This document shows, piece after piece, positions 1-64,000 of a stretch of 64,000 nt of DNA; the stretch's first letter is position 1; the number at the start of each line of letters is the position of its first letter. This DNA comes from a virus. The position numbers were made by a program, and so were the translations under genes. The notes beneath the pieces were generated by a model. It was not told where the DNA came from. It made no database searches and worked only from the letters and a program-made list of their open reading frames with translations. The DNA lies in IMG/VR virus record IMGVR_UViG_3300043429_000212, positions 1 to 64,000 of that record; one strand, 5' to 3'.

Positions 1-124
1 TCTCCCGGCACCTCTGTACCCTGTCCATCTCCAGCAAAGCCTTGATCTTCTTCCTGTCCGCCTCCGACACCTTGTCCACTATCTGTAGATAGCTCGTCAA
101 CTCCTGCTTGGACAACAACGTCAT
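1..124 (-). CDS. terL: terminase large subunit, N-terminal part (cut by window edge)
   Basis: ATG at 124-122 opens a frame that reads MTLLSKQELTSYLQIVDKVS and stays open for 41 codons to the edge. The Lys/Glu-rich helical start resembles the N-terminus of many phage TerL proteins, ahead of the Walker ATPase. A purine-rich ribosome site (GAGGG) lies about 8 bases upstream. The matching C-terminal nuclease half is at the other end of the window on the same strand. TerL is the packaging motor ATPase and headful/cos nuclease that docks on the portal. This stretch overlaps, in another frame, the open tail of the upstream winged-helix gene. The assignment is by resemblance and context; the ATPase core is not in the window. 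Confidence 0.7.
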   Translation of the reverse strand, partial: MTLLSKQELTSYLQIVDKVSEADRKKIKALLEMDRVQRCRE

Positions 125-323
125 ACCGCCCTCTATTCTTAGATATATAACCTTTTGTACTCAGATCATGCACAAGCCTGTACGTGCCGCCACATGACTT
201 CACCTTGCAGCCTATAGCTATCACCCTGTACGTCGGCACAACGCCCCACTTCCTCTTGTACGCCTCGATAAACTCCAAGACGAACCTCTGCCTTTTCGTC
301 AACATATATCCCGTGTTTTTCAT
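1..323 (-). CDS. LexA-type winged-helix DNA-binding protein (open at window edge)
   Basis: From ATG at 323 the frame reads MKNTGYMLTKRQRFVLEFIE and continues open past the left edge (about 107 codons). Residues 8-70 match the LexA DNA-binding domain pattern: LTKRQ..VL.FI, then G-VPT, an IA helix, a recognition-helix segment with KS, then L..KGYI. No LexA peptidase part is visible; after residue 75 the sequence becomes Gly/Gln/Glu-rich and overlaps the first 41 codons of terL. It sits between terS and terL and may regulate late genes or read DNA repeats nearby (inference). An internal Met at residue 7 is an alternative start. No strong Shine-Dalgarno is seen for either start. Confidence 0.6.
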   Translation of the reverse strand, partial: MKNTGYMLTKRQRFVLEFIEAYKRKWGVVPTYRVIAIGCKVKSCGGTYRLVHDLSTKGYISKNRGRYDVVVQAGVDELSTDSGQGVGGGQEEDQGFAGDGQGTEVPG

Positions 324-410
324 TTCTCATATTGACGGGGGTGGTTTCCAAAATATATGGGGGTGGGGGTGTTTGGGATGGGAAAAGAAGGGGTGGGGTC
401 AAAATAACGG

Positions 411-470
411 GAAATGTTTGAGTGGAGGGGTATTTGTTTGAGTGGGAAGGTATTTGTTTGAGTGGATTAG
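411..470. repeat. three tandem ~20-bp repeats between terS and the winged-helix gene
   Basis: Two full units, TATTTGTTTGAGTGGGAAGG at 431-450 and TATTTGTTTGAGTGGATTAG at 451-470, follow a partial first unit at 411-430; all share GTTTGAGTGG. Tandem repeats next to a terS gene are typical of terminase recognition (pac/cos) or of a regulator's operator. Which one applies here cannot be told from sequence. The region 324-601 holds no supported gene and is unusually T/G-rich on this strand. Confidence 0.75.
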
Positions 471-560
471 AGCGTAACGCGGCGGAGGGTGGTCATCGCC
501 GCCACTGCCCCCTCCCCCCGTGGGTGCCCTCCCGCCCTCGCCCTCCCGCTCACCCGCCCC

Positions 561-585
561 CGTGTACACGCTCACCGTGTACACG
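561..585. promoter_or_regulatory. pair of perfect 10-bp palindromes just downstream of terS
   Basis: CGTGTACACG occurs at 561-570 and again at 576-585, with centres 15 bp apart. Each copy is a perfect palindrome, the usual form of a dimer-binding site. They lie 16-40 bp beyond the terS stop codon, beside the tandem repeats at 411-470. Terminase binding or an operator for the neighbouring winged-helix protein are both possible (inference). Confidence 0.55.
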
Positions 586-601
586 CGCCACGCGCTCACA
601 G

Positions 602-1255
602 TCAGGCATCGGTCCCCGTCTTGCCTGCCACGAGACGCAGGTGCTGCGCGAGGTCACGGCGCAATGCGTCCGGCGACGCAGGGCGGTCCTTGTCTGCCGG
701 TGCTGGTGTAAACGCGCCTGATGCCTTGCCGAGTAGCTCCAGGGCTCGCAGCCGGGTGTTGTCAGCGGTGCCCTTGCTCAGCTCCACCAGACTCCTCACC
801 ACATACCTCCTCGCCGCTATGTGGTCCTCCACCAGCGCCTCTTGTGTCTGCTCCCAGGCTTGATCGATCAATGCCCTGATGCGTGGATTACGTCCCAGTC
901 TGTATGCCTGGACGCTCGCCGACTCATCTGATGCCTGCGACCCATAGGCGTCCCTATATGCCTGCCGCAGTGAGCTTCCCTCTATGACACGCCTTGCAAA
1001 GTCCTGTTGCTTGGCTGTCAGCGGGCGAAGACGACGGTAGCTTGGTGCCCCCTTGAGTTGACCGTCTGCCCTCTTGTGCGGTGCCGGTGAAGCCCATGCA
1101 GACTGTTCCGCTTCGCTACCTTCCGGCCCGGGCTCGGTCTCGTGTAAACGGTCAAGGTCAGCCTCGGCCTGGGCGAGTGCATCGAGCACGTCCCGCTGGC
1201 TCGCTCGACCCCGCTGCGGCCCAGGCTCGCCGTCCTTCCCTGTGGTTTTGTACAT
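602..1255 (-). CDS. terS: terminase small subunit
   Basis: 217 residues. The central part (about residues 78-135) has the phage small-terminase pattern: LTAKQQDFARRVIEG, a helix-turn-helix core with SLRQAYRDAYG, then the AYRLGRNPRIRALID segment found in many TerS proteins. This is followed by helices that would form the oligomer ring and a variable C-terminal tail. TerS binds viral DNA at the packaging site and recruits TerL. It is the first gene of the leftward packaging group and is followed by repeats, the winged-helix gene and terL. ATG 1255 has only a weak ribosome site. The first ~75 residues are low-complexity and family-atypical, so the start is uncertain. Confidence 0.8.
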   Translation of the reverse strand: MYKTTGKDGEPGPQRGRASQRDVLDALAQAEADLDRLHETEPGPEGSEAEQSAWASPAPHKRADGQLKGAPSYRRLRPLTAKQQDFARRVIEGSSLRQAYRDAYGSQASDESASVQAYRLGRNPRIRALIDQAWEQTQEALVEDHIAARRYVVRSLVELSKGTADNTRLRALELLGKASGAFTPAPADKDRPASPDALRRDLAQHLRLVAGKTGTDA

Positions 1256-1284
1256 GGCTGTGTATCTGTCCAGTGATGTTCACA

Positions 1285-1385
1285 TTATCCACAGGATGTT
1301 CAAACAGGGCAAGTTATCCACAGCTGTGGATAAGCCTTAGATCTGCCTCATTTTTGAGCATTCACCTATGAAGCCCTGTGGATAA
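1285..1385. other. candidate replication origin: four perfect DnaA boxes
   Basis: The consensus DnaA box TTATCCACA occurs at 1285-1293 and 1314-1322 on the plus strand and, as TGTGGATAA, at 1325-1333 and 1377-1385 on the minus strand. The two central boxes join into a perfect 20-bp palindrome, TTATCCACAGCTGTGGATAA (1314-1333). Four exact 9-mers in about 100 bp is far beyond chance. DnaA is the host initiator, and the phage shows no DNA polymerase of its own, so host-directed initiation here is plausible. Titration of DnaA or a role in regulation is the alternative. Confidence 0.7.
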
Positions 1386-1468
1386 CTTTGTGAACAACTC
1401 GCTAGAAGCTCCGATCTATTTTTCTGAAGGGCAAGGTATGCCTGGACCCCTTGCGTCGATCCTGGGCC

Positions 1469-1488
1469 GTTCTAGCGCGTTCTAGCGG
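1469..1488. repeat. tandem 10-bp repeat GTTCTAGCG(C/G)
   Basis: GTTCTAGCGC at 1469-1478 is followed at once by GTTCTAGCGG at 1479-1488. One helical turn per unit suggests a protein-binding pair on one face of the DNA. It lies about 85 bp from the DnaA boxes in the same non-coding region. Confidence 0.5.
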
Positions 1489-1673
1489 CATGTACGTCCA
1501 TACAGGTATAGCCCTTGGGTTTACTTGGTCATCTGTCCCTGCTACTCACGCGCGCGGGCGCACACGTTCGTTGGTCAGAGCACCCGGCTCTGATCTGCTA
1601 GCCCTATCGACTCATCAGGGTATTGCACTAGCTCCCGTTTGCACGCACAATCGGGGCTCCCCGGTCGGGGACG

Positions 1674-1690
1674 CGCAGCACGGTGCTGCG
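1674..1690. promoter_or_regulatory. 17-bp operator-like dyad upstream of the SprT-like gene
   Basis: CGCAGCAC-G-GTGCTGCG is a perfect inverted repeat with a one-base centre. Length and symmetry fit a repressor operator better than an RNA hairpin, since the loop would be one base. It ends 8 bases before the AGGAGG ribosome site of the gene at 1710, where a bound dimer could block transcription of the first rightward operon (inference). Confidence 0.45.
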
Positions 1691-1709
1691 ACGGACAGGA
1701 GGTTCTGAG

Positions 1710-2291
1710 ATGACACGCGAAGACTGGCTTACCACCCTGATCGAAGAGGTCAGGCCCCTTTTCCCCGCCCACACTGGGCAGTCCCTCCCCGCCCGCATCC
1801 GCGTCGCCTGCGGATTCCCCAGCAGCGCCCGCCGCAGCGGCGCGATTGGCGAGTGCTGGGCTGATGCCTCCAGCGCGGACGGCACGGTCGAGATCCTCAT
1901 CTCGCCGGTCCTGGACGACGTCACCACGGTGGCGGCGACCCTGGTGCATGAACTCTGTCATGCCCTGCCGGGTTCGATGAACCACTCGAAGACCTTTGCG
2001 ACCCACGCCGCCAACATGGGTCTGGCCCCCGGCGCCAAGGGCTGGAAAAGCACCGGCCCTGGCCCCGACTTCGACGCCCGCTATGGGGCGATCCTGGGCG
2101 CCCTGGGCGCCTACCCGCATGCGCAGTTGATCCTGTCGGCGAAGCCGGCGCAGACCACTCGCATGCTGAAGGCGACCTGCCCGTCTTGCGGGTTCACGAT
2201 CAGGCTGACCCGCACCTGGGCCGAGAAAGGTCTGCCCATCTGCTCCCAGGATGGCGAGCAGTTCGTCCTTGAGTCCAACGACGGAGAGTGA
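1710..2291 (+). CDS. SprT-like zinc metalloprotein
   Basis: 193 residues from ATG 1710, chosen because AGGAGG (1698-1703) sits 6 bases upstream; a longer frame starting at 1683 has no such signal. Residues 79-93 read LVHELCHALPGSMNH, with H80-E81-x2-H84 as the HExxH zinc site and H92 as a possible third ligand. A C157-x2-C160 pair with C178 suggests a small zinc ribbon at the C-terminus, as in SprT/Spartan-like proteins. Family members include DNA-protein crosslink proteases and uncharacterised phage relatives. It is the first gene of a rightward operon and is followed 4 bp later by an AAA+ ATPase and a VWA protein that also carries HExxH. Proteolytic activity is likely but unproven. Confidence 0.7.
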   Translation: MTREDWLTTLIEEVRPLFPAHTGQSLPARIRVACGFPSSARRSGAIGECWADASSADGTVEILISPVLDDVTTVAATLVHELCHALPGSMNHSKTFATHAANMGLAPGAKGWKSTGPGPDFDARYGAILGALGAYPHAQLILSAKPAQTTRMLKATCPSCGFTIRLTRTWAEKGLPICSQDGEQFVLESNDGE

Positions 2292-2295
2292 CCCA

Positions 2296-3792
2296 ATGAA
2301 CACCCGAGTCCTTCAGACCCTCCTAGCCCTGCCCGGGGCACAACTCGCCCGGGCCGCAAATGCCATCTGCGGACCTGCCGAGCGGACCAAGGTCGAGGCC
2401 GCGCAGGCCCTCGCGCAGAAGGTTTCACATGGAACAGTGAGCATGGACGACGTGCGGCTAGCGGCATCGAGCACGCCCCTCCAGCCGCCCGCCATGCCCG
2501 TCACCCTGGGCAAGCCGCAGCCCGCCTTCCAGCCGCCCCGCCCCTCCACTCCCCAGGCCGATCCCCGCATCGAGGCGACCGCCCAGGTCGCTGCCCGGAC
2601 CGAGGCGGAGGTTCTCAGCCTCGCCACCGAGGTCCGGACGATCAAGGGAAATCTGGTCGGCGTCGCTCAGGCAGTGGCCCAGGCCAAGGTGCTGGCCGAG
2701 GCATCAGACCGCGCCTCGGCCACCATCATGGCCGGGATCAAGGCCGAGATCGAGGCACTGCGCGATGCTGGCCCGGAGATCAGGACCGAGATCGCCGCCC
2801 AGGTGCGGACGGCACTCGCCCCCCTGATCGCCCAGGCCACGCCGGAGACGGCCCCGGCCATCGTCGCTGCCACTGCGGCGCCTATCGGTCGGGCTAGCTG
2901 CATGCATGCGTTCGGCGTCGACCTGCGCGACGCCCAGGGCGGACCAGTGATGGTCGATCTTTGGGACGACCCCGAGGCGGAGAGCATCGACCCCGCCTAT
3001 ATCTGGACCGAGTCCCTCCTGCGGCGCCTGATCCTGGGCACCGAGTCCAATGTGTGGCTAGGTGGCCCGAAGGGCACGGGCAAGAGCGAGGCCCTGCGCC
3101 AGTTCGCCGCCCGCACCGGGCGACGCTTTGTGCGGATCAACTTCCGCAAGTACAGCACCCAGGAGGACTACATCGGCGCCACCGGCCTGGACGCGGGCAA
3201 GACGGGCTTCCAGCCCGGCCCCTTCCTGCGGGCCTACGTCCACCCGGGATGCGTGATCCTGTTGGACGAGGTCAGCAACACCGACCCCGGCGAACTCGCC
3301 CCGCTCAACGGTCTTCTGGAGCCCCGCGCCGCCGTCACCATCGGCGGGTCAGTCTGGCGCCGCGCCTCGGGCGTGTTCATCGCTGCCGCAGACAACACCC
3401 TCGGCACGGGTGACCAGTCGGGCCGCTATGCCGGCACTCGGGGGATGAACAGCGCCCTCATGGACCGGTTTGGGCTTGTCTCGCGCATGGACTACCTGCC
3501 GCGCAGGCTGGAGACGGACGCGCTGGTGCGCCATACAGGGTGCTCTCAGGCCCTCGCCGATCATGTGATGGACGCGATCCAGGTCTGCCGCGCCAAGGTC
3601 GATACCGGCGAGGTCATCGATGCACCGTCAATCCGCAGCGCGGTGGCATTCATTCGCGCCCTGCGACTGATGCCAGTAGATGAAGCCTGGGCCGACACCA
3701 TCGTGGCCCGCCAGCCGGTCGAGTCTCACCCGGCACTAGCAGCCGTTTACACGGCGACCATCAACCACGACACGATCAAGGGGGCACTGTGA
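2296..3792 (+). CDS. MoxR/CobS-type AAA+ ATPase
   Basis: 498 residues from ATG 2296. Residues 1-215 are Ala/Glu-rich and helical. The AAA+ core then shows Walker A GPKGTGKS (about 257-264), Walker B VILLDE (320-325) and a sensor/arginine-finger region around NSALMDRFGLVSRMDYLP. This is the AAA_5/MoxR pattern, close to CobS-like proteins found in phages. MoxR ATPases work with VWA-domain partners as metal-insertion or remodelling chaperones, and the next gene is such a partner, overlapping by 4 bases (GTGA). True cobalt chelation is unlikely because no cobalamin pathway is present. The target is unknown. Confidence 0.85.
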   Translation: MNTRVLQTLLALPGAQLARAANAICGPAERTKVEAAQALAQKVSHGTVSMDDVRLAASSTPLQPPAMPVTLGKPQPAFQPPRPSTPQADPRIEATAQVAARTEAEVLSLATEVRTIKGNLVGVAQAVAQAKVLAEASDRASATIMAGIKAEIEALRDAGPEIRTEIAAQVRTALAPLIAQATPETAPAIVAATAAPIGRASCMHAFGVDLRDAQGGPVMVDLWDDPEAESIDPAYIWTESLLRRLILGTESNVWLGGPKGTGKSEALRQFAARTGRRFVRINFRKYSTQEDYIGATGLDAGKTGFQPGPFLRAYVHPGCVILLDEVSNTDPGELAPLNGLLEPRAAVTIGGSVWRRASGVFIAAADNTLGTGDQSGRYAGTRGMNSALMDRFGLVSRMDYLPRRLETDALVRHTGCSQALADHVMDAIQVCRAKVDTGEVIDAPSIRSAVAFIRALRLMPVDEAWADTIVARQPVESHPALAAVYTATINHDTIKGAL

Positions 3793-5330
3793 TCGACACC
3801 ATCAAAGCCCTGCTCGGGCGCCCGAGCATCCTGGGCTATCAGGCCCGGCACGGGCTGGAGACTTTCGCCCACGTCGCCTGCTCGGCCCTGGGTCTGCCAC
3901 CCGTCCGGGTCCAGTGGGAGGCCGGCACCATGACTGCGGCAATCAACCGGCACGGGGATCTGATCCTGAGCGATATCCCCGACGATGCCCAGGTCGCCCG
4001 CAAGCAGTTCGCCCGCTGGGTCGGTTTTGTCGTGCATGAGTTGCTGCACAGGCGCTACACCGACTTCGGCGCCCACGACGGGCGTCAGTATGTTGACGCG
4101 CTGCACAACGCCATCGAGGACGCATGGATTGAGTCCCAGGCTATCCGCTCGGGACTGCTCGGCAATATCCGGGGGGTGTTGTCGGAACTGATCGACGGCA
4201 TGACCACCGATGCCCTGGGGCAGGTGGCCGACTGGTCCGACCCTAAGCAGTACCCCTACAGCCTCGCCGTGTTTACACGCCCCCATGCGAGCATCAAGGC
4301 CCCGGTGCCTGGAACCCTGCTCCCCATTTGGCAGGAAGCCGCTCGCCGGGTCACCCAGGCGCAGAGCAGCGCCGATACCCTCGCCATCGCCCGATGGGTC
4401 TACGATCAACTGCGCCTCCCGCCGCACAAGCAGCAGCAGCAACAGCAGCAGCAAGCCGGCCAGGGCGACGGTCAAGGGGACGGGCAGGGCGACGGGCAGG
4501 GGGACGGCCAGGAAAGCCCCCAGGCGCCTGATGCCGGGTCTGCCAAGGTGCCTTCCCCTGGGCAGGAAGCGGCTGACGTCGAGCCCGGCATGGAGGGTGG
4601 AGGCGGCGCCTCATTCGGGCCCACTGGGGTGCTGCCCCGCGCCGGCCTGACCAGCAGTGCCCGGTGGACCGATACATCCCCCGTGCCTGGGTCGCTGAGG
4701 TTTCAGATGCGCCGCCTCCTGGAGGCCAGCGCGACCGACGATATGGAGTCGCACCGACTGTCGGGAAACCTGGACACTCGCCGCCTCGCCGCCTCGGCCT
4801 GGACCGGGCGAGTCTTTGCCCGCCGCAGCGAAGAGGCGGGGATTGATGCCGCGGTGATCGTCCTGGTCGACATGTCCGGGTCAATGTCTGGCGAGCGGGC
4901 GAAGGTCGCGGTCCCCGCTGCAATGGCCCTGCTCGAAACAATCGAGTCTGCCCAGGCGCAGAGCATGGGGGTCGCGTTCGGGGACAACGTGGGCCCCTTC
5001 AAGACCTGGACCGAGACGGTACGCCGCATCGCCCCCCAGGCCGCCCGCCTCGCCATCGACGGCGGCACGAACGATGCTTTCTCGATCCGTTGGTGCCACG
5101 ACCAACTGTTGCGCCACCCGGCGCCCAGGAAGGTGCTGATCGTCCTGACTGACGGCGTCGGTGATATGCGCGAGGCCCGCAACCAGATCAAGGCCGGCAC
5201 TCGGCTCGGGATCCGGACCATTGGCATTGGGATCCAGGCCGACGTTCAGCAGGTGTACGGCCAGGGATCGCCCAACGTCGTCGCCCTGCCTGACCTTGCC
5301 AAGGTCGCCTTTCGGAGTGTCACCAAGTGA
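3789..5330 (+). CDS. CobT-like VWA-domain protein with HExxH N-terminal domain
   Basis: 513 residues, GTG start overlapping the ATPase stop (GTGA). The N-terminal domain holds H83-E-L-L-H87 inside VVHELLHRRYTDF, as in VWA proteins with a metallopeptidase-like front half. A linker follows with a run of eight Gln (about 215-222) and repeated GQGD (about 225-242). The C-terminal VWA domain has a complete MIDAS: D361-M-S363-G-S365, a Thr in GGTND and the Asp in VLTDG. With the upstream MoxR-type ATPase this forms the classic MoxR-VWA pair, here preceded by a SprT-like protein. Role in infection unknown; a chaperone or remodelling system acting on a metal-dependent or virion target is the best inference. 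Confidence 0.8.
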   Translation: MIDTIKALLGRPSILGYQARHGLETFAHVACSALGLPPVRVQWEAGTMTAAINRHGDLILSDIPDDAQVARKQFARWVGFVVHELLHRRYTDFGAHDGRQYVDALHNAIEDAWIESQAIRSGLLGNIRGVLSELIDGMTTDALGQVADWSDPKQYPYSLAVFTRPHASIKAPVPGTLLPIWQEAARRVTQAQSSADTLAIARWVYDQLRLPPHKQQQQQQQQAGQGDGQGDGQGDGQGDGQESPQAPDAGSAKVPSPGQEAADVEPGMEGGGGASFGPTGVLPRAGLTSSARWTDTSPVPGSLRFQMRRLLEASATDDMESHRLSGNLDTRRLAASAWTGRVFARRSEEAGIDAAVIVLVDMSGSMSGERAKVAVPAAMALLETIESAQAQSMGVAFGDNVGPFKTWTETVRRIAPQAARLAIDGGTNDAFSIRWCHDQLLRHPAPRKVLIVLTDGVGDMREARNQIKAGTRLGIRTIGIGIQADVQQVYGQGSPNVVALPDLAKVAFRSVTK

Positions 5331-5398
5331 ATGCTGACCGGGCCATGCTGGCCCTTTTCGTCCTGGTCCTGCTGCTGATGGTGGCAGGGATCATCTAA
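5327..5398 (+). CDS. tiny single-span membrane peptide (23 residues)
   Basis: GTG at 5327 overlaps the VWA stop as GTGA, the same junction used between the two upstream genes. The peptide reads NADRAMLALFVLVLLLMVAG, then I-I and stop: a short polar start and one hydrophobic helix. CGGAG lies about 10 bases upstream. It could tether the AAA/VWA complex to the membrane or act alone. Real translation is unproven because the frame is so short. Confidence 0.45.
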   Translation: MNADRAMLALFVLVLLLMVAGII

Positions 5399-5418
5399 CC
5401 CATCGAGGAGGTTTCCTG

Positions 5419-5763
5419 ATGTTCACGACCGATCTGTATGTGCGCCTGACGCACCACTTCGCCCCGGGATGGTCCGACCTGGACGACGACCGGCACGTAG
5501 GCATGGCCCGTCTTACCCCGTGGCGACTGGCCCGACCGTCTCAAGACTACGACGATGGTGGCGTTTACACGTCCACCGCCACCGTCCGCACCCAGGACCG
5601 CCGCGCCGCCCGCGCCATCGAACGAGCCCTGGCCGATACCCTGGGGGGGTCGCGGTGCAGGCATGAGCACGACTGCTGCGGCTGCGCCTATCGACGGGTG
5701 GAGGCGAGGAGGGTCGGCAAGCACCGGTACGCGGTGCGTATGTCCGTCACGTTCAACTATTGA
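5419..5763 (+). CDS. hypothetical protein with His/Cys cluster
   Basis: 114 residues, starting after a strong GAGGAGG ribosome site 8 bases upstream. No family recognised. A charged helical middle (RTQDRRAARAIERALADTL) is followed by a cluster CRHEHDCCGC (about residues 80-89) that could bind a metal. It stands in the rightward operon behind the AAA/VWA genes. Confidence 0.65.
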   Translation: MFTTDLYVRLTHHFAPGWSDLDDDRHVGMARLTPWRLARPSQDYDDGGVYTSTATVRTQDRRAARAIERALADTLGGSRCRHEHDCCGCAYRRVEARRVGKHRYAVRMSVTFNY

Positions 5764-5784
5764 TTGTCAACAGGAGATGTAAAC

Positions 5785-6363
5785 ATGACACGTTACGAGA
5801 TCGCCAAGCAGCAGCGGGTCGCCGTCCGCGCCGCCATCCGGGCACTGAACCTGCCCGGGGTCACGGTGGATGAGAACGACTGCGGCTACATCCGAGTCGA
5901 GTCGCATGGGCAACTGTCCCTGCTTCCGATGTCCTTTGGACATCGGGATGAGTTCACCATCAGGGCTGACCACTACCGCGCCCGCCCCGGGCAGTACCCG
6001 CTGCGCGAAGGACAGTACAACCTGCCGGGGATCCTGCGGACGGTTCGCACCCTCGTGGAGCAGGCCCACGGTCGCAATCAAGCATGCGCTGCACGCTTGA
6101 CAAAAGAAGAGTTGGAGGAGCACAACTACAAGGTTTCTGTTGCGTTGCTTCACGCAGTTGCATCGACGCATGGGTGGACCGTTAGCGTTGCTCTTGGGGA
6201 ACCCCAGGTCTACATCAAGGGCTTGCGGATCACTGGCTCGCATGCCTACGCACACAGACTGCGCGTCCATTGGCTGGGTCAGGTGATCGCGGAGGCACGA
6301 CCCGAGACGCTGCCCGCGTTCGTCGCAGCACTCGACAACTTCCTCAAGATGAATGAGGTGTAA
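5785..6363 (+). CDS. hypothetical protein
   Basis: 192 residues. ATG 5785 follows AGGAG with 8-base spacing; the spacer is the TGTAAAC word. An in-frame TTG at 5764 is less likely. No family recognised: mixed alpha/beta composition, no membrane span, no catalytic motif seen. Its stop codon TAA lies inside a GTGTAAAC word that also serves as the leader of the next gene. Cotranscribed with its neighbours (2-bp gap). Confidence 0.6.
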   Translation: MTRYEIAKQQRVAVRAAIRALNLPGVTVDENDCGYIRVESHGQLSLLPMSFGHRDEFTIRADHYRARPGQYPLREGQYNLPGILRTVRTLVEQAHGRNQACAARLTKEELEEHNYKVSVALLHAVASTHGWTVSVALGEPQVYIKGLRITGSHAYAHRLRVHWLGQVIAEARPETLPAFVAALDNFLKMNEV

Positions 6364-6365
6364 AC

Positions 6366-6737
6366 ATGAAGATCAAGACAGAAGACCTCCCCGGCCCCGC
6401 CCTTGACTGGGCGGTGGCGAAGTGTGAAGGCTGGGATAAATATCTGGAAAATGATTTGCCGGTTCGTTATGCGGATGCGGATGGTCAGGACATAGCATGG
6501 AGCCCCTCAACCGACTGGTCCCAAGGTGGGCCGATCATCGAGCGCGAGGAGATCGGCATCCGGCGCAACGCCCCCTGCTCTGACGGCAGGCAATGGGAGG
6601 CGTTCGGCAGCATCACTGCCAAGGGTGCAGGGTATCGGTGGGGCTACGGTCCCACTCCCCTGGTCGCAGCCATGCGCTGCTACGTCGCAAGCAAACTAGG
6701 GGAAGAGGTTGAGATCCCCAACGAACTCATTGTGTAA
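6366..6737 (+). CDS. ninX: NinX-like protein (DUF2591)
   Basis: 123 residues. The whole length fits the NinX/DUF2591 family of lambdoid and other phages: start MKIKTEDLPGPALDWAVAKC, middle SPSTDWSQGGPIIERE, and end PLVAAMRCYVASKLGEEVEI. The function of this family is not established; members lie in nin or replication-accessory regions. Its position in the early rightward operon fits. The gene ends in GTG-TAA with the dispersed word. Confidence 0.85.
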   Translation: MKIKTEDLPGPALDWAVAKCEGWDKYLENDLPVRYADADGQDIAWSPSTDWSQGGPIIEREEIGIRRNAPCSDGRQWEAFGSITAKGAGYRWGYGPTPLVAAMRCYVASKLGEEVEIPNELIV

Positions 6738-6751
6738 ACAGGAGAACAGAG

Positions 6752-7132
6752 ATGAACACGCACAAGCTCGCCATTGGGATCATCCGCGAGGTGGCACTCG
6801 GGAAGCGGGAGGCATGGGATGTCCTCTGCCTTGTGGCGGAACATGAGCCCGACTCACTGTGCCGCGCCCTGGGGGTTTCGATCCCCTCGGGCTGGACCCG
6901 TGCTGGGTCTGGCACTCATGCCAAGTGGGTGGACGACGTGATCACGGCCATGCCCCTCAATAAGGTCGAGGCTATCAAAATCCTCCGAGCCAACCGGGGT
7001 CTCGGCTTGAAGGAAGCCAAGGATGTCTGTGACAAGGCGTCGGATCAGCACCGCATGGCGATGGATGCTTCCCTGATCAGGGAAACCATTGCCACCTGGA
7101 ATGCCCCGAAGCCCAACGACATTCCTTTCTGA
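6752..7132 (+). CDS. small protein with ribosomal L7/L12 C-terminal-like segment and SSB-like C-terminal tip
   Basis: 126 residues; AGGAG 7 bases before ATG. Residues about 72-95 (KVEAIKILRANRGLGLKEAK) match the signature helix of the ribosomal L7/L12 C-terminal domain, which in ribosomes recruits GTPase factors. The last residues NDIPF copy the acidic tip of SSB proteins (DDDIPF), the docking tag for replication and repair enzymes. The same tip ends the phage's own SSB-like protein at 12852. Possibly an adaptor binding SSB-interacting host proteins (inference). It overlaps the next gene by one base (TGATG). Confidence 0.7.
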   Translation: MNTHKLAIGIIREVALGKREAWDVLCLVAEHEPDSLCRALGVSIPSGWTRAGSGTHAKWVDDVITAMPLNKVEAIKILRANRGLGLKEAKDVCDKASDQHRMAMDASLIRETIATWNAPKPNDIPF

Positions 7133-7365
7133 TGATCAAGACCATCAGCCACCATGCCCCTCAGTTTCTGAAGGAGGCATGGCCCCTCCATCAGGAGTCC
7201 ATCCTTCTGGTGCCGACCATTGACCACGTCCTGCCCGGCGAAGTGTTTATACAGTGGCAGGGCAAAGGCTACGGACTGTATCGTCTGACAGAGGACCGGG
7301 CACCCAGGTATATCGGCCTGTACCGTGACCTGATGAGTGCCCTGTTCAAAGGGAAGCAGTTATGA
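7132..7365 (+). CDS. hypothetical protein
   Basis: 77 residues, last gene of the first rightward operon, coupled to the previous one through TGATG. No family recognised. Aromatic residues cluster in the middle (FIQWQGKGYGLYRL). Its stop codon lies inside the first of a series of 11-bp iterons. Confidence 0.6.
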   Translation: MIKTISHHAPQFLKEAWPLHQESILLVPTIDHVLPGEVFIQWQGKGYGLYRLTEDRAPRYIGLYRDLMSALFKGKQL

Positions 7366-7459
7366 GCCGAATATGAGCCGAATATGAGCCAAATATGATC
7401 CAAACATTTTGGCTCGCATTTAGCTCATAGGGACAGATATGAGCCAAACATGATCCAAC
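7361..7459. repeat. eight 11-bp iterons, six direct and two inverted
   Basis: Units of consensus TATGAGCCRAA: direct at 7361-7371, 7372-7382, 7383-7393 and 7394-7404 (last one TATGATCCAAA). Two inverted copies follow at 7408-7418 and 7419-7429, then direct ones at 7438-7448 and 7449-7459 (CATGATCCAAC). The 11-bp phasing puts all copies on the same DNA face. Such arrays bind initiator or regulator proteins. It lies between convergent operons rather than upstream of a gene, so a replication or termination role may fit better than promoter control. Confidence 0.75.
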
Positions 7460-7476
7460 GGGGCTTCGGCCCCGTT
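7457..7476. terminator. hairpin terminator between convergent operons
   Basis: AACGGGGC-TTCG-GCCCCGTT forms a perfect 8-bp stem closed by a stable UUCG tetraloop. The rightward accessory operon (ends 7365) and the leftward primase operon (ends 7519) converge on it, so it probably works in both directions. The T-tract is weak on both sides. Confidence 0.7.
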
Positions 7477-7518
7477 GTTCATTGTCGGGAACGAACAGGA
7501 ACGAACGGGACCGAACGA

Positions 7519-9216
7519 TCAGAAGTTGTCCAGGTTCTCGACGTAGGTGCCTGATGTTCGGTTGAACAGGAGGGTAGTTTCCCCCTGCGTTCCGACCCAC
7601 CGATACCGGCACTTCCACACTGCGACCTCTACATACCGCTCCTGACGGTGTACCGTCAGCCCACAGTCAGCCTTGGCCCACCATGCCATCGACCCACTGA
7701 TGCTCATGCCATCCGGCCTGGGTTGATCCGCGCCCGACCTCTGCATCTTTGACGGGTGCGCCACGAACCATGTGTGTACGTCTTGAGCCTTGCAGAACCT
7801 CTGGATCCTGGTCAGCATCTGACTGATAGCGTCCGTCTCTGTAGTGTCCTTGCGATCCAGGTCGATGTAGTTGTATGGGTCGATCACCATCCCTCGGATC
7901 CCCATACGCTTGACCGCAGCCCTGGCCCTGGTCAGGATGGAATCCAGGGTGTTGGGCTCTTCTCCCGCTGAGTCAATGAATAGGAAGTGATCCTTGACCC
8001 ATGTAAACGCTTCGTTCTTTTCCTCTTCGGACATTCGATCCCTGCCCTCGAAGAACCGCTTCCGCAGGTAGATTTCCATGAGCCTGCTGATATGGATCTC
8101 GGGGCTGTTCTCGAATGACGCGACCGCGAACTTCCAGTCGCTCTTCTGTGCGAGGTTGACCATTAGCTGATCAACGAAGTTCGACTTGCCCGAGGACGGA
8201 TAGCCGGTGACCACGGTCAACTGACCCGGCGCCACCGTGTAGATGGAGTCGAGTGCCGGATACCCGGTGCTGAAACCCGACCCCTGCCCTCGGGTATAGA
8301 GTTCGTTTACACGCTCTGCGAAGGTAGACGCATCCGACAGGCCGGCGATGGGGTACGGTTCCGCCGCCTCCACGATCCCCCGCACCTCCTCTTTGCCATT
8401 CCGAGAGGGGTCATTGAGGATCTCGTTGAAATCCTTTCCGTCGAACTTCGCAAGACGGCACTTGTCCTTGCCGATCCGGCGAGCCAACTCCTCGGCCAAC
8501 GCTTGCCCAGGAGGGTCTTGGTCTGTAGCCAAGACAACGTATGGAACTGCATCCAAGAGTTCCCGTGCGTTCCATACAAATGCGAACTTCTTGTCCTCAG
8601 ATGGAAGAACTTTCCCATCTGCCACCTTCAGCGGCGCACCACCGGGCACGGAGACGACGTTATCGATGCCCGCCTCTCGTGCTGAGAGGACATCAATCTC
8701 TCCTTCGACTATGACCAGAGGCTTGGTCTTGTCTGCCCACTGCATGCCGAAGAAGTCATGCGCCCCTCCGGCATCCTGTGTAAATGCCTTCTCAGGTACA
8801 GCCCTGTACTTGGCCGCGACCATCGCTCCGTCCCGGAAGTACGGGAACCCAATGGCGTCCTCCTCCCGGTCTAGCTTGTTGAAGTACTTCCTCGTTGAGA
8901 AGAGCTTCGCATCGTCTGCCGTCAGCCTTGAGATGCCTCTGCCCTCAAGCCAAACGTAATGCTCTTCAGATAGCCTTGCGTCCTGTATCTTAGGAACAGC
9001 CTGCACGTATCTCTCCTTCCTGTGTTCTCTGTTATCCCTTGAAGGGACGATCCCGTTTACACCGCAGTGATGGCAAAAGTACAGCACTGACCCGTCGTCT
9101 TTACGGGTCAAGGTCATGTCTTTGCTTCTTGTTTTCTTCCTGTCTCTGGTGCATTCAGGACAGGTTATGCGGGCGTGATCGTTGAAGTGTGTTTGCTCAA
9201 GGAGCGCTTCGATCAT
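7519..9216 (-). CDS. T7 gp4-like primase-helicase
   Basis: 565 residues. Order of parts: zinc finger C19-x2-C22...C48-x2-C51 (CPEC, CHHC) for primer-template recognition; TOPRIM-type primase core with VIVEGEIDVLSA and ATDQDPPG; then a RecA/DnaB-fold helicase with Walker A GYPSSGKS (about 337-345), a Walker B-like MVIDPYNYI and a downstream FVAHPSK motif. This matches bifunctional primase-helicases of T7-like phages that unwind the fork and lay primers. It is the last gene of a five-gene leftward operon and overlaps its neighbour by 20 bases. No phage DNA polymerase accompanies it, so a host polymerase is presumably used. Confidence 0.93.
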   Translation of the reverse strand: MIEALLEQTHFNDHARITCPECTRDRKKTRSKDMTLTRKDDGSVLYFCHHCGVNGIVPSRDNREHRKERYVQAVPKIQDARLSEEHYVWLEGRGISRLTADDAKLFSTRKYFNKLDREEDAIGFPYFRDGAMVAAKYRAVPEKAFTQDAGGAHDFFGMQWADKTKPLVIVEGEIDVLSAREAGIDNVVSVPGGAPLKVADGKVLPSEDKKFAFVWNARELLDAVPYVVLATDQDPPGQALAEELARRIGKDKCRLAKFDGKDFNEILNDPSRNGKEEVRGIVEAAEPYPIAGLSDASTFAERVNELYTRGQGSGFSTGYPALDSIYTVAPGQLTVVTGYPSSGKSNFVDQLMVNLAQKSDWKFAVASFENSPEIHISRLMEIYLRKRFFEGRDRMSEEEKNEAFTWVKDHFLFIDSAGEEPNTLDSILTRARAAVKRMGIRGMVIDPYNYIDLDRKDTTETDAISQMLTRIQRFCKAQDVHTWFVAHPSKMQRSGADQPRPDGMSISGSMAWWAKADCGLTVHRQERYVEVAVWKCRYRWVGTQGETTLLFNRTSGTYVENLDNF

Positions 9217-9490
9217 CTATGTTCCCGTCAAAGAGGTCATGTTGGTTGCGAGCCTGTTCAACATGACTCTCGATGATATTCTTGATCTTCCTTTCCCAAC
9301 TGCTCGGATACAGGGCAAAGCAATGACTTCCGCCACCATTGGTCTTTGGCCTGTTGTCCTTGGGAGGCTGCTCGCCAAACTCTTTGAAGTAGATGGATGC
9401 CATCTCAGAGCCGATAGACCAAGCAGTCTTCTTGTCAAGCGTCACGCCCATATTGCGCGCCACTTGTGGAACAGTGATCCTTTGGTTCAC
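9197..9490 (-). CDS. conserved small phage protein, possible DNA binding
   Basis: 97 residues, ATGA overlap with the gene upstream. Residues 1-30 (ITVPQVARNMGVTLDKKTAW) look like a helix-turn-helix; the middle has a conserved-looking stretch GGGSHCFALYPSSW. I do not recognise a named family. Sitting directly before the primase-helicase suggests a replication or regulatory helper (inference). Confidence 0.6.
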   Translation of the reverse strand: MNQRITVPQVARNMGVTLDKKTAWSIGSEMASIYFKEFGEQPPKDNRPKTNGGGSHCFALYPSSWERKIKNIIESHVEQARNQHDLFDGNIDDRSAP

Positions 9491-9723
9491 TTCATCGACC
9501 CATCCTTCCGCCTGGGGAAGCTGCGGTTCTTGGACGGGCTCATCAGCTTGTAGCCATCCTTGTTTGAACCGCCCTTGGACAGCGCAACGGTGTGCGCCAC
9601 ATCCTTGCCCTTTCGATCCACTCCCTTCGCATCCAAGGCTCTCCTGGCCCTTTGACGCTCCATCCGAGAGGGGTGTTCACCTCTCGCTTTCTGGGTCTCG
9701 TACTCCTGCTTGTAGTCTCTCAT
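9487..9723 (-). CDS. small HNH-like protein
   Basis: 78 residues, very basic. The second half has the pattern DVAHTVALSKGGSNKDGYKL followed by MSPSKNRSF, like small phage HNH-related proteins in which AH, the GG-x-N turn and the N-R-S segment form a beta-beta-alpha metal site. The first half is a charged helix. It is unclear whether it is a nuclease or only binds DNA. Overlaps both neighbours through ATGA junctions. Confidence 0.6.
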   Translation of the reverse strand: MRDYKQEYETQKARGEHPSRMERQRARRALDAKGVDRKGKDVAHTVALSKGGSNKDGYKLMSPSKNRSFPRRKDGSMK

Positions 9724-9989
9724 TGCAGGCCCCCCGGGGCATCATGCACGATCTGTGCGGCTCGATCCGAGATCATGTCCAACGCCTGAGCCAGAGCATT
9801 GATGACACCGTCCGGGTTCGTGTTGAAACTGGAGACAGCGAGCTTGTAGCTCTCGTCGTCAATGTCATCGACGGTGATCAGGATGACTCTCTTCCTCAGA
9901 GAACCATCCCCCAGCTTGTCAACGATCTCGTTGAGATGCTCAATGCTGGCCTCGATCTCGCTCTTCGTAAGGTCTCTCACTTGCTTCAT
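9720..9989 (-). CDS. hypothetical acidic protein
   Basis: 89 residues with GGAG before the ATG. Predicted helix, beta strand (RVILITVDDID) and helix; no family recognised. Translationally coupled inside the primase operon, so probably made with the replication proteins. Confidence 0.55.
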   Translation of the reverse strand: MKQVRDLTKSEIEASIEHLNEIVDKLGDGSLRKRVILITVDDIDDESYKLAVSSFNTNPDGVINALAQALDMISDRAAQIVHDAPGGLQ

Positions 9990-10297
9990 TTCGATCTCCA
10001 GACGGGTTGTGCCCGCGCATGACTTTTGATCGAGCGGCTGCTCATGTACTCCCCCGTCTTCTCAATGAGCTTGAGCTTCGACAGGTGTAAACAGACCGCT
10101 CCCCAGGCGTTCGGGGATGGTGGACTCGGGAAGCCGTTACGCTCGGCCCTCAATCTGACATCCTCGAACAGGGCACCTTTGTACCCTATGTCATGGAGGT
10201 ATGCAAGTGCTATCTTTACTGCTTTGCTATGCCAATCTTCACCGGCATTGGACAGAGCTTGCTGAGCCCCAGCATCTCTCAGAGATTGACCGTCCAT
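9986..10297 (-). CDS. winged-helix-like phage protein, first gene of the primase operon
   Basis: 103 residues from ATG 10297, chosen because AGGAGG (10303-10308) lies 5 bases upstream; a TTG 24 bases earlier has no such site. Sequence features DAGAQQALSNAGEDW near the start and SPNAWGAVCLHLSKLKLIEK later, resembling a common uncharacterised phage protein with a winged-helix fold found near replication genes. It ends with a basic tail. Function unknown; DNA binding is an inference. Confidence 0.6.
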   Translation of the reverse strand: MDGQSLRDAGAQQALSNAGEDWHSKAVKIALAYLHDIGYKGALFEDVRLRAERNGFPSPPSPNAWGAVCLHLSKLKLIEKTGEYMSSRSIKSHARAQPVWRSK

Positions 10298-10659
10298 CAC
10301 TACCTCCTTCGCTTTAGGCAAGCCTCTGCCAAAGCCAGGGGTTGGGTGATCCCCCCTGTCTTGCTCTGTCCTTCCTGGATGGAACCAAAGAAGAACTGTC
10401 TTCCTCCGTAATGCCTGTCATCCTCTGTATCGGATGCTGACCCATTGAGCAGGTGGGTAAGTCCTGCCGGCTGGTCCCTGCCGCCCCTACATCACCCTGT
10501 ACGCATCGTTTGCTGCCTGTGCTGGAGGGCACATGCAGCCCGGTCCCCTGGATCACCGGCGTTGACAGGCTCGGGCACATGCTCTGGCCCCGATGAGGTG
10601 TTTCTTGGGTTCGGCCCATGCAGGCCATCTGCTAACGCGCCCTGACGATCATCTGCACT

Positions 10660-10728
10660 GAACACCCCCGGCACCCGGAGCCAGAGGCTCAGTCTGGTTG
10701 TCCTGGGGTGAGAGCCCCGAGGGTGTTC
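10660..10728. other. cloverleaf-like inverted-repeat structure, RNA or cruciform
   Basis: An outer stem GAACACCC (10660-10667) / GGGTGTTC (10721-10728) encloses three short hairpins: CCGG-CAC-CCGG, AGCC-AGA-GGCT and GGGG-TGAGAG-CCCC. The arrangement recalls a tRNA cloverleaf, but loop sizes, the T-loop and the anticodon loop do not fit, so it is not called as tRNA. Either strand could be transcribed. Confidence 0.4.
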
Positions 10729-10769
10729 GGTACAGACGATCAGACCATCCTACTGGATGTGATGGGGCT

Positions 10770-10797
10770 TTGCAAGCATGATCTACTCGGCTACACT
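10770..10797 (+). promoter_or_regulatory. possible sigma70-type promoter for a small RNA
   Basis: TTGCAA (10770-10775) and TACACT (10792-10797) are separated by 16 bp, each matching 4 of 6 consensus bases. Transcription would begin near 10803, exactly where a compact series of hairpins ending in a strong terminator starts. Support is the fit with that structure; the boxes alone are weak. Confidence 0.4.
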
Positions 10798-10802
10798 GGC
10801 TT

Positions 10803-10883
10803 TCGCTCAGTTGCTTGAGCGATCTCCCTCCTGTGGCGCTGGGTAGCGCCTTTGACCCCGGCGGACACCGGGGTCTTTTTTTT
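10803..10883 (+). ncRNA. candidate ~80-nt small RNA ending in a Rho-independent terminator
   Basis: Three perfect stems in a row: TCGCTCA-6-TGAGCGA (10803-10822), GGCGCT-GGGT-AGCGCC (10835-10850) and GACCCCGG-6-CCGGGGTC followed by eight T (10854-10883). Between the first two lies an unpaired TCTCCCTCCTGT (10823-10834), complementary to Shine-Dalgarno sequences (AGGAGG(G)). No plus-strand gene ends here, so the terminator has no coding transcript to serve. The RNA would be antisense to the last ~75 bases of rusA. Pairing with ribosome sites of phage or host mRNAs is an inference. Confidence 0.55.
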
Positions 10884-11289
10884 GCCCCGGCATCTCTGTG
10901 ACCGTGATGACACAGCGAGGGCACTCCTTGTCTTGATGCCAGTAGATGTGCTTCTCCTTGACCTGCCTGTCGTTTAAATAGAGCTTTCCCTGGAGGAGGT
11001 CCAGGATCAGGCTCTCGTCAAGGTCTGGACGTCGGGAGGCGTACCAGATGTGGATCTCTACAGATACATCTAGTGCCGTGGGGTGACTGGCCGGGGCGCA
11101 TTGCTGTTGAAACGACTCAGCGTAGGTCAGGGCCTTCTTGCTCTTGATGAGCCGGGACATGCTGCCGAACCGGACCAGCCTCCGGCTGTTGGCCTTGCTG
11201 GCGGGCTCTCCAAAAATTTCCCTTGTCTCGCAAAAAAGTGCTTGCATTCCTTCAGCACTAGCGATATGCTTTCTTCCGTCGCCACTCAC
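10807..11289 (-). CDS. rusA: RusA-like Holliday junction resolvase
   Basis: 160 residues from GTG 11289 (AAGGAG 7 bases upstream). The start of the core, GEPASKANSRRLVRFG (about 27-42), and the acidic centre RRPDLDESLILDLL...LYLNDRQV (86-110) match RusA: D89, D91 and D107 correspond to the catalytic aspartates. The lysine that follows the DLD motif in E. coli RusA appears to be replaced by Ile, judged by eye. RusA cuts four-way junctions in recombination and before packaging. The last ~25 residues are encoded opposite the candidate small RNA and its terminator and look non-conserved. Divergent from the exonuclease gene with 11 bp between start codons. Confidence 0.8.
   Translation of the reverse strand: MSGDGRKHIASAEGMQALFCETREIFGEPASKANSRRLVRFGSMSRLIKSKKALTYAESFQQQCAPASHPTALDVSVEIHIWYASRRPDLDESLILDLLQGKLYLNDRQVKEKHIYWHQDKECPRCVITVTEMPGQKKDPGVRRGQRRYPAPQEGDRSSN
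10854..10883 (+). terminator. strong intrinsic terminator
   Basis: Perfect 8-bp GC-rich stem GACCCCGG/CCGGGGTC with a 6-base loop and an uninterrupted run of eight T. It acts only on plus-strand transcripts, whereas the gene covering it (rusA) is on the minus strand. Confidence 0.85.
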
Positions 11290-11302
11290 AGGAGGTCTCC
11301 TT
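11290..11302. promoter_or_regulatory. palindromic Shine-Dalgarno shared by two divergent genes
   Basis: The 11-bp gap between the GTG of rusA (11289) and the TTG of the exonuclease (11301) is AGGAGG-TCTCC, running into TT. On the plus strand AGGAGG (11290-11295) serves the exonuclease with 5-base spacing; on the minus strand AAGGAG (11302-11297) serves rusA with 7-base spacing. There is no room for promoters, so each gene must be transcribed from inside the other or from further away. Confidence 0.75.
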
Positions 11303-12176
11303 GAAGATCACAAACAACCACGGCGCACCAGCAACGCTGGTCGCTTTGGCGAACAAGAACCACTACTCGAAAGGGGCAGCAGACTACTCGATCACCGAGC
11401 TTCTGTCTCCCCCTCGTGTTCGCCGTTTGAGAGAACGGCACGATGCTCGCCTAGAGCAAGATGTCTCCGACATGCTTTGGTCCCTGCTCGGATCGGCACT
11501 CCATGTGGTTGCCGAGCGGGCCTCTGCGGATCAGCATGTCACAGAGGAGAGGATCTTTGCAGAAATCGACGGTGTCAAGGTGTCTGGCGCCATCGATCTG
11601 CAAGAGATGACCGAACAGGGAGTCATCATCACAGACTACAAGTTCACATCCGCCTACTCGGTGATGAACGAGAAGAAGGAGTGGGAAGAGCAACTCAACT
11701 TGTACAAGTGGCTGGTCGAGTCTAGGAAGCGAATTCCTGTGATCGGTCTACGGATCTGCGCCTTGATCCGTGACTTCTCCAGGCATGACCGCCGAGAGAA
11801 CTACCCGGCCAGCCCCATCCACATGGTCGAGATCCCGATGTGGGACTCGGTCAAGGCCGAGGCGTTTGTGCGTGCCCGTTTACATCTGCACGCAGAAGCC
11901 AAGTTTGCCGATGCAATGGAAGAACCCCTTCCCCCTTGCAGCGACGAAGAGAGGTGGTTCTCTGAGACCACCTACGCCGTGAAGAAGGAGGGCAGGAAGA
12001 CTGCCGTCCGTGTGTTCAAGACGATTGAAGAGGCCAAGGAGTTGGCCCAGAAGGAGAAAGGCTATGTCGAAACCCGAGCAGGAGAACCCCGCCGTTGCAC
12101 CGGAAATTACTGCAACGTTGCCGAGTACTGCGATCAGTACCAATCAGAAGTCAGTGCAGGACTTGCTGAAACTTGA
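11301..12176 (+). CDS. PD-(D/E)XK exonuclease, RecB/Cas4-like
   Basis: 291 residues from TTG 11301. The nuclease core has VSGAIDLQEMTEQGVIITDY then K (about residues 94-113), giving the D...D-x-K metal site, and EEQLNLYKWL (about 129-138), the Q-x3-Y motif of RecB-family nucleases. The C-terminus has CTGNYCNVAEYC, a cysteine cluster like the iron-sulphur-binding end of Cas4/AddB-type nucleases. Placed directly before an annealing protein, it is the likely 5'-3' resection partner in a two-component recombination system like lambda Exo/Beta. The tail overlaps the next gene by 113 bases. Confidence 0.85.
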   Translation: MKITNNHGAPATLVALANKNHYSKGAADYSITELLSPPRVRRLRERHDARLEQDVSDMLWSLLGSALHVVAERASADQHVTEERIFAEIDGVKVSGAIDLQEMTEQGVIITDYKFTSAYSVMNEKKEWEEQLNLYKWLVESRKRIPVIGLRICALIRDFSRHDRRENYPASPIHMVEIPMWDSVKAEAFVRARLHLHAEAKFADAMEEPLPPCSDEERWFSETTYAVKKEGRKTAVRVFKTIEEAKELAQKEKGYVETRAGEPRRCTGNYCNVAEYCDQYQSEVSAGLAET

Positions 12177-12849
12177 TGTCTCCAAGTTCATCGAGAAGAA
12201 GCAGGGCCTGAGCTATGTCTCTTGGGCTCATGCCTGGGCCGTGGCGCTCAACGCCGACCCTGCCGCCAACTTCCATGTCCACATGTTCGATGAACGGTGC
12301 GTCATGTATGTAAACGGCACTGCGATGGTGTGGGTCGATGTGACCATGTTCGGCAAGACCGTCACCGCATGGCTTCCCGTGATGGATCACCGTAACAAGC
12401 CCATCCAGGATCCGGATGCGTTCCAGATCAACACGGCACTGATGCGGTGCCTCACCAAGGCATTGGGGTTCCACGGGATCGGACTCAACGTCTACGCAGG
12501 CGAGGATCTCCCTTTGGAAGTGCCGAGTGTGTTGGATGAGCAGCCTGAGAAAACTGCTCCCAAGCCCAGTATCAAGAAGGAGGCAAAGAAGGATCCTGTG
12601 AAGGAGCCCGTGCAGGATGTCCAGGAAGAGAAGAAGGAAGGAAGCAATGAAGATCCTCGGCTGTCTGCCGAGTTGTTCACCGAGTCCTTTGTGGAATACA
12701 TGATCGTGGTGAAGACTAACGACGGTTTGAACAGCTACTGGAAGAGCAATCAGTCCAAGCTGGACAAGCTGAAGTCTGGCTACCCCGATCTGTATGAGCG
12801 GTGCCTGTCTGTTGCCAAGGACCGGCGTCAACAACTGAGTAAGGAGTGA
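12064..12849 (+). CDS. single-strand annealing protein (DUF1071 family)
   Basis: 261 residues from ATG 12064 (AAGGAG 7 bases before). Residues about 55-160 carry the DUF1071 signature: LSYVSWAHAWAVAL, MVWVDVTMFGKTVTAWLPVM, then FQINTALMRCLTKALGFHGI and LYVYAGEDLP-like end (here GLNVYAGEDLP). These proteins are Rad52/Sak-like recombinases that anneal complementary single strands. A Lys/Glu-rich linker follows, then a small helical C-terminal domain. The exonuclease upstream and the SSB-like protein downstream complete a recombination cassette. The first ~37 codons overlap the exonuclease gene in another frame; a later start is possible. Confidence 0.85.
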   Translation: MSKPEQENPAVAPEITATLPSTAISTNQKSVQDLLKLDVSKFIEKKQGLSYVSWAHAWAVALNADPAANFHVHMFDERCVMYVNGTAMVWVDVTMFGKTVTAWLPVMDHRNKPIQDPDAFQINTALMRCLTKALGFHGIGLNVYAGEDLPLEVPSVLDEQPEKTAPKPSIKKEAKKDPVKEPVQDVQEEKKEGSNEDPRLSAELFTESFVEYMIVVKTNDGLNSYWKSNQSKLDKLKSGYPDLYERCLSVAKDRRQQLSKE

Positions 12850-12851
12850 TC

Positions 12852-13133
12852 ATGGCATTTGAACAACGTCCCGACTCCGGGCGGCTGATGGCCGCTCAGA
12901 GCAAGCGCAGCGAGAAGGCACCCGACTACTGGGGAGAACTCGCCATCAACATCAAAGACCTGACCAACGCTCAGGTCGAGCAGGGTTTTGTGACCTTCAA
13001 GCTGTCTGGCTGGAAGAAGCAAAGCAAGAGCGGCGTGACCTACCTGAGCTTGGCGGTTGACCGTCGGGTTCCCCAGCAGGAAAGCCGTACTCCCCCCACC
13101 CGCCGTCAAAACGACGACGACATTCCGTTCTGA
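12852..13133 (+). CDS. SSB-like protein with DDDIPF tip
   Basis: 93 residues from ATG 12852 (AAGGAG 5 bases upstream; a GTG 6 bases earlier is less likely). One small beta-rich domain including FVTFKLSGWKKQSKSGVTYL, then a flexible linker and the acidic tip NDDDIPF, the SSB signature used to recruit replication and repair enzymes. It is shorter than normal SSB and lacks a full recognisable OB fold, but similar small proteins are frequent beside phage recombination genes. Likely binds single-stranded DNA or tethers SSB partners. Confidence 0.7.
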   Translation: MAFEQRPDSGRLMAAQSKRSEKAPDYWGELAINIKDLTNAQVEQGFVTFKLSGWKKQSKSGVTYLSLAVDRRVPQQESRTPPTRRQNDDDIPF

Positions 13134-13143
13134 AAGGAAAACC

Positions 13144-13509
13144 ATGAGCAAGACTCAGCAGGCACAGGAGATGTTCCGCGCCAACAACCAAGCCACGGCC
13201 AAGGAAGTGGCTGAGAAAGTTGGCATCTCTGTGGCCCACGCCTACACCATCCGCCGTGCGGTGGTTGGTCCGGTCTACCGCCACAAGAAGAAGCGCGCCC
13301 GCGTTCAAACGGAAGGCCAGAAGACTGTGATCCAACTGATCAAGACCGAGGCCAATGGGTCCGACGAGAAGGACAAGACCATCAAGTCTCTCAACGACTC
13401 GATCATCCTTCTTCAGGCTCAACTGAGCGATGCACTCCGTCGAGTGGAAGAGGATCGCGCCGTCATCCGCTACCTGGAGCGGAAGATCGAAGATGCCGCT
13501 TCAGTTTGA
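13144..13509 (+). CDS. helix-turn-helix plus coiled-coil protein
   Basis: 121 residues from ATG 13144 with AAAGGA upstream. Residues 16-45 (QATAKEVAEKVGISVAHAYT) form a helix-turn-helix of the MarR/Sigma-4-like type; residues 75-115 are a heptad-rich coiled coil, so it is probably a dimeric DNA-binding protein. Position inside the recombination operon suggests a regulator or nucleoid-like factor. No named family recognised. Confidence 0.65.
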   Translation: MSKTQQAQEMFRANNQATAKEVAEKVGISVAHAYTIRRAVVGPVYRHKKKRARVQTEGQKTVIQLIKTEANGSDEKDKTIKSLNDSIILLQAQLSDALRRVEEDRAVIRYLERKIEDAASV

Positions 13510-13870
13510 GGCGCGGAAAGTCGCCCTCAAGCAGGACAGGACAGGGTTCGTCTTGACCCTGTCCGTACACCCCGACGAATTTCCGGCAGAACTTCTGCGG
13601 GATTTTGTCGGGGCTCGATATGCCTGTGTGATGGTCCGGATCAACGACGACGAGACGCCCGTCGCATACAACAACAGGGTTCAGAAAGCAGCCATGCTGT
13701 GCAAGAACCCATCGTTTCAACAACTGCTTGGAACCAAAGGAGAGGATGCCACAGCGAAAGCCTTGTGTGACCGCCTGGGGATCGACTCCCGGACAGAACT
13801 CAATGGCAACTCACTGGCTCAATCCCTCTTCGATGACCTTGTGGCGGAGTTTGAAAATGAAGCCTTCTAA
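13493..13870 (+). CDS. conserved phage protein of recombination region
   Basis: 125 residues from ATG 13493, overlapping the previous gene by 17 bases. It has the layout of a widespread uncharacterised phage protein: start QFEARKVALKQDRTGFVLTL, then HPDEFPAELLRDFVGARYAC and VMVRINDDETP. No catalytic motif known. Often found beside annealing proteins and nucleases, so a recombination accessory role is possible. Confidence 0.65.
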   Translation: MPLQFEARKVALKQDRTGFVLTLSVHPDEFPAELLRDFVGARYACVMVRINDDETPVAYNNRVQKAAMLCKNPSFQQLLGTKGEDATAKALCDRLGIDSRTELNGNSLAQSLFDDLVAEFENEAF

Positions 13871-14225
13871 TCTTCGACCGTTCTTTGCATACCTGAGCGA
13901 AGCCCAGTACTCGGCGTTGAAACACTTCTCTCAGAAGAATGGTGTGCCGATGACTCAGGTTGTCCGGGAGAGCATCGAGTCTCGACTTTCTTCCGGCGAT
14001 CTGTTTGTCGCTGGCTACAACCAGGGCCTGCAAGACGCCATCTCCGCGATCAATCGCAACAACATCTCCAAGATGACATTTCCTTCAGGAAGGACTTTCG
14101 GTGAACTCATCATTGAAGACATCTCAGCCTGCATCCGAAACGATGGAGCAGGATCCGATCAGGTTCAACAAGAAGCGTCTCAAGAAGCCCAAGGGAACGC
14201 TTCCGAGCCCGGAGCAGCAGCGTGA
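13857..14225 (+). CDS. ribbon-helix-helix-like protein
   Basis: 122 residues from ATG 13857 (14-base overlap with previous gene). Residues 8-45 (YLSEAQYSALKHFSQKNGVP, MTQVVRESIES) fit a ribbon-helix-helix or CopG-like DNA-binding arrangement. The C-terminal 30 residues are Gln/Glu/Ala-rich and overlap the next gene in a different frame, so they may be unstructured. Probable small regulator. Confidence 0.5.
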   Translation: MKPSNLRPFFAYLSEAQYSALKHFSQKNGVPMTQVVRESIESRLSSGDLFVAGYNQGLQDAISAINRNNISKMTFPSGRTFGELIIEDISACIRNDGAGSDQVQQEASQEAQGNASEPGAAA

Positions 14226-14313
14226 AGCACAGCGTCTCAAGGACGCAGCCATCAGAGCCTGGGCAGCAGATCGAGGCGTTGGAACTAAGCCCCCAACGTT
14301 CCCGGAACGTTGA
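14143..14313 (+). CDS. small basic hypothetical protein
   Basis: 56 residues from ATG 14143, out of frame with and overlapping the end of the previous gene by 83 bases. Lys-rich start (RFNKKRLKKPKG) and a helix with SPEQQREAQRLKDAAIRAWA. No family recognised; the long overlaps on both sides make expression less certain. Confidence 0.4.
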   Translation: MEQDPIRFNKKRLKKPKGTLPSPEQQREAQRLKDAAIRAWAADRGVGTKPPTFPER

Positions 14314-14419
14314 CAACTGGCCCTTCACCTTCTCCATCATCGATGGAGAGGTGGTGAAGAACATCTACCGTTTCAACAAGATTGCCTTTCTCAAGGCACA
14401 AGAGGAGGCTTTGTTTTGA
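14222..14419 (+). CDS. hypothetical protein
   Basis: 65 residues from GTG 14222 (GTGA overlap). Only the second half, NWPFTFSIIDGEVVKNIYRF onward, looks protein-like; the first half overlaps the gene at 14143. A shorter product is possible but no internal ATG exists. Function unknown. Confidence 0.4.
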   Translation: MKHSVSRTQPSEPGQQIEALELSPQRSRNVDNWPFTFSIIDGEVVKNIYRFNKIAFLKAQEEALF

Positions 14420-14631
14420 ATCCGATGGAACTCAACAGGGTCAACAAACGAGTCGAGCAGATTGCGTATGTCTTGAAGAACATCACGTTCGTTCCGCATC
14501 ACAAGCTGCGAGGTTCCTTCGTTGCACCCGGGCACAGCAAAGAGTCGCCCCGTATCTTCAATGAGAACCAACTCAAGATGATGGGAGCGAAGAAAGTGAA
14601 ACTCAATCTTTGGCCGAGGACATACGAATGA
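14416..14631 (+). CDS. hypothetical protein (TTG start)
   Basis: 71 residues. TTG 14416 overlaps the previous stop (TTGA) and has AGGAGG (14403-14408) at ideal 7-base spacing; the ATG at 14425 would be 16 bases away. Predicted helical start, then HHKLRGSFVAPGHSKESPRI. No family recognised. Confidence 0.5.
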   Translation: MNPMELNRVNKRVEQIAYVLKNITFVPHHKLRGSFVAPGHSKESPRIFNENQLKMMGAKKVKLNLWPRTYE

Positions 14632-14939
14632 TGACCTATCCAATCGTGGAGCTTGAGGTGATCCGCTGGGCAGAGGCCCGGGGGATCATCCCCAACGCGA
14701 CCACCAAGTCCCAACTTCTCAAGGCAGTGTCTGAGCTTGGTGAGCTTGCTGACGCCGAAGGGAAGGGAGATGTAAACGCCATCAAGGACGCCGTGGGCGA
14801 TGTGATGGTGTGCCTCATCAACTACTGCGCTTTGCGAGACATCAATCTGGTGGAGTGCCTGAACCTTGCGTTTCAACAGATCAAGGATCGCAAGGGCCGG
14901 CTGATGCCTGATGGCACCTTCGTAAAGGAAGCGCCGTGA
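14628..14939 (+). CDS. MazG-like nucleotide pyrophosphohydrolase
   Basis: 103 residues from ATG 14628. The centre SELGELADAEGKGDVNAIKD followed by AVGDVMVCLINYC is the MazG/dUTPase-superfamily helix pair in which acidic residues bind Mg2+ and a nucleotide diphosphate. Phage MazG-like enzymes hydrolyse non-canonical or alarmone-related nucleotides and may clean the nucleotide pool. The second motif has Asp where MazG usually has Glu. Translationally coupled with neighbours. Confidence 0.75.
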   Translation: MMTYPIVELEVIRWAEARGIIPNATTKSQLLKAVSELGELADAEGKGDVNAIKDAVGDVMVCLINYCALRDINLVECLNLAFQQIKDRKGRLMPDGTFVKEAP

Positions 14940-15085
14940 AGATCAAGATGCTGACCAAGGCCCGTCAACTCTGGAACACGGGCAACAGGCCCCTTGATCG
15001 CTACAACCAGAGAGCGTGGGTTCGTGCCATCCGTAAGCTGGGGGACAAGTGGCTCTTGGCAGCATACGTGGAGAGGAAGACATGA
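14936..15085 (+). CDS. small conserved basic phage protein (49 residues)
   Basis: GTG 14936 overlaps the MazG stop (GTGA) and the gene ends overlapping the next start (ATGA). The product contains LTKARQLWNTGNRPLDRYNQ and RAWVRAIRKLGDKWLLAAYV, a pattern I have seen in small proteins of other beta-proteobacterial phages (N-R-x-A-W-V-R-x2-R-x-L-G-D-K-W-L-L). Basic and probably helical. Function unknown. Confidence 0.6.
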   Translation: MKIKMLTKARQLWNTGNRPLDRYNQRAWVRAIRKLGDKWLLAAYVERKT

Positions 15086-15351
15086 GCGGGGGTTACTTCG
15101 GTTATGCGCAGTACAAGATCGATCAGATCTCTGACCAGATATCTGAAATCATCCGCAACAACGACAGAACGGAGTTCCCCTTCTCCCCCGCCACCATCCA
15201 AAGATTTACAGAAGCCATCCGCGCCCTAGAGATTGCGTTCGTTTACGCACGACGGGTTGACTGGCTTGTCAGCGGTGACGATAAAGAAGAGTTTTTCGAG
15301 GCAAAGCTGCTCCAAGACCTCGCCGAGGTGGACGAAGACCTAAAGGCATGA
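15082..15351 (+). CDS. SGGYF-family small protein, copy 1
   Basis: 89 residues starting MSGGYFGYAQYKIDQISDQI, then a long helix and VDWLVSGDDKEEFF. It is paralogous to the gene at 15937 in both start and end motifs (VDWL-SGDD). This family (MSGGYF-x-Y) is common in phages and bacteria, without known function. ATGA overlap with the gene before. Confidence 0.65.
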   Translation: MSGGYFGYAQYKIDQISDQISEIIRNNDRTEFPFSPATIQRFTEAIRALEIAFVYARRVDWLVSGDDKEEFFEAKLLQDLAEVDEDLKA

Positions 15352-15352
15352 C

Positions 15353-15565
15353 ATGGAAAAGATGTACTGCATCAAGTTCTCCTCAGAGGGGAACATCCTC
15401 CCGACTACCCGCGTGGTCATCTCTGCCGCGTATCCGCATGAAGCCCTTGATGGCTTCTGGTGCTGGATGAGATTGCAGCCCTGGTACATGCACACATGGG
15501 TCTTGAACATCTCAATGGAAGAGATCCTTCGCATCGACAACCCGCCCAAGAACTACAGGATTTAA
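15353..15565 (+). CDS. hypothetical aromatic-rich protein
   Basis: 70 residues; AAGG before the ATG. Rich in Trp/Tyr in the middle (GFWCWMRLQPWYMHTWVLNI). No family recognised, no membrane span predicted with confidence. Lies between two SGGYF paralogues. Confidence 0.5.
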   Translation: MEKMYCIKFSSEGNILPTTRVVISAAYPHEALDGFWCWMRLQPWYMHTWVLNISMEEILRIDNPPKNYRI

Positions 15566-15567
15566 AC

Positions 15568-15924
15568 ATGCCACAGCCGCCAAGCAACAAGGGCCGAAAG
15601 ATCACCAAGATTGGTGCCCTGACCTTTTCCCAGCTTCTCAAGTACTTGAATGAGGGTTTGTACTCATGCAAGGAGCTATCAGAACTGACAGGATTGCACT
15701 ATGTCACGGTGCTTGAGTACACGAGAGCTATGTACCAAGCCGGGGCAGTTCACATTGGGGCTTGGGAGGCTGACTCTCGTGGTCGGCACATCATCAAGAT
15801 CTACAAGGTGGGTGCTGGTAAGGATGCAAAGCGGCAAAAGATCAGTGCATCAGAGAGAGCGATTGCTTACCGCACCAAGCAGAAGCAACTTAACACTCTC
15901 AGGAGGCTGAATGGACAGGCATGA
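15568..15924 (+). CDS. winged-helix regulator-like protein
   Basis: 118 residues from ATG 15568 (AGGA 7 bases upstream). Residues 15-75 contain TFSQLLKYLNEGLYSCKELS and ELTGLHYVTVLEYTRAMYQA, a helix-turn-helix in which SCKELSELTGLHYVTV is the likely recognition segment, followed by a beta wing (HIGAWEADSRGRHIIKIYKV). A basic tail follows. Probably a small transcription regulator of the accessory region. Confidence 0.65.
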   Translation: MPQPPSNKGRKITKIGALTFSQLLKYLNEGLYSCKELSELTGLHYVTVLEYTRAMYQAGAVHIGAWEADSRGRHIIKIYKVGAGKDAKRQKISASERAIAYRTKQKQLNTLRRLNGQA

Positions 15925-15936
15925 AGGAGTTCAGAA

Positions 15937-16197
15937 ATGAGCGGCGGGTACTTCGACTACGTCCAGGACCGCATGTTCCGTGCGGCGGACAGGCTGGCGT
16001 CCCTCATTGAGACCGATGACCAGTACAGCCGGGAGACGCTCGAAGAGTTTGGCAAGGCACTCGCCATGCTTCGCGCTTCAGCGATCTACCTGCAACGCAT
16101 TGATTGGCTCATCTCCGGTGATGACACCGAGGAGTCCTTCCACAAGTATTTGAAGGAAGAGTTGCTCTGCATTCCCAAGGAGAACAGCAATGACTGA
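15937..16197 (+). CDS. SGGYF-family small protein, copy 2
   Basis: 86 residues, AAGGAG upstream of the ATG. Starts MSGGYFDYVQDRMFRAADRL and contains IDWLISGDDTEESFHKYLKE, matching the copy at 15082. Divergence between copies is high, so the duplication is old or the two were acquired separately. Function unknown. Confidence 0.65.
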   Translation: MSGGYFDYVQDRMFRAADRLASLIETDDQYSRETLEEFGKALAMLRASAIYLQRIDWLISGDDTEESFHKYLKEELLCIPKENSND

Positions 16198-16441
16198 AGA
16201 CGTCTGCAAGCCGTCAACGACGGGAGAGCATGAGTGGAGGCCCTTCCTCTCCGGAGGATACAAGTGCGTCTATTGCGGGCAGGAATGGGTGCCGGTTGAG
16301 CCCTGCGTTGATCCCGACGAGATCGAAGCGCACAAGTACGTCGAGCCCGAGCCCGAGCCGCTGTGGCCGAAGGTTGTGGGCGTGGTCATTGCGATCATCC
16401 TGATCGGTCTGGTGTTCGGTCCTGTGGGGGTGATCAAGTGA
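16190..16441 (+). CDS. zinc-knuckle protein with C-terminal membrane anchor
   Basis: 83 residues. An N-terminal segment with C-x-Y-C (KCVYCGQEW) and nearby Cys could hold zinc; an acidic Pro-Glu linker follows; the end VVGVVIAIILIGLVFGPVGV is one membrane span, giving a tail-anchored topology. May sit at the inner membrane during infection. Overlaps both neighbours. Confidence 0.55.
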   Translation: MTEDVCKPSTTGEHEWRPFLSGGYKCVYCGQEWVPVEPCVDPDEIEAHKYVEPEPEPLWPKVVGVVIAIILIGLVFGPVGVIK

Positions 16442-16662
16442 AGCTCATCCTCTTGACAACGGTGCTGCTCATTGCAGGCTGCGCGCCCACAGGGTTTTAC
16501 GAGTCGGAGACAACACCAAAAGGGTGGCGTGTGATTACTACACCCGGTAACAACTTCTCCTATATCGTGCCTGTGGTTATGGACGATGGAACCCGTTGCA
16601 TTGTGCTGTCCAGCAATAGCAGCGGCAGAGGCGGCATAACCTGCGATTGGGGGAAGAAATGA
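16438..16662 (+). CDS. small lipoprotein
   Basis: 74 residues from GTG 16438 (GTGA overlap). Signal peptide MKLILLTTVLLIAGCAPTGF with lipobox LIAG-C, so mature protein would begin at Cys15 and be lipid-anchored. The mature part is short with two more cysteines. Phage lipoproteins can block superinfection or act in lysis; this one is far from the lysis genes, so an exclusion role is the more natural guess. Not proven. Confidence 0.65.
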   Translation: MKLILLTTVLLIAGCAPTGFYESETTPKGWRVITTPGNNFSYIVPVVMDDGTRCIVLSSNSSGRGGITCDWGKK

Positions 16663-16949
16663 CAAAGCTACGCGAGGCAGCAAAGCTGGCCCTTGAGTCT
16701 CTGCGAGGATACCGCCGTGAGCTTGATTGCTCCCAGCCTTGTGATGCAGAGCGAGCACTAGAGGCAGAGCTGGCGCAATACGACAAGGATGTCCAGTGGC
16801 TGAAGGAACGCCAAGAGCATTGGTGTAAACAGAAGTCGCTTTGGGAGCGTGCTATGCATTCGCAATGCGCTCAGGGCTGCGAGTTCCTGGCGATGGAGCA
16901 GCGACTTAACGAGCGCGAGCACAGGCTCAAGGAAAGGGGATTTGAATGA
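16659..16949 (+). CDS. coiled-coil hypothetical protein
   Basis: 96 residues from ATG 16659 overlapping the lipoprotein stop. Almost entirely helical with heptads, plus four Cys (CSQPC and CAQGC). No family recognised. The leading stretch AAKLALESLRGYR resembles the helical starts of the two following paralogues. Confidence 0.5.
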   Translation: MTKLREAAKLALESLRGYRRELDCSQPCDAERALEAELAQYDKDVQWLKERQEHWCKQKSLWERAMHSQCAQGCEFLAMEQRLNEREHRLKERGFE

Positions 16950-17503
16950 CCACCATCACCGTACCCCGCGCAGTGCTGGAGAAGGCGCAGGAGGCGTTGA
17001 TCCACATGTGCCACAACACCTTTGCCGACAAAGGATACGACGGCCAACTCGTTCAAGACGCCATTGACGGTCTTAAAGGGGCGCTGGCGCAGCAGGGGCA
17101 GGAGCCGATAAAGCACAAACTGACTGAATGGGGCTTCTGTGGCGCGTGTGGTCACGACAAGATTCCCGGAGAGTCTTGCGCGCGTAGTGATTGCCCTGAA
17201 AAACCAGTCACCCACCCACCCCGGCGCGAGACGGAGCAAGAGCCGGTGGCGCGGGTTCTACAGACGGTCGGCCGGCACCACACCGGCCGGTTCGTTGCCG
17301 AGGTTGAGGCAGTGCGCAGGCTGCGCATTGGCGAAATCCTCTATACCGCCCCACCCCGCCGCGAGTGGCAGTCGTTGAGCGAGGAGGAAATTGCCAAAGT
17401 TTGGTGCGGCGCTGTGATGGCGCAATCTACTAAGGAGCCAGGACTTGGGGTTATTGGCTTTGCCCGCGCCGTCGATGCCGCGCTAAAGGAGAAGAACTCA
17501 TGA
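16946..17503 (+). CDS. accessory protein, tandem paralogue A
   Basis: 185 residues. It begins with a helix (AVLEKAQEALIHM), includes a four-Cys segment (CGACGHDKIPGESCARSDC) likely to bind zinc, then the PPRREWQSLSEEEI block and a final helix ending DAALKEKN. The start, the block and the end are shared with the next gene, with near-identical DNA (17351-17391 versus 17779-17819). Function unknown; such proteins are frequent in accessory arrays of beta-proteobacterial phages. Confidence 0.6.
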   Translation: MTTITVPRAVLEKAQEALIHMCHNTFADKGYDGQLVQDAIDGLKGALAQQGQEPIKHKLTEWGFCGACGHDKIPGESCARSDCPEKPVTHPPRRETEQEPVARVLQTVGRHHTGRFVAEVEAVRRLRIGEILYTAPPRREWQSLSEEEIAKVWCGAVMAQSTKEPGLGVIGFARAVDAALKEKNS

Positions 17504-17819
17504 ATGACCAGGAACGAGCCGTAATGCAGAAGGCGCAGGAGGCGTTGGAAAAGGCAAGAGATACGACGCATAGCGACACGTTGTACGCCCAGTTTGAGGT
17601 TGCCATCACCGCCCTCCGCGCCGCGCTGGAGCAGCAGGAGCCGGGGCAGGGGCAGGAGCCGGTGGCGTGGGTAGATGAGGCGTCCATTGCGTGGTTGGCT
17701 GAACATCCTCGCGGGATCATCACTACGCGCCTTGTAAAGCAGAAATCGCCTGAGCGCCAGATGGCCATGTATGCCGAACCACCCCGCCGCGAGTGGCAGT
17801 CGCTGAGCGAGGAGGAGAT
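17351..17819. repeat. 41-bp direct repeat shared by two tandem paralogues
   Basis: The 41 bases at 17351-17391 and 17779-17819 differ at only two positions; they code PPRREWQSLSEEE(I). Shorter identical stretches also occur at the gene starts (AAGGCGCAGGAGGCGTTG) and ends. A recent duplication, or recombination between modules, is the simplest explanation. Confidence 0.8.
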
Positions 17820-17916
17820 CAACGAGTTGTCGCACACGATGGTCAAAGGGCACAAGTCAGTGAACTGGCTTGCCCGCGCCATCGAGGCCGCGCTGAAGGA
17901 GAAGAACAATGGCTGA
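17500..17916 (+). CDS. accessory protein, tandem paralogue B
   Basis: 138 residues, ATGA overlap. Shares start (MQKAQEALEKAR), middle PPRREWQSLSEEEI and end EAALKEKN with the previous gene but lacks its zinc-like Cys segment. The linker QQEPGQGQEPVAWV is low-complexity. Function unknown. Confidence 0.55.
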   Translation: MNDQERAVMQKAQEALEKARDTTHSDTLYAQFEVAITALRAALEQQEPGQGQEPVAWVDEASIAWLAEHPRGIITTRLVKQKSPERQMAMYAEPPRREWQSLSEEEINELSHTMVKGHKSVNWLARAIEAALKEKNNG

Positions 17917-18280
17917 CAAACCTACCGCACTGCGGCTGGCTGGATATTGGGCAGCCAAAAATGACCAAGGCGAGTACCTGTACTCAAGTTTGCGCTTTCG
18001 AGAAGAAACCGCAGCCGAACTGCGCCGGCTGGTTGCCGAGAACGAGCGACTGCACCAGATCAACCAGTCCCACGAGATGAAGCTGTCTGTGCGCGGGTAC
18101 GAAATACAGATTGCGGATCTGAAGGCGGTGAACCAGGAACTTCTGGAGGTGTTGCGCCTAACGAGCATTGACTGCCAGTACTTGCATCATGCCCACAAAG
18201 ATCGGCATTTGCTTTTCGAAGAATGTCCTGTTGTGGCGCGAATCAACGCCGCCATCGCCAAAGCAGAGGGGCAAGCATGA
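17909..18280 (+). CDS. coiled-coil hypothetical protein
   Basis: 123 residues. Residues 30-85 form a clear leucine-heptad coiled coil (ELRRLVAENERLHQINQSHE). C-terminal part with His/Cys pairs (CQYLHHAHKDRHLLFEEC). Ends AAIAKAEGQA like other phage accessory proteins. No family recognised. Confidence 0.5.
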   Translation: MADKPTALRLAGYWAAKNDQGEYLYSSLRFREETAAELRRLVAENERLHQINQSHEMKLSVRGYEIQIADLKAVNQELLEVLRLTSIDCQYLHHAHKDRHLLFEECPVVARINAAIAKAEGQA

Positions 18281-18360
18281 AACTCCGCGCCTTTCTGCGC
18301 GGCTTCGTCAACGGATTGACGCTGTTGCCGCTGTGGCGGTGGCTTAGGAGGAAGAAATGA
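18277..18360 (+). CDS. tiny cationic amphipathic peptide (27 residues)
   Basis: ATG 18277 overlaps the previous stop (ATGA) and its own stop overlaps the next start. Product MKLRAFLRGFVNGLTLLPLW then RWLRRKK: a hydrophobic helix flanked by basic residues, resembling membrane-active peptides. GAGGGG lies ahead of the start. The snug overlaps support translation. Confidence 0.5.
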   Translation: MKLRAFLRGFVNGLTLLPLWRWLRRKK

Positions 18361-18599
18361 AGTTCCGCAAAAAGCCTGTGGTCATCGAGGCCACGCAGTG
18401 GTTCAAGAACGGTGATCACCCGATGGTTTACACAAAACATGGCAGCGCCAGCGACTTATGGGGGTATATCAAGACGCTAGAGGGGGAGCACATTGTCACC
18501 CCCGGCGACTGGATCATCACGGGCATCAAGGGTGAGCACTATCCCTGCAAGCCCGACATCTTCGCAGCGACCTATGAGCCGGTGGAGGAGCAGAAATGA
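18357..18599 (+). CDS. conserved small phage protein
   Basis: 80 residues with GGAGG upstream. The C-terminal half has the common phage pattern VTPGDWIITGIKGEHYPCKP followed by DIFAATYEPV, seen in many phage accessory genes of Gram-negative hosts. Probably a small beta barrel; function not established. Confidence 0.7.
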   Translation: MKFRKKPVVIEATQWFKNGDHPMVYTKHGSASDLWGYIKTLEGEHIVTPGDWIITGIKGEHYPCKPDIFAATYEPVEEQK

Positions 18600-18829
18600 A
18601 ACACACCCCGTGGTTCCCCGCCAGCGTAAAGCCTGTCAGGGCGGGGGTGTATGAGGTCAAGGAAGGCCGCCTGCCGGTTTGGTATCGGTATTGGGACGGG
18701 CAGTTTTGGTACGCAGGAGGCCCAAGTCCGTGGAGCGCCCGAAATTGGATTTTGATGCCCATAGGGGTCAAGGAAGCAGGAAGGTTACTTGCAGCGCCTT
18801 GGCGCGGCCTCGCGGAGGAACCGAAATGA
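18596..18829 (+). CDS. Trp-rich small protein
   Basis: 77 residues. Contains KPVRAGVYEVKEG and several Trp (VWYRYWDGQFWYAGGPSPW), a layout seen in uncharacterised phage proteins that begin W-F/L-P-x-S-x-K-P-V-R. ATGA overlap on both sides. Function unknown. Confidence 0.55.
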   Translation: MKHTPWFPASVKPVRAGVYEVKEGRLPVWYRYWDGQFWYAGGPSPWSARNWILMPIGVKEAGRLLAAPWRGLAEEPK

Positions 18830-19056
18830 CCACATGGCACAAAGGCCCGCCGCCTTCTGTCGGCTGGTGGCCGGCGAGTACAACGCGTAGTCCAAATATG
18901 CTACGGTGGTGGAATGGAAAGTGGTGGAGTTGCGGTTGTGTTGAGCGCTATTCGGCGCAAACTGTGGCAAAAGTTGCCACGGAGAAATCTCGGTATCAAA
19001 ACGAAATCGAATGGACCGACAGGCCCGCATCGTGGCCGGAAAGGAGTAGGACATGA
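18826..19056 (+). CDS. Trp-rich small protein, possible relative of its neighbour
   Basis: 76 residues with seven Trp, e.g. NMLRWWNGKWWSCGC. The spacing of aromatics (RWWNGKWW versus RYWDGQFW) resembles the previous gene, suggesting an old tandem duplication. Function unknown. Confidence 0.5.
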   Translation: MTTWHKGPPPSVGWWPASTTRSPNMLRWWNGKWWSCGCVERYSAQTVAKVATEKSRYQNEIEWTDRPASWPERSRT

Positions 19057-19268
19057 CCAACGCCGAACTTGACACCATGTGGTTCCAAGCGCAGCACGAC
19101 GCCATCAAGGCGGGTGAGGATTTCACTCGGTATCGTTTCGCCGCCCTCGTCGCCGCAGTAGAGCGTGAGGCGTGTGCGAAGGTGTGCGAAACCACAGACG
19201 AACCACTGGACCCTTCAGCGGCGGGAGGTGTCTTCGCCGCAGCCATCCGCGCAAGGGGGAACAAATGA
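19053..19268 (+). CDS. EREACAKVC-family protein, copy 1
   Basis: 71 residues, mostly one helix, with the motif VEREACAKVCE followed by AAAIRARGNK at the end. Two further copies follow at 19588 and 19866. This copy has lost the second Cys (present as CAAAIRARG in the others). The family is frequent in beta-proteobacterial phages and has no known function. Confidence 0.6.
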   Translation: MTNAELDTMWFQAQHDAIKAGEDFTRYRFAALVAAVEREACAKVCETTDEPLDPSAAGGVFAAAIRARGNK

Positions 19269-19591
19269 CCCGAGAAGACATCCTCAAGCTGGCGCGGGTG
19301 GTTGGATTGCGTAGTGCAGTTTTGCTGCACATATACGATGGCAAAGAAGGGGCGCTGACGGACCAAGAACTGGCCGAGTTGCAGAGGCTTGAACGCTTCT
19401 TCCGGCTGGCCTACGAGTCCGGTGCCGCAGCAGAGCGCGAGGCAATCAGCGACGAATACGCTGCCCGTTTACAGGGTGATCTGGAGAACGGTGTCCGCCG
19501 GCTGAATGAGGCGGCTGCATCGGAGTTCCACAAGAAGTACCCGCAGCTTGCCAGCTTCAACGCATGGCTGAATGAAAGGGGGAACACATGA
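19265..19591 (+). CDS. hypothetical helical protein
   Basis: 108 residues from ATG 19265 (AGGGGGAAC upstream within the previous gene). Helical, with ESGAAAEREAISDEYAARLQ in the centre, loosely related to the EREACAKVC family. One Leu is coded by TTA within a copy of the dispersed word. Function unknown. Confidence 0.55.
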   Translation: MTREDILKLARVVGLRSAVLLHIYDGKEGALTDQELAELQRLERFFRLAYESGAAAEREAISDEYAARLQGDLENGVRRLNEAAASEFHKKYPQLASFNAWLNERGNT

Positions 19592-19869
19592 CCCAAGAAG
19601 ACCTAGAACGCTTCGCCGCCATCGTCGCCGCAGCCCAACGCGAGAAAGTCGCCCACTGGATGCGCAGCATGGGCTATGCCACCGGGCATGGCGACACGAT
19701 AGAGGATCTGCTGGACCACCTCGGCACGCAGATTGCGGAGGGGTTGCTGACGGAGCGTGAGGCGTGTGCGAAGGTGTGTGAAGACACCACTGCGGCATGG
19801 ACACAGCCTGTCTACAACGGAGCATGTATGGATTGCGCCGCCGCCATCCGCGCGAGGGGGAACAAATGA
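19588..19869 (+). CDS. EREACAKVC-family protein, copy 2
   Basis: 93 residues; the most complete copy: TEREACAKVCEDTTAAW then GACMDCAAAIRARGNK, giving four Cys that could bind a metal. The DNA around its 3' end (AGGGGGAACAAATGA) is nearly identical to that of copy 1. ATGA overlaps on both sides. Confidence 0.6.
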   Translation: MTQEDLERFAAIVAAAQREKVAHWMRSMGYATGHGDTIEDLLDHLGTQIAEGLLTEREACAKVCEDTTAAWTQPVYNGACMDCAAAIRARGNK

Positions 19870-20105
19870 AGGAATCAATTACCAAAGCCTTGGAGCAAGG
19901 GTTTGCAGATCAACGATGGAGTATCGTTGGTTATGGCGGTTCTTGGGCTAGGGCCATAGCCCCGCTACAGCAATACATTGAACACAAGGTGCGTAAGGCA
20001 GTGATGGCAGAGCGCAAGGCGTGCGCCGACATCTGCGACCAGCACGCCAGCATCGAGGGTATTGCGCAAAAGTGCGCAGCAGAAATCAGAGCGAGGAACA
20101 AATGA
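19866..20105 (+). CDS. EREACAKVC-family protein, copy 3
   Basis: 79 residues with AERKACADICDQHASIEGIA and KCAAEIRARNK, a diverged third copy. The N-terminal 45 residues are unrelated to the other copies (SIVGYGGSWARAIAPLQQYI), implying mixing of modules. Function unknown. Confidence 0.55.
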   Translation: MKESITKALEQGFADQRWSIVGYGGSWARAIAPLQQYIEHKVRKAVMAERKACADICDQHASIEGIAQKCAAEIRARNK

Positions 20106-20275
20106 GACGCCGCATTCGCAGGATCAAAGACCACCTGTATCCCTGGTACATCTACGCCGCAAGGCGGCGCAAAGCGTGGGCAAAAGCATGGGGCAGCTAC
20201 AAGACCCTGAGCGAGGCACTGCGCGAGGCGCATGAGGCATACACGAGGAGCAGGAATGAACTACCTCCCCAATGA
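20102..20275 (+). CDS. small basic protein
   Basis: 57 residues, ATGA overlap. Very Arg-rich start (MRRRIRRIKDHLYPWYIYAA) then a helix rich in Lys/Ala. Could bind nucleic acid or membranes; no family recognised. Confidence 0.5.
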   Translation: MRRRIRRIKDHLYPWYIYAARRRKAWAKAWGSYKTLSEALREAHEAYTRSRNELPPQ

Positions 20276-20453
20276 CACAGCCCGCTGCGCCGGGGCACAC
20301 AAGACTGAGTGCGAAGACTGTCTGAGAAACATCAAGGTCAGCCCGCTGCACCCCGACGCATTCCGCTCTGTTTGGATTGGCCCGTGGGTGATGGATACGC
20401 CTTGTATTTCCAAGTTGACCAAGGAAAGAGAGAAATATGAGCAGCCACGCTGA
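20256..20453 (+). CDS. conserved Cys-rich phage protein
   Basis: 65 residues from ATG 20256 (AGGAG 5 bases upstream). Starts MNYLPNDTARCAG and has C-x6-C-x2-C (HKTECEDCL), a small zinc-like cluster typical of a recurrent phage accessory protein. Function unknown. Overlaps its neighbours by 20 and 17 bases. Confidence 0.6.
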   Translation: MNYLPNDTARCAGAHKTECEDCLRNIKVSPLHPDAFRSVWIGPWVMDTPCISKLTKEREKYEQPR

Positions 20454-20682
20454 TAACTTCATTGATGAAGGCGTAGTAAAGGCCATCAAGCACTACGCAC
20501 AATCACCAATCGGGACTGTCGCGGTGCTGTCCGAAGAAGTTGGAGGGCTTGTCCTCGTGGGCAAGTGGATATCAGCTAACAAACTTGGACCGCCGTTTGA
20601 GTTTGTGAGTAAGGACGAATGGAAAAACCTGCAAGCGCCGGACACACCCAGCATATCCAAAATGGAGGACAAAAAGAAATGA
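20437..20682 (+). CDS. hypothetical protein
   Basis: 81 residues. A helix, a Gly/Val-rich strand pair (VAVLSEEVGGLVLVGKWISA) and a short tail. No family recognised. Base composition drops toward A/T near its end, as in the following gene. Confidence 0.5.
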   Translation: MSSHADNFIDEGVVKAIKHYAQSPIGTVAVLSEEVGGLVLVGKWISANKLGPPFEFVSKDEWKNLQAPDTPSISKMEDKKK

Positions 20683-20948
20683 ACCAAGAAAATATATCTG
20701 CCAAGTTAAATGCTTGGCAACAAGCAAACCCCTGGTTTGGTAAAGATATAAAAGCTACACATATAGTTTTATCTTTTCACCTCGGGCTACTAGAGTCTGG
20801 CATAGAGGCCGACAGTGATGAGTACTTCAGCAAACTTGATATTCAAATAAGCCTAGCGAAACAGCTAGGCATCTTAAAGATAAAGCAGCCCAGTAATCGA
20901 TCTCAGACAAATCGCAGACCACGAAAAAAAAGGTGCAAAGCAGCGTGA
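20679..20948 (+). CDS. stand-alone scaffold C-terminal-like protein
   Basis: 89 residues from ATG 20679. Residues 10-55 read AWQQANPWFGKDIKATHIVL then GLLESGIEADSDEYFSKLD, matching the phage's own scaffold protein (gene at 58747), which has AWQEANPWFG...EIHNELERDGMPLGSEEYFNRID. That module of the scaffold is normally near its capsid-binding end. The rest is a basic tail (NRRPRKKRCKAA). The DNA is clearly more A/T-rich than neighbours, hinting at separate acquisition. It lies with early accessory genes, not with virion genes. A modulator of capsid assembly or an anti-phage/satellite-derived decoy are inferences. Confidence 0.65.
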   Translation: MNQENISAKLNAWQQANPWFGKDIKATHIVLSFHLGLLESGIEADSDEYFSKLDIQISLAKQLGILKIKQPSNRSQTNRRPRKKRCKAA

Positions 20949-21184
20949 GATGTCCGCACTGCAACAAGGAAGGTAAGTCAACGGTTCTAGAGAGCCGTCC
21001 TTACGATGGGCAGGTCTGGCGCAGGCGCATGTGTCCCAAGTGTTTAAAGACGTTTGTTTCATGTGAAACAGCGTCGCCGGACATGAAGATGCCGGCACAG
21101 ACCCAGTCCAAACACAGGCTGAAAGACCGGAAGATTAAGCCGGAACAGCACAACCTTAGATGGAGAAGCAATGAGCGCGAATAA
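20945..21184 (+). CDS. zinc-ribbon protein, NrdR-like front
   Basis: 79 residues from GTG 20945 (GTGA overlap); a GTG 12 bases earlier is also possible. VRCPHCNKEGKSTVLESRPY and RRRMCPKCLKTFVSCE form a C-x2-C...C-x2-C ribbon very like the N-terminus of NrdR and of phage Ogr-type regulators. There is no ATP-cone domain. Likely a small transcription regulator. Basic C-terminal tail. Confidence 0.65.
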   Translation: MRCPHCNKEGKSTVLESRPYDGQVWRRRMCPKCLKTFVSCETASPDMKMPAQTQSKHRLKDRKIKPEQHNLRWRSNERE

Positions 21185-21494
21185 CAGTGGCCCCAGCCAC
21201 TACAAGGACAAGACCATACAGCCGTGGGACTTCATCATCGCCCTGAACCTCAACTACCTTGAGGGGAACGTCGTCAAGTATGTCTGTCGGTGGAGGCAGA
21301 AGAACGGCATCGATGATTTAAACAAGGCAAAGCACTACCTTGAGAAGCTCATCGAGGTAGAGTCCAAGAAGCCAAAGTCCAAGAAGACCGTCGCAAAAGC
21401 CAATGAACAACAAGCTAAACGCCGCCGAAAGAGAGCATCTCCAAAGGATCAAGGAGATGCCGTGCGAGGTCTGCGGGGCACATGGGCCATCTGA
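21171..21494 (+). CDS. DUF3310 protein
   Basis: 107 residues, GGAG before ATG. Residues 9-62 have the DUF3310 signature: SHYKDKTIQPWDFIIALNLN, YLEGNVVKYVCRWRQKNG, DDLNKAKHYLEKLIE. This small domain is widespread in phages and sometimes fused to nucleotide kinases or MazG-like parts; its function is not known. The last ~30 residues overlap the HNH gene and look like out-of-frame sequence. Confidence 0.8.
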   Translation: MSANNSGPSHYKDKTIQPWDFIIALNLNYLEGNVVKYVCRWRQKNGIDDLNKAKHYLEKLIEVESKKPKSKKTVAKANEQQAKRRRKRASPKDQGDAVRGLRGTWAI

Positions 21495-21663
21495 TGCTCA
21501 TCACATCAAGCAGGGGCTCCAGTACCTGTGCATACCCTTGTGTAGAGACTGCCATCAGGGCAGTTTCAACGGCATTCATGGGCAGGCCAGGATCTGGGCC
21601 GTCTACAAGAAGGACGAGATGTCCGTCTTGAATGACGTCATTGCCCGCTTGACATCTTCTTGA
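21403..21663 (+). CDS. HNH nuclease of the Ref type
   Basis: 86 residues. MPCEVCGAHGPSDAHHIKQG, then LCRDCHQGSFNGIHGQARIW: two Cys pairs, the H-H of the HNH site and the HGQ-x-R/M-W end match the catalytic domain of the phage P1 Ref recombination endonuclease and related small phage nucleases. Ref cuts DNA at RecA-made D-loops. The gene overlaps DUF3310 by 92 bases at the start and the convergent polyvalent gene by 26 bases at the end. Confidence 0.75.
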   Translation: MNNKLNAAEREHLQRIKEMPCEVCGAHGPSDAHHIKQGLQYLCIPLCRDCHQGSFNGIHGQARIWAVYKKDEMSVLNDVIARLTSS

Positions 21664-24600
21664 TTTGCTGGATGTTGGAGGCCAACTGGTTCTCCAACGT
21701 CGTGATGTTGAGGATGATGTCCTTCTTCTGATCCGCATCCATGTTGGACGCCCGGACGAAGTTCTTCATCTCCCGGTACTGCTTCATGGACTTCTCAAGA
21801 TCGAGGACGTAGTCCTTGACAGCGAACAGTCCCTTGTTCTCCTGGAAGTACTCACCCCACTCCTGGGGTTGCATGTTCCTCTCCAGGAGGTTGACCGTTC
21901 TCACTGCCTCATCTACGGAGTTCTTCAACTCATAGAAGGCAGTGACCTGTCCTCGTGCCTGGGGATCTACCAGGAACCTCTTGATCACCGGCATCTGTTC
22001 AAACCGCTTTGCCGCCTTCGGGGCATCGCTGTTCATGTCGTAGATGGCGTCGAACAGATCCACCATGTATCCACCGATAGTGCCGGTGTATCCATTGATG
22101 AGTTGGTCCAGCTTCACCGGGGAGATCTGAATGCCTGTGGGCAAGTCCTTCGTTGCCCCGCCGATCAGTTGAGACAACCGAGATGTCGTGGGTCCAACCT
22201 GATAGGCCGGGGCCACATCCTCCAGGCCCTGAGACACGATAGGTCTCGTGGTGAAGAAGGAGAAGTTCGTCGCGTACTCGATGACCGGCAGAGCCGTCTG
22301 AGGGATCGGGTTAAACGCAAGGGTGCTCATCAACTGCCGGGTCATGGACTTCATAAAGTCCTTCCCGGTGTCGTCACCAAAGCTGTACTCAAGGATCCGC
22401 TCCGGGATGACCTTGAACAGCACACCGATTTCAAACGGGATGGGGATCTTCACACCCAGAGACGGGATCAGCCAGTAGTTGTCCCGGGTCTCCTGCTCTT
22501 GCCTCTTCCACTCATCATCGTCGCTAGCAAGCATCCAGTACATGGTTGACAATGCTGCGATGGTCATGCCACGGACGAAGAACCTCTTCTGCACTTCCTT
22601 CGGATCAATGTCAGATCCCTTGGCGAATGCCGCCCGGTACAGGACATCAAGACCCTGCATCCGGGCATTCAAGAAGGGAACCGCTGCGGTGAGAACCCGG
22701 ACCATCGGGTTGCTGCCCTTGCGGTTGAAGTTCATCACCTCCAGGGCTCTGAAGATGGCTTCTGTCTCGTTCCCAGTCTCAGCCAGGGTCTTCTTGTAGA
22801 TCTCCATCCGGGTTGCCGCATCAGATGCGGTAGTTCCCTTCTCCAGGGCATCCCAGAGCGAGGTGAACGGACGGGTCAGCCTCTCAGTGGTCGTGTAAAC
22901 ATTAGCTTCCTTGCGAAGCTCCCTGTTGAAGCGATTGGCACTGATCTCTACTCCCTGGGAGTAGTCGTACCCTCCGATGACGCCGGAGTTCAGGAGTGCC
23001 GCGTACTCAGGGTTCTGTCCTCTCAGAGCCTTGCCAAAATTTGTCAATGTATCGACCAGCGGTGTCATGTTTACACCGGAGGACACCCAGGCAGACATGG
23101 AGTCCCGCATCATGTTGGCAAGCATGAAGGCGGGATCCTTGGTGACCAGACTTCTCAGCAGGTTGGCTGGGGCAGACAGAAGACCAATGAACGGCAGGTC
23201 TCCCAGGTTCAGGCTCTTCAACGCATCGATGAACAGAGGATCCTGAGATGAGTAGTAGGTGGCCTTGCCCTTCTCCAGGATCTTGACCACGTTCGGGGCA
23301 GAGGACACGTAGTTGAGCCTCTGAACCTGATTGATGGCCTGGGCGACGTTGACGGCCTTCTGAGCCGCAGCGTTCTTCATGCCCGCTTCGATGGAGTACT
23401 GGACGTTACGGATGACAGTCTCAAGGAACTCCCCGAGAGGTGCCTCTGATCCCTTGGTCTTCTTGGGAGGCTTCACCCCGGCAAGAGATGCAAAGATCTG
23501 CGGGCCGACCGTCTGCTCCCCGTCGATCTGACGATAGAAGGGAATGTAGTCGGAGTACTTCACAAACTCCTTGGCAGCATCCTCCGTCAATACCCCGGTG
23601 TCCAGCAGATACTTGACGAGACCGTTATTGAACTCGATCCATTCCTTCTGGATGCCGTCAAACTCAGGATGGTCTTGCAGGATCTTTGCAGCTTCCGCCT
23701 GATCAGCCGGGGTGATGAACTTCGGATCCCGTCCTTGACCATACAGCCGCAGACCTCTGTTTACAGCAGCCCAGAACTGATACTTCTGGTAGATGAAGGG
23801 ATCGTTGTACTTCGCCAGCGGGGCGAAGATGGCGAGCGGACCCTTGACCGTGTTGTTGTTGTTGACAACCTCGGTGCGCCCGTTGATGTAGACCGGGATA
23901 CCACCGACCCGGTCATGCACCCCCATAGCTGCGGCCAGAACACCGGCACTCATATCAGACATGAGAGCAGCAGCCTCTGCGCTTGAGTCGGCAAGTAAAG
24001 GTGCCCCGCCCATCTGGCGGACAAGCTCCTTGTCATACTCGCCCAGACGGTTGTAGCGGTTGAGGAACATCGCCCGGAAATGAGAGGCACTCTTCGGGAA
24101 GATGGCCTCCGTGATCCGCTGTATAAACGTCTTCTCTTCTCGGGGCGTGGTAGTTTGATCAATGCGAGCCCGGGTGGCAGGATCGGTCTGATCCCGCAGG
24201 TTCATGCGCGGGCCTTCACGCAGGCTTGGCTTGGCAATCGGGATAACCTTCTTGCCTTGCTTGATCTTTTCCTGATCTCGGATGATGACGGTGTCTCCGT
24301 CGCGCTGACGGTCGTAGTCAACGAAGAACCCGTCGTACCTGATGGCAGCATCCTCTGGCCGGCCAGTCCTGTCCTTGTTGGTCAGGCCAATGATCATGCC
24401 CTTGTTGAACAGGTTTTCCTTCTGACCGGGCCTCGGGTCAAGGAAACGAGCGTCGTAGTTGTCTCCGTTCCAGACCTGGAACTTCTCACCAGTCTTCTCA
24501 TCCAGCAGAAAATCTGGCATGTCTTTCTTGCTGGTGAAAGCCATCGCCACGTTGAAGCCGTTGTTTAGACGCTTGATCATGGCGTTCCAGTTGGAGCCAA

Positions 24601-27600
24601 GACCCACCGTCTTTCCTTCGACCACCTGAGCGACACCATCCGAGCTATAGGTCAGATGGTGGTTGTCTGCAATCGGACGCGGCGTTGCCAGCTTGGTGTA
24701 GTCATAGAACCTTACGTCCGGGAAGCCATTGATCAGCGGGGCCAGCATCTTCGGCGGGAAGTCGCTGGTCACGTTCAGCCGGATAGCTGGGGTGTAGACC
24801 TGCTTTTTAACGCGACTTTTTTTCCCTTTCTCATCCGTGACGGTCTCGAAGCCCTTGTCGCTCTTGGCCCACGCCTCAAACCGCTTGATCTCCTCATACA
24901 GGACAATGCCGAAGTCCTCCGGGTGCATCACCAAGGCTTCAGTCTTCAAGTACTGAGACAGGCGCGGGCCGGCGCGGAACGGACCTTCCCCACCATACAG
25001 TTCGTTCTGGCCGCTGGTCTCGCCCAGGCACAGACTCTCGCACCGGGCAGAGTTGGGACAGGTAGACAGGTTGTTCTCGTTGATCTTCTGGGCACTTGCC
25101 AAGCCAAGACCAAGAGAAGCAACGCTGTTCTCGATGTCCTCTGGAAGCTGGTATTCGTTTAGACGGGTCTTCTGTAGCTTGCCGTTCTCTCCAAGAAGAG
25201 TGCCGACGTTGTGCTCTTCCTTGAGGACTTGTCGAGCCTGGGCCAGCCTAGCCCTGCGCTGCTCCGGCGACATCTTGCGATAGGCATCAATGCCAGACTC
25301 CAGGCCCTTGCCGATATCGCCGATGGTCGTGGTCTTGGTGACAGCCTCGCTGCGCGGCTTGTAGAGCGTGAACAGCTTGGTCATCTTCATCTTCTCGGCA
25401 AAGGCGTTACCCTCCGCGAGTTGGATGAAGAAGTCCTTGCGTCCGTCTGCGTGCTCCATGTCGAACTGAAGCAGTTCAGGCCGAACATGAACCATCACGT
25501 TGGCTTCGACCGGGCCTTGATCGATGTTCCCAAGCCTACCCCGAACAGCCGCAGGGCTGGATTCGTTGGTCAGGTAGATCCGGTTGGCAGTCGGATTGAC
25601 TGCCTTGAGCCTCTTGGTCTTCGCCACCTCACGCGCACTGGCGTTGTTGGTCGGGAAGTACAAGGTCACAGTGCCATTGGCATTCAACGGCACTCCAAGG
25701 ATCGGATGGTTCTCCTTGCCCTTGGCTAGCTTGCGCTCCGAATATGGAGCCTTGATGGAAGCCTTGGGCGTTTCAACGGGAACATCGATCTGGCCGGCGG
25801 AGGTGTAAGGAAGAATGCCGTTCTGATCCTCGTAAGCCTCTGCCTGCTCCTTCTCCTCGGTCGTCTCCTTCCAGACGTTGGGAGCAACCTCCCGCCCGCG
25901 AAGCTCTCCCCTCTCAGCCTTGCGGAAGATCCGCTCGGCATCAGGCTCAGCACCGAACGCTTCCTTGATGGCCTGGAAGAAGTTACGTATCTTCTTCAGA
26001 AGAGCCTGGAGCATCCCAGGAGGAGCCTTGGTCGCATCGAAGTCAGCGAACGCATCAGCGATAGCCTCTTCAATGACAGCCTCTTCATCCCCGCCGTACA
26101 GCCTCATGTAGGCGTCGTACCGGGATGTCTGTCCTTCTTTCAGAGGCTGTCTGTTTACATTCTTCTGCTTCAGGTACTGATCGATCCACTTCTCTTTGGC
26201 TTGTCTCTCAAGAGCCGTCCACTGCTGATCAGAGAAGAGCCCAAGAACCTTCATGGCATGGATGGACTCATGCCTCAAAGCCACTACAGGATCTTCCGCA
26301 TCGAGTGCCAAACTGATGACCCGGGCAGAGTACTCACCCTCTGCCTTGAGATCAGCCACTAGCTTGAGGGCAACATCCTTCAAGCCATAACGCGACATAA
26401 TCCTGGTGAGAGCCTTGCCCAGAATGTCAATCTTGGCCTGGGTCTCAGGAGAAACCTTCTTGGGTTCTGAAACCTCTCGGACGGAAGCCTTCTCTGCCGG
26501 GGCCATCTCCTTGCGGATCTCTTCCACAAGATCCGAAGAACTGGTCCAGTTGTCCCATGCGGCCTTCTGCTGACGAAGCTCCTTCTCCCGCTTCTTGAGT
26601 GCCTCGGGATCCTTGATGTCGATCCCTTCCTTCTTGGCAATCTCAGGTCTGCGGCTGGCCCCGGAGATAGCTGCCAACCTCTGAGCGATCTGGTTCTGCT
26701 TGAGGGTGGCGATCCTCGCCATGTCCTCGGCTTCCTTCATGGCCGAGTCATCGAACCCGAAGAGATCACCACCATCAGAAGGCGGCTGGTCCTTGGAGAT
26801 CGTTTGAACAGCCTTGATAAGGTTTACAGCAGCAAGAGGACTCTTGCCCTCTTGGATAGCCTTCAGGCCAACGGCTTGGAGTCGGGAGTCTCCAGGGGCT
26901 GCGTTGGCGATTGCTGCTGCTCCTGCATCAGAGATGACATCGGCACGATGCGCCGCAACAAGCTCTGGACTACCTCTGGTGGCGATTGCGAAACCTTGCT
27001 TTCCCGGAGCCCGCGCCAGAAGTCCTCTTGACTCGGCATCTGCTTCTGAGATTCCTGCGTTTTCGAAGTAGGCGACATAGTCTTTTACCTTTCCTTGCTG
27101 ATCCCGGATGTTCAGTTCAGCATCCAGCATCGCCGCCTGCTTGGCATCGAAACCAGTAGCCTCTTCATGGATCTGCGCAGGGATGGTCGTCTCCCCGCTG
27201 CGTCGCGCCAGATCCAACCTGTGCCGGCCAGAGATAACCTCCATCCGGCCATCGTTTCGCTTCCAGACCTGAATAGGAGCAACACCGCGCCGGTCGAACG
27301 TGCCTCCAAGAGGCTCTACAACTCCCTTGGTATCAGCGTCAGACTTGAACTGCGGGACATCCTTGGAAAGGATCAACTCAGACAGAGGCGCTTCAATGAC
27401 CGGAAGCCCGCTCATGGCAGATTGCTCAGGCTTCTTTTCAGCCTGGAGCGCATCTTGCGCAGCCTCTTCCTCCTCCTTGGTGACAGCCTGTGCAGACTCA
27501 ACAGGCTTCTCCTCGGGCTTTTCCTCCGCAGGCTTTAGCTCTTCAGTAGGCTTTACCTCTTCGGCAGGCTTCTCTTCCGGCTTCTCGCCGGCAGGCTGTG

Positions 27601-28948
27601 TAAACAAATCTTCCGGAGCAGCCTGCTCTTTGGTGATCTTGCTTGACTGGATCTGTTGCAGCACAGCCATCCGCTGTTCCGGAGGGACAGACATGGCGTA
27701 GGCTTTTGCCTGATCCAAAGTGCCTGCTGTTCCATCCGGGAGACGGTAGAGATCCTCTCCCTCCGTCCCGGCTGGGACGACTGTCGGAGCGGTAGGCTCG
27801 GCTATCGGTTGCGTCAGGGGATTGGGAATCTGCTCCCGCTGGCGGGCAGCATCGATCTCACGGCTCAGACGCCTTGCGAAATCAGCATCAGACTCACCGA
27901 CCTTCTGGCCGGGAAGCAGGTTGCCTGCCGGCCTTGGAGCGGAAAGACCACCGCCCAGGACCGCCCCGGCAGCACCTTCCATAGCAGCCGCACCAAACAC
28001 ACCCTGGAACAGAGGAACATCAAACCCCTCGTTCCTCAGAGCAATGTTCTCTGCGAGCTTGGACTGACCAGCCTGGGCAAACTCAGGGGCACCTTCCCTA
28101 AACGCACCCAGGCCAACCCTTGAGGCAAACCCACGCTCTGCTTCTCTGAGAGCCTGAAGCTCTGCCGCCTCGGATGCGGCACGCTTGCTCAGCATCCCCG
28201 CCAGAGGCTTCTCGATACCCATCCCGCCGGCCAGTGCCCCAAGACCACCAGCAACAGCCATTGACGGAAGGTTGGCACTGCTGTAAGCCTGGGCTTCCTG
28301 AGCCTTGGCTTCAGCTACCTCGTCAGAGGCGCCCTTCTGTTTATACGCTTCCTTGACGGATTCGTAGATGGATCCCTTGACCTCACCAACGCCCATAGCA
28401 GCGCCGATGGCAGGCATGGCAACGGCACCAACACGGGCAGTGCCAAGCAAAGCACCAACAGGACCAGATGCCAACCCGGCAATGACGACCGGGGCAGTGG
28501 ATCCAAGGGCTTGGGACAGCGTGTCTACGGGAGCAGTAAGGAATGCCTGGAAGCCAGCCTTGACCTGATCCAGAACACCCTTGTCTTCAGCATCCTTCAG
28601 GATCTGAGCAACCTGCCGCTGGTCATTCTTGGCCTGCGCGGACAGAAGATCTGCCAGCCATGTGTCGGCACTCTTCAGTGCCTCTGAGGCAGAGGATCCA
28701 GCCCCGAAGACGTCAGCCAGCATCCGAATGCCGCCGACCATACCCCGAGAAACCTGGACAGGAACGTCCAGGACTTGACGGAAGAAACCACTTTGCTCAG
28801 GCTGCGGGACAGGCGGGGCAGTGACGGTCTGAGGCGTATCCTGCATACGCGCCTGGATCGCCCGGATGACCTGCTCTCGCGTAGCCCCGGGAGGACCTTC
28901 AATGGAATACGTCTTGCCGTCAGGCCCTTGGATGCTGTACAGGGGCAT
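21638..28948 (-). CDS. 2,436-residue large polyvalent / internal virion protein
   Basis: Start ATG 28948 with AGGAA upstream. Visible parts: residues 1-35, a small MPLYSIQGPDGKTYSIEGPP domain common at the front of such proteins; about 100-340, Ala/Gly-rich hydrophobic helices; about 510-610, a ParB/sulfiredoxin-like domain with ISGRHRLDLARRSG; about 890, an ALRHESIHAM metallopeptidase-like HExxH; about 1290-1470, a Cys-rich domain TCPNSARCESLCLGE, like gp88-type phage domains; about 1640-2330, a long helical region resembling the LPD38 polyvalent-protein domain. Such giants are packaged and injected, carrying activities into the host. It is the last gene of the leftward virion operon. Each activity is inferred from motifs only. 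Confidence 0.8.
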   Translation of the reverse strand: MPLYSIQGPDGKTYSIEGPPGATREQVIRAIQARMQDTPQTVTAPPVPQPEQSGFFRQVLDVPVQVSRGMVGGIRMLADVFGAGSSASEALKSADTWLADLLSAQAKNDQRQVAQILKDAEDKGVLDQVKAGFQAFLTAPVDTLSQALGSTAPVVIAGLASGPVGALLGTARVGAVAMPAIGAAMGVGEVKGSIYESVKEAYKQKGASDEVAEAKAQEAQAYSSANLPSMAVAGGLGALAGGMGIEKPLAGMLSKRAASEAAELQALREAERGFASRVGLGAFREGAPEFAQAGQSKLAENIALRNEGFDVPLFQGVFGAAAMEGAAGAVLGGGLSAPRPAGNLLPGQKVGESDADFARRLSREIDAARQREQIPNPLTQPIAEPTAPTVVPAGTEGEDLYRLPDGTAGTLDQAKAYAMSVPPEQRMAVLQQIQSSKITKEQAAPEDLFTQPAGEKPEEKPAEEVKPTEELKPAEEKPEEKPVESAQAVTKEEEEAAQDALQAEKKPEQSAMSGLPVIEAPLSELILSKDVPQFKSDADTKGVVEPLGGTFDRRGVAPIQVWKRNDGRMEVISGRHRLDLARRSGETTIPAQIHEEATGFDAKQAAMLDAELNIRDQQGKVKDYVAYFENAGISEADAESRGLLARAPGKQGFAIATRGSPELVAAHRADVISDAGAAAIANAAPGDSRLQAVGLKAIQEGKSPLAAVNLIKAVQTISKDQPPSDGGDLFGFDDSAMKEAEDMARIATLKQNQIAQRLAAISGASRRPEIAKKEGIDIKDPEALKKREKELRQQKAAWDNWTSSSDLVEEIRKEMAPAEKASVREVSEPKKVSPETQAKIDILGKALTRIMSRYGLKDVALKLVADLKAEGEYSARVISLALDAEDPVVALRHESIHAMKVLGLFSDQQWTALERQAKEKWIDQYLKQKNVNRQPLKEGQTSRYDAYMRLYGGDEEAVIEEAIADAFADFDATKAPPGMLQALLKKIRNFFQAIKEAFGAEPDAERIFRKAERGELRGREVAPNVWKETTEEKEQAEAYEDQNGILPYTSAGQIDVPVETPKASIKAPYSERKLAKGKENHPILGVPLNANGTVTLYFPTNNASAREVAKTKRLKAVNPTANRIYLTNESSPAAVRGRLGNIDQGPVEANVMVHVRPELLQFDMEHADGRKDFFIQLAEGNAFAEKMKMTKLFTLYKPRSEAVTKTTTIGDIGKGLESGIDAYRKMSPEQRRARLAQARQVLKEEHNVGTLLGENGKLQKTRLNEYQLPEDIENSVASLGLGLASAQKINENNLSTCPNSARCESLCLGETSGQNELYGGEGPFRAGPRLSQYLKTEALVMHPEDFGIVLYEEIKRFEAWAKSDKGFETVTDEKGKKSRVKKQVYTPAIRLNVTSDFPPKMLAPLINGFPDVRFYDYTKLATPRPIADNHHLTYSSDGVAQVVEGKTVGLGSNWNAMIKRLNNGFNVAMAFTSKKDMPDFLLDEKTGEKFQVWNGDNYDARFLDPRPGQKENLFNKGMIIGLTNKDRTGRPEDAAIRYDGFFVDYDRQRDGDTVIIRDQEKIKQGKKVIPIAKPSLREGPRMNLRDQTDPATRARIDQTTTPREEKTFIQRITEAIFPKSASHFRAMFLNRYNRLGEYDKELVRQMGGAPLLADSSAEAAALMSDMSAGVLAAAMGVHDRVGGIPVYINGRTEVVNNNNTVKGPLAIFAPLAKYNDPFIYQKYQFWAAVNRGLRLYGQGRDPKFITPADQAEAAKILQDHPEFDGIQKEWIEFNNGLVKYLLDTGVLTEDAAKEFVKYSDYIPFYRQIDGEQTVGPQIFASLAGVKPPKKTKGSEAPLGEFLETVIRNVQYSIEAGMKNAAAQKAVNVAQAINQVQRLNYVSSAPNVVKILEKGKATYYSSQDPLFIDALKSLNLGDLPFIGLLSAPANLLRSLVTKDPAFMLANMMRDSMSAWVSSGVNMTPLVDTLTNFGKALRGQNPEYAALLNSGVIGGYDYSQGVEISANRFNRELRKEANVYTTTERLTRPFTSLWDALEKGTTASDAATRMEIYKKTLAETGNETEAIFRALEVMNFNRKGSNPMVRVLTAAVPFLNARMQGLDVLYRAAFAKGSDIDPKEVQKRFFVRGMTIAALSTMYWMLASDDDEWKRQEQETRDNYWLIPSLGVKIPIPFEIGVLFKVIPERILEYSFGDDTGKDFMKSMTRQLMSTLAFNPIPQTALPVIEYATNFSFFTTRPIVSQGLEDVAPAYQVGPTTSRLSQLIGGATKDLPTGIQISPVKLDQLINGYTGTIGGYMVDLFDAIYDMNSDAPKAAKRFEQMPVIKRFLVDPQARGQVTAFYELKNSVDEAVRTVNLLERNMQPQEWGEYFQENKGLFAVKDYVLDLEKSMKQYREMKNFVRASNMDADQKKDIILNITTLENQLASNIQQIKKMSSGQ

Positions 28949-28956
28949 GTTTGTTC

Positions 28957-30582
28957 CTATTTGGCTGGCGTTGCTTCAACTTTAACGTCGGCGCCCCATT
29001 GACTTAGATCCAAATCCCCCGGCATACCGGCTTCTCTACGCAAGGCTCCGATGGCGTTGTCAAGATTTGCTGCACGTTGATTGAACTGCCTATCAAAATC
29101 TCTTTGTGCGTTTTGCCACGCCGTGACAGCCGCTGGGTTGGCCTTATCACCCATCGCATTTATTTGGAGAGTTTTGATTGGCATTGTATTTAGCCATTCT
29201 TCCTTGGCCTTGTTGTAAGCCGCTTCTCTTTGTCTCTCCAAATTTGCCAGTCCGGTCAATGCGTTGGTTCTTTGTCGAACTCGCGCATCCTCCCTTGAGG
29301 CCCCAGCAGCTTGCTTTTTGGCTTCAGCCTCTTCAAGGGTTGCCCGGATAGATGCTTGCGTCTTGCGCACATCCATCATCACCTTGGCGCCCTCGATCTC
29401 TGCGTTGCGCCGTCCTTCGATGTCTCCGGTAAGGATGGAGTACTTCCTCTGCTCCTCCAGTGCCGCAGCCTCTTGGTACTGGGAGTTGAGAAGACGAATC
29501 TTCTCGTTGAGGTTAAAGATACCTTCCTCTGCCTTCTCTGCCTGAGCCCTGCGGTTCGCAAGAACATTGGAAATGCCCGAGGCCAACGACCCAATCACCT
29601 TGCCCTTCTGGGGGTTGATGGCAGCAGCCATAGCCAGAAGACCTTCTGCATCCTCGATCAAAGGCATCTTGGCACGGTCAAGCCTGCCCTGAAGCTGGCG
29701 GATGCCCTCTTCACGGATCTTGCCGATGTCCTGCTGACCTTGCTCAAGCTGTCTGGCCCGGGCCTGCTCCACCCTTGACCTAGCCGCAGCCATTTCTGGC
29801 GTGACTTCGCCTCGCTTCTTGGTTAGCGCTACCAGCTTCTCTGCTTCCGTCTGAAGAGCTTGCTCATACGGAGTCTTGCCCCTGAAACCCTCAAGAGCGG
29901 CAAGGCCAGCCGGTTCCGCAGTCGGCTCTGGCTTCGTTTCTCTGCGAGGTTCAGTTTGACGTCCACTGGTAGCAGTGCCGGCTTCACTTCGTGAAACTGC
30001 TGGCTTATTGGGCGTCGGCGGAGTTTCTTGTTTCAACCAGGGGTGCTCATTGAGCATCCGTTGCACTGCTGGCTCAGACCCAGCGTTTTGAACAAATTCA
30101 AATTGCTGTCGAATCCTTTGACGGCGCTTTTGTTCTTCTTGAGACTCTCTGTCCTCCTCGCTAAATCCCACTCCACCTTCAGGGCTAAGCTGAGCAACAA
30201 TGTCGTCGTCAATATCTTCAACATCTCCGCCTAGCTTATACGCCCTCATCTCTCCGCCGTTCGCAGCCATGACGGACATGACCTGATCAGCAACGGGAGG
30301 CTGTTGCTGTTCCTGGGAGTTCTGTGCCATAGCCTGCTGACCCTGCATACCACGTTGCAGGGCACGCGCCTTCATGGCATCAGCATAAGCAGAAGCAACG
30401 GCCCACTTGGGCCGCAGATCGTTGGGATCGTTGTAGAGCCTGATCAGATCTTCTGGGGGAAGCTGTTTCAACGACCTTGTGTACTCGACAGGATTCCTAC
30501 CCTGCTGGGCCGGCATGACCGAGAACGCACCGGCCTGCCCGGGCATCTGTCCTGTTTGCATCAGGGTTTGGAGTCCAGCCAT
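28957..30582 (-). CDS. coiled-coil internal virion protein
   Basis: 541 residues from ATG 30582. Starts with a Gln/Met-rich part; about residues 105-120 hold GGEMRAYKLGGDVEDI, a GG-x4-Y-x2-GG motif shared with other virion proteins here. The rest (200-500) is long amphipathic coiled coil (e.g. RARQLEQGQQDIGKIREEGI), as in DNA-ejection proteins. Position next to the polyvalent protein and lack of enzymatic motifs suggest an internal head or ejection-tunnel protein. Confidence 0.65.
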   Translation of the reverse strand: MAGLQTLMQTGQMPGQAGAFSVMPAQQGRNPVEYTRSLKQLPPEDLIRLYNDPNDLRPKWAVASAYADAMKARALQRGMQGQQAMAQNSQEQQQPPVADQVMSVMAANGGEMRAYKLGGDVEDIDDDIVAQLSPEGGVGFSEEDRESQEEQKRRQRIRQQFEFVQNAGSEPAVQRMLNEHPWLKQETPPTPNKPAVSRSEAGTATSGRQTEPRRETKPEPTAEPAGLAALEGFRGKTPYEQALQTEAEKLVALTKKRGEVTPEMAAARSRVEQARARQLEQGQQDIGKIREEGIRQLQGRLDRAKMPLIEDAEGLLAMAAAINPQKGKVIGSLASGISNVLANRRAQAEKAEEGIFNLNEKIRLLNSQYQEAAALEEQRKYSILTGDIEGRRNAEIEGAKVMMDVRKTQASIRATLEEAEAKKQAAGASREDARVRQRTNALTGLANLERQREAAYNKAKEEWLNTMPIKTLQINAMGDKANPAAVTAWQNAQRDFDRQFNQRAANLDNAIGALRREAGMPGDLDLSQWGADVKVEATPAK

Positions 30583-30584
30583 GA

Positions 30585-31427
30585 TCACTTCCCTTGACCA
30601 AACAACAGGTTATACATCCCCAGGCCACCAAGACCACCCTGGAAGATATTGCCGATGGCAGACGTTCCGGGGTCATAAGGCCGAGCGTTGATAGGCATCC
30701 CGCTCACGATGTCTCGCATGAAGGTAAGCTGTTTATACGGATAGTTCATGGACTCAGACCAGTCCTTGTACCCGATGTCCAGAGGTGCCTGTTCGATGCC
30801 ACGCTGGAGAGTGCCGGCCTTCATCTGCTCTTGGATGGTCTTCAGATCCTGACCGGCGCCGAACTGACGCGATGCCTCACCAAGACGCTGACCTTCGAGC
30901 CCGAGCGTTGCCTCTCCGAGGCGCTGCTTCTGAGCCTGCTCAAACGCGGCCATGAGACCCTTGGCCTGGATGTCACCGATCTGGGTTCCCAGGTTGCGCT
31001 GACGCTCGGCCTCCATGATGGCCTGCCTGCTGCCGCCGTAGGCACCAGCCTGGGCAAGGCGAGCTTGTTCCGACTGCCGACCAATGTCAGCCTGTCTGCG
31101 AGCTTCCCGAGCCTGGATGTCAACGACATTCTGTAGGTACGGGTTCATGTAGTCCTGAACGGACCCGACCGGACCAAGGCCCGTGTTGAACTGCCCAGCC
31201 TGATACGTGCCGGTGTTCGCTAGGCCAGTGAATGCCTGCTGCTCCAGAGGAGAGTAGCCCGCCTTGGCCTGTCCCGTGGTGGGATCAGTGGTTTCAAACG
31301 CAGTCCGCTGGCCGGTATAAGGCTGGAACTGCTGTTGAGACAACCCCCATGCCCTATTGAGCATGTCCGTGAGGTAGCCCTCAAACCCTGGGGCGACGGT
31401 GCCGCTCGGATCGATATTACTCATCAT
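30585..31427 (-). CDS. structural protein, probable ejection protein
   Basis: 280 residues. Contains DYMNPYLQNVVDIQAREARR, then AGAYGGSRQAIMEAERQRNL and GDIQAKGLMAAFEQAQKQRL, a pattern common in uncultured podovirus virion proteins. Ends with a Gly-rich hydrophobic tail (NIFQGGLGGLGMYNLLFGQG). ATG 31427 or 31424 (better Shine-Dalgarno spacing) may be the start. Probably part of the internal/ejection complex with its neighbours. Confidence 0.65.
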   Translation of the reverse strand: MMSNIDPSGTVAPGFEGYLTDMLNRAWGLSQQQFQPYTGQRTAFETTDPTTGQAKAGYSPLEQQAFTGLANTGTYQAGQFNTGLGPVGSVQDYMNPYLQNVVDIQAREARRQADIGRQSEQARLAQAGAYGGSRQAIMEAERQRNLGTQIGDIQAKGLMAAFEQAQKQRLGEATLGLEGQRLGEASRQFGAGQDLKTIQEQMKAGTLQRGIEQAPLDIGYKDWSESMNYPYKQLTFMRDIVSGMPINARPYDPGTSAIGNIFQGGLGGLGMYNLLFGQGK

Positions 31428-32140
31428 GCGCTCCTTTGAAGCTGGTGCATCAGAGCGTACAAAGCGCGAGCACCACCGGCCCGATCAACCTGGGCCTTGG
31501 GAACATACATCTCGCCGTTAGACACGCGGGCAGGAGTGTTGCCGGCGATTGTCGCAGGGATGTTGTCACTTGTACCAGTCCCCGGGCCACGGATCAGTTG
31601 AGCCTGGGGGAGAAGCTGTCGGATACCCTGCGGGGTTCCATTACGAACAGCATCTGCCGTCAGGACAAACCCACCGTGCTCCATAGGAAGCGGGTTCTGC
31701 TTGGTGCCGGTGACAGTACCGCCGCTGGCATATGCCTGCATGAGACCGCCGTTGGCTGCGAACTCATGGACGGTGGTTGGACCATACCGACCCTGCGAAG
31801 TCTTGCGGGTAACCTTGGACGGAGAGAGGTTCAGCTTGATACCGCCACTCGCCTTCTGCCTGTCTTGAAGGCCACCGAGCAGCATCCCCAGAAGACCGGC
31901 AAGCCCTCGCGGAGATGTCAGTCCTTGGCCCAAGGCTGCAAGGCTTTTGCCAATCGTGCCTGCAAAGCTGTTGTTTGAAACGCCAGGAGTCCACGGGTCG
32001 CTTCCGACCCCGTAAGTTGAATAGTCTCCGGGGCTGGTTAGATATGCTTCCTCCTCTGAGGAAGGTATATATCCAGCGGCAGACCCTGAAAGACTGCTTG
32101 GGTTCAGTAGGATGTCGTAATCATCATAGTATTCGCCCAT
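31424..32140 (-). CDS. structural protein with GG-x4-Y-x2-GG and SDNIPA motifs
   Basis: 238 residues from ATG 32140, preferred because GGAG lies 6 bases before it; a start at 32158 is poorer. The middle has SQGRYGPTTVHEFAANGG followed by LMQAYASGG; the end has GPGTGTSDNIPATIAGNTPA and VSNGEMYVPKAQVD, a motif set common in podovirus virion proteins. Shares GRYGP-x3-EFA with the C-terminus of the next upstream gene. Exact place in the particle unknown. Confidence 0.6.
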   Translation of the reverse strand: MGEYYDDYDILLNPSSLSGSAAGYIPSSEEEAYLTSPGDYSTYGVGSDPWTPGVSNNSFAGTIGKSLAALGQGLTSPRGLAGLLGMLLGGLQDRQKASGGIKLNLSPSKVTRKTSQGRYGPTTVHEFAANGGLMQAYASGGTVTGTKQNPLPMEHGGFVLTADAVRNGTPQGIRQLLPQAQLIRGPGTGTSDNIPATIAGNTPARVSNGEMYVPKAQVDRAGGARALYALMHQLQRSA

Positions 32141-32141
32141 A

Positions 32142-33134
32142 TCACGCTCCAAACTCATATTCCATCAGGGGGCCATAGCGTCCTGCGGTCATCTGCGAGG
32201 ACCACTCGGGCTGCTTGGGTTCTTGCGCTGCCTGTTCTATCGCTGCCAGGACAGAATAGGCGTCTGCGTTGATACCTGTGTCGCCGTAGGTGTTGCCTGT
32301 GGGGGCCGACGAAGTGGAGGGTACACCTGCCCCGCCAAACAGTCCACCCAGGCCACCAGACTTCGTCCCACCTACAGCTTCTGACGCTGCCCTGCCGACT
32401 GCTGGACCAAGCGTTGAGCTTGCCAAAGCACCGGCCAATGGGTTGCCTGTGAGGCCACCTACGAGAGCGCCAAGCCCTGCTTGCGCACCGGAGCCTACGG
32501 CTTTGCCAAGATCGTTAGTGAGGATGCCTTCGACGATACCGGAAGGAATCCCAGTCCTCGCACCAACCAACCCCGCAACCAGCCCCGGCACAACTTCCGC
32601 AGGGGACAGCCTGCCCGTCATCAGGCCGTGGATGTTTGCAATGCCCTTGCCAAGCGCGGACACCGTGCCGTAGCCAGGAACCAGACTGGCAAGCGCGGGA
32701 GCAGCGTAGTTCAGGACGTTGTGGACGTTCTGTGCGGCGAGGGCTTGCTCTATGTTTTGGGTGAATCCCGGGACATCCATCTTCCCGAGTCCTGCTTGCG
32801 CAAGTGTATTCAGATCCGCGTAGCTGACCCCAGAGGAATGTTGCGGAGACATCACCCCGGCAAGGTCAACATTTGCCTTGTCGGTAAGGTTCATCCCCTG
32901 AACAGCCGCAGCCAACTCCGCAAAAGAAGTCGGCGCCATGAAATCTTGGACATGTGCAGGCGCGGACGCAAGCGCGGCGTCCATTACCGCCGTATTCGCT
33001 GCCGTTTGATCTGCTTCTCCGGGGCTACTATAGCCGTCGTTAAACCCCCCGCCTTGACCGGAGCCATCCCCATAGCCGCTAAAGTCCCCACCTCCGGTAT
33101 CAAAATGCACTACACCGTCTTTATCGACTCTCAC
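32142..33134 (-). CDS. Gly/Ala-rich structural protein
   Basis: 330 residues, GTG 33134 with GGAGG ahead. Low-complexity Gly start, Ala/Gly-rich hydrophobic centre (about 150-260, likely membrane-active helices), and an end TAGRYGPLMEYEFGA similar to a segment of the following gene. The hydrophobic centre suggests a protein that enters the host envelope during ejection (inference). Confidence 0.6.
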   Translation of the reverse strand: MRVDKDGVVHFDTGGGDFSGYGDGSGQGGGFNDGYSSPGEADQTAANTAVMDAALASAPAHVQDFMAPTSFAELAAAVQGMNLTDKANVDLAGVMSPQHSSGVSYADLNTLAQAGLGKMDVPGFTQNIEQALAAQNVHNVLNYAAPALASLVPGYGTVSALGKGIANIHGLMTGRLSPAEVVPGLVAGLVGARTGIPSGIVEGILTNDLGKAVGSGAQAGLGALVGGLTGNPLAGALASSTLGPAVGRAASEAVGGTKSGGLGGLFGGAGVPSTSSAPTGNTYGDTGINADAYSVLAAIEQAAQEPKQPEWSSQMTAGRYGPLMEYEFGA

Positions 33135-33149
33135 GGCATCCCTCCAATA

Positions 33150-34790
33150 TCACTGAGTCAAGTCCCAGAACGACAGCGAGCCCACGGCATCGCCTGTGGT
33201 CGCCCCGGAGACCGTGCGGATCTGCACGGTGTAGATGTCGCTGACGTTCGCAAGCGACGCCCCAAGCTGCAAGTCCCAGTTGTACCCCGCAGGATCAGCC
33301 AGAGGGTTGTTCCCGCCGCTGCCGCTGGATGTAACGTAGTCCGTTTGAACGATGGTGCCACCGGAGATGGCTATGGCCGATACGTCGTACTGGACGTTGG
33401 AGTCAGTGGGGACTGACAACCAAGCAGAGTTGCTGATCTCATACGTAGTAACAACCGCTGCCCCACCGCCCGCCGCAACAGTAGCGGTCGCATTGGTGGA
33501 TGCTGTGATGGTGTAAGTGTTAACGCCCAGAACGGTGATCTGATACCGACCGTTCAGGGTTAGACCGCCTACCGCAGCAGCGCCGGAATAGTTTACGTAG
33601 TCCCCCGTTGTCCCGCCGTGTCCTGTATCGGTCACTGTAACGGTTGCAGATCCGTTAACAGTGGCAAACGGGTTGTTGAGTGTTACCGTTCTACGGATCA
33701 GGGTCGGGTTCTTGACCAGTGCCACCTCGTAGTTCTGGCTGGTGGTAGGCAGTACCTGGACCCGCTGCGGCAGGACAACTGCACCCAGCGCCGAGGAAGA
33801 CAGCCTGATAGACACCAGCGGCAGGAAGGTCGAACCAATCGTGCCGAGGATCGATGTGCGCCTCGCCACATGACCTGGGGAGTACTGCTCATACCCGCCT
33901 TCGGAGATCACCGAAGAGCAGATAGATTTCATGGACGCAGCAATCCCAGTGGAAGAGATGATCTCGTAACGCACCGGCAGGATCGCCGTTGTCATGTAAA
34001 CGCTGGTGATATCGTTGGCGTTGTGGAAGGTGTGGCAGACGATGTACTCACCGTTGATGATGAACCCACACCGCACCGAGCCCACACCCAGCCATTCAAA
34101 GTCGATCCACAGGATCTGCGCCTTGGACGGGTCCAACGTGTAGCCGCTCAGCCCGGTGCCGTCCAGCTTGTCGCCGTTCCAACTTGACTGCGGAACAGTA
34201 CGCACATCACTGGGCGTGCCCGGGGTAGGGGTAGAACTAGACCGCAAGACGAAGGAGTAGACCCCGTCCACTCGCTGGAAGAACACCCCGTTGCCTGTGT
34301 TGTAGTAGCCAACCCGCTGCGTCAGGCTTGTGCTTGCGCTGCTGTCCATCACAAAGGTGGCGAGGACAAGCAGGCCCTTCCCAGGCTGATACGGGAGTGA
34401 ACGGTAGCTCTGCCGGATGACAGAACCCGCACCGCCAGAAGTGACCTCCATCTTGACGGCGGCTTCATTGGACAGGAAAGATGTTGTTCCTGTGCCTGTC
34501 GTTGCAACATCAAACTGATTGTCTGCGGCGTAGCGGTTCTGGCTGTCGAAGAGCGTGTAGGGTGCGCTGATCCTCAGACGGCCAAACGCATCGACGTTGG
34601 TGCCGCCGATTGATACCGGGACGGTTGTCGAGGATGCGTCCACGATGCGCTCCAGAAGATTGTCTAGCTGGTTGAAGTAGATCCGCAGGATGCTCAGCAG
34701 CTTGTCAAAGTACTGTGCGTCATAGGTGCGCGTTGGAAGAGGCAAGGCCGGAGCCCGGAACCTCTTGATGATGTTTGCCCAGATGGTCAA
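33150..34790 (-). CDS. virion structural protein, fibre-like
   Basis: 546 residues from TTG 34790, which overlaps the previous stop (TTGA) and has GGGAG at good spacing. After a helical start come FDSQNRYAADNQFDVATTGT and SFLSNEAAVKMEVTSGG, then VIRQSYRSLPYQPGKGLLVL, a block seen in tail or head-fibre proteins of marine and freshwater podoviruses. The C-terminal half is beta-rich with Gly/Thr repeats. Probably a tail-associated fibre or base. Confidence 0.65.
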   Translation of the reverse strand: MTIWANIIKRFRAPALPLPTRTYDAQYFDKLLSILRIYFNQLDNLLERIVDASSTTVPVSIGGTNVDAFGRLRISAPYTLFDSQNRYAADNQFDVATTGTGTTSFLSNEAAVKMEVTSGGAGSVIRQSYRSLPYQPGKGLLVLATFVMDSSASTSLTQRVGYYNTGNGVFFQRVDGVYSFVLRSSSTPTPGTPSDVRTVPQSSWNGDKLDGTGLSGYTLDPSKAQILWIDFEWLGVGSVRCGFIINGEYIVCHTFHNANDITSVYMTTAILPVRYEIISSTGIAASMKSICSSVISEGGYEQYSPGHVARRTSILGTIGSTFLPLVSIRLSSSALGAVVLPQRVQVLPTTSQNYEVALVKNPTLIRRTVTLNNPFATVNGSATVTVTDTGHGGTTGDYVNYSGAAAVGGLTLNGRYQITVLGVNTYTITASTNATATVAAGGGAAVVTTYEISNSAWLSVPTDSNVQYDVSAIAISGGTIVQTDYVTSSGSGGNNPLADPAGYNWDLQLGASLANVSDIYTVQIRTVSGATTGDAVGSLSFWDLTQ

Positions 34791-36964
34791 CTCTTTCTCC
34801 CATCCGACCGGAGATCAATCCGGAACTTGCCCAACTGCCACTGAACACCAATACCCGTGGACTTCACCTTGACCGCCATCTGCCTGCCACGCACGCGGAT
34901 GTAGAGGTTCCCTTGATATGGCGTCACGGTCCCAGAGAATCGCTCGATGCTGCTGTCCGCATCTCTCTGGATAGTACGCTCGCTCTGAAGAGCCACAGAC
35001 ATATTGGCATTCTCAGAGACGTTGTTTACACCACGGGTGTAGCCAGAGCCTGCGTTCTGCATGGGCAGCAGTGACATGCTGATCGACTGGTTGGCTATGT
35101 CTGCGGTGGACCCGGCAAAGGTCACATCCGGCAGAACCCGCGTGACAAACCCGAAGTTGTGCCCGTCCTCGATATCAAACTCTGAAGAGATGATGTAGGA
35201 GTCGATAGCAAGGGTTTCGGTGGTTGCCTTGTTGTCGCAGCCCTTCTCATGCTCGATCAAGCTACCGTTGTAGTCCGCAGCGATGGGGAAGTCTGAGTAA
35301 ACGCTGGCATCAACCCAGGCCGTGCGAGCCAGAGTCCCGTAGTACCAGACCTTCTCAAGGTAGTTGTACACCACGTAGCGGTCTACCGTCGTGGAGTTTG
35401 CAGAGCAGTAGAACCACCAGATCTCGTTGAACTGCTCAACGGTGGAGGCAAAGACCTGGAGGTTCTGGGTCGTGTTGAAGTCATCGAAGATGAACTTGCG
35501 GATGTCGCATGGCAGCGTGGCCGTGCGACCGTCGAACACGTAGAACTTCTGATCCCCCATCCAGTACACCACGCCCGCCGCAACAGCCCAGGCACGATCA
35601 CTGGCAATGGTGGTGTTGTCAGCCAGGATCTGCGAGCCCCACACAATAGGCGGGCCAAGGTACTGCATAGAGTACAGAGCAGTGTCCGTCCAGACCAGAA
35701 GCTCCTGCCGGGTCTGTGCCACAGCCTTGATCTCTGATCCGTGAGACAGAAGCAAACTCCCAGCCTGGGTGGTGGCAGAAGGCGTCCAGTTGGATGCTGA
35801 CTCCTGGTCCGACCAACGAATCAGCATGGGGTTTAGATCTGTTGACCCGTAGTCAGTCGTTCCAAAGGCAAGGACAAAACGAGAGGCGTCCGACACAATA
35901 CGGAAGTTGGTCTTGCTCGGGGTGTCACTTGCCCCGGGCAGCGTGGATATGTTTACACCACGAGTGGTCAGCCCGCCAGAGGTCCAGTAGTACGTCCCAC
36001 CACCCTTGGGACCGTAGATCAGATCGTTGCCAAAGTTGTAGGCGTTCCACAGACCGATCTGCGTGGGATTCCCAACGGTGTACGCGCCCGCTCCACCCCA
36101 GCCTCCACTGCCCCACCCGCCACTACCCCAGCCCGTGCCGAAGGTAGAAGGAGCCGTGTACTGGATAGTAGACCCAACGCTCACCTGATACGCAGCCGTG
36201 ATGCCTGATCCGGTTGCCGAAGAGGTTGCATTGATGGGCAGACCCGTGCTGGGGTTCCTTGCCTGGATGAAGTAGGTTGCGGCGTTCTCCACGCCAAGCT
36301 GCGTCCCTGCTGGAACCGCAGGAGATGGAGTGCCGCTGAGTGTGTAGGAGCCGGTTGTCCCGGTCCCAGTTATCGTGTAGTCCGTGCCATTGATGTTGAT
36401 GGTGGCACCACTGACGATGATCCCATCAGAGGTGACGGCACTGACCGTCAGCGTCGATCCGCTGGTCGAACAAGTAATCAGCGTGACGTTGGAGACAATC
36501 ACATACTCGGCAGTGCCGTTTACACCAGAGGTGGCGAAGTCAATACCGCCAATCGTCCCCGGCGTGGTGAACGTGACGTAGCTGCCAACCGTCAGTTCCC
36601 CCGTAGCAAAAGACCCAACCCCGGCGCCAGCATCAGAGACCGCCGCGTAGGAGAAGCCGTTGTACGTTGAGATCGCGGCAACCGCGCTGGTCACGCGAAC
36701 CGGCGTGATGTCGTAGTACGCGCCGTAGTAGACGTAGTACTTCAGATTGGTCCCGACGCCCATGTAAATGGACCAGGGCCACAGAGAACGTGCAACACCT
36801 TGGAACGGATCGGCATCAAGGTTGATGTTCTCCCAGCCTCCAATCTTCTCCGGCTGACCCATCCGGAAACGGATCTTGTCGCACTCATACCAGCCGTTCT
36901 CGGCTGCGTAGCGAGTGTTCTCCCGGAAGATCCCGGGGCGAAGTTGGAGTGTCTTCAGCGGCAT
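34787..36964 (-). CDS. gp10-like tail / DNA stabilisation protein
   Basis: 725 residues. The start MPLKTLQLRPGIFRENTRYA followed by ENGWYECDKIRFRMGQPEKI is typical of the packaged-DNA stabilisation or tail-nozzle protein of podoviruses (P22 gp10-like; T7 gp12 analogue). Beta-propeller-like strands follow, with an extra Gly/Thr-rich insert at about 150-300 including GWGSGGWGSGGWGG. Closes the tail under the connector and holds DNA. Two copies of TTRGVN/YTRGVN carry the dispersed GTGTAAAC word. Confidence 0.7.
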   Translation of the reverse strand: MPLKTLQLRPGIFRENTRYAAENGWYECDKIRFRMGQPEKIGGWENINLDADPFQGVARSLWPWSIYMGVGTNLKYYVYYGAYYDITPVRVTSAVAAISTYNGFSYAAVSDAGAGVGSFATGELTVGSYVTFTTPGTIGGIDFATSGVNGTAEYVIVSNVTLITCSTSGSTLTVSAVTSDGIIVSGATININGTDYTITGTGTTGSYTLSGTPSPAVPAGTQLGVENAATYFIQARNPSTGLPINATSSATGSGITAAYQVSVGSTIQYTAPSTFGTGWGSGGWGSGGWGGAGAYTVGNPTQIGLWNAYNFGNDLIYGPKGGGTYYWTSGGLTTRGVNISTLPGASDTPSKTNFRIVSDASRFVLAFGTTDYGSTDLNPMLIRWSDQESASNWTPSATTQAGSLLLSHGSEIKAVAQTRQELLVWTDTALYSMQYLGPPIVWGSQILADNTTIASDRAWAVAAGVVYWMGDQKFYVFDGRTATLPCDIRKFIFDDFNTTQNLQVFASTVEQFNEIWWFYCSANSTTVDRYVVYNYLEKVWYYGTLARTAWVDASVYSDFPIAADYNGSLIEHEKGCDNKATTETLAIDSYIISSEFDIEDGHNFGFVTRVLPDVTFAGSTADIANQSISMSLLPMQNAGSGYTRGVNNVSENANMSVALQSERTIQRDADSSIERFSGTVTPYQGNLYIRVRGRQMAVKVKSTGIGVQWQLGKFRIDLRSDGRKS

Positions 36965-36968
36965 GTGC

Positions 36969-37472
36969 TTACCTCAAGAACAGCGCACGCTCATCTCTGC
37001 GCCGCTTGACAAGACCCGGGAGTTCCTTGCCGCCAGCCTTGGTCCATTGCATGAACGCATCTGCGGCACCTTCGATGTCATCACGGTTTGCCTTCATGCG
37101 GATCTGGCTGCGTTGAAGATTCCCTAGCCCTGCGTTGTACGCAAAAGAGACCAGAGCGTCGAAGCGCCCTTGATGACCAGCACAGCCGGGAACCAGACGA
37201 AGAACACCTCGTTCAAAAGCAGCGATGTCCACCTCGAATAGTCTCTCGATCTCTTCCTTGGACCAGACACGGTTGTGTTCTGGACGGAGAGGATAGTCCT
37301 TTCTGATGAACCCGGCATATCCATCCTTGCGAGTCATAGGCAGACGGATTTGGTCCTGATACAGGACATGTCCGTACCCAATAGTCCAGATGTGCGCAGG
37401 GCACAAGTAGGGCTTTGTCCTGTAGCCCTCATACCTGTGCATCAAAGCGGCGCCCTCTGGACTCAGCTTCAC
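36969..37472 (-). CDS. endolysin, GH24 lysozyme family
   Basis: 167 residues from GTG 37472 (GGAG 6 bases upstream, GTGA overlap with the holin stop); a GTG four codons earlier is possible. The catalytic region HRYEGYRTKPYLCPAHIWTI followed by GYGH matches T4-type lysozymes: Glu15, then Cys24 where T4 has Asp20, and Thr30. The YLCPA-x-W-T-I-G-Y-G-H variant is known in this family. No signal peptide, so it should need the holin next door. Cleaves cell-wall glycan for lysis. Confidence 0.85.
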   Translation of the reverse strand: MKLSPEGAALMHRYEGYRTKPYLCPAHIWTIGYGHVLYQDQIRLPMTRKDGYAGFIRKDYPLRPEHNRVWSKEEIERLFEVDIAAFERGVLRLVPGCAGHQGRFDALVSFAYNAGLGNLQRSQIRMKANRDDIEGAADAFMQWTKAGGKELPGLVKRRRDERALFLR

Positions 37473-37972
37473 TTCTTGCTCCACTGCCTGCTGCCAAACC
37501 AGAACCCGATGATCCCGCCCAGCATGGCCATCTCATCTTCACTGAAGATGATCGCGGTAACACGGATCAGATCATCCACCGACAGGATCAGGCCCGGGTG
37601 CTTCCAGACGTACAGCGTCAGCGCAGCGTTGATCAGCACCAACTCGATGATGAAAATATAGGTCACCGTCGGGCGCACCGTGCCGACATAGTTTGCCACC
37701 CAGCGGCTGGCTTTCTCCAGCACCTTCTCATCGTGCCTGAGCGCGGCCTCGGTCATCTGCGCCTCAGTCTGCATCGCAACTTGCTCGACGCGGATCTCCT
37801 CCATCTTGGCCTGGGAAGCGTACCCCTGGGCCGCAAGCTGGAGTTCACGCTCGGTCTGAAGCCGCGCCAGGGCAATCTCGTGCTTCTGATCGGACTTGTT
37901 CTGGAAGAACTCCAGCAGCTTTGGGAGACCGCTGATCAGCAGACCACCGAGGGTAGACAGAAGCGACAGCAT
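37469..37972 (-). CDS. holin, three-transmembrane GTA type
   Basis: 167 residues. N-terminal hydrophobic helix (LLSTLGGLLISGLPKLLEFF), a charged coiled-coil middle, then two membrane spans (VTYIFIIELVLINAALTLYV and AMLGGIIGFWFGSRQW). This matches the 3TM holin family found in gene-transfer agents and phages. Lies between the endolysin and a membrane/coiled-coil gene; TAATG junction upstream. Confidence 0.75.
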   Translation of the reverse strand: MLSLLSTLGGLLISGLPKLLEFFQNKSDQKHEIALARLQTERELQLAAQGYASQAKMEEIRVEQVAMQTEAQMTEAALRHDEKVLEKASRWVANYVGTVRPTVTYIFIIELVLINAALTLYVWKHPGLILSVDDLIRVTAIIFSEDEMAMLGGIIGFWFGSRQWSKK

Positions 37973-38247
37973 TACTTGGTCCCCTTCACAAACTTCTCGC
38001 GCTCCTCAAGGAGCTTGACCTTGACCTGGAGGTCATTGATGTGGAGCATCAACTGCTCTTTCATAATGGCCCTGCGCTCGGCAGAAAGCGGGCTGTCGGT
38101 AGGAATCCCTTCCTTGGTGATCAAGGCGGGCATGTGCCCTTCGATCTTGGTCAGACGTTCGGAAAAGGAGTTGACCTGCCCCAGCAGCCATGCGAGGCAC
38201 ATGACGACGATGGGGATGACTGCTTTGAGAACGTCTGCCCAGGCCAT
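37972..38247 (-). CDS. membrane-anchored coiled-coil protein of the lysis cassette
   Basis: 91 residues, AAGGAG upstream. One N-terminal membrane span (VLKAVIPIVVMCLAWLLGQV) and a long coiled-coil tail. This topology fits an inner-membrane spanin, holin partner or antiholin. No outer-membrane spanin lipoprotein is seen nearby. Confidence 0.55.
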   Translation of the reverse strand: MAWADVLKAVIPIVVMCLAWLLGQVNSFSERLTKIEGHMPALITKEGIPTDSPLSAERRAIMKEQLMLHINDLQVKVKLLEEREKFVKGTK

Positions 38248-38261
38248 GATGGCTCCTTAGC

Positions 38262-39176
38262 TCACGCTGTCCGTTTCCACATGTAAACGGTGATGTACGG
38301 CTGGTAGTTGGCGTTTGTACCGCTAGACCCCGCCGTGTTCACGCTGATGCCGGTCGTTGCGGTGGAGGAGGTTATGGTCGAACTGGTGCCGGCGCTGTTC
38401 GTTGAGTACAAAGACTGTGCGCTATTGCCAACCGCCGAAGTCGGGATAGTCGTCGTGTGCGAGTGCCCGGGATCAGTGATCGTGTGCGTGTGGCTGACCA
38501 CCACGGCGTCCGCAGAACCCCCAGTTTCTTCGGCTGTATCAAACAGGACGTTTGTGGAGTCGAAGCCAACAGGAACCCGCCCGGCACCGAATGCAACCCA
38601 AGTGCCAAACCCGAGCAACGTGCCAGGATTGGTTGCGTTGGTGGCGTTGATGTAGATAGACCCAACAGGATGCAACGCCTGTAGAGCGGCCTGTACAAAA
38701 GCGGTTGTAGCAAGCTGGGTTGTGTTCGTTCCAAAGCTCGCGGTTGCAGCCGTTGGCGTTCCCGATATATGACCAATAGTCTCTTCTACATCAGTGCCCG
38801 TCACCCGCAGGATCATGGACTTGCCCGCCGGGACAACAACTCCCGTGCCCCCTGCTGTGATGGTCACAGCATCGCTGGCGGTGTTCTTGACGAAATACAG
38901 CTTGTAGTTGTCAGTCGCCCCGGCAGGCACCGTCAATGAAGCGGGAGAGGCAAGCGTCCCGGTCAAGACAATGAACTGATTCCGCGCCTCTGACGACACG
39001 CCGTTCGCAATGCTGCCGAGCGTGTTGGGACCGGCCACCGTGACGGCCTTGGTAACGACGCCCGTCATGGCCTGCTCCACCATAGCGGTGAAGCCGTTGT
39101 TGATCGAGGTGCCCCACCCAGCATCACCCAGAGCAGGCTGGTTGAACTTCAGGAGGGAGGTGTAGGAAGAAGCCAT
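38262..39176 (-). CDS. tail fibre with collar-type C-terminal domain
   Basis: 304 residues from ATG 39176 (GAGGGG upstream). The start SYTSLLKFNQPALGDAGWGT is a common attachment segment of phage fibres. The C-terminal part has HPVGSIYINATNATNPGTLL then GFGTWVAFGAGRVPVGF, the tail-collar pattern, and SHTHTITDPGHSHTT, a metal-binding His repeat as in T4 short-fibre tips. Probably a receptor-binding fibre. Confidence 0.75.
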   Translation of the reverse strand: MASSYTSLLKFNQPALGDAGWGTSINNGFTAMVEQAMTGVVTKAVTVAGPNTLGSIANGVSSEARNQFIVLTGTLASPASLTVPAGATDNYKLYFVKNTASDAVTITAGGTGVVVPAGKSMILRVTGTDVEETIGHISGTPTAATASFGTNTTQLATTAFVQAALQALHPVGSIYINATNATNPGTLLGFGTWVAFGAGRVPVGFDSTNVLFDTAEETGGSADAVVVSHTHTITDPGHSHTTTIPTSAVGNSAQSLYSTNSAGTSSTITSSTATTGISVNTAGSSGTNANYQPYITVYMWKRTA

Positions 39177-39184
39177 GATGCCCC

Positions 39185-42100
39185 TCAAGTTTGGATTTCA
39201 ACCCAGCCCGGGGACTGGGTATCGTTGATCTCGACCCAGGTCGTGGACGGCGCGGTCACAACATTCTGCCAGTTCGGGGTCTGGCTGTCATCTATTGGAG
39301 TCCAGAGGTAGTTGCCAGCCACAAGGTCCGTGATAGCTCCGGCGTCGCTGAACGAGACATTGAACGTGCCGCCCGCAGTGGGGGTATCCAATGCCTGGGC
39401 TGTGTCAGAGAAGCTCGCGCCAAAGATCGAACCTGCAACAACAAAAGCATCTGTCCCTGTGGCTGTATCTGAGAAAGATACCGCGAATGAGCCGGTAGCG
39501 GAAATTGAATCTGCGCCGGTAGCCGTGTCAGAGAAGAACACTCCGAACGAACCACTGGCAGAGATCGCATCCGCGCCCGTAGCGGTTTCAGAAACAGATA
39601 CACCGAACGAACCAGTAGCAGATACAGAATCAGATCCCGTGGCTGAGTCAGAGAACGCTACGCTGAAGGCAAAGCTCGATGAAACAGCATCAGAGCCGGT
39701 TGCCGAGTCAGAGAAGGATGCGTTAAACGCAAAGCTCGATGAGATGGCGTCTGAGCCTGTAGCGGTGTCGCTGAAGGACACGCTATACGTCGTGCCGCCC
39801 GCCGATTCAAACAGCCAGCCCAGTGACCCGTTGTTGGTCGAGTTTGCCCCGGCGTACCACGTTGTGGTCAGCGCATAGGCACGTACACCCGTAATCGTCA
39901 GGTAGTCCGGCGAGGTCACCGTACCGGAGGTCAGGACCAGTGTTGCGGGTGAAGACGCAGATGTGCCCGTCAGCGTCAATACCCTACCAGCTTCACCAGC
40001 AGCGGTGAAACTACCAACCGTCTGCGTTGTGGTGCCAAGAGCAATGGTGGTGGCACCAGTGGCTTTGTAGGTGTTGGTGATGTTGGCGAAGGCGTTGTTT
40101 CCGGTGATGGTCAACGTGCCTGCGCCGCCTTGGTTGAGGGTGATGCCGCTGTAGGAGGCGCTGCCGCCTGCGAAGGTCTTGGCAGATGCAGAGGTGAGGC
40201 TGATGGTGCCGGTGCCGGTGCCGGTGACGGCGAGTATTCCTGCGCTATTATTAAAGGCAGATGCCCCAGCCGCTGCAAGCGTGAAAGTACCTGTACCTAG
40301 CGCAAGTGTCTTTGGCAAAACACCAGACGCAGTAAATGATGAACTAGAAGAGCTAGTTAAAACATACCCATTAACATCCAATGTCCCAGCAACCAGTGTA
40401 AGAGAGTCAGAAGTTGTCAGTGCGTCTTGTAATGTCACTGAACCAGAAGGGGAGTTGACGGAAAGAGCCTGCGTAAACGTCTTCCCCGCACTCGTAATTG
40501 TCTGACTACCACGCCCAGCAAAAGTCATCGCCCCCGTGCCCGTCAGCGTAGTGCCTGTGCCATTGATCCAATTTCCGTAAATAAAAATGTTTTGGCTACA
40601 AGCCAGCGTCATCGTATTCGTCGTCCTAGCCGACATGTCGATGGTGCCGATGTTGTAATTCTGGTTGACGGTGACGGTGGCTCCGCTGTTCAACCCTGTA
40701 GCTTCAAAGAAGCATGTGTCTTGCGCCAGAGGGAAATTGTTGACCGCAGGGGAGCCACCACTGCTTGTTGCCCAGCCTGTTGCAGACCAGTTGCCCCCAC
40801 CGGCAAGATTCCAATACTTGTTCGCCGCAGCCGTGAACGTGATGCCGCTATTGCCCTTGCAGTCCCCGATGCGCGTGCCTGTCGCTGGCGCTGCTGCACC
40901 GGCTATGGTGATGTCTCTGAAGTCAACGTCTGTCAAGGATACGGCAGCGGCTGTGATGGTGCGGGTGGTGCCGAGAGTGTCAGAGCGAACGAAGTGACGC
41001 ATCGTGGCGTTAGTGCCTGCCGAGCAGGTAAGGGTGCCTGTGACGGTCTGATTGGCTGTGACGGCGATGTTCTTCAGACCAGCAGATATAAGGCCGGTGA
41101 AAGACAGGTTGTTGAAGCTGTTGGCGCCGTTGATAACGACGGTGCTTATGGAGGTGCTGGTGAAAGCGACGTTGTAGAACGTTTTGCCATTACCGTCAAA
41201 TGTTGGGCTTGCAGCCGTACAGTTTATTTGCGCCGTGCCAGCAACGACCGTCAAATTAGCCGCTTCTGTTTCAGCACTTCCGATGCCACTGAAAAACTGC
41301 AAACCGCCGGTCAAGTTAATCGTGCCAGAACCAAAATCTATGGTTCTACTGCTGGCGCCATTGCTAAAAATGCTACTCGTTGTCAGGTTATATGTACTAG
41401 CTTTAAATACCCCGTAGTCTACGTAAAAAGCACTTGCGCCGTTATCCAGCGCGCTGCCAAGCGTCCATTCAGAATCCATTCCATATATTTGGACATACCC
41501 TCCAAGGGTCACTCCGTTTGTCGTGATGGTTTTCCCGGTGGTGGAGCCAGACAGTATCAGTCCTCCTGTAAAAGTTCTTGTGAGCCCCGTTGCAGGGAAG
41601 GTCACATTGCCGTGGCAGATGAGGACAGAAGATCCGGCCAGAGTCACGTTGCCGCTCGCAGGACCAGCGATGGTGAGCGCGTTACAGCGACTGGTGGCGT
41701 TTACCGTCGATGTGTAGGCAGTGGCATTTGATGCACTATTGAAGATGACGTCGTCTAGGCTTGTCGGAAGCGCGGCCCCGCCACCACCTCCGGAGGAGGT
41801 AGACCAACGCGCAGTATCGTTCCAGTTGCCCGTGCCACCTACCCAGTAGAGCGTTCTGGCCGCAGGCGGGGCCGTGCGGTAGACCGGAGCCCCTGCCGTA
41901 CCTGTGCTGTTGGCGCCAGCATAGAACTCGCCTGCACTGAACGTGCTGTTAAAGCCGATGCTACCCATTGCAAGGTAGTCAATACCTGACGTAGCGGCAC
42001 CAACCAAGACGTGACTGGTTCCTGTGCCGGTCAGGGTGACGACATTACCAACCGTGCCCGTCACCGTCCACTTGCCGAAGGTCTGCGTTGTGGCGCCAAG

Positions 42101-44908
42101 GGCAATGGTATGAGCTACCGTTTTGGTCGAGGCAAGCTCGGTGAAGGTGTTGTTGCCCGTGATGGTGAGCGTGCTGGTGCCGGTGGTGCCGCCGATGGTG
42201 AGCTTGTTATAGGAAAGGCCCGCCCCCAAAAATGATCTTGAGCTTGTGCCGGTATTGGACAAAACAATGTTAGCGGTGCCTTTATAAAAGTTCAGACCAG
42301 TGGTAAAACAATCCCAAACATTTCCGGTTGACCCAGACAAGGTCCAGGTGCCTGAACCCATTTTGATAGTTTTGACACCAAAACCAAACGTCACAAATCC
42401 CACTGTGACGTTATACGTTAAGGCATCAAATGTCCCTGTAAAAAAAGTTAATGTGCGTGCAGCGATAAGTGTCAAGGCGTCAGCAAGCTGAACAGTTCCT
42501 GTAACACAATCAACGGTTATAGCACCGCTCCATGTATTCCCTGCGCTTGTGATTGTTTGCGTACCGCGTCCCGCGAATGTAGATATTCCGATTGTGCCTG
42601 GAGTGACCCCACTGCCCAGCAAAACGTTGCCGTGGATAAAAGGGCCTCCATTTGACCAGTCAATCGTGCAAGCAGAAGTGCGCGCTGACATATTCAGCGT
42701 ACCAATGTTCCATGCTGCCTGCACCGTCACCGTCCCTACGCTGCCCGTGTTGTCAAACACAGCCGTGTCTTGCGCCAGCGGGAAGTTGTTGATGTCAGGC
42801 GTGCCGCCAGAAGACGGAGCCCAGGCTGTAGCAGACCAGTTCTGAGTGCCTGCGAGGTTCCAGTAGACGGTCTTGGCCGCAGGGAACGTGATGCCGCTGT
42901 TGCCGCCACAGTTGCCTGCGCGGGTCGGAGAAGAGCCCGCAGCAGCCCCTGCAATGGTGATGTCGCGGAAGTCGCAGTCTGTGGCGCTGAGCGTGCCTAC
43001 GGTGAGAGTGCGGGTGGTGCCGAGCGTGTCAGAGCGGACGAAGACGCGACGGACGGCTGTGGCACCGGCGACGGTGAGGGTGCCGGTGATGGTGTCGTTA
43101 CCCCCAAATACGAGCGTTGAAATGCCTGCAGCGGCAGGTGCCGTAACCGTCAAGTTATTAAACCCACCACCGTTTACTGGTCCTAAAACAGATACTGTAG
43201 TGATTGCCGTGCCGGTAAATGAAAGATTGTAAAGGAGCTTTGCTCCGGGGGTGATCGTTGCCGTGTTACTGGAGCAGTTTATCTGGGAGGTGCCAGGATT
43301 GGTTGTAAGATTTAATGATTGCGTAAATACAATAGGTGTTGTTCCACTCAACGCCACCGTACTTGACCCCAATGTTATCGTCCTGACGTTACCGTTGGTG
43401 GACGACAGAGAGTCTGCGGTGACGTTGAAGTTCTTGGTGTCGAAGGTGCCGTTGGTGACGGTGAGGGTGTTGGAGCCAATGTTCAGAGCGTCAGCAAGCT
43501 CGACGGAGCCGCCGTAGGAGTCAACGGTGATGCCGCCAGAGAACGTCTTACCCGCACTAGTAATTGTCTGCGTGTTGCGTCCAGAGAACGTTAGCGTTTG
43601 TGCTCCGCTCAGCGTTGTTCCTGAGCCATTGGTCCAGTTGCCGTAGATGGTGCAGCCCGGCGACAAACTCAGCGTCATCGCGTTTGTGCGCGTAGACATC
43701 GTAACCGCGCCTGTGTAGGCGATGACGTTGTCCATCGTCACCGTAGCCGACGTATTCAGCCCCGTGTTCTCGATGACAGCCGTGTCCTGCGCCAGCGGGA
43801 AGTTGTTCGTGCTGACAGCGCCGCCAGAGCTTGCAGCCCAGTTGTTGCCGCTCCAGTTCCCGCCAGCGGCTTGGTTCCAGTAGACGGTCTTGGGCGTGCT
43901 GAAGGTGATGCCTCTGCAGCCTCTCAAGTCGCCAACGCGCGTGCCGCTGATGGGCGCGGCTGTGCCGATGACGTAGATGTCTCGGAAGTCTGCGTCGGTC
44001 AGGCTGGGTGTGGCGTTGACGGTGAGGGTTTGGGCGATGCCGTAAGTGACGCCGCTGAACCAGACTCTGCGGTTGCCTGCTGTACCTGTGGTAGAAAGGG
44101 TGCCACTGATGGTTTGACGGGAATCAAAGGTAACTTGCACAACACCTTCCGAACTAATCGGCGCTGTGACTGAAAAATTGTTGTACGTGCTGGCGCCTCT
44201 AATGTTTATAAATTGCCCTCCGGTTCCCCCTGAAAAAACCACATTATAGAAAGTAACTCCTACTCCTCCCGCAGGGCCTGTATTAAAGTTGTAGTTGAAG
44301 CCCGCGGTCGTGGTTATCGTGGACGTGCCTGCATTAAATGTTAAATTTGAATTGGTACTGAAATTTACGCCTTGTCGCAGCGTTACCAAAGATGATCCAA
44401 GATTGATTGTACGAGTAACGGCGCCAGTAGAAGTCAATGTATTGGCCGTAACAGCATAGTTGTCAGTATTAAAAGTTCCGGCAGTAACTGAAAGCGCAGC
44501 GCTACTAGTTAGTGTCAAATCTCCCGCAAGTGTGACCGTAATGGTGGAATTGTTAATTGTCACAGGGCCAAGCGTCTTGCCAGCGCTGGTCAGAGTTCCT
44601 GTTCCCAAAAATGACAGCGTTCCTGTATATGTTACCGTCATCCCTGCCACAAGCGTGACACTACCGGATACGCTGATAGAAGCGGTTCCTGCCAATGTTC
44701 CCGTGAACCCTGTACAGGTGATGGACTGCGCCCCGGTATTGCCGAGAGAGATGGTGACGGTATTGGTCCCGGACAGTGCGGTAAAGAACACTGCATCAGC
44801 AGATGTAGGCACACTGGCCCCGCCTGCACCACCATCAGTGGTGGCCCACTTGGTTCCCGCATTGCCGTCCCAGGCTGCTGTACCGCCGACCCAGTACCTA
44901 TCGGCCAT
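39185..44908 (-). CDS. 1,907-residue modular repeat fibre / adhesin
   Basis: Five modules of about 339 residues begin with an YW block: RYWVGG (Tyr5), TVYWNQ (Tyr343), TVYWNL (Tyr682), TLYWVG (Tyr1021), KYWNLA (Tyr1365). Each continues with a W...SSGG segment and, in most copies, FPLAQDT. Between blocks the sequence is Thr/Ser/Gly-rich short beta strands, as in beta-helix or beta-solenoid fibres. Residues about 1707-1860 are eight 20-residue repeats of the SFSDTATGSDAISS type, then a C-terminal part with two Trp-rich repeats (PNWQNVV, PGWVEIQ). No enzyme motif. Likely a very long tail fibre or surface adhesin. The start has the GTGTAAAC word as its ribosome spacer. Confidence 0.7.
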   Translation of the reverse strand: MADRYWVGGTAAWDGNAGTKWATTDGGAGGASVPTSADAVFFTALSGTNTVTISLGNTGAQSITCTGFTGTLAGTASISVSGSVTLVAGMTVTYTGTLSFLGTGTLTSAGKTLGPVTINNSTITVTLAGDLTLTSSAALSVTAGTFNTDNYAVTANTLTSTGAVTRTINLGSSLVTLRQGVNFSTNSNLTFNAGTSTITTTAGFNYNFNTGPAGGVGVTFYNVVFSGGTGGQFINIRGASTYNNFSVTAPISSEGVVQVTFDSRQTISGTLSTTGTAGNRRVWFSGVTYGIAQTLTVNATPSLTDADFRDIYVIGTAAPISGTRVGDLRGCRGITFSTPKTVYWNQAAGGNWSGNNWAASSGGAVSTNNFPLAQDTAVIENTGLNTSATVTMDNVIAYTGAVTMSTRTNAMTLSLSPGCTIYGNWTNGSGTTLSGAQTLTFSGRNTQTITSAGKTFSGGITVDSYGGSVELADALNIGSNTLTVTNGTFDTKNFNVTADSLSSTNGNVRTITLGSSTVALSGTTPIVFTQSLNLTTNPGTSQINCSSNTATITPGAKLLYNLSFTGTAITTVSVLGPVNGGGFNNLTVTAPAAAGISTLVFGGNDTITGTLTVAGATAVRRVFVRSDTLGTTRTLTVGTLSATDCDFRDITIAGAAAGSSPTRAGNCGGNSGITFPAAKTVYWNLAGTQNWSATAWAPSSGGTPDINNFPLAQDTAVFDNTGSVGTVTVQAAWNIGTLNMSARTSACTIDWSNGGPFIHGNVLLGSGVTPGTIGISTFAGRGTQTITSAGNTWSGAITVDCVTGTVQLADALTLIAARTLTFFTGTFDALTYNVTVGFVTFGFGVKTIKMGSGTWTLSGSTGNVWDCFTTGLNFYKGTANIVLSNTGTSSRSFLGAGLSYNKLTIGGTTGTSTLTITGNNTFTELASTKTVAHTIALGATTQTFGKWTVTGTVGNVVTLTGTGTSHVLVGAATSGIDYLAMGSIGFNSTFSAGEFYAGANSTGTAGAPVYRTAPPAARTLYWVGGTGNWNDTARWSTSSGGGGGAALPTSLDDVIFNSASNATAYTSTVNATSRCNALTIAGPASGNVTLAGSSVLICHGNVTFPATGLTRTFTGGLILSGSTTGKTITTNGVTLGGYVQIYGMDSEWTLGSALDNGASAFYVDYGVFKASTYNLTTSSIFSNGASSRTIDFGSGTINLTGGLQFFSGIGSAETEAANLTVVAGTAQINCTAASPTFDGNGKTFYNVAFTSTSISTVVINGANSFNNLSFTGLISAGLKNIAVTANQTVTGTLTCSAGTNATMRHFVRSDTLGTTRTITAAAVSLTDVDFRDITIAGAAAPATGTRIGDCKGNSGITFTAAANKYWNLAGGGNWSATGWATSSGGSPAVNNFPLAQDTCFFEATGLNSGATVTVNQNYNIGTIDMSARTTNTMTLACSQNIFIYGNWINGTGTTLTGTGAMTFAGRGSQTITSAGKTFTQALSVNSPSGSVTLQDALTTSDSLTLVAGTLDVNGYVLTSSSSSSFTASGVLPKTLALGTGTFTLAAAGASAFNNSAGILAVTGTGTGTISLTSASAKTFAGGSASYSGITLNQGGAGTLTITGNNAFANITNTYKATGATTIALGTTTQTVGSFTAAGEAGRVLTLTGTSASSPATLVLTSGTVTSPDYLTITGVRAYALTTTWYAGANSTNNGSLGWLFESAGGTTYSVSFSDTATGSDAISSSFAFNASFSDSATGSDAVSSSFAFSVAFSDSATGSDSVSATGSFGVSVSETATGADAISASGSFGVFFSDTATGADSISATGSFAVSFSDTATGTDAFVVAGSIFGASFSDTAQALDTPTAGGTFNVSFSDAGAITDLVAGNYLWTPIDDSQTPNWQNVVTAPSTTWVEINDTQSPGWVEIQT
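39310..39800 (-). repeat. eight 60-bp coding repeats (20 residues each)
   Basis: The 3' part of the giant fibre gene is a tandem array coding SFSDTATGSDAISSSFAF-like units; units share FSD-[ST]-ATG-x-D. Copies differ at many third positions, so the array is not freshly expanded, except for two neighbours that share GCAAAGCTCGATGA. Confidence 0.75.
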
Positions 44909-44910
44909 GT

Positions 44911-45144
44911 TTACACCTTCACGTAGCGAACGCCGTTGATCTCGATGTATTCAGGCTCAGGCACAGGCTCCGGCGCAGGCTCGACTTCCACCGGAGGTGC
45001 TGTCACGATGGCGATCCAGTTGTCCCGCCGCTGTTCCTTCATCGCCTGGATCTCTTCGTCCGTGAAGGCGTGATCATCAGGCAGATGGAGAGCGTCTGCG
45101 AACTTGCCGTGAGGGGTCTCGAATTGGAAGTCGATTTTGATCAT
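44911..45144 (-). CDS. small structural-region protein
   Basis: 77 residues from ATG 45144; a longer frame would run into the terminator hairpin. Acidic, with a Pro/Glu linker (PPVEVEPAPEPVPEPE) and a final strand EYIEINGVRYVKV. Resembles small chaperone-like or tail-assembly proteins that precede fibre genes, but no family is certain. Its stop is GTG-TAA within the dispersed word. Confidence 0.5.
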   Translation of the reverse strand: MIKIDFQFETPHGKFADALHLPDDHAFTDEEIQAMKEQRRDNWIAIVTAPPVEVEPAPEPVPEPEYIEINGVRYVKV

Positions 45145-45158
45145 GGCTTTAAAGCAAA

Positions 45159-45178
45159 ACACCCGCCAAGACGGGTGT
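45159..45178. terminator. hairpin terminator inside the virion operon
   Basis: ACACCCG-CCAAGA-CGGGTGT forms a 7-bp stem, flanked by T-rich sequence on both sides (TTTTGCTTT on the minus strand). It lies between the genes ending at 45201 and starting at 45144, so it may attenuate fibre expression. Confidence 0.6.
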
Positions 45179-45200
45179 CTTTTTGAAGAGTTACCGCAGA

Positions 45201-45719
45201 TCAGGCTGCATCAAGGCTGAAGGTGTAGGTGACGTTCAACGTGTCTCCATTGACAACAGATCGATCACCTGGGGCGGCAAAATCTGCGGCAGAGAACAAG
45301 GTGCCGGTAGTCCCGCCCTTGGTATTGTTGGAGGTCAGGAACGCCCCGCCGATGGTGGCCGAAGCGTTGATGTTGAACGCAGCAGGAGACGCGCTGTTCG
45401 TGATCACCGAAGGATCTGCCGTCGTGGCCGTACCAAAGGTGCAGGTAGGACGGTTGGCATTGCTATAGCCCGTCTGCTCCGTCCAACCAATGTGGCTGGA
45501 CATCGTGTCGCCCGCAGCGGGGTTGTTGCTTGATGCAGCGCCATATAGGCCGATGTACCAAGTCGTGATCTGCGTGGCAGCAGAGAAGTACACCGCGTTC
45601 ATGGACTGCAACCCCTGGTTCACCACGAGGTTGTGGGACTCAGCTTCCCACTTGAGATTGCCATCCTTGTCGATGCACTGGATCTTGAAGACGCCGCCAG
45701 CCTTAGACTTGTTCAGCAT
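45201..45719 (-). CDS. virion structural protein
   Basis: 172 residues, AGGAA upstream. Start SKAGGVFKIQCIDKDGNLKW followed by EAESHNLVVNQGLQSMN matches a recurrent podovirus structural family with an immunoglobulin- or jelly-roll-like fold. Beta-rich throughout. Probably a head-decoration or tail protein made together with the gene at 45729. Confidence 0.6.
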   Translation of the reverse strand: MLNKSKAGGVFKIQCIDKDGNLKWEAESHNLVVNQGLQSMNAVYFSAATQITTWYIGLYGAASSNNPAAGDTMSSHIGWTEQTGYSNANRPTCTFGTATTADPSVITNSASPAAFNINASATIGGAFLTSNNTKGGTTGTLFSAADFAAPGDRSVVNGDTLNVTYTFSLDAA

Positions 45720-45728
45720 GATGATTTC

Positions 45729-46145
45729 CTATGCGAAGCGCAACAGCGCTGTCGTGGCGGTTGCTGTTGGGAGTTGGATGGTGAATGTACCGGAGGCTGT
45801 TTTGTCAGCACCGAAGTCCAGCACAGCGATGGCGCGGTTGGCCTTGGTCTCGTTGTAGATCAAACCGCCCCGGCAGGTGAAAGATGCGTTGGCAAATACA
45901 GGGTTGTTGAACGTCACGTATGCAGTGGTGCCGGAGAGCAAGACTTGGACACCAGTGAGCGGGATCCCGCCCGGGAGGTAGCCTGCACCAACAACTTCGC
46001 CTGTTTGTGTGTAAACAGTCGTGGCTTGGCTGAGATTTGCTGATGCCGTATAAAGCGCCAGCTTGAGCGTGTCCACAGGAAGGTTGTGGATGCCTTGCCA
46101 AGACTCCTGTTTGAACGAGGAGCACATTCCCTGGAGGATAGGCAT
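45729..46145 (-). CDS. virion structural protein
   Basis: 138 residues. Contains KLALYTASANLSQATTVYTQ and GEVVGAGYLPGGIPLTG, the layout of a small phage structural protein that often follows connector genes. Beta-sandwich-like. Precise place in the particle unknown. Start directly at the stop of the connector gene upstream (TAA-ATG). Confidence 0.6.
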   Translation of the reverse strand: MPILQGMCSSFKQESWQGIHNLPVDTLKLALYTASANLSQATTVYTQTGEVVGAGYLPGGIPLTGVQVLLSGTTAYVTFNNPVFANASFTCRGGLIYNETKANRAIAVLDFGADKTASGTFTIQLPTATATTALLRFA

Positions 46146-46799
46146 TTACTTCACCGGGTTCCTGACCTGACCGCTGCGGTAGGCGTCTTGACGGTTCTTG
46201 CCGTCGCCCAGGTTCTTCAGCAGCAGGATCGAATCGTTGAACTGGCTGGTGTACAACTGAACGATGTCCTGCTCAGCCTTCATAAACCGCGCCGCCTCCA
46301 CCATGACAGCGTTAAACAGGACACTGTCAAAGTTGTCGCCCAGCCACGTAGTACCCGCCGTGACGATGCTCTGCGGGTAGTAGAAGTAGTGCAGTTCTGC
46401 GGTAAGACCTGCAGACGGTGTCGGACCCAGGATGAACGTCAACTCCGTTGGCACGTTGTATACCGGGCCAAACAGAGCGTAGTACTTGGGCACACCTTGC
46501 GTCGTGGGGTTTGGATACGACTCTCTGATGAAGTTCACATCCTTGTTCAGGAGGTATGTGTAATCTCCACCAGCAGTGGGAAACACCGCCAAACTGAAGA
46601 CCGACAAGAAGTCCGTAGGCGTGGTCAGATACTGATTGCCCTGACTCAACGTCCCCGTGACGTTCTTGCGTAGCGCTGGAAGCTGTACCGTGTTGTAGAT
46701 CTTCTGCTCCGCCAGATCCGTCATCGTGGCGAAGTCAGTCGCCGAGAACGTGTTCTCGACGTAATCCTCAACAGCGGCCTTCAGTTGGGTGTAGTTCAC
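46146..46799 (-). CDS. head-tail connector / adaptor protein
   Basis: 217 residues from GTG 46799 (GTGA overlap). Starts MNYTQLKAAVEDYVENTFSA, contains DLAEQKIYNTVQLPALRKNV and ends with a helix bundle (VLFNAVMVEAARFMKAEQDI). This matches a family of podovirus adaptor proteins (T7 gp11 / P22 gp4-like) that bind under the portal. A second, unrelated adaptor lies at 48470. Confidence 0.65.
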   Translation of the reverse strand: MNYTQLKAAVEDYVENTFSATDFATMTDLAEQKIYNTVQLPALRKNVTGTLSQGNQYLTTPTDFLSVFSLAVFPTAGGDYTYLLNKDVNFIRESYPNPTTQGVPKYYALFGPVYNVPTELTFILGPTPSAGLTAELHYFYYPQSIVTAGTTWLGDNFDSVLFNAVMVEAARFMKAEQDIVQLYTSQFNDSILLLKNLGDGKNRQDAYRSGQVRNPVK

Positions 46800-46972
46800 G
46801 CCATCGGTCCCCGGGCCATAGTGCCCTTGGTGGCTGCACCAGTCCCACGGATCTTGATCCCCGAGGTCTTGGCCGGGGGCGTCGCAGCGGAAGCAATGTT
46901 GCCCACCACCATGCGCGGCATGGGCGCATCAGCGTTCACGACCGGAGTCGGAACAGGCTTGGCCTTCATCAT
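46796..46972 (-). CDS. small basic protein
   Basis: 58 residues from ATG 46972 (GGGGAAG upstream), between the connector and another tiny basic gene. Sequence rich in Met, Pro and Lys (MMKAKPVPTPVVNADAPMPR). Tight overlaps argue for translation. Function unknown; possibly a virion minor component. Confidence 0.5.
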   Translation of the reverse strand: MMKAKPVPTPVVNADAPMPRMVVGNIASAATPPAKTSGIKIRGTGAATKGTMARGPMA

Positions 46973-46973
46973 G

Positions 46974-47147
46974 TCACTTCCCCTTGCGCCCGACCGGGCC
47001 TTGGTTCGCCACGCGGGCCATGTTGCGGCCCATCTTCTGGGACATCTTGGTGGTCACACCACCCTTGGCGAGCTTGGCGCCAGGACCATGCGCCGCACTG
47101 GCGGGCTTCTTGGCATGTGCCCGGAGGGCCTGCATTGCGTTTTTCAT
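46974..47147 (-). CDS. small basic protein with AKGG motif
   Basis: 57 residues, AAGGAG 8 bases before ATG 47147. Basic (Lys/Arg about 25%), with GAKLAKGGVTTKMSQKMGRN, related in style to the KGG proteins at 50398-51969. Could bind packaged DNA or bridge virion proteins (inference). Confidence 0.5.
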   Translation of the reverse strand: MKNAMQALRAHAKKPASAAHGPGAKLAKGGVTTKMSQKMGRNMARVANQGPVGRKGK

Positions 47148-47198
47148 GTCGAACTCCTTCGGGCTGTGCCCATCTGAATGATACCGTTGACCGGCGGG

Positions 47199-48467
47199 TT
47201 AGGGAATGGGCTGCCAGTAGGCAATTTTGACCGCGCCATTAGCGCCACTTCCACCTGTAGCCACTACACCCCCCGCACCAACAACTATGGTGTACGTCGC
47301 GCCCAAAGTTGTGGTTACAAATGTCCAACGAAGCGCGCCCCCACCGCCGGCACCAGAGTTAAATCTTACGCTCCCGCCGCCACCGCCGCCATAAAGACCG
47401 CCTGTGGCGCCATATGCAGGAAACCCGTTGACGGCTGTACCGTTTGCTCCGCCAGAACCGCCGCCGCCGCTGGGGCTGTAAGCGGTAATATCGGTTGGTG
47501 ACCTGAAGCCCCCTGCACCGTTTGCACCGAGTCCGGACAAGCCGACTCCGCCACCGCCAGCAGCACCCATCTCAAAGTCAAACCACCCGTACCCGCCGCC
47601 GCCCGCGCCGCCAGTGCCCGCCTGCCCCGGAATACGTGTTACGGAATCTATTCCGCCTGCACCCCCGGCACCTGCGTACCCACCTGCACCGCCACCACCT
47701 CCGCCCGCGAACGGAGTGCCTGTGCCACCCGCTCCGCCATCACCACCAAAAACAGTTGCGCTTAGCGCAGTGCCTGCACCGCCCGCTCCGCCGTCACCAA
47801 ACCCAGTAAACGGGTCTGGGGGTTTTCCGCCTTTACCGCCACCAGCCGTCAAAGCGGCTCCGAACGCAGAATCGCCCCCGTCTACTCCGTCCGTACCTAT
47901 ACCCAACACTGAATGCCCACTGGAGCCGCCGCCACCTACGCACAACACGTAAATCTGATTGGTACTCGTAGGCGCAGTCCAGGGGTACGTTCCCGGCGTC
48001 GTGTACAGAACTTCGACAAGCGTGAACTGAGGGGTTCCAGTATTGCCGATAGTCACCTGACCAACTTCACCCACGCCCACCAAGGTGTTTGGCGTGAGCG
48101 GTGCATCAAAGCCCTGAGAGCCTCCAATAGGGTTCCATCCCCATTGGATGACCAGCATGCCCTCGCCAGGAAAGCCCTCTTGCAAGGGGCCGGTGCCTGA
48201 CACCGTGTCAGTTTGGAGGCCGTTCGTTCCGGACTGATACCACGTATTTGTGTCCGGGCGGGGGTCACGGATGGCCTGGGGGTCGGCCACCGGGTACATG
48301 CCCAACTGCAACTGCGGCTGGTCCGGAGTCCAGCACTGAGGGCACGCCTTGATCTGCGTCTGCTTGGTCTTGACGACGAGGTTCTTGAGCTTCTTCAGGT
48401 CGAAACGAAACCCACAGACGTCGCAGAACCCGAACGCCTTTCTTCCGTTTGCAAACCTGTTAGCCAT
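47199..48467 (-). CDS. glycine-rich adhesin with N-terminal zinc ribbon
   Basis: 422 residues. Residues 10-50 carry C-x2-C...C-x2-C (FCDVCGFRFDLKKLKNLVVK, ACPQCWTPDQPQLQLG), a conserved attachment module of a podovirus structural family. From about 165 to 405 the protein is dominated by Gly runs (VGGGGSSGHS, GGAGGAGTAL, GGGGGGAGGYAGAGGAGG), like the polyglycine-helix receptor-binding domains of T-even gp38 adhesins and related fibre tips. Likely a receptor-recognition protein clipped onto the tail. Confidence 0.65.
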   Translation of the reverse strand: MANRFANGRKAFGFCDVCGFRFDLKKLKNLVVKTKQTQIKACPQCWTPDQPQLQLGMYPVADPQAIRDPRPDTNTWYQSGTNGLQTDTVSGTGPLQEGFPGEGMLVIQWGWNPIGGSQGFDAPLTPNTLVGVGEVGQVTIGNTGTPQFTLVEVLYTTPGTYPWTAPTSTNQIYVLCVGGGGSSGHSVLGIGTDGVDGGDSAFGAALTAGGGKGGKPPDPFTGFGDGGAGGAGTALSATVFGGDGGAGGTGTPFAGGGGGGAGGYAGAGGAGGIDSVTRIPGQAGTGGAGGGGYGWFDFEMGAAGGGGVGLSGLGANGAGGFRSPTDITAYSPSGGGGSGGANGTAVNGFPAYGATGGLYGGGGGGSVRFNSGAGGGGALRWTFVTTTLGATYTIVVGAGGVVATGGSGANGAVKIAYWQPIP

Positions 48468-48469
48468 GT

Positions 48470-49210
48470 TCAGCCTATGAACATCTGCCGGGGCACGAAC
48501 CGTACCGCAGCCTTCTCACGGTCTTCGCTCGATGCACGGTCCCAGTCTTCGTCGTACTGAGCCTTCAGGATCTGGAGCCTCTCCATGCCGCCCGGGATCT
48601 TCATGCTCAGGTAATACGCCAGACCAGAGACCAAGCAAGGGATGAAGCGGAAGGGCACATCCTGGGTGGTGTCTCCACTCGCTCCCGCGTCCTGGATACG
48701 ACGCAGATACCAGTAGACAAACTGATAGACACCCGTCTGATCAGGTGTAGGCCACACAGTGATGCTTGGCAGTGCCGTGGCGCTCGGGGAATAGCTGCTG
48801 GATGCCGGGTACGTCGCACCAGAGTTGCGGTTGACCAGCACCTGGATCGGACGAGCCTGTTGCAGCTTGTTCGGGATGGACGAGTAGGTGCTGATGCTGA
48901 TCCGCGTGATGGTCAGATCCACCTGAGTAGAGACGTTGCCCGCGCCCGTGCGGATGACATGCTCAAGGAGATCGACAGTGTCAGACGGGAGCGTGTAAGT
49001 GTTTGTGCCCTGCACCAGGGGAATCATCCCTTGGTTGAAGGTCCACATGTTTACACCACGGTTCGCCCAGTCTGCGAACAGCAGGTTCAGGGACCGCCGA
49101 GCCGTGCGCAGGTCATAGCCCGTGCGAAGCTCTGCACCGCAGCGTTCAAACGCTTCCTCGACCACTTCATTGAGGTCAAGGTTGAAGGTGGTGGTCCCTG
49201 AAGTCGGCAT
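48470..49210 (-). CDS. tail tubular protein A-like connector
   Basis: 246 residues, AGGAGG upstream. Starts TTTFNLDLNEVVEEAFERCG followed by AELRTGYDLRTARRSLNLLF and ADWANRGVNMWTFNQG, the clear signature of the T7 gp11-like tail tubular A / gatekeeper family. Forms the ring between portal and tail nozzle. RGVN is coded by the dispersed word. Confidence 0.8.
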   Translation of the reverse strand: MPTSGTTTFNLDLNEVVEEAFERCGAELRTGYDLRTARRSLNLLFADWANRGVNMWTFNQGMIPLVQGTNTYTLPSDTVDLLEHVIRTGAGNVSTQVDLTITRISISTYSSIPNKLQQARPIQVLVNRNSGATYPASSSYSPSATALPSITVWPTPDQTGVYQFVYWYLRRIQDAGASGDTTQDVPFRFIPCLVSGLAYYLSMKIPGGMERLQILKAQYDEDWDRASSEDREKAAVRFVPRQMFIG

Positions 49211-49384
49211 TTAAGCCTCCTGCGGCGCCTCGGGGGCAACCTCCGGAGCGGCTTCGGGGGCAGTCAGACGCTCGATCAGCACCGAGATATCCGAATCAGC
49301 GGCACCGAACGCAGCGATTTGCCGCGCTTGCAGCGACAACAGCGCCGAATGGATCAGCACCAGTTCTTCTTCAGTAAACGTCAT
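49211..49384 (-). CDS. small acidic protein
   Basis: 57 residues from ATG 49384 (an ATG 33 bases earlier is an alternative). One helix (MTFTEEELVLIHSALLSLQA) then a Pro/Glu/Ala tail. Typical small gene in connector regions; function unknown. Confidence 0.5.
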   Translation of the reverse strand: MTFTEEELVLIHSALLSLQARQIAAFGAADSDISVLIERLTAPEAAPEVAPEAPQEA

Positions 49385-49438
49385 TTCCTGAGCCCCTTCA
49401 AAGTTTGTGCGAGACATGCCCGCTTCTCATCTCGACCA

Positions 49439-49672
49439 TCACCGATATCTTGCTGTCTTCGATGCAACCTTGGGAGGTTGCTTCACAAACTGCTGACCTT
49501 TGGCTTTGCCTGCCCGCTTTGCCCGGGTTGTAGCTGCATACTCAGCAGGAGACAAAGCGTTGATCGCAGCCTCGGGCAGATACCGCTCCCCCGTCTTTGA
49601 AGACGGCTTCCCTGACTTGGTCCGCCATTTCTGAGCGGTCCAGTCCTTCAGGGACTGCTGCGGGGCTTTCAC
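49439..49672 (-). CDS. conserved small basic phage protein
   Basis: 77 residues from GTG 49672 (GGAG 7 bases upstream). The block QSLKDWTAQKWRTKSGKPSS followed by KTGERYLPEAAINALSPAEY is widely conserved in podovirus virion modules. Basic, probably DNA- or scaffold-binding, function not established. Confidence 0.65.
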   Translation of the reverse strand: MKAPQQSLKDWTAQKWRTKSGKPSSKTGERYLPEAAINALSPAEYAATTRAKRAGKAKGQQFVKQPPKVASKTARYR

Positions 49673-50127
49673 GCTTTCACTCCAACATGCTCAACCTTGT
49701 TTTGCTCAATGTATAAGGCCGCTTTGCGCAACAAGTTTGCGTTGTCCTTCATTAAGCCGAGACCGCGATTGCAGTTAGGGCACAGCAACCCCCGTATTTT
49801 TCCAGTCTCATGGTCGTGGTCAATACACAGCCATGCAAATTTTTCTTCCGGCTCATTGCAGAGAGCACAGCAGCCTTTTTGGGCTTCATACATCTCGTCG
49901 TACATCTGCTGAGTTGCGCCACGTCGGCGCAACCTACGGTTTGCGGTCAGCCAATTGTTGCGTTGCCAATCATTTAGATGATCACGGTTCTGGTCTGCCC
50001 ATTCCTGCCTTTTGGCCTGCATGCACAACTTGCACTGCGACTTGTACAGATGCGCCAAATTACCGCCTCGGCTGAAAAACTCAGTCAGCGGCTTGGTTTG
50101 CTTGCATCCAGTGCAGGTCTTAGTCAC
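49669..50127 (-). CDS. recombination endonuclease VII-like nuclease
   Basis: 152 residues from GTG 50127 (a GTG three codons earlier is possible). C-x2-C pairs (CTGCKQ, CKLC) precede the His-Me finger CALCNEPEEKFAWLCIDHDH, ETGKIRGLLCPNCNRGLGL, as in T4 gp49. Such enzymes debranch DNA before packaging, but single copies inserted in virion modules often act as mobile homing nucleases. Lower G+C than flanking genes supports insertion. Confidence 0.8.
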   Translation of the reverse strand: MTKTCTGCKQTKPLTEFFSRGGNLAHLYKSQCKLCMQAKRQEWADQNRDHLNDWQRNNWLTANRRLRRRGATQQMYDEMYEAQKGCCALCNEPEEKFAWLCIDHDHETGKIRGLLCPNCNRGLGLMKDNANLLRKAALYIEQNKVEHVGVKA

Positions 50128-50401
50128 GGTATCCACCGCCCCGAGCCTTATATTGCTTAGCTAACAGTTGACTTTTGCGGGCACTCCACTGGCCTGCCGC
50201 CGTGCCCTGCGTGGCCTGCCCCTTGATCTTCTCAAAGAGGCCCTTGCGCATCCCAGGCTTGGTGTAGTTGCCCGCCTCGTTCACGCGGCTCTCGCCACCT
50301 TCAGCATAGAGCTTGACAGGCTCCAGGGCGTCCTTACGCAGGATCTTCCTGGGCTTCTTCAACTCCGGGCGGATGGCGCCCATGCCGCGTGAAGTCCTCA
50401 T
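50120..50401 (-). CDS. DUF5872-like conserved phage protein
   Basis: 93 residues from ATG 50401 (ATGA overlap). Contains KLYAEGGESRVNEAGNYTKP and the C-terminal AAGQWSARKSQLLAKQYKAR followed by GGGY, a motif of DUF5872-type proteins found in virion regions of many podoviruses. Function unknown. Confidence 0.7.
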   Translation of the reverse strand: MRTSRGMGAIRPELKKPRKILRKDALEPVKLYAEGGESRVNEAGNYTKPGMRKGLFEKIKGQATQGTAAGQWSARKSQLLAKQYKARGGGYRD

Positions 50402-51333
50402 ACCATCCTGCACTTCTTGACACCGCGTTGGGCAATGCCTGCACCGCGCACAGAACCACCCTTGGCGTAAGCCTTGGTCTTACCGCCCTTCTTGAACTCG
50501 ACATCCTCATCTGAGTCCCGGGTGCGAGAACGCGGTGTTTCCTTGGCCTTGTCGGTGCGCAGAACGGGCTTCTCAGCCTTGGCTGCTGCTGCGGCTTGAG
50601 AACGGCCAGTGCGTGCCTCTTGGACTTCCCGGCGACCCACAGAACCACGCATGGCAGAGGTTGCAGCCTCCATCTCTTGTTCCGGCCTGAACCTGCGTCC
50701 GGTATCAGAGGTGGTGGTTGCAGCAGACCTCATGGGAGCGCTACGTGCCCCAATCGATGCAGAGCCAATGTCTTCTGCAAGAGCCTTGGCAAGCCCTTCC
50801 TTGGTCGTGCCACCGGGCAGGGCAACAGTGCCAGGGTAAGCATCATCGATCTGCTTGACGATCTGTTGCCACTTGGCAGGATCTGCGCCTTCCGGGGGCC
50901 TGGAACGCCATCCGGTCTCTGCGGCTTTCGCCCCAGACATGGCACGAGCGCCCTTCATTGCCGCACCAATCGCAGGCCCAGCAGCAACAGAGGCAAGCAT
51001 ACCGAGCGAATCCATCGTCCGCTCTTTGGCCTCATCACGCTCCTGCTCAGGGCTCTTCGACGGCGGAAGACGCTTGATCCGGTCCATCACCTCTTGCGAG
51101 CTTGGGCTGGAAGCGCTCGCACGCCGACCAAGGGCCGTTGAAACATCCGCAGCCCTACCCGACCGTGATGGGGGCCGCCCGGTGCGATCTGCATTCAACA
51201 GATCGCGGAGCGTCTTGTCTTGCCCATATTGGCGACGGAAGTCTGCAAGCTCTTCTTTGGAGACGTCAGCCATCCCATCCACAACCTTGCGGTTGGGGTT
51301 TGGCCCGGTGTAGGTAGTGCGGTTAAACGCCAT
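50398..51333 (-). CDS. low-complexity virion-region protein with KGG tail
   Basis: 311 residues from ATG 51333. Charged, Ala/Ser-rich and probably partly disordered; a hydrophobic helix at about 110-130 (LGMLASVAAGPAIGAAMKGA). Ends FKKGGKTKAYAKGGSVRGAG with a basic tail (QRGVKKCRMV) nearly shared with the next gene. May be an internal or minor capsid protein carrying a docking tail (inference). Confidence 0.55.
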   Translation of the reverse strand: MAFNRTTYTGPNPNRKVVDGMADVSKEELADFRRQYGQDKTLRDLLNADRTGRPPSRSGRAADVSTALGRRASASSPSSQEVMDRIKRLPPSKSPEQERDEAKERTMDSLGMLASVAAGPAIGAAMKGARAMSGAKAAETGWRSRPPEGADPAKWQQIVKQIDDAYPGTVALPGGTTKEGLAKALAEDIGSASIGARSAPMRSAATTTSDTGRRFRPEQEMEAATSAMRGSVGRREVQEARTGRSQAAAAAKAEKPVLRTDKAKETPRSRTRDSDEDVEFKKGGKTKAYAKGGSVRGAGIAQRGVKKCRMV

Positions 51334-51334
51334 G

Positions 51335-51652
51335 TCACACCATCTTTCCCTTGGTATGGCCCTTGCTGACGCAGCCATCGGCACGGGTCACGCCGCCCTT
51401 GGCATACTTCTTGGTCATGCCGCCCTTGCGGTAACCTGCTTGGTTGTACGCTGCGCCTTCACGCGCAGCAGCAGGAACCGACTCCATCATCTTCTTGGCG
51501 GCGCGTTGATCGTCCCGGGCAGACTTCGCCATCGTGGGGGAGATCTTGGACATGAAGTCCTTCTCTCCTGCAATGCCCTTCTGCATCATCTCGCGGGACT
51601 TGTCCATCTTGGCAGACTCTTCTGCCGTGGGGGTCCGATAGTTCCGTGCCAT
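51335..51652 (-). CDS. small KGG-motif protein
   Basis: 105 residues, AGGAG before ATG. A helical start, then AGYRKGGMTKKYAKGGVTRA with a basic end (GHTKGKMV). The tail repeats the motif and end of the gene at 50398, indicating shared ancestry or shared binding partner. Found in virion modules of uncultured podoviruses; function unknown. Confidence 0.6.
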   Translation of the reverse strand: MARNYRTPTAEESAKMDKSREMMQKGIAGEKDFMSKISPTMAKSARDDQRAAKKMMESVPAAAREGAAYNQAGYRKGGMTKKYAKGGVTRADGCVSKGHTKGKMV

Positions 51653-51663
51653 GTTCGTTCTCC

Positions 51664-51969
51664 TCAGCAGGCTTTGCCGCCGTATGCCATCTTCTTCGCC
51701 GCGCCGCCCTTGGCGAACGGCTTGCCCTTGGGCGTGCCTTTGGCTTCCGCCTTCTCATGCTTGATCATGGCCTTGGGCGCACCCTTGGCCTTCATAAAGG
51801 CGAGTTCCTTCTTGACCATCTTGGGAGATTCTTTCACGGGGCCTCCTTCGGCCTTATGGGCTTCGAACTTCAGGCCAACGGCCTGGGGGATGCCCACCTT
51901 CTTGGCGAAGCCTGGGCTGTGCGCGACGGCCCGCATGAGCCGCTCTTGCTTGGGAGAACTATACGGCAT
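51664..51969 (-). CDS. DUF6496-like conserved phage protein
   Basis: 101 residues from ATG 51969. MPYSSPKQERLMRAVAHSPG then FAKKVGIPQAVGLKFEAHKA fits the DUF6496 family. The end is Lys/Gly-rich with FAKGGAAKKMAYGGK, another member of the shared GG motif set. Function unknown. Confidence 0.7.
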   Translation of the reverse strand: MPYSSPKQERLMRAVAHSPGFAKKVGIPQAVGLKFEAHKAEGGPVKESPKMVKKELAFMKAKGAPKAMIKHEKAEAKGTPKGKPFAKGGAAKKMAYGGKAC

Positions 51970-52204
51970 GGGGCTTGCTTCGTAGATTGTCGATCTTCGA
52001 CTCAATTCTGTCAAAGCGTTCGATCAACTCTTTCATGTCCTGCCGGAACTCTGAGCGGGTGATGTGATCCCGGGCCACTTCCTCTCGCGTTCTGTTGAGC
52101 AGAATGCTGATACGGTCGAGTTCTTTGAACTTGGCTGACATGAAGAACCCCACAATCGCCAAGAGAACCGTAAGGACGGCATTCCATACCGCAACAAGAT
52201 CCAT
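51959..52204 (-). CDS. membrane-anchored coiled-coil protein
   Basis: 81 residues. N-terminal span (LVAVWNAVLTVLLAIVGFFM), then a charged coiled coil. Same topology as the lysis-cassette gene at 37972, but located among virion genes. A holin/spanin-like or virion membrane component are options; no family recognised. Confidence 0.5.
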   Translation of the reverse strand: MDLVAVWNAVLTVLLAIVGFFMSAKFKELDRISILLNRTREEVARDHITRSEFRQDMKELIERFDRIESKIDNLRSKPHAV

Positions 52205-52207
52205 ACG

Positions 52208-52717
52208 TCACCACACCTTGCATACCACTTTGTGCTTGCCGACGATCTCACCAGACGCCCGCATGGCTTTTACTTTTGCCTGAGCCGCCGCTTGCATAGC
52301 CATGTTTTTTGCTTTGTCCGCAATACACGGATGAAGCAAACCATGCTCACGCGCAGACAAAATACGTAGATTTGTCCAGTGATTGTTTTGATGATCGCCG
52401 TCTATGTGGTCTACATGACAGCCTTCAAACAGTTCACCAACAAAAGCCTGAGCAACCAAACGATGGACAAGGAATGCTCTTGAACCAACATCTCTAGGCG
52501 CTCCGTCCCGCAAACGGACCTCTACGTAAGGAAGCGTTCTGCCGCTTGCGCTGCGCTTCTTTGGCTTAAGCGCCATGATTCGTTCCTGAACCGACACAAG
52601 GCACCCAGATTTGCCGCGACGAAAGCGTTGCACCGATTTCATGCGACCGCAGTCACTGACTTCGTACATGCCTTCATAGCCCCTTACTGGGGCCCACCGC
52701 TCGGTCAGCAGTTCCAT
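52208..52717 (-). CDS. NUMOD4-HNH homing endonuclease
   Basis: 169 residues. NUMOD4 front (ERWAPVRGYEGMYEVSDCGR, MKSVQ) and HNH core (VHRLVAQAFVGELFEGCHVD then HIDGDHQNNHWTNLRILSAR), the standard architecture of free-standing phage homing endonucleases. A mobile insertion rather than a virion gene. Followed by an Ala/Lys tail. Confidence 0.85.
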   Translation of the reverse strand: MELLTERWAPVRGYEGMYEVSDCGRMKSVQRFRRGKSGCLVSVQERIMALKPKKRSASGRTLPYVEVRLRDGAPRDVGSRAFLVHRLVAQAFVGELFEGCHVDHIDGDHQNNHWTNLRILSAREHGLLHPCIADKAKNMAMQAAAQAKVKAMRASGEIVGKHKVVCKVW

Positions 52718-52968
52718 GCTTTCCTCGCCTTGCGTAGCCGGCTGTTCGGATCTTTGGCGGCTTCTGGGAACATCTTAGCCTGTCCTGCAGATCTTGCGCA
52801 AAATGACTTCCGCCGCGCCGCGTCCTTTTCTGTCTTTGGATTTGGAGCCGGAGGCTTCAACCCAGGCTTTCCGGGGTTGGCTTTGTTGTAGCTGGCGCGG
52901 CCTTTGGCGTTGAGTCCACCGGACTCAGACTTGCCCTCTTTGCGTTGCCATGCAGGGGTTTTGGCCAT
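52705..52968 (-). CDS. DUF6321-like conserved phage protein
   Basis: 87 residues, GAGG upstream. PAWQRKEGKSESGGLNAKGR, then ARRKSFCARSAGQAKMFPEA and RKARKAWNC match the DUF6321 pattern (WQRKEG, GGLN-x-KGR-x-SY, RR-x-SFC-ARS). Small basic protein of podovirus virion modules; function unknown. Confidence 0.75.
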   Translation of the reverse strand: MAKTPAWQRKEGKSESGGLNAKGRASYNKANPGKPGLKPPAPNPKTEKDAARRKSFCARSAGQAKMFPEAAKDPNSRLRKARKAWNC

Positions 52969-52975
52969 GTTGACC

Positions 52976-53155
52976 TCAGTCCGTCAACCCTGCGGAGACA
53001 GGTTCCTGTGCCGCTTTGATTTGCGCTTCGCCCTGTTGCTTCAGCCGCATCCAGAGGTCAACGGTGGCCTCCAGTGGCAGCTTGCCCAGGCCCGCCATGA
53101 TCAGATTGACGTCGTTGACGGACAGGTCGGTCAGGGTGATCTTGATGTCGTTCAT
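52976..53155 (-). CDS. small conserved protein
   Basis: 59 residues, starting MNDIKITLTDLSVNDVNLIM and ending AQEPVSAGLTD. Related small proteins (ITLT-x-L-x5-I-x3-L-x-LP) occur beside fibre genes in other phages. TGA-C-ATG junction with the gene before. Function unknown. Confidence 0.55.
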   Translation of the reverse strand: MNDIKITLTDLSVNDVNLIMAGLGKLPLEATVDLWMRLKQQGEAQIKAAQEPVSAGLTD

Positions 53156-53156
53156 G

Positions 53157-53495
53157 TCAGGCTTGGGTAGTTGCCCACGGCAGCGGGGGCATGATGACCG
53201 GCGGGTTGATCTGATTGTCGATCTGTTGCTGCACCGCAGCTTCGGTCGCGGCTTGATTGACGCCGTTGGCCCAGCACCAGCCCAGCACTTGGTCTTGCGT
53301 CAGGTCGGCGTAGGGCGTGAAAGAGCCGTCAGCTTCAGCGGCTTGGGTGAAAGAACAGGTGGAGTACACCGTGCCAATGTAGGCCCCGTCAGTGCCCGTG
53401 CAGCGCCAGCCGCATTCAATGACGTATTCCGGCGGGGTTGCGGTGGTGGGGGTGGTGCGAAGCCACTCGATAACCCACTTATTTTGCGTTGTCAT
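53157..53495 (-). CDS. conserved phage structural-region protein (DUF7936-like)
   Basis: 112 residues, GAGG upstream. The layout (W-V-I start, ECGWRCTGTDGAYIG, FTPYADLTQDQVLGWCWANG, end MPPLPWA) resembles a small phage family annotated DUF7936. Beta-rich, probably tail-associated. The family call is from memory of the motif pattern. Confidence 0.6.
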   Translation of the reverse strand: MTTQNKWVIEWLRTTPTTATPPEYVIECGWRCTGTDGAYIGTVYSTCSFTQAAEADGSFTPYADLTQDQVLGWCWANGVNQAATEAAVQQQIDNQINPPVIMPPLPWATTQA

Positions 53496-53649
53496 TTTTC
53501 ACCTCTTTCGGTTGTTGCGGAACATGCGTGACCTTGGTTGTCACGCCGTCTTTGCTTTGCGTAATGGATCCACCGGGCTTGAGTTGAATGCTGCCGCCCC
53601 ACGTTTGCGGCTTGGTCAGGTCTACCGGCTTGCCGTCAATAAAGATCAT
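53479..53649 (-). CDS. small hypothetical protein
   Basis: 56 residues from ATG 53649, overlapping the next start by 17 bases. Beta-like (FIDGKPVDLTKPQTWGGSIQ), with SITQSKDGVTTKVTHVPQQP. No family recognised. Present only because a clear frame fills the gap. Confidence 0.5.
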   Translation of the reverse strand: MIFIDGKPVDLTKPQTWGGSIQLKPGGSITQSKDGVTTKVTHVPQQPKEVKNDNAK

Positions 53650-53661
53650 GGTGTTGTCCTT

Positions 53662-54147
53662 TCAGATCTTGGCATATTTGCCGTGGTGCAAAGAGCGAGC
53701 TTCAGTTGCAACAAGCCCAGCCAACTCTATGTCTTTGAAGTATTGTTGAAACACGGTTTTGCCGTTCTTCATCACACGCACCAGCCACGCCTTGCTCTTC
53801 TTGTGCCAAGAAACGCCGGGGTAGCCTGATGTGTTGTTTGCCAACGCAAAGCGGTTGCATTGGTTCTCGCTACGGTTGGCAGCGCGTAGGTTTTCAATCC
53901 GGTTGTCTGCGCGGTCGCCGTTGATGTGATCAACCTCTTGCGGCATGTAGCCGTGATGCAGCATGAAGATCAACCTGTGAGCTTTTTGGACTTTGCCTTG
54001 CCATGTGATGTGGCGGTAGCCGGTCTTGTGCATTGAACCAGCAGGTTTGTCCAACAGGTACTGTTTGTTTGGATGGCTTGCGCCTTTCCAATACAAGTAC
54101 CCATCACGGTACTCGAAGCAATCTGCGATGGCATGTTGCGTAATCAT
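53662..54147 (-). CDS. HNH-AP2 homing endonuclease
   Basis: 161 residues. HNH_3 core (AHRLIFMLHHGYMPQEVDHI, NGDRADNRIENLRAANRSEN) followed by an AP2-like DNA-binding part (NTSGYPGVSWHKKSKAWLVR). This is a typical phage homing endonuclease. It starts by ATGA overlap directly at the fibre gene stop and lacks its own Shine-Dalgarno. Confidence 0.85.
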   Translation of the reverse strand: MITQHAIADCFEYRDGYLYWKGASHPNKQYLLDKPAGSMHKTGYRHITWQGKVQKAHRLIFMLHHGYMPQEVDHINGDRADNRIENLRAANRSENQCNRFALANNTSGYPGVSWHKKSKAWLVRVMKNGKTVFQQYFKDIELAGLVATEARSLHHGKYAKI

Positions 54148-55352
54148 GCGTTTGCAATCGTAGTAACGGTGCCAGAAGAACCTTTGTATTTCAAAGCACC
54201 GGATTCAACGTACAACACGCCGCCGCTAGTTGGCGTTCCAGGAACACTTGCGGTGTTGGCAATGTAAAACGCATTTGCGCCACCTGGATCATTGGTGCCG
54301 CCAAGCAAAAGATTTGATGCTGCGGTGAGTGTGAGCGCCTGCGTGAAAGGAGCGGTCGCTCCTGCGCCAGAAGTGTTATTGGGGGCGTTATGCCAAGAAT
54401 GTGTTCCGTTTTGCTGGTTGTAAAAAGTTGCCAGTCCGTTTGCTACGTAGCGCAGTGATCCAGAACCATAGTAAAAATTAACGCCAAATGATGCGTTATT
54501 TGCATTGTCTGTTCGACCGGACAATGACGCAGAACCCGCGCCAGTACCAATCTGAAAGGTGCGGTAAATCGCTGTATCCCAAGCACTCGGCGTCACCCCC
54601 AATCCGAGGTTTCCGGAGGAGTCGAGCGTTGCCCGTAGCGCCCCAGCCGTGTAAAACTGCATCGGCGTGGCGTTGCTGTTGTAAAGAATTGCGGCGTATG
54701 CCGTGGAACTTGAAAAAAATGCACCCCCCGTGGCGGATTCCGTTCCAATGTAGAAATCTCCGCCCGTACTTTGAAAACGAATAAAAGATTGCGCTGTGCT
54801 GACTGCGTCAATCGGGTTGGCGTTGAGGCCAATACGCGAAAGAGCAGCGCTGCCTGATACCGTCAGCTTACTGGTCGGCGAACTCGTCCCAATCCCCAGA
54901 CCGGTGCTGGTGAGGCGCATTTGTTCGGAGCCGTTGGCACCAAAAGCCAAAGACACGCCGCTTCGGGCCATCAGCGTAAACAGTGATGCGCTGTCAATGC
55001 CTGTATAAAAAGTGTTTGCGCCGTTGTAGGCGTATTCGATGCGGCCATCATTTGCTGCGCCTGTATCAAACCCTGCAAATGCGCCTGTACCTTTGACTGC
55101 AAAACAAGTGCCGTTTGTCCCCCCGTTGATGGACAAGAGCATCCCATCAAACGTCAACCCACTCCCGCTCGTCACCACCTTGCTGCCGTTGAGGTAGAGC
55201 ACGCCGTTGGCGGTGCCCGAAGGCACCGTGCCGGTCAGAAGTGCTGCTGCCGTCGTTTGCTTCGTCGTCGCGCCCTGGACAATAGGGACAAGCTCCGTAC
55301 CCGCCAAAGGCGTGGTAGCTACGGGCAACTGGGAGATTTTGAGATCAGCCAT
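54144..55352 (-). CDS. tail fibre / spike protein
   Basis: 402 residues. Start MADLKISQLPVATTPLAGTE then LVPIVQGATTKQTTAA is a widespread attachment motif of phage fibres. The rest is a beta-rich shaft (RLTSTGLGIGTSSPTSKLTV, LRATLDSSGNLGLGVTP), as in fibres that end in chaperone or receptor domains; no autocleavage peptidase is seen. One of several host-range proteins. Confidence 0.75.
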   Translation of the reverse strand: MADLKISQLPVATTPLAGTELVPIVQGATTKQTTAAALLTGTVPSGTANGVLYLNGSKVVTSGSGLTFDGMLLSINGGTNGTCFAVKGTGAFAGFDTGAANDGRIEYAYNGANTFYTGIDSASLFTLMARSGVSLAFGANGSEQMRLTSTGLGIGTSSPTSKLTVSGSAALSRIGLNANPIDAVSTAQSFIRFQSTGGDFYIGTESATGGAFFSSSTAYAAILYNSNATPMQFYTAGALRATLDSSGNLGLGVTPSAWDTAIYRTFQIGTGAGSASLSGRTDNANNASFGVNFYYGSGSLRYVANGLATFYNQQNGTHSWHNAPNNTSGAGATAPFTQALTLTAASNLLLGGTNDPGGANAFYIANTASVPGTPTSGGVLYVESGALKYKGSSGTVTTIANA

Positions 55353-55494
55353 TGTTGGCCTCCAAACCGATCTTTGAACCGTCTTCTTGCAGGAGGAAAC
55401 TACCGTCCTCGATCAGCAAAAATGAATACGGGGGCGCGTAAGCCCCCGCTCTGTAGGTCCACGCAGGTAGTGTAAACCCGTAAGAGAAGGCCAT
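55345..55494 (-). CDS. small hypothetical protein upstream of the fibre
   Basis: 49 residues from ATG 55494, overlapping both neighbours. Aromatic start then PPYSFLLIEDGSFLLQEDGS, a repeat of I/L-L-x-EDGS common in small phage structural genes. Contains a copy of the dispersed word. Function unknown. Confidence 0.5.
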   Translation of the reverse strand: MAFSYGFTLPAWTYRAGAYAPPYSFLLIEDGSFLLQEDGSKIGLEANNG

Positions 55495-55757
55495 TAAAAC
55501 ACTCGCACAAGGTTTGTTGCCGTAGTGCCAGTTGTCCAGACACGACGCACTTGCACCGGAATAACCGCCCCCGGCGGGACCCCTAGAAACGTGACCTCAG
55601 TGCCCTGAGCCGTGGTTACCTTCACCGCTCCCGTAGTGCCAAAAGCCCCTACGTAAATAATAGAGATTTCAGGCAGGTCTTGCGTATCACTGGTCGTGAC
55701 AGCAGCCGCATCCCCGGGAAACATGGGGAAAGTGGGGGAGTACTGAGTCTTGGCCAT
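55494..55757 (-). CDS. small conserved spike-base-like protein
   Basis: 87 residues, AGGAG upstream. FPGDAAAVTTSDTQDLPEIS then IYVGAFGTTGAVKVTTAQG and VPPGAVIPVQVRRVWTTGTT is a family often found beside fibres (spike base or decoration proteins, as in gene-transfer agents). Beta sandwich likely. Confidence 0.65.
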   Translation of the reverse strand: MAKTQYSPTFPMFPGDAAAVTTSDTQDLPEISIIYVGAFGTTGAVKVTTAQGTEVTFLGVPPGAVIPVQVRRVWTTGTTATNLVRVF

Positions 55758-55772
55758 GCGAGGCTCCTACAA

Positions 55773-55794
55773 GAAGGGGGCCGAAGCCCCCTTC
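55773..55794. terminator. hairpin terminator between decoration and spike-base genes
   Basis: GAAGGGGGC-CGAA-GCCCCCTTC: perfect 9-bp stem with a tetraloop, 2 bases after the stop of the decoration gene. No long T-run, so it may act as an mRNA-stabilising or partial terminator. Confidence 0.6.
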
Positions 55795-55795
55795 A

Positions 55796-56290
55796 TCAGT
55801 TCTGGAAGGTGGTCGGTGCTTGAGCGCCATCGTCCGCACGTTGGATGTATTCCACCGTCACCACTACCGCACCAGCAGTGGGGTTACCGCCCGCCGCAGT
55901 GAACGTACCCGTCACCACCACATCAGTTGTACCAATGTTGTTGGTAGCCGAAGATACCAGCGCGGCGTCCAACGTGGCCCGAGCAGTCTGCGCCGTGGTC
56001 AAACCGATGTCAATCGTGGTCTGATACGCATTGGCAGTGCCGCTCTTACCAAAGGTCGTATTCACCGCACTGACCGAACCGCCAGAAATAGCCGTCGTCT
56101 TCTCAACCGTGAAACGCAAGATCTTGGAACCTGCCGGGAGAGTGAACAGATTTTGCGCCGTGGGCGACCCGGTCATCACAGAGGAGGCAACGTTGGCTGA
56201 TTGCGTCAGAACCGGCAGACCGGTGTTCGTGCCAGCACCGTAGCGTTGCGTGCCCGCGCGGATCGGGCCAGAGAAGGTCGAAAAGCTCAT
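55796..56290 (-). CDS. capsid decoration-like protein
   Basis: 164 residues, GAGG upstream. Start SFSTFSGPIRAGTQRYGAGT, NTGLPVLTQSANV, then LPAGSKILRFTVEKT: the pattern of a small beta-rich protein that follows capsid genes in many podoviruses, likely a head-decoration or head-fibre base protein. It is separated from the capsid gene by 203 bp with a terminator, so it may be expressed from its own promoter. Confidence 0.6.
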   Translation of the reverse strand: MSFSTFSGPIRAGTQRYGAGTNTGLPVLTQSANVASSVMTGSPTAQNLFTLPAGSKILRFTVEKTTAISGGSVSAVNTTFGKSGTANAYQTTIDIGLTTAQTARATLDAALVSSATNNIGTTDVVVTGTFTAAGGNPTAGAVVVTVEYIQRADDGAQAPTTFQN

Positions 56291-56493
56291 GGTTTTTCCT
56301 CAATCTGCACCCGCCGTCCTTGAGGGAGGTCTGCCGAGTCAGTCGGCGGGCTGTGATGGTTCTCGGGCGCCCGTTCGGGCTATGCCCGAGCCTAACATAT
56401 TGGAGGACAAAAGAAAAGGCCCGCCGAAGCGAGCCTTGAGTAACCCGACTGGTGCGCTTCTTCGAGAGGCGTGTCGGGTGTTCTTGCGCTTGA
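56291..56493 (-). promoter_or_regulatory. 203-bp intergenic region downstream of the capsid gene
   Basis: Contains the capsid terminator (56409-56437) and a GC-rich inverted repeat CTCGGGC...GCCCGAG in front of the decoration gene. It is the largest gap in the virion operon and so the natural place for an internal late promoter; no certain -35/-10 is seen. Confidence 0.5.
56409..56437 (-). terminator. intrinsic terminator after the major capsid gene
   Basis: On the minus strand AAGGC-T-CGC-TTCG-GCG-G-GCCTT forms an 8-bp stem with one internal mismatch and a UUCG loop, followed by TTCTTTT. Partial termination here would lower expression of genes past the capsid gene relative to capsid. Confidence 0.75.
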
Positions 56494-57402
56494 TCAGGCG
56501 CCCGGGGAACCGAAGGCACCCAGCGGGTCCGAGACGCCGAAGCTGTAACGCTCACGGGCCTTGTAGCGGCTGTTGCCGGTGTCGAAGTCAGCGTCCATGC
56601 TGGTTGCCAGGGGCACCCGCACGAAGTGCTTCAGACCGTTCGGAACGTCCGTCGTCAGGAACCAGCCGTTGGGGTCCGTCAACCAGTGGTTGATGGTGTA
56701 GCCTTCCGGCACCGACCCGTTGTTCTTCAGGGCGTTGATGTCGTTGTCGGTGGTGCCAACACGGAGGTTGGTTTCCAACAGACGAGTGGCAACGAACTGG
56801 AGAGCCGGCGGGACGATCAGCTTCCGGGGCTTGGCGGCGATAAGCAGATTACGCTCATCCGTCCAACCAGCGATCTGGATCACAGCCGCTTCGAGGGACG
56901 TTTCGTTCAGGTCAGCATTCGTCGCAGGACGGTTGCTGTTGAAGCCACCAGACACCAGCGGGTGAGTGGTGCTGAACAGAGGCTGACCGTCGCCGTAGGT
57001 CACGGCGCTGGAGAAGCCCTGGTTCAGGATGGCGGCGGCCTTGACCTGCTTGGTGTACGCCATTGCCCGGGCGAGGGCCTTGGTGTACCGCCCCGACAGA
57101 CTGTCGTACAGGTTGTCTTCCATCGCCTCTTCGGTGATGGAGAAACCCATAGCGATGGTCTCGTGGTTGTAACGAGCGGTCCAGGCTTCCTGCGCATTGT
57201 CATACGCGATGGCTTGGCCTTCGTTCTTCACCGGGGCAGCGCTGAAGCCGGAGAGCTTGGTCTCCTCTTCAAACGAGCGCTCGGAGGTCTCCGTTTCGTA
57301 GATCTCCTTGTGCTCTTCGCCGTAGCGCTTGTACTCCAGACCGAACAGGGCATTCAGACCCGGGAGGAGTTCCTTGAGTAGTTGGGCACGAGAAATAGTC
57401 AT
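56494..57402 (-). CDS. major capsid protein, HK97 fold (Mu gpT-like)
   Basis: 302 residues, AAGGAG upstream. ISRAQLLKELLPGLNALFGL and the conserved EEHKEIYETETSERSFEEET start, ALARAMAYTKQVKAAAILNQ, PLFSTTHPLVSGG and KPRKLIVPPALQFVATRLLE match the Mu gpT-type major head family. No N-terminal delta domain; a separate scaffold is present upstream. Forms the icosahedral shell. Followed by its own terminator. Confidence 0.9.
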   Translation of the reverse strand: MTISRAQLLKELLPGLNALFGLEYKRYGEEHKEIYETETSERSFEEETKLSGFSAAPVKNEGQAIAYDNAQEAWTARYNHETIAMGFSITEEAMEDNLYDSLSGRYTKALARAMAYTKQVKAAAILNQGFSSAVTYGDGQPLFSTTHPLVSGGFNSNRPATNADLNETSLEAAVIQIAGWTDERNLLIAAKPRKLIVPPALQFVATRLLETNLRVGTTDNDINALKNNGSVPEGYTINHWLTDPNGWFLTTDVPNGLKHFVRVPLATSMDADFDTGNSRYKARERYSFGVSDPLGAFGSPGA

Positions 57403-57414
57403 TTCAGGTACTCC

Positions 57415-58290
57415 TTAGAACGGGGTGGCGTTGTAGTACTCGTGATTGCTGAAGTTCAGCTTCACGAGCACCTCGGGGTACTGGGTGAACACCAGCACGG
57501 TGCCTGCGGAGAACGCAGTACCCGTAGCCGCCGTACCGCCAGCGCCGACCACGCCGTATTGGGCGTTGAGGGACACAGAGGTAGTACCGGCAGCAGCCGA
57601 CGCCGTCACAAACGAACCCGTCTGGACCAACTGACCGTTGGGAGCCAGGAAGGAAACATCCGTGCCGACAGGCAGCGTCTGGGTCAGCGCCGTCGCCAGC
57701 GTGATGGACGTCGTGCCCGAACTCCACGTTGCCGTACCCAGGGGCACAGCCGTGTCGCGCACCACATCGATCACACGGAACGGGAACGCCGCCGTGTTGA
57801 TGGTGGCCGAGTACAACAGCGCGTTGAGCGAGTTGCCGGTATTGGCGTTGCCGGTGTTGTCGATGCCTTGGTAGTTCTGACCCACCATTGCAAGACTTGC
57901 CGACGCCAGCGTGGTGGTCGCAGAGCAGACCACAGCCTTGAACACCGTGTCCGGGTCATCAGTCACAACCGCCACCGCATCACCAGCCAGCGTGTTTGCG
58001 GGCCAGAACTGCGAGAAGCGCTTCTGCTTGGTGACAGGATCGGTGAACGAGCACCCGAGGAAGACGCCGACCATACCGGAGCCGGGACCACCCGTGGGGG
58101 CGGTAGCACCAGTGGTCGTCACCAGACGGGTGACAAAGCCACGGACCAGACCAACGACGTCACCGTAGAAGATGTTGGTGCCGTAGTTGTACTGGATCGG
58201 AAGGTTTCGAGTAGACCCGGCGAAGACCTGTCCACCGATCAGATTGATCGGCTTTAGACCGTACGGGCCGTCAACAACAGGATAGGGCAT
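57415..58290 (-). CDS. head-associated structural protein
   Basis: 291 residues, AGGAG upstream. MPYPVVDGPYGLKPINLIGG then QVFAGSTRNLPIQYNYGTNI is a conserved start seen beside Mu gpT-like capsid genes. Beta-rich C-terminal half. Probably a decoration or minor capsid protein. Confidence 0.65.
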   Translation of the reverse strand: MPYPVVDGPYGLKPINLIGGQVFAGSTRNLPIQYNYGTNIFYGDVVGLVRGFVTRLVTTTGATAPTGGPGSGMVGVFLGCSFTDPVTKQKRFSQFWPANTLAGDAVAVVTDDPDTVFKAVVCSATTTLASASLAMVGQNYQGIDNTGNANTGNSLNALLYSATINTAAFPFRVIDVVRDTAVPLGTATWSSGTTSITLATALTQTLPVGTDVSFLAPNGQLVQTGSFVTASAAAGTTSVSLNAQYGVVGAGGTAATGTAFSAGTVLVFTQYPEVLVKLNFSNHEYYNATPF

Positions 58291-58304
58291 TTGAGGCTCC
58301 TAGT

Positions 58305-58754
58305 TCATTGACCGCGTCCGAACGACACTTCGGAACGACGCTGTTTGAACAGCGGCATCCGGGGATCGTTCTCGCGCATGAAGGTGTTGTCCACAGACTC
58401 CATCTGCCCCGTCGCCTGACCGGTGTAGAAGGCATTCCGTTGATCAACGAGTTCTTTGGGGGTTCGGCAAAGCAGCAGGCCACCAACCTCAATACTGCCA
58501 GGAAGACGAGGCTTGTCGTCGCACTGGTGAGCATATTCAGGATGATCTGCAACCTTGACAGGTTCCCAGCCTTCGCGGATCTTGGAGGAAATGTTCCGAG
58601 GGTCGGCTACACCCAGGGTGCTGACACGAATCCAGCGGTATGCGTAGTTGGGATCCTTGGGAGGTTCCGGCAACAGGTCAGCAGGCATCCACGTCTTGGG
58701 ACGTTCTGCCTTGGCACGCGACTCAAGTTCGCGGGGGGTTCGTTGGTCAGCCAT
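58305..58754 (-). CDS. conserved head-region protein
   Basis: 149 residues, GAGGAAAG upstream, 8-base overlap with the scaffold stop. Has WMPADLLPEPPKDPNYAYRW then IRVSTLGVADPRNISSKIRE, and GGLLLCRTPKELVDQRNAFY; this layout is common between scaffold and capsid genes. No enzyme motif. Probably involved in head assembly. Confidence 0.65.
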   Translation of the reverse strand: MADQRTPRELESRAKAERPKTWMPADLLPEPPKDPNYAYRWIRVSTLGVADPRNISSKIREGWEPVKVADHPEYAHQCDDKPRLPGSIEVGGLLLCRTPKELVDQRNAFYTGQATGQMESVDNTFMRENDPRMPLFKQRRSEVSFGRGQ

Positions 58755-59673
58755 TTTCTTTCCTCATCTGTTCCGCTACTGCCCGGGCGTACTGTTCGGG
58801 GGTAAGCCCGAGACGCTTGGCGACGTTGACCTGGGACTGCGTCAGCACGATCTTTTTGGGCGCTGTGCTTCGCGTTGCCGGGGCAACTACAGATGACTTC
58901 CTCTTCTCCTGGGGGTACGCACCAGGAAAAATGGACTTCATCTCTGAGTCGATACGGTTGAAATACTCCTCGCTGCCGAGGGGCATCCCATCCCTTTCAA
59001 GCTCATTGTGAATTTCCATAGCCACAGCGGTCATCCGCTTGTTAGACCCAAACCACGGATTGGCTTCTTGCCACGCACGGGTTTTGGCATCTAGCTGCGG
59101 CGCCGCAGGCTGCGGGGGCGTTTGTACAACATTTTGTTCCTGCTGTAAAGGCACAGGGCGGAACGCGGCGAGTTTCTCGGCCTTCAGCTTGGCAGAGAAA
59201 AGCTCTTCCTGAGCAGCGAGGATTGCTTTTGCATCCCCGTCCTCATAAGCCTTCTCATACTTCTTCCGGGCGGATTCCAACTCACCTTCGACAGCCTTCT
59301 TGGCCTGCTCCACTGCCACTTGCTGGCTTTGACCAGCCGACTTCTGGAGCTTCTGGTTCTCTTCCAGGAGTTTCTGGGTGAGACGAAGTGCCTCCTCCCT
59401 CTCCCGAAGAGCAGCCTCTTTGGCCCGCCGCTCCTCGTGGTAGCCCTTGGAGAAATGCTGGATGCGCTGTTTGACGCTCTCGCTGTACTTGGACAGTTCG
59501 TCGTCGGTGACATCCGCCGGGGCCTCCTTCATGGGGGCTCGGTTTTTGTCTGCGCTGGGGGTGTCATCCACCACCTCGACCTCGGTATCGTTGTTCTCGA
59601 TCTCGAAATCGACCTTCTCTTCCTTGGTGTTCACCGGCACTTCGTCCGGGAACTTGAAATCTTCTTTGTCCAT
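58747..59673 (-). CDS. scaffold protein
   Basis: 308 residues. Acidic N-terminus, a long coiled coil (about 70-170), a Gln/Pro linker, then AWQEANPWFGSNKRMTAVAM, EIHNELERDGMPLGSEEYFN, RIDSEMKSIFPGAYP (about 198-250) and a basic end with LTQSQVNVAKRLGLTPEQYA. This is the usual scaffold layout, with the C-terminal part expected to touch the capsid protein. The NPWFG module recurs in the early gene at 20679. Removed or recycled after shell assembly. Confidence 0.75.
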   Translation of the reverse strand: MDKEDFKFPDEVPVNTKEEKVDFEIENNDTEVEVVDDTPSADKNRAPMKEAPADVTDDELSKYSESVKQRIQHFSKGYHEERRAKEAALREREEALRLTQKLLEENQKLQKSAGQSQQVAVEQAKKAVEGELESARKKYEKAYEDGDAKAILAAQEELFSAKLKAEKLAAFRPVPLQQEQNVVQTPPQPAAPQLDAKTRAWQEANPWFGSNKRMTAVAMEIHNELERDGMPLGSEEYFNRIDSEMKSIFPGAYPQEKRKSSVVAPATRSTAPKKIVLTQSQVNVAKRLGLTPEQYARAVAEQMRKENG

Positions 59674-59675
59674 GT

Positions 59676-60074
59676 TTAAACCCTCTGCAACCCACGCGGG
59701 TCTTGGATAACGGCCTCAACGCTGTCGTCGTTGATGATGCGGAACTCCCGCCCGTGGATCTTCAGTCGAGTGCCGCTGTTCGGGCGGACAAGGATGAAGT
59801 CGCCCACCTTGCAGGACGGGCCGGAGGGGAAGCGGATCGGGTCTTTGTAGCAATCCGGACCCATCTTGACGACGAACAGGACGGGAGACAGCACTTCCTC
59901 GAAGTGCATCGTCTGTCCAGACTTGAGAATGCCGCTCTCAAAGGACTCCTCGGCCTCTGGAAGCATGCACAGGAGGTGGTAGGTCACCGGATCTGGGACT
60001 TGCCTTGCCTTTTCCTCTGCGGTTTCAGGCAAAACGGACTCTGACGTTCCATCAGACAGGATCAGTTCACTCAT
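59676..60074 (-). CDS. GroES-like co-chaperonin
   Basis: 132 residues from ATG 60074 (AAGG about 8 bases before; an ATG two codons earlier is also possible). An N-terminal extension, then a GroES-like barrel: LLCMLPEAEESFESGILKSG with a mobile-loop-like segment, VLFVVKMGPDCYKDP, and KVGDFILVRPNSGTRLKIHG followed by REFRIINDDSVEAVI, matching the cpn10 pattern. Like T4 gp31 it would cap host GroEL for folding the capsid protein; it sits directly upstream of scaffold and capsid genes. Confidence 0.7.
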   Translation of the reverse strand: MSELILSDGTSESVLPETAEEKARQVPDPVTYHLLCMLPEAEESFESGILKSGQTMHFEEVLSPVLFVVKMGPDCYKDPIRFPSGPSCKVGDFILVRPNSGTRLKIHGREFRIINDDSVEAVIQDPRGLQRV

Positions 60075-60264
60075 CTTCATCCTTCTTGAGTTTGTCTACG
60101 AGGTCATTGATGTACATATGAGCCTGCGATAGACCTCTTATCTCGCCGGTCATGGACTTGTACTCTGAGAAGTCCCGCGCAGCGCCGGAGATGAGGGCTT
60201 CGGCAATCGCTTGCCGCCTGTCTTCTATCTCTTTCAGCACCACGGAGAACGCAGTGGTTGCCAT
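60067..60264 (-). CDS. small conserved head-region protein
   Basis: 65 residues. Helical: EALISGAARDFSEYKSMTGE followed by IRGLSQAHMYINDLV is a well-conserved block in small genes next to portal genes. Acidic end. The ribosome site AGGAG is part of a short hairpin with the upstream CTCC (60270-60281). Confidence 0.65.
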   Translation of the reverse strand: MATTAFSVVLKEIEDRRQAIAEALISGAARDFSEYKSMTGEIRGLSQAHMYINDLVDKLKKDEDE

Positions 60265-60269
60265 CTAAG

Positions 60270-60281
60270 CTCCTTTCGGAG
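60270..60281 (-). promoter_or_regulatory. hairpin over the ribosome site of the small head gene
   Basis: On the minus strand CTCC-GAAA-GGAG folds into a short stem with a GNRA tetraloop that includes the AGGAG ribosome site of the gene starting at 60264. Upstream are repeats of GTCCGAAAA. Stem is only 4 bp, so any effect would be mild. Confidence 0.35.
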
Positions 60282-60324
60282 TGGTTTTTGGTGTCCGTTT
60301 CGGTCTTTTCGGACTTTTCGGACC

Positions 60325-62736
60325 TTACTGGGTGGGTTTTGGTGCCTGTTTGGGCTGAGACGGCCTGACCATCGTCTTCACAAGGTCAGTACGTAACTTT
60401 TTATCCGTTTGAACAGCACTGGACCGCAATCTGGCCTGTTCCTTGAGCATTTCTGCCTTGATTCGCTCTTGCTCAAGGGCGATCTTCTGCTGGGCAATCT
60501 GGAAATCCCGTTGGCTGTCGGCCTCCTTTCGTTGAAGTTCCTGGGCTCGGAGTTGCAGTTCTGCCTGTTGAAGCTGCATTTCCGGGTTTTGTGCCTGCTG
60601 TTGAGCCTGCTGCTGGGCAAACATGGCTTGGTTCTGCACCATCGTCCTCTGTGCTGCTGCTGCGATGAGCGGAGCCAGGGCTTTTTCGTCCTCCGGGGCG
60701 ATGGGAGCGTTGTCTTCCTCGTCCAGTTCAGGCAGAGGCACACCCAACTGCATCTCAACCTGCGCCCGATAGGCAAACGCGGCATGTTCTGCCATGTGAG
60801 CCATCAGGGCAGACATCATTTGCTGGGACATGGGGTTCTGACCCAGGATCGCAGCGATGTTTGGGTCTTGCATGAATGCCTGATGGGTTGCCATGTGGGC
60901 CTGATGGTCCTGGTAGGCAAACGCCTTGATGGGCTGCAACCTCAGAACAGCCATGTTTTCCGATACAGGATCCCTGGGCTTCTGATCCTCAGAGGTCGGA
61001 ACCAGTTTTTCTGCGTCCTTGATCCCGAGAACCTCCAACATCTGTCTGTGAAGTTTGGGAAGGTCATAGATCTGCGGGGCACCTTGGGCCAGTTGGAGGG
61101 CCGCTTGGTACTGCATGATCCGCTGGGCCATCGTGGCGGCGTTCGGATCACTGACCGGGATCACCTCGACAAGGTCATAGTCAGCCTGCTTGACCGCCCT
61201 GTTCCCACCTTCCGGGGTGTAGGAATAGTTTTTGGGCATGAAGTCCCGGATGATCTTCTTCAGGAGCTTGAACTCCATCCGAAGACTCGCATGGACCCGG
61301 GCCTGGACGGCAGACATGGTCTTGAGTTGACGCTCAAGAATAGCCAGCGTCGTGCCGACAGGTGCCTGGGCAGACATGTCACTGACCTTCAGATCAGCAA
61401 TCGCAGCCAGCCTGCGGCCTTCTTCTGTGATGCGCTCCAGCAATGCCGCCAGAACCTGTGAAGGCTCCTTGTACGGCAGAGCCATCACGTTCTCTTTCAG
61501 CGTCCCGCTGGCGATGTCAACATCCCTGAACTCTCCAGGAGCCACAGGGGTGTCGTCACCCTTGATGCGTAGACCTTTGGTCTTCAGACCTCCGGGGAGG
61601 TTGGACAGGGTTCCCGCATCTACAAGCTGTCTGATGATGGAAGTGCCTGCCCGAGCATATCCACCGATCAGATGGATGTAGCCAAGGCCATACGCACCGA
61701 ACCCGGGGATGTAGGTGTACTGGACGAAATGCTGGCGCTTCTGCTTGCGCTCATCATCCTCTTCCCAGTTCCGCCGGATGGACAGAACCTTGTTGGTTCC
61801 CCTCTCAATCGAGATCACATAAGGAAGAGCAACGTCCTCCTCATACCCGGGAAGGTCATAGTCCACATGGATTTCCATGACCCGGTAGCGCTCATCATCC
61901 TGAAGGCTGAACCCTTGCTCCTCTGCCTTCTTCTTCTCAATGTCAGAGAAGAAGGTCACCGGCTCTCCCAGTTCAATGTCCCGGTAGAACCCAGACGCCT
62001 GGAGCTTCCTGATCTCGTTCTTGGTCTTGCGCATCACATGGGTGACACGCTCTGCCGTGTAAACGTTGGAAGCCCCATAGGGAATGATCAGATCTTCTGC
62101 CGGGATGAACGGAGCGGCGGGGAGTTTGGTGCCCTCGTCCGGGTAGATCTTCTTGAATGCCGCGCCGGACAGTCCAAGGGAATACAGAAGACGCTCATGC
62201 TCTGAGCGGTAGTCGATCATCTTCTCGGTCAGGGTGACGTTCATGTCCTCCCGAACCCGATCAGCAACCTCTTCTTTGATCCGGGTGATCTCACCAATGA
62301 TCTGTGTCTTGACCGGACCCTGGGCAGGGAACGTTTCAACGATCATCTCTGACTGGAACCTGACGGCAGCTTCCGTCAAGAGGGGGCTGTAAACGCCACA
62401 AGCCCCAGACCAAGGCTCCGTCCTCTCTTCATACTTCATACCAAGGACTTCCAAGCCCTTGATGTACATCTCCGTCCAGTCCTTGCGGGAGTTGATGTCC
62501 GAATCCACCAGTTCCGCAAGATCTGAAGCAATGCCATCTAGCTCTCCCTCGTCCATGTACTCGGCGAGGTTGGCATCGAACTCCTCTGGACCCTCTTCTT
62601 CCTTCTCCAGGACAACCTGTAGACCACCCACACCGATGGCAACACTGTCAGGGTTCTCGATCTCTATCTCCAGAGCAGGCTCCGACTCCATAGAAATCGC
62701 AGCAGGGATAAGTGCCCGGTCGATATTGGTTGCCAT
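60325..62736 (-). CDS. portal protein, P22 gp1-like
   Basis: 803 residues, AAGGA upstream. EWTEMYIKGLEVLGMKYEER-type helix (here DWTEMYIKGLEVLGMKYEER), TEPWSGACGVYSPLLTEAAV, ALPYVISIERGTNKVLSIRR and PVGTTLAILERQLKTMSAVQ match large portals of P22-like podoviruses. A Gln-rich helical C-terminal barrel (about 690-790) is also typical. The dodecameric ring is the DNA entry and exit channel and docks TerL. Confidence 0.85.
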   Translation of the reverse strand: MATNIDRALIPAAISMESEPALEIEIENPDSVAIGVGGLQVVLEKEEEGPEEFDANLAEYMDEGELDGIASDLAELVDSDINSRKDWTEMYIKGLEVLGMKYEERTEPWSGACGVYSPLLTEAAVRFQSEMIVETFPAQGPVKTQIIGEITRIKEEVADRVREDMNVTLTEKMIDYRSEHERLLYSLGLSGAAFKKIYPDEGTKLPAAPFIPAEDLIIPYGASNVYTAERVTHVMRKTKNEIRKLQASGFYRDIELGEPVTFFSDIEKKKAEEQGFSLQDDERYRVMEIHVDYDLPGYEEDVALPYVISIERGTNKVLSIRRNWEEDDERKQKRQHFVQYTYIPGFGAYGLGYIHLIGGYARAGTSIIRQLVDAGTLSNLPGGLKTKGLRIKGDDTPVAPGEFRDVDIASGTLKENVMALPYKEPSQVLAALLERITEEGRRLAAIADLKVSDMSAQAPVGTTLAILERQLKTMSAVQARVHASLRMEFKLLKKIIRDFMPKNYSYTPEGGNRAVKQADYDLVEVIPVSDPNAATMAQRIMQYQAALQLAQGAPQIYDLPKLHRQMLEVLGIKDAEKLVPTSEDQKPRDPVSENMAVLRLQPIKAFAYQDHQAHMATHQAFMQDPNIAAILGQNPMSQQMMSALMAHMAEHAAFAYRAQVEMQLGVPLPELDEEDNAPIAPEDEKALAPLIAAAAQRTMVQNQAMFAQQQAQQQAQNPEMQLQQAELQLRAQELQRKEADSQRDFQIAQQKIALEQERIKAEMLKEQARLRSSAVQTDKKLRTDLVKTMVRPSQPKQAPKPTQ

Positions 62737-62745
62737 GATGTGTCC

Positions 62746-63489
62746 TTAAATCAACTTCACGTTGCCGCCGCCGTTGAAGCCCAACGATTTTTTCGTTTTC
62801 TCAAGCAGCGATTGTGCAGTACTTTTCTCAGGCTGCCGTGTGTACGGAGGCAGATCACGCGGATCAAGCCGCGTTTGGCGAAGCCCTGTGATGGCGTTAT
62901 ACGTTTCGCGCACAGCGCGGTCTTTGAACAGCGTTTTGCGCAGTTCGGGATCTTTCGTCAGGTCCACACCAAGCGTCTGCTCTGCCGCAGCCAAAGACGC
63001 AAGCTGCTCGTACAGAAGGACTTCCGGTGAATTGCGCTTGAGCAAGTTCTTATTGAAATACGCGCTGGAAATGCCGTATTTAGATTTCAAATACGGTGCG
63101 GCGTCCATAGCCGCGAGCACAAAGCTTCCGCGAGCATCGGGCTTGTTGACCAGCTCATCAAACTTTTCGTTTATGAGTGCCGGATCCCCTAGCTGCTTTT
63201 TCGCCATCGCATGCTCAGCTTCATGCGCAAAAGTGTCTGGTTTGGCGTCCGGTGAAGCAAAGATGGCTCCACGCGCTGCACGATTCTTCTCCGTTTGGGA
63301 AATGCGTGGGTCGGCCACCACGAAGCCCAGCGCGTTTGTATTCCGCAATTCAGGCACAGTGTAGGCAACAAGATCCGCAATGCCCGCAGTGTTGGCAGGC
63401 ATCCCTTTCGTAGAGATCTCGCTCAACCTCGCGGGCGAAACGCCTGCTTTGGCGAGCAGGGCCAGCGTTTGAGCGTCAAGTTTGTCCAT
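62746..63489 (-). CDS. HExxH metallopeptidase-like protein between portal and terL
   Basis: 247 residues, AAGGA upstream. FAHEAEHAMAKKQLGDPALI holds H89-E-A-E-H93, the zinc-binding signature of metallopeptidases, in a helical protein otherwise without known family. Ends SLGFNGGGNVKLI. Placed between terL and portal, where many phages keep a head-maturation protease or a packaged effector. It could process scaffold or internal proteins; this is inference. Confidence 0.55.
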   Translation of the reverse strand: MDKLDAQTLALLAKAGVSPARLSEISTKGMPANTAGIADLVAYTVPELRNTNALGFVVADPRISQTEKNRAARGAIFASPDAKPDTFAHEAEHAMAKKQLGDPALINEKFDELVNKPDARGSFVLAAMDAAPYLKSKYGISSAYFNKNLLKRNSPEVLLYEQLASLAAAEQTLGVDLTKDPELRKTLFKDRAVRETYNAITGLRQTRLDPRDLPPYTRQPEKSTAQSLLEKTKKSLGFNGGGNVKLI

Positions 63490-63512
63490 GATGTGTCATC
63501 CTTTAAACGCTG

Positions 63513-64000
63513 TCAATAATAACCGACACGCCTGCGGACGATCTGCTCGTCCTGCTCGTCGGTAGCAATGGAGATGAACCCACCCTTACGGAACCTCATA
63601 AGGGCCTGGGATGCCGAGTCGGTCAAGTCATCATGCTCCCCATAAGGGAACTCCGCCATCTCTTCAGCAACCTCCTCTGCCCACCTCCGGTCAGGTCTCC
63701 AGACCATCCCAGAGGCAAACAGATCCACTATCGAGTTCACCCGGGCAATCTTGTCCTGTCCCTTGTAAGGGGTGTACTCCGACACCGGAACACCCACCTT
63801 GCGTAGCTCATAGACCAAAGGAGCCCCAGCAGCCCTCTTCTCAATGATGGTGGTGTCCGGGTTCCATTCCTTGTACATCTCCACCGCCTTCCTCTTCAGA
63901 TCCGGGAACTCCATCCGCTCCTTCAAGGCATCCAAAAGGATGATGTTCGGAACCATGTTCCCGTGCCTGTCCTCCCTGTTAAAGACTCCCCAGGTGGTAC
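63513..64000 (-). CDS. terL: terminase large subunit, C-terminal nuclease part (cut by window edge)
   Basis: The frame is open to the right edge and ends at 63513: about 162 residues. At the edge it reads TTWGVFNREDRHGNMVPNII, then LDALKERMEFPDLKRKAVEM, VDLFASGMVWRPDRRWAEEV and FPYGEHDDLTDSASQALMRF. This is the RNase H-like nuclease end of TerL; the aspartates in GEHDD...D belong to the metal site. The N-terminal part is at 1-124 on the same strand, so the ATPase core is missing from the window. Confidence 0.92.
   Translation of the reverse strand, partial: TTWGVFNREDRHGNMVPNIILLDALKERMEFPDLKRKAVEMYKEWNPDTTIIEKRAAGAPLVYELRKVGVPVSEYTPYKGQDKIARVNSIVDLFASGMVWRPDRRWAEEVAEEMAEFPYGEHDDLTDSASQALMRFRKGGFISIATDEQDEQIVRRRVGYY

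Follow-up and report, generated by a model that had tools for sequence, protein, structure and literature searches.

Small RNAs that expose an anti-Shine-Dalgarno segment

Catalogues of base-pairing small RNAs (sRNAs) are poor for uncultured environmental phages, and we know of no case of RNA control of phage recombination genes. The alphaproteobacterial CcsR or "cuckoo" RNAs carry a motif of the anti-Shine-Dalgarno (anti-SD) type. They are tandem sRNAs cotranscribed with the gene of a DUF1127 protein (PMC10253847). The Caulobacter RNAs SisA-D have a 10-mer in common that bears an anti-SD signature, and the set of targets repressed by SisA is large (PMC12559287). The Burkholderia anti-hemB RNA is listed as ncS04 (PMC5688073). 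For phages, a review covers lambda OOP and aQ, both antisense RNAs, and 24B_1 (PMC12197685).

The locus considered here lies in a window of 64,000 nucleotides, which covers almost the whole of a virus record of 65,080 bases in IMG/VR. The genome is podovirus-like, with a portal 41-43% identical to portals of Planktothrix, Synechococcus, and Pelagibacter phages. On its plus strand, at 10803-10883, there is a candidate sRNA of ~81 nt. Its closest counterparts among phage RNAs are OOP, aQ, and 24B_1, since the candidate too would be a short phage RNA acting on phage genes. It differs from them in overlapping a recombination gene and in having a conserved open anti-SD linker that matches a second, divergent operon. 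With SisA-D it would share trans-acting base pairing through a short anti-SD segment, but those RNAs form a chromosomal sibling family with many targets, whereas the phage sRNA is single-copy with one conserved neighboring target candidate, and no sequence homology between the two is established. Set against the CcsR RNAs, the phage sRNA is single-copy in the window, has no Rfam match, and is seen with no DUF1127 gene; its neighbors with a Pfam match are rusA, an exonuclease gene, and the gene for Sak.

With the anti-hemB RNA, the likeness is a CUCC-rich unpaired segment, a hairpin, and a CCCCGG-type terminator. The CU-rich motif of anti-hemB is in the loop of its first hairpin, whereas in the window and its relatives it is in the linker between two hairpins, and the window sRNA does not have the stem that holds the anti-hemB loop; in the alignment to the window, the first stem of the anti-hemB model is deleted. 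Membership in that family (Rfam RF02837) was rejected at 22.2 bits against a gathering cutoff of 49.5. An unrelated gene-end terminator in contig L044 scores higher, at 25.1 bits, and the resemblance is terminator-driven. Across the 4227 families of Rfam 15, none reaches its gathering cutoff over 10803-10883, and in the whole window only abiF does, at 56443-56478.

As a class, sRNAs with an anti-SD seed are characterized by an accessible anti-SD segment, conserved complementarity to the start region of a target, a promoter with an intrinsic terminator, and repression of the target through the pairing, which for this candidate is a prediction. Here, the segment is predicted to be unpaired in all variants, complementarity to the ribosome-binding site (RBS) of the exonuclease gene is found in 8/8 relative contigs, and promoter and terminator are both conserved in sequence, the promoter match being weak. 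The candidate looks real and new, but a regulator of a familiar kind.

Layout of the candidate sRNA

A first-pass annotation, made from the letters of the window alone, had placed two hairpins, a linker, and a terminator with eight T at 10803-10883, and the sequence, its predicted fold, and a terminator scan all confirm that arrangement. The promoter-like sequence it proposed at 10770-10797 is also there, as TTGCAA (10770-10775), a spacer of 16 nt, and TACACT (10792-10797), with hexamers kept in the relatives and a position that puts the start at or just before hairpin 1. The match to sigma-70 is weak, 4/6 + 4/6, and for this reason a simple promoter scan missed it. Hairpin 1 (10803-10822, plus strand) is predicted by folding to pair UCGCUCAG with UUGAGCGA in the window; its conserved core is 6 bp, with an outer U-A and an inner G-U pair that are absent from some relatives. 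It is followed on the same strand by the unpaired anti-SD linker TCTCCCTCCTGT (10823-10834), hairpin 2 (10835-10850), and the intrinsic terminator (10854-10883), which has an 8-bp stem (10854-10875, 7 of the pairs G-C) and a run of eight T (10876-10883). No plus-strand gene in the window feeds this terminator, as the annotation had said.

Taken by itself, the fold of this one sequence beats chance by only a moderate margin (z = −2.5; 4/200 shuffles), and terminator-like sites are as numerous in the region as in shuffled DNA. Because the fold is only modestly better than that of shuffled DNA, the single window sequence is insufficient to settle the sRNA. What lifts the candidate above chance is conservation.

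Conservation among relatives

A search of IMG/VR with the RusA protein yields nine loci, eight of which reach the sRNA region, the ninth contig ending before it. The whole feature, meaning the −35, the −10, both stems, the linker, and the terminator, is kept in 8/8 of the contigs that reach the region, and an exact search with GAGCGATCTCCCTCCTGTG returns the same eight. The conservation set, window included, is 9 contigs with five distinct sequences in about four lineages; these are close relatives, with rusA 77-85% identical, and no more than four lineages stand clearly apart. In all relatives, the −35 TTTGCAAG is unchanged; the −10 reads TACACT or TATCCT, and the spacer has diverged over much of its length.

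All 20/20 pairs form in every sequence (100% of cells) and 0 are broken, with 4 two-sided changes (A-U to U-G, G-C to A-U, U-A to C-G, and A-U to G-C); in a control with the partners slid by 1-3 columns, there are 0 two-sided changes against the 4 in true register. In hairpin 1, an A-U pair becomes U-G in the L013 type. In hairpin 2, GGCGC/GCGCC becomes GACGCC/GGCGTC in L011. The terminator stem shows an A-U to G-C compensation in L013 with the T-tract retained. The loops of the hairpins vary in sequence and in length, that of hairpin 2 included, and the linker TCTCCCTCCTGT is identical in 9/9 contigs and predicted to be ~98% unpaired in most variants, with a mean P(unpaired) of 0.93-0.99 for ATCTCCCTCCTGT. 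The first-pass annotation had named a covariance comparison in related phages as a check, and loss of the stems where rusA is conserved as grounds for giving the sRNA up; the sRNA survived this comparison, its stems being kept in all relatives reaching the region.

Other stretches of rusA are as invariant as the linker, so the invariance of the linker says little by itself. Given how closely related the contigs are, and given the invariance elsewhere in rusA, the case rests on the compensatory changes and on the frame of promoter and terminator. From the alignments, we conclude that a putative plus-strand RNA at 10803-10883 is under selection. Very probably, a small clade of uncultured bacteriophages makes an ~81-nt regulatory RNA, the exposed middle of which can cover the RBS of an exonuclease gene. 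An alternative to a regulatory RNA is that the two hairpins and the terminator are just a structured terminator, or an element acting at the DNA level, near the divergent rusA. The weak promoter match would fit with that, as would the noncoding DNA adjoining the sRNA, which is likewise highly conserved, but a terminator with no plus-strand gene to feed it, conserved promoter hexamers, and compensatory changes of the RNA type, G-U included, speak against it, and we regard it as improbable.

The covariance model of the sRNA matches the eight contigs fetched with rusA and no other credible site, and within the window it matches just once. Searching with a profile of the rusA alignment brought in no additional relatives, and matches to the hairpin 1 pattern in other IMG/VR contigs come without the linker and terminator. 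An exact search with the core in the GTDB species genomes gave three 18-mer matches, all without flanking structure. At 78 viral loci bearing the neighboring structured element described below, there are only weak matches to the sRNA model, the best at 18 bits. The sRNA was not found outside its clade in IMG/VR or GTDB genomes.

Overlap with rusA

The rusA gene (10807-11247, minus strand; PF05866, 6.9e-06; PHROG 34) has its 3' end opposite the sRNA. That the RNA is antisense to the end of rusA, another point of the first-pass annotation, holds in the window and in all relatives by sequence comparison, every one of them having the overlap with full complementarity. This complementarity is what one would expect if the sRNA acted mainly in cis on the 3' end of rusA, by a perfect duplex that recruits RNase III or by opposing transcription that lowers rusA expression, with the anti-SD linker incidental. 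Cis pairing, however, tolerates any change and needs neither conserved hairpins nor an open invariant linker, and what is seen are stems with compensatory changes and a linker that matches a conserved RBS nearby. We consider an action mainly in cis to be unlikely.

The overlap also raises the matter of whether the conservation stems from the C-terminal tail of RusA (RHRREIAQATER) and not from an RNA. The frame of rusA does run straight across the sRNA region in three lineages (L002, L008, and L003/L007), which have similar tails. In the window, the frame is displaced by one base through the sRNA stretch and encodes a different tail protein, yet the DNA is unchanged. The RusA domain match stops at residue 116 of 146, before the part of the tail that is encoded across the linker, and conservation of the tail leaves the T-tract, the promoter, and the pairing of the stems unexplained. 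This account was already disfavored and is hardly credible.

Other uses of the stretch were rejected on inspection. The complement of the linker reads CACAGGAGGGAGATCG, as for the Shine-Dalgarno sequence (SD) of a minus-strand gene, yet neither the window nor any relative has a reading frame starting behind it. A leader peptide is unlikely, with the sole frame starting with TTG near the 5' end, having no SD, and varying in where it ends among the relatives.

The exonuclease ribosome-binding site as candidate target

The proposed target is CACAGGAGG (11287-11295, plus strand), the RBS of the PD-(D/E)XK exonuclease gene (11301-12176, plus strand; PF12705, 6.9e-08; PHROG 2139, 4e-54), which starts with TTG at 11301 and is followed by the gene for the Sak annealase, a single-strand annealing protein (12067-12849; PF06378, 2.5e-36). 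The prediction is a concrete one, of one 9-bp pairing with one conserved RBS. Among 88 approximate gene starts, this one has the longest perfect complement to the linker (9 nt) and ranks fifth by energy, with some of the starts above it looking mis-called. The starts at 1710 and 49210 are strong and likely true calls in the window, but their complementarity is lost in the relatives, where 49210 has no AGGAGG despite 93% protein identity. The complement at the exonuclease RBS is kept in 8/8 relative contigs checked (in one with 8 nt): CACAGGAGGTCTCC-TTG is retained in 7/8, and L018 has CACAGGAGATCTCC, with a single G to A. The string CACAGGAGG-TCTCC-TTG is conserved although the leader upstream of it has diverged. 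As judged from these alignments, the exonuclease start is the only candidate target conserved together with the sRNA.

For the duplex of linker and exonuclease RBS, −18.0 kcal/mol is predicted, and for the 16S tail at the same site −11.5; net of opening both RNAs, the value is about −9 to −10 kcal/mol, and −7 in L018. Six of the nine target bases come free, because any anti-SD pairs with any strong SD, and the conserved CAC and TCTCC around the exonuclease SD could serve the mRNA itself. The exonuclease gene keeps its TTG start among the relatives, and its SD is within AGGA-GGUC-UCCU, which can form a small hairpin. In 11242-11300, there is also a promoter-like TTGCAT-17-TATGCT, the TTGCA of its −35 being common to the sRNA promoter.

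Sequence comparison establishes that the structure and the complementarity are conserved. What we infer beyond this is transcription, pairing in the cell, repression, and a link to rusA, as follows. The phage would encode a base-pairing sRNA of ~81 nt, transcribed independently from its own host-type promoter, with a 5' end just upstream of hairpin 1 and a 3' end at its own terminator. The linker, held open between the hairpins, would present 5'-UCUCCCUCCUGUG-3' and pair with CACAGGAGG, the RBS of the exonuclease-annealase operon ~420 nt downstream on the same strand. The pairing would keep ribosomes off this RBS, so that initiation is blocked and exonuclease synthesis is limited. The rusA mRNA, because the sRNA is perfectly complementary to its 3' end, would be a second target or a sponge, which would link the expression of resolvase and exonuclease. 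We favor an independently transcribed base-pairing sRNA that represses exonuclease translation through its linker, and hold it to be rather probable.

The first-pass annotation had gone further, to an RNA that masks ribosome sites or bridges to ribosomes. Comparison of the relatives bears out its core, an anti-SD-exposing phage sRNA antisense to the end of rusA, and masking is plausible at one conserved neighboring target, the exonuclease start at 11301. Bridging through the linker is unlikely because its CCUCC is the same kind of sequence as the anti-SD of 16S rRNA, and two CCUCC segments cannot pair. Masking on a global scale was examined by asking whether RBSs favor C or AC before AGGAG. 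C is found there in 8/35 RBS-like sites against 43/121 sites elsewhere, so the extended complement is not enriched in phage RBSs, and this is an argument against general masking. The 3' end of 16S rRNA is GAUCACCUCCU; it resembles GAUCUCCCUCCU, which is behind a hairpin, and the linker contains CCCUCCU. These likenesses could suit a broad SD-masking RNA, in which the linker would compete against 16S rRNA for numerous mRNAs of host and/or phage and so help to shut off host translation. The lack of enrichment counts against it, as does the amount of RNA required, since a substoichiometric 81-nt RNA could hardly titrate all SDs, and we think such a role quite unlikely. A long shot is to read the RNA as a compact mimic of the 16S rRNA 3' end (a hairpin, then GAUC-CUCC) that the phage uses in trans, to time the exonuclease-annealase recombination operon, and in cis on rusA, so that a single RNA would balance the recombination enzymes encoded on two divergent transcripts.

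The abiF match

The abiF match (RF03085, minus strand) scores 37.7 bits, just above the cutoff. It comes right behind the likely major capsid gene, ahead of a terminator, and is mostly missing at the same site in relatives L170/L171. No Abi_2 protein was found in the virus record. The match could be an acquired decoy against AbiF-type defense, or chance.

A neighboring structured RNA family

Following the conservation upstream led to a second RNA element, at ~10335-10647 on the minus strand, between rusA and gene 9986. It has a branched fold of ~265 nt, 5' CCGUCAGGGCGCGUUAGC...CCACCCUUGG 3', with strong covariation over 58 distinct homologs, a set that leaves out the clade of the window, which is divergent; single positions in its helices show as many as four or more types of pair. 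As for the strand, the G-U pairs point to the minus strand in the window, and the energy is −98 against −87 for the reverse complement. At least 119 stretches of viral contigs carry the 23-base core CGTCAGGGCGCGTYAGCNRATGG, and examples of homologs are L042:386-650, L044:4021-4260, and L019:5001-5054. In L044, the element has a scaffold-like gene on one side and, on the other, the promoter of a capsid-like gene, these gene identities being assigned by eye. There is no match to it in Rfam 15, none in plasmids, and only one in the INPHARED phages, to an uncultured podovirus. The element is independent of the sRNA, because there are other carriers without the sRNA. It is probably the most novel thing nearby, and the family may matter more than the sRNA.

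In this phage clade, the structured RNA is immediately preceded on its 5' side by a long near-perfect inverted repeat at 10648-10745 (GATCATCTGCACTGAACACCC / GGGTGTTCGGTACAGACGATC); many other carriers have a T-rich terminator-like stretch in this position instead. The copy at L110:3402-3460 is without the middle, having GAACCCGA joined to TCCACCCTTGGGG, and L055/L058 have tandem partial copies in which CGTCAGGGCGCGTCAGC is repeated. Possibly, these copies are clues to how the element moves or works.

Follow-up and report, generated by a model that had tools for sequence, protein, structure and literature searches.

A free-standing NPWFG module among the accessory genes of a phage and its homology with the scaffold-like protein of the same phage

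The SaPI1 protein CpmB, an internal capsid size-redirecting scaffold encoded by a satellite, has a C-terminal RIIK motif in common with the scaffold of the helper and, according to the excerpts of PMC5644958 at hand, competes with it; a capsid mechanism based on a small protein with a scaffold motif is therefore possible in principle. The scaffold-like head proteins of HTVC023P- and HTVC027P-type phages and their relatives (phrog_28737) carry a module recognizable by the residues NPWFG, for which a literature text search returned only unrelated papers. The excerpts of PMC9599517, which deals with HTVC023P-type phages, mention the capsid and neither a scaffold nor DUF3310. The latter is a domain of T7 gp1.7 and is reported, in excerpts of PMC10700055, to be linked to nucleotide kinase activity. 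In our searches, T7 gp1.7 was assigned to DUF3310 and is itself without the NPWFG module (profile score, 0.8 bits).

The gene considered here lies in the window, i.e. the whole stretch of 64 000 nucleotides that was analysed (positions 1 to 64 000 of the 65 080-base virus record IMGVR_UViG_3300043429_000212). At 20679–20948 on the plus strand, an open reading frame (ORF; protein P0001) encodes 89 amino acids made up of an NPWFG module (residues 6–57, 20694–20849, +, as delimited by the similarity ranges) and a basic tail, a description that draws on its translation, on homology within the same genome and on an AlphaFold2 model. Its translation contains no internal stop, the other two forward frames across the same stretch are stop-rich, and a ribosome-binding-site-like GGAGGA (20664–20669, +) is found approximately 9 nt upstream. 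Sixteen residues precede NPWFG, and the key residues of the module (W13, N17, P18, W19, F20, H34, G41 and Y49) are kept. As the first-pass annotation had stated, the gene is located in the plus-strand accessory and early gene region.

Both neighbouring genes overlap the ORF by 4 nt, the preceding one through a shared ATGA and the next one through a shared GTGA. The former (20437–20682, +) encodes 81 amino acids and has no assigned function; its relatives were sought in viral contigs and none was found. The latter (20945–21184, +; in the ORF list from 20933), whose GTG start overlaps the stop of the ORF, encodes an NrdR-like zinc-ribbon protein (Pfam Zn_ribbon_NrdR, 37 bits). A gene for a DUF3310 protein of the T7 gp1.7 family (21171–21494, +; Pfam DUF3310, 49.7 bits) follows on the same strand, approximately 220 nt and two genes downstream of the ORF. 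Near the end of the ORF is an A8 run (20924–20931); the 64-kb window contains just one other homopolymer of 8 bases. A −1 slip on the A8 run would join the NPWFG protein to the zinc-ribbon frame, and the stem downstream of it is unremarkable (z −1.39). A promoter scan of 19500–21800 returned sites no commoner than in shuffles, none of them on the plus strand. Elsewhere in the window, we noted a phage protein that bears the C-terminal domain of ribosomal protein L7/L12 (6752–7132, +; Pfam), an AAA_5 ATPase gene adjoining a VWA/CobT-like gene in an arrangement that resembles a MoxR/CobS-VWA pair (2251–5330, +; Pfam), and an ORF of 2436 amino acids (21638–28948, −), convergent to the accessory genes.

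Only two places in the 65 080-base record carry the module, namely this ORF and a gene (58747–59673, −) for a scaffold-like protein of 308 amino acids, found between the portal-side genes and the gene for the major capsid protein. The scaffold label is a prediction drawn from gene order and relatives; the protein matches phrog_28737 (E 1.3e-26), a family that carries no assigned function in PHROG, and was also modelled with AlphaFold2. The first-pass annotation had claimed that the ORF matches the module of this protein (58939–59094, −), and homology is indeed clear: the two are 38% identical over residues 6–57 of the ORF (E 7.5e-12 in a search of the whole record), and phrog_28737 matches both, the ORF at profile positions 218–274 (E 7.9e-8), inside the match of the scaffold. 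Pfam and NCBIfam returned no convincing family for either protein, and the module has no entry in either collection. By tblastn, the ORF also matched isolate phages; in the three of the matched records for which gene context was established (OR003939, MN698241 and MN698239), the match is a gene in scaffold position, between the GroES and capsid genes. Weak tblastn matches in Listeria and Persicobacter had E-values of 0.7 to 0.8. Although its module is homologous to that of the HTVC023P- and HTVC027P-type proteins, the ORF product has neither the acidic N-terminus nor the long coiled coil that precede the module in the scaffold-like protein, and its gene is outside the head operon, on the opposite strand and approximately 36 kb from the side of the major capsid protein gene.

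In the AlphaFold2 model of the ORF product (42 sequences; mean pLDDT 82), helices span residues 3–16, 24–39 and 47–63, and the blocks covering residues 11–60 reach mean pLDDT values of 90–95, the tail being less sure; the module is thus confidently modelled as a three-helix unit. The model of the scaffold-like protein (pTM 0.27) comprises a long coiled coil including a helix at 65–145, then the module, here too as a group of short helices (196–204, 212–228 and 235–248), and a C-terminal helix pair that is separate from the module. Structure searches of BFVD and the PDB (the ORF model reaching a Z of 3.5 at most) and sequence searches of the PDB returned no informative relative, and the structural matches of the scaffold model were discounted as generic helical hairpins.

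Past the module, the residues QISLAKQLGI(L) (20844–20876, +) resemble both the conserved C-terminal motif of the scaffold (IVLTQSQVNVAKRLGLTPEQYA; 58786–58851, −, placed by alignment) and the linker of an early phage protein, L428, described below; indeed, the blastp alignment with L428 extends beyond the module into a common A-x-x-LG stretch. HMMER gave the tail only 3.3 bits against the scaffold motif LTxxQVxIAKRLG, with 14 of 2000 shuffled tails equally good, and an ungapped position-specific matrix gave a shuffle p of 2e-5 for a motif window that was picked post hoc. Because the two methods differ in strength, the likeness is kept as tentative: QISLAKQLGI may preserve a second short scaffold-like motif, a possible trace of the AKRLG motif of the HTVC023P- and HTVC027P-type proteins.

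The composition of the ORF is foreign, and the gene is absent from the relatives examined. Its GC content is 40.7%, the second lowest among 2125 windows of 270 bp, and its GC3 is 37.8% as against 57–71% in the five nearest genes, in agreement with the first-pass description of an A/T-rich gene with a basic tail. At the syntenic locus of G001, the closest relative in which the region could be compared (scaffold identity, 83%), a homologue of the gene at 20232–20453 is directly followed by the zinc-ribbon gene and then by an HNH-like gene; the ORF, the 81-aa gene and the DUF3310 gene are all missing there. In three other relatives (G005, G007 and G009), DUF3310 is present and the ORF is not. When 25 records were searched with a profile, each of the other 24 gave a single module place, the scaffold, and no free-standing copy; eight of these 24 records exceed 54 kb, and virus records may be fragments.

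The annotators had also called the gene a copy of the phage's own scaffold module, and here the homology stood while the idea of a close copy did not. Among 409 module frames, in a ranking without L012 and L122, which come from the window itself, the best blastp match of the ORF was the early protein L428/L474 (66.6 bits, 49% identity, the alignment reaching the tail), 3.4 bits ahead of the best scaffold (63.2 bits), the phage's own scaffold scoring 46.6 bits. Over 46 ungapped core positions, the ORF shares 26 identities with L428/L474, 24 with the best scaffold, which belongs to another phage, and 19 with its own. In a tree of 62 columns and 83 rows (the sequences having first been thinned at 68% identity and E 1e-8, with L343 labelled as a scaffold though it bears DUF3310), the ORF was not paired with L428 when the topology was free; the AU test did not reject this pairing (p 0.47). 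Grouping the ORF with the scaffolds of its own lineage was not rejected either (AU p 0.37), and a starred branch with support 99/88 includes the phage's own scaffold and excludes the ORF. A recent duplication of that scaffold was rejected as a simple account, as the scaffolds of other phages match better and the 99/88 branch leaves the ORF out; because the AU p of 0.37 leaves the grouping unrejected, this rejection rests on similarity and composition.

The module is not confined to scaffolds. Among the matches listed (495 loci, sampled partly with patterns favouring variants unlike the common scaffold), it was found at E<1e-3 in 411 frames, 344 of which also match the C-terminal motif of the scaffold. 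Among the 380 listed frames that are complete at both ends, the module lies at residue 140 or beyond in 368 and earlier in 12: the ORF of the window (twice), L158, L354, L428, L474, L343, L437, L313, L351, L342 and L269. One of these, the 156-aa frame of L158, was rejected as a free-standing copy, since it is a scaffold interrupted by a change of frame. Four others (L428, L354, L342 and L343) share an architecture in which an N-terminal helix-turn-helix (HTH)-like stretch is followed by NPWFG and then by DUF3310; the HTH assignment comes from weak Pfam HTH_7 matches in L354 and L342, from PHROG regulator or HTH families in L428 and L342, and from inspection by eye in L343. Another frame, L346, which is open at its left end, also joins NPWFG to DUF3310. 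A local profile found DUF3310 in six of the 409 module frames among the matches listed (L342, L346, L354, L428, L474 and L343), Pfam confirming all but L474, which was assigned by the local profile alone. In L313 (which surfaced by accident in the second pattern scan mentioned below) and L351, HTH and NPWFG precede a C-terminal DUF6378 (Pfam). The family phrog_28737 finds the module in L428, L354, L437, L342, L351, L313 and L269, and ten records holding such non-scaffold carriers have one module place each; these records are short and may miss a scaffold encoded elsewhere. Since L428 adjoins a family-A DNA polymerase gene and L313 is near an ERF annealase gene, we regard these as genes of the replication region. 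In L437, which has no coiled coil, NPWFG is accompanied by a weak match to the C-terminal motif of the scaffold (E 0.1). In the frame of L343 (8749–9564, +), an HTH-like start, the scaffold C-terminal motif (E 1.7e-8), NPWFG and DUF3310 all occur in one chain, the scaffold motif preceding NPWFG, in swapped order relative to the scaffold.

The HTH-NPWFG-DUF3310 proteins (L428, L474, L354, L342, L343 and, as a partial frame, L346) hold the module nearest in sequence to that of the ORF. Like them, the window has NPWFG before DUF3310 on one strand, in an accessory and replication region; unlike them, the ORF has no HTH (no Pfam match), and DUF3310 is on a gene of its own. In viral contigs, two scans for a ribosome-binding-site-like stretch followed by ATG and NPWFG (65 and 50 stretches) revealed no other complete free-standing copy among the matches listed.

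In bacteria, free-standing copies do occur. A scan of genome contigs gave two loci, one of which (L269) is an 82-aa frame with the module alone, near an integrase and a tRNA-Ser; the SAR11 label used here for a family of 297 genomes is taken from the genome of L269. A profile search of this family matched nine places in eight genomes, corresponding to two scaffolds (L499 and L505) and seven small frames of 76–154 aa (L497, L498 and L500 to L504). When the profile was built from six SAR11 copies and the ORF, 14 of the 297 genomes matched, six being members of the profile and several others weak or partial. Searches at the class and phylum levels matched five of 385 and two of 398 genomes, respectively, a SAR11 genome being counted in both; L522, L523 and L524 are scaffold-like long frames by eye, and L525 was rejected by eye as a SecA-like chance match. 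The survey for free-standing NPWFG proteins proposed in the first-pass annotation was thus productive for bacterial genomes and, among the matches listed, not for other phages. Like the ORF, the SAR11 proteins (L497, L498, L500 to L504 and L514) have one module on a small protein; they are chromosomal, several share an ending [KE]Y[YF]S..N that is absent from the ORF, and identity is low (27% between the ORF and L501, below its similarity to the phage modules).

The settings of the SAR11 genes are split, some being in accessory islands by C5 DNA methylase or DUF2779 genes and others, such as L530 and L532, among ordinary metabolic genes. In L531 (1742–3151, −), an island-like contig, a free-standing NPWFG gene is directly before a C5 cytosine DNA methylase gene (PF00145); in L529, the gene adjoins DUF2779, with a PF00145 methylase a few genes off. 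In L506 (1–2426), an integrase beside a tRNA-Ser, a free-standing NPWFG gene, a DUF2779-like fragment and a gene family common to L528 lie next to lepA, and the region looks like an integration hot spot. The NPWFG protein of L497 (1234–1695, +), in a chromosomal setting, has a signal-peptide-like start by eye.

How far, then, does kinship with a scaffold point to capsids? The first-pass annotation had treated the module as the capsid-facing part of the scaffold and proposed that the ORF product alters capsid size or timing, or jams the assembly of competing phages. By analogy with CpmB, it would bind the capsid protein of its own phage or of a competitor through the module. Clear homology with the scaffold module, the possible second motif in the tail, the precedent of CpmB, where a small protein with the scaffold's capsid-binding motif competes with the scaffold (excerpts of PMC5644958), and the pairing in L437 of NPWFG with a weakly scaffold-like C-terminus all speak for such a role. 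However, the module also occurs in HTH proteins with DUF3310 or DUF6378 and in small SAR11 proteins with no capsid at hand, so that it cannot be regarded as scaffold-specific, an outcome that the first-pass annotation had itself named as refuting its reading; being portable, the module means that scaffold homology by itself does not point to capsids. Moreover, the capsid-touching part of the scaffold could be its C-terminal motif rather than NPWFG, the ORF differs too much from the scaffold of its own phage to be called a close copy, and, whereas CpmB is satellite-encoded (no sequence relation between the two being claimed), the ORF belongs to a phage record with portal-side, scaffold-like and capsid genes of its own and a small terminase. 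We therefore take the annotation to be partly supported, its module homology being confirmed and the apparent backing for capsid interference ending with that homology, and consider a capsid role unlikely.

No likelier, in our estimate, is that the ORF is a relic, non-functional or near-neutral, left from a recently acquired piece of a gene for either an HTH-NPWFG-DUF3310 protein or a scaffold; it would be open by chance, ending in the A8 run. Foreign composition (GC 41%, GC3 38%), occurrence in none of the 24 related records and a stop shortly past one of the window's two 8-base homopolymers would fit this, but the frame is intact, preceded by a ribosome-binding-site-like stretch and overlapped by 4 nt on both sides, and it retains the key residues of the module and a confident helical model. 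A host-interaction protein akin to the SAR11 ones, acquired for defence or counter-defence, would account for the A/T-rich composition and recall the SAR11 copies found beside a methylase (L531), near a methylase and DUF2779 (L529) or by an integrase and tRNA-Ser (L506); we hold it to be quite improbable, given that the ORF is less like these proteins than like phage modules and that several of them sit among ordinary metabolic genes.

The account to which we tentatively lean, at a little under even chances, is that the ORF is a laterally acquired, free-standing adaptor belonging to an early set of nucleotide and DNA metabolism genes and working with the DUF3310 protein. A portable three-helix NPWFG adaptor would have been acquired horizontally by the phage as a separate small gene; expressed early, to judge from its position, its product may act as a small docking subunit in an early nucleotide/DNA-metabolism complex, the docking partner probably being the DUF3310 protein. 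A docking subunit is proposed on the grounds that the closest relative of the module is the NPWFG of HTH-NPWFG-DUF3310 proteins and that a DUF3310 gene stands two genes downstream; the recurrence of the free-standing state in SAR11 genomes was also counted in favour. Counted against the adaptor are the small margin of L428 and a tree that does not place the ORF, the lack of an HTH and of fusion to DUF3310, the locus of G001, which has neither gene, and the three relatives with DUF3310 and no ORF. A broader version, which we regard as a long shot, would make NPWFG a shared docking plug with one common partner in scaffolds, early HTH/DUF3310 proteins and SAR11 proteins; the free-standing phage copy would then compete or bridge, linking genome and nucleotide metabolism to head assembly.

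What looks like a piece of a phage scaffold is thus portable, being common to early proteins with a gp1.7-type domain and to small bacterial proteins, and a small scaffold-like protein need not be a capsid inhibitor. A partner of the module found in any one of these contexts would hint at what the module does in the rest; for that search, copies that stand alone, like the ORF at 20679–20948, would be the simplest reagents.
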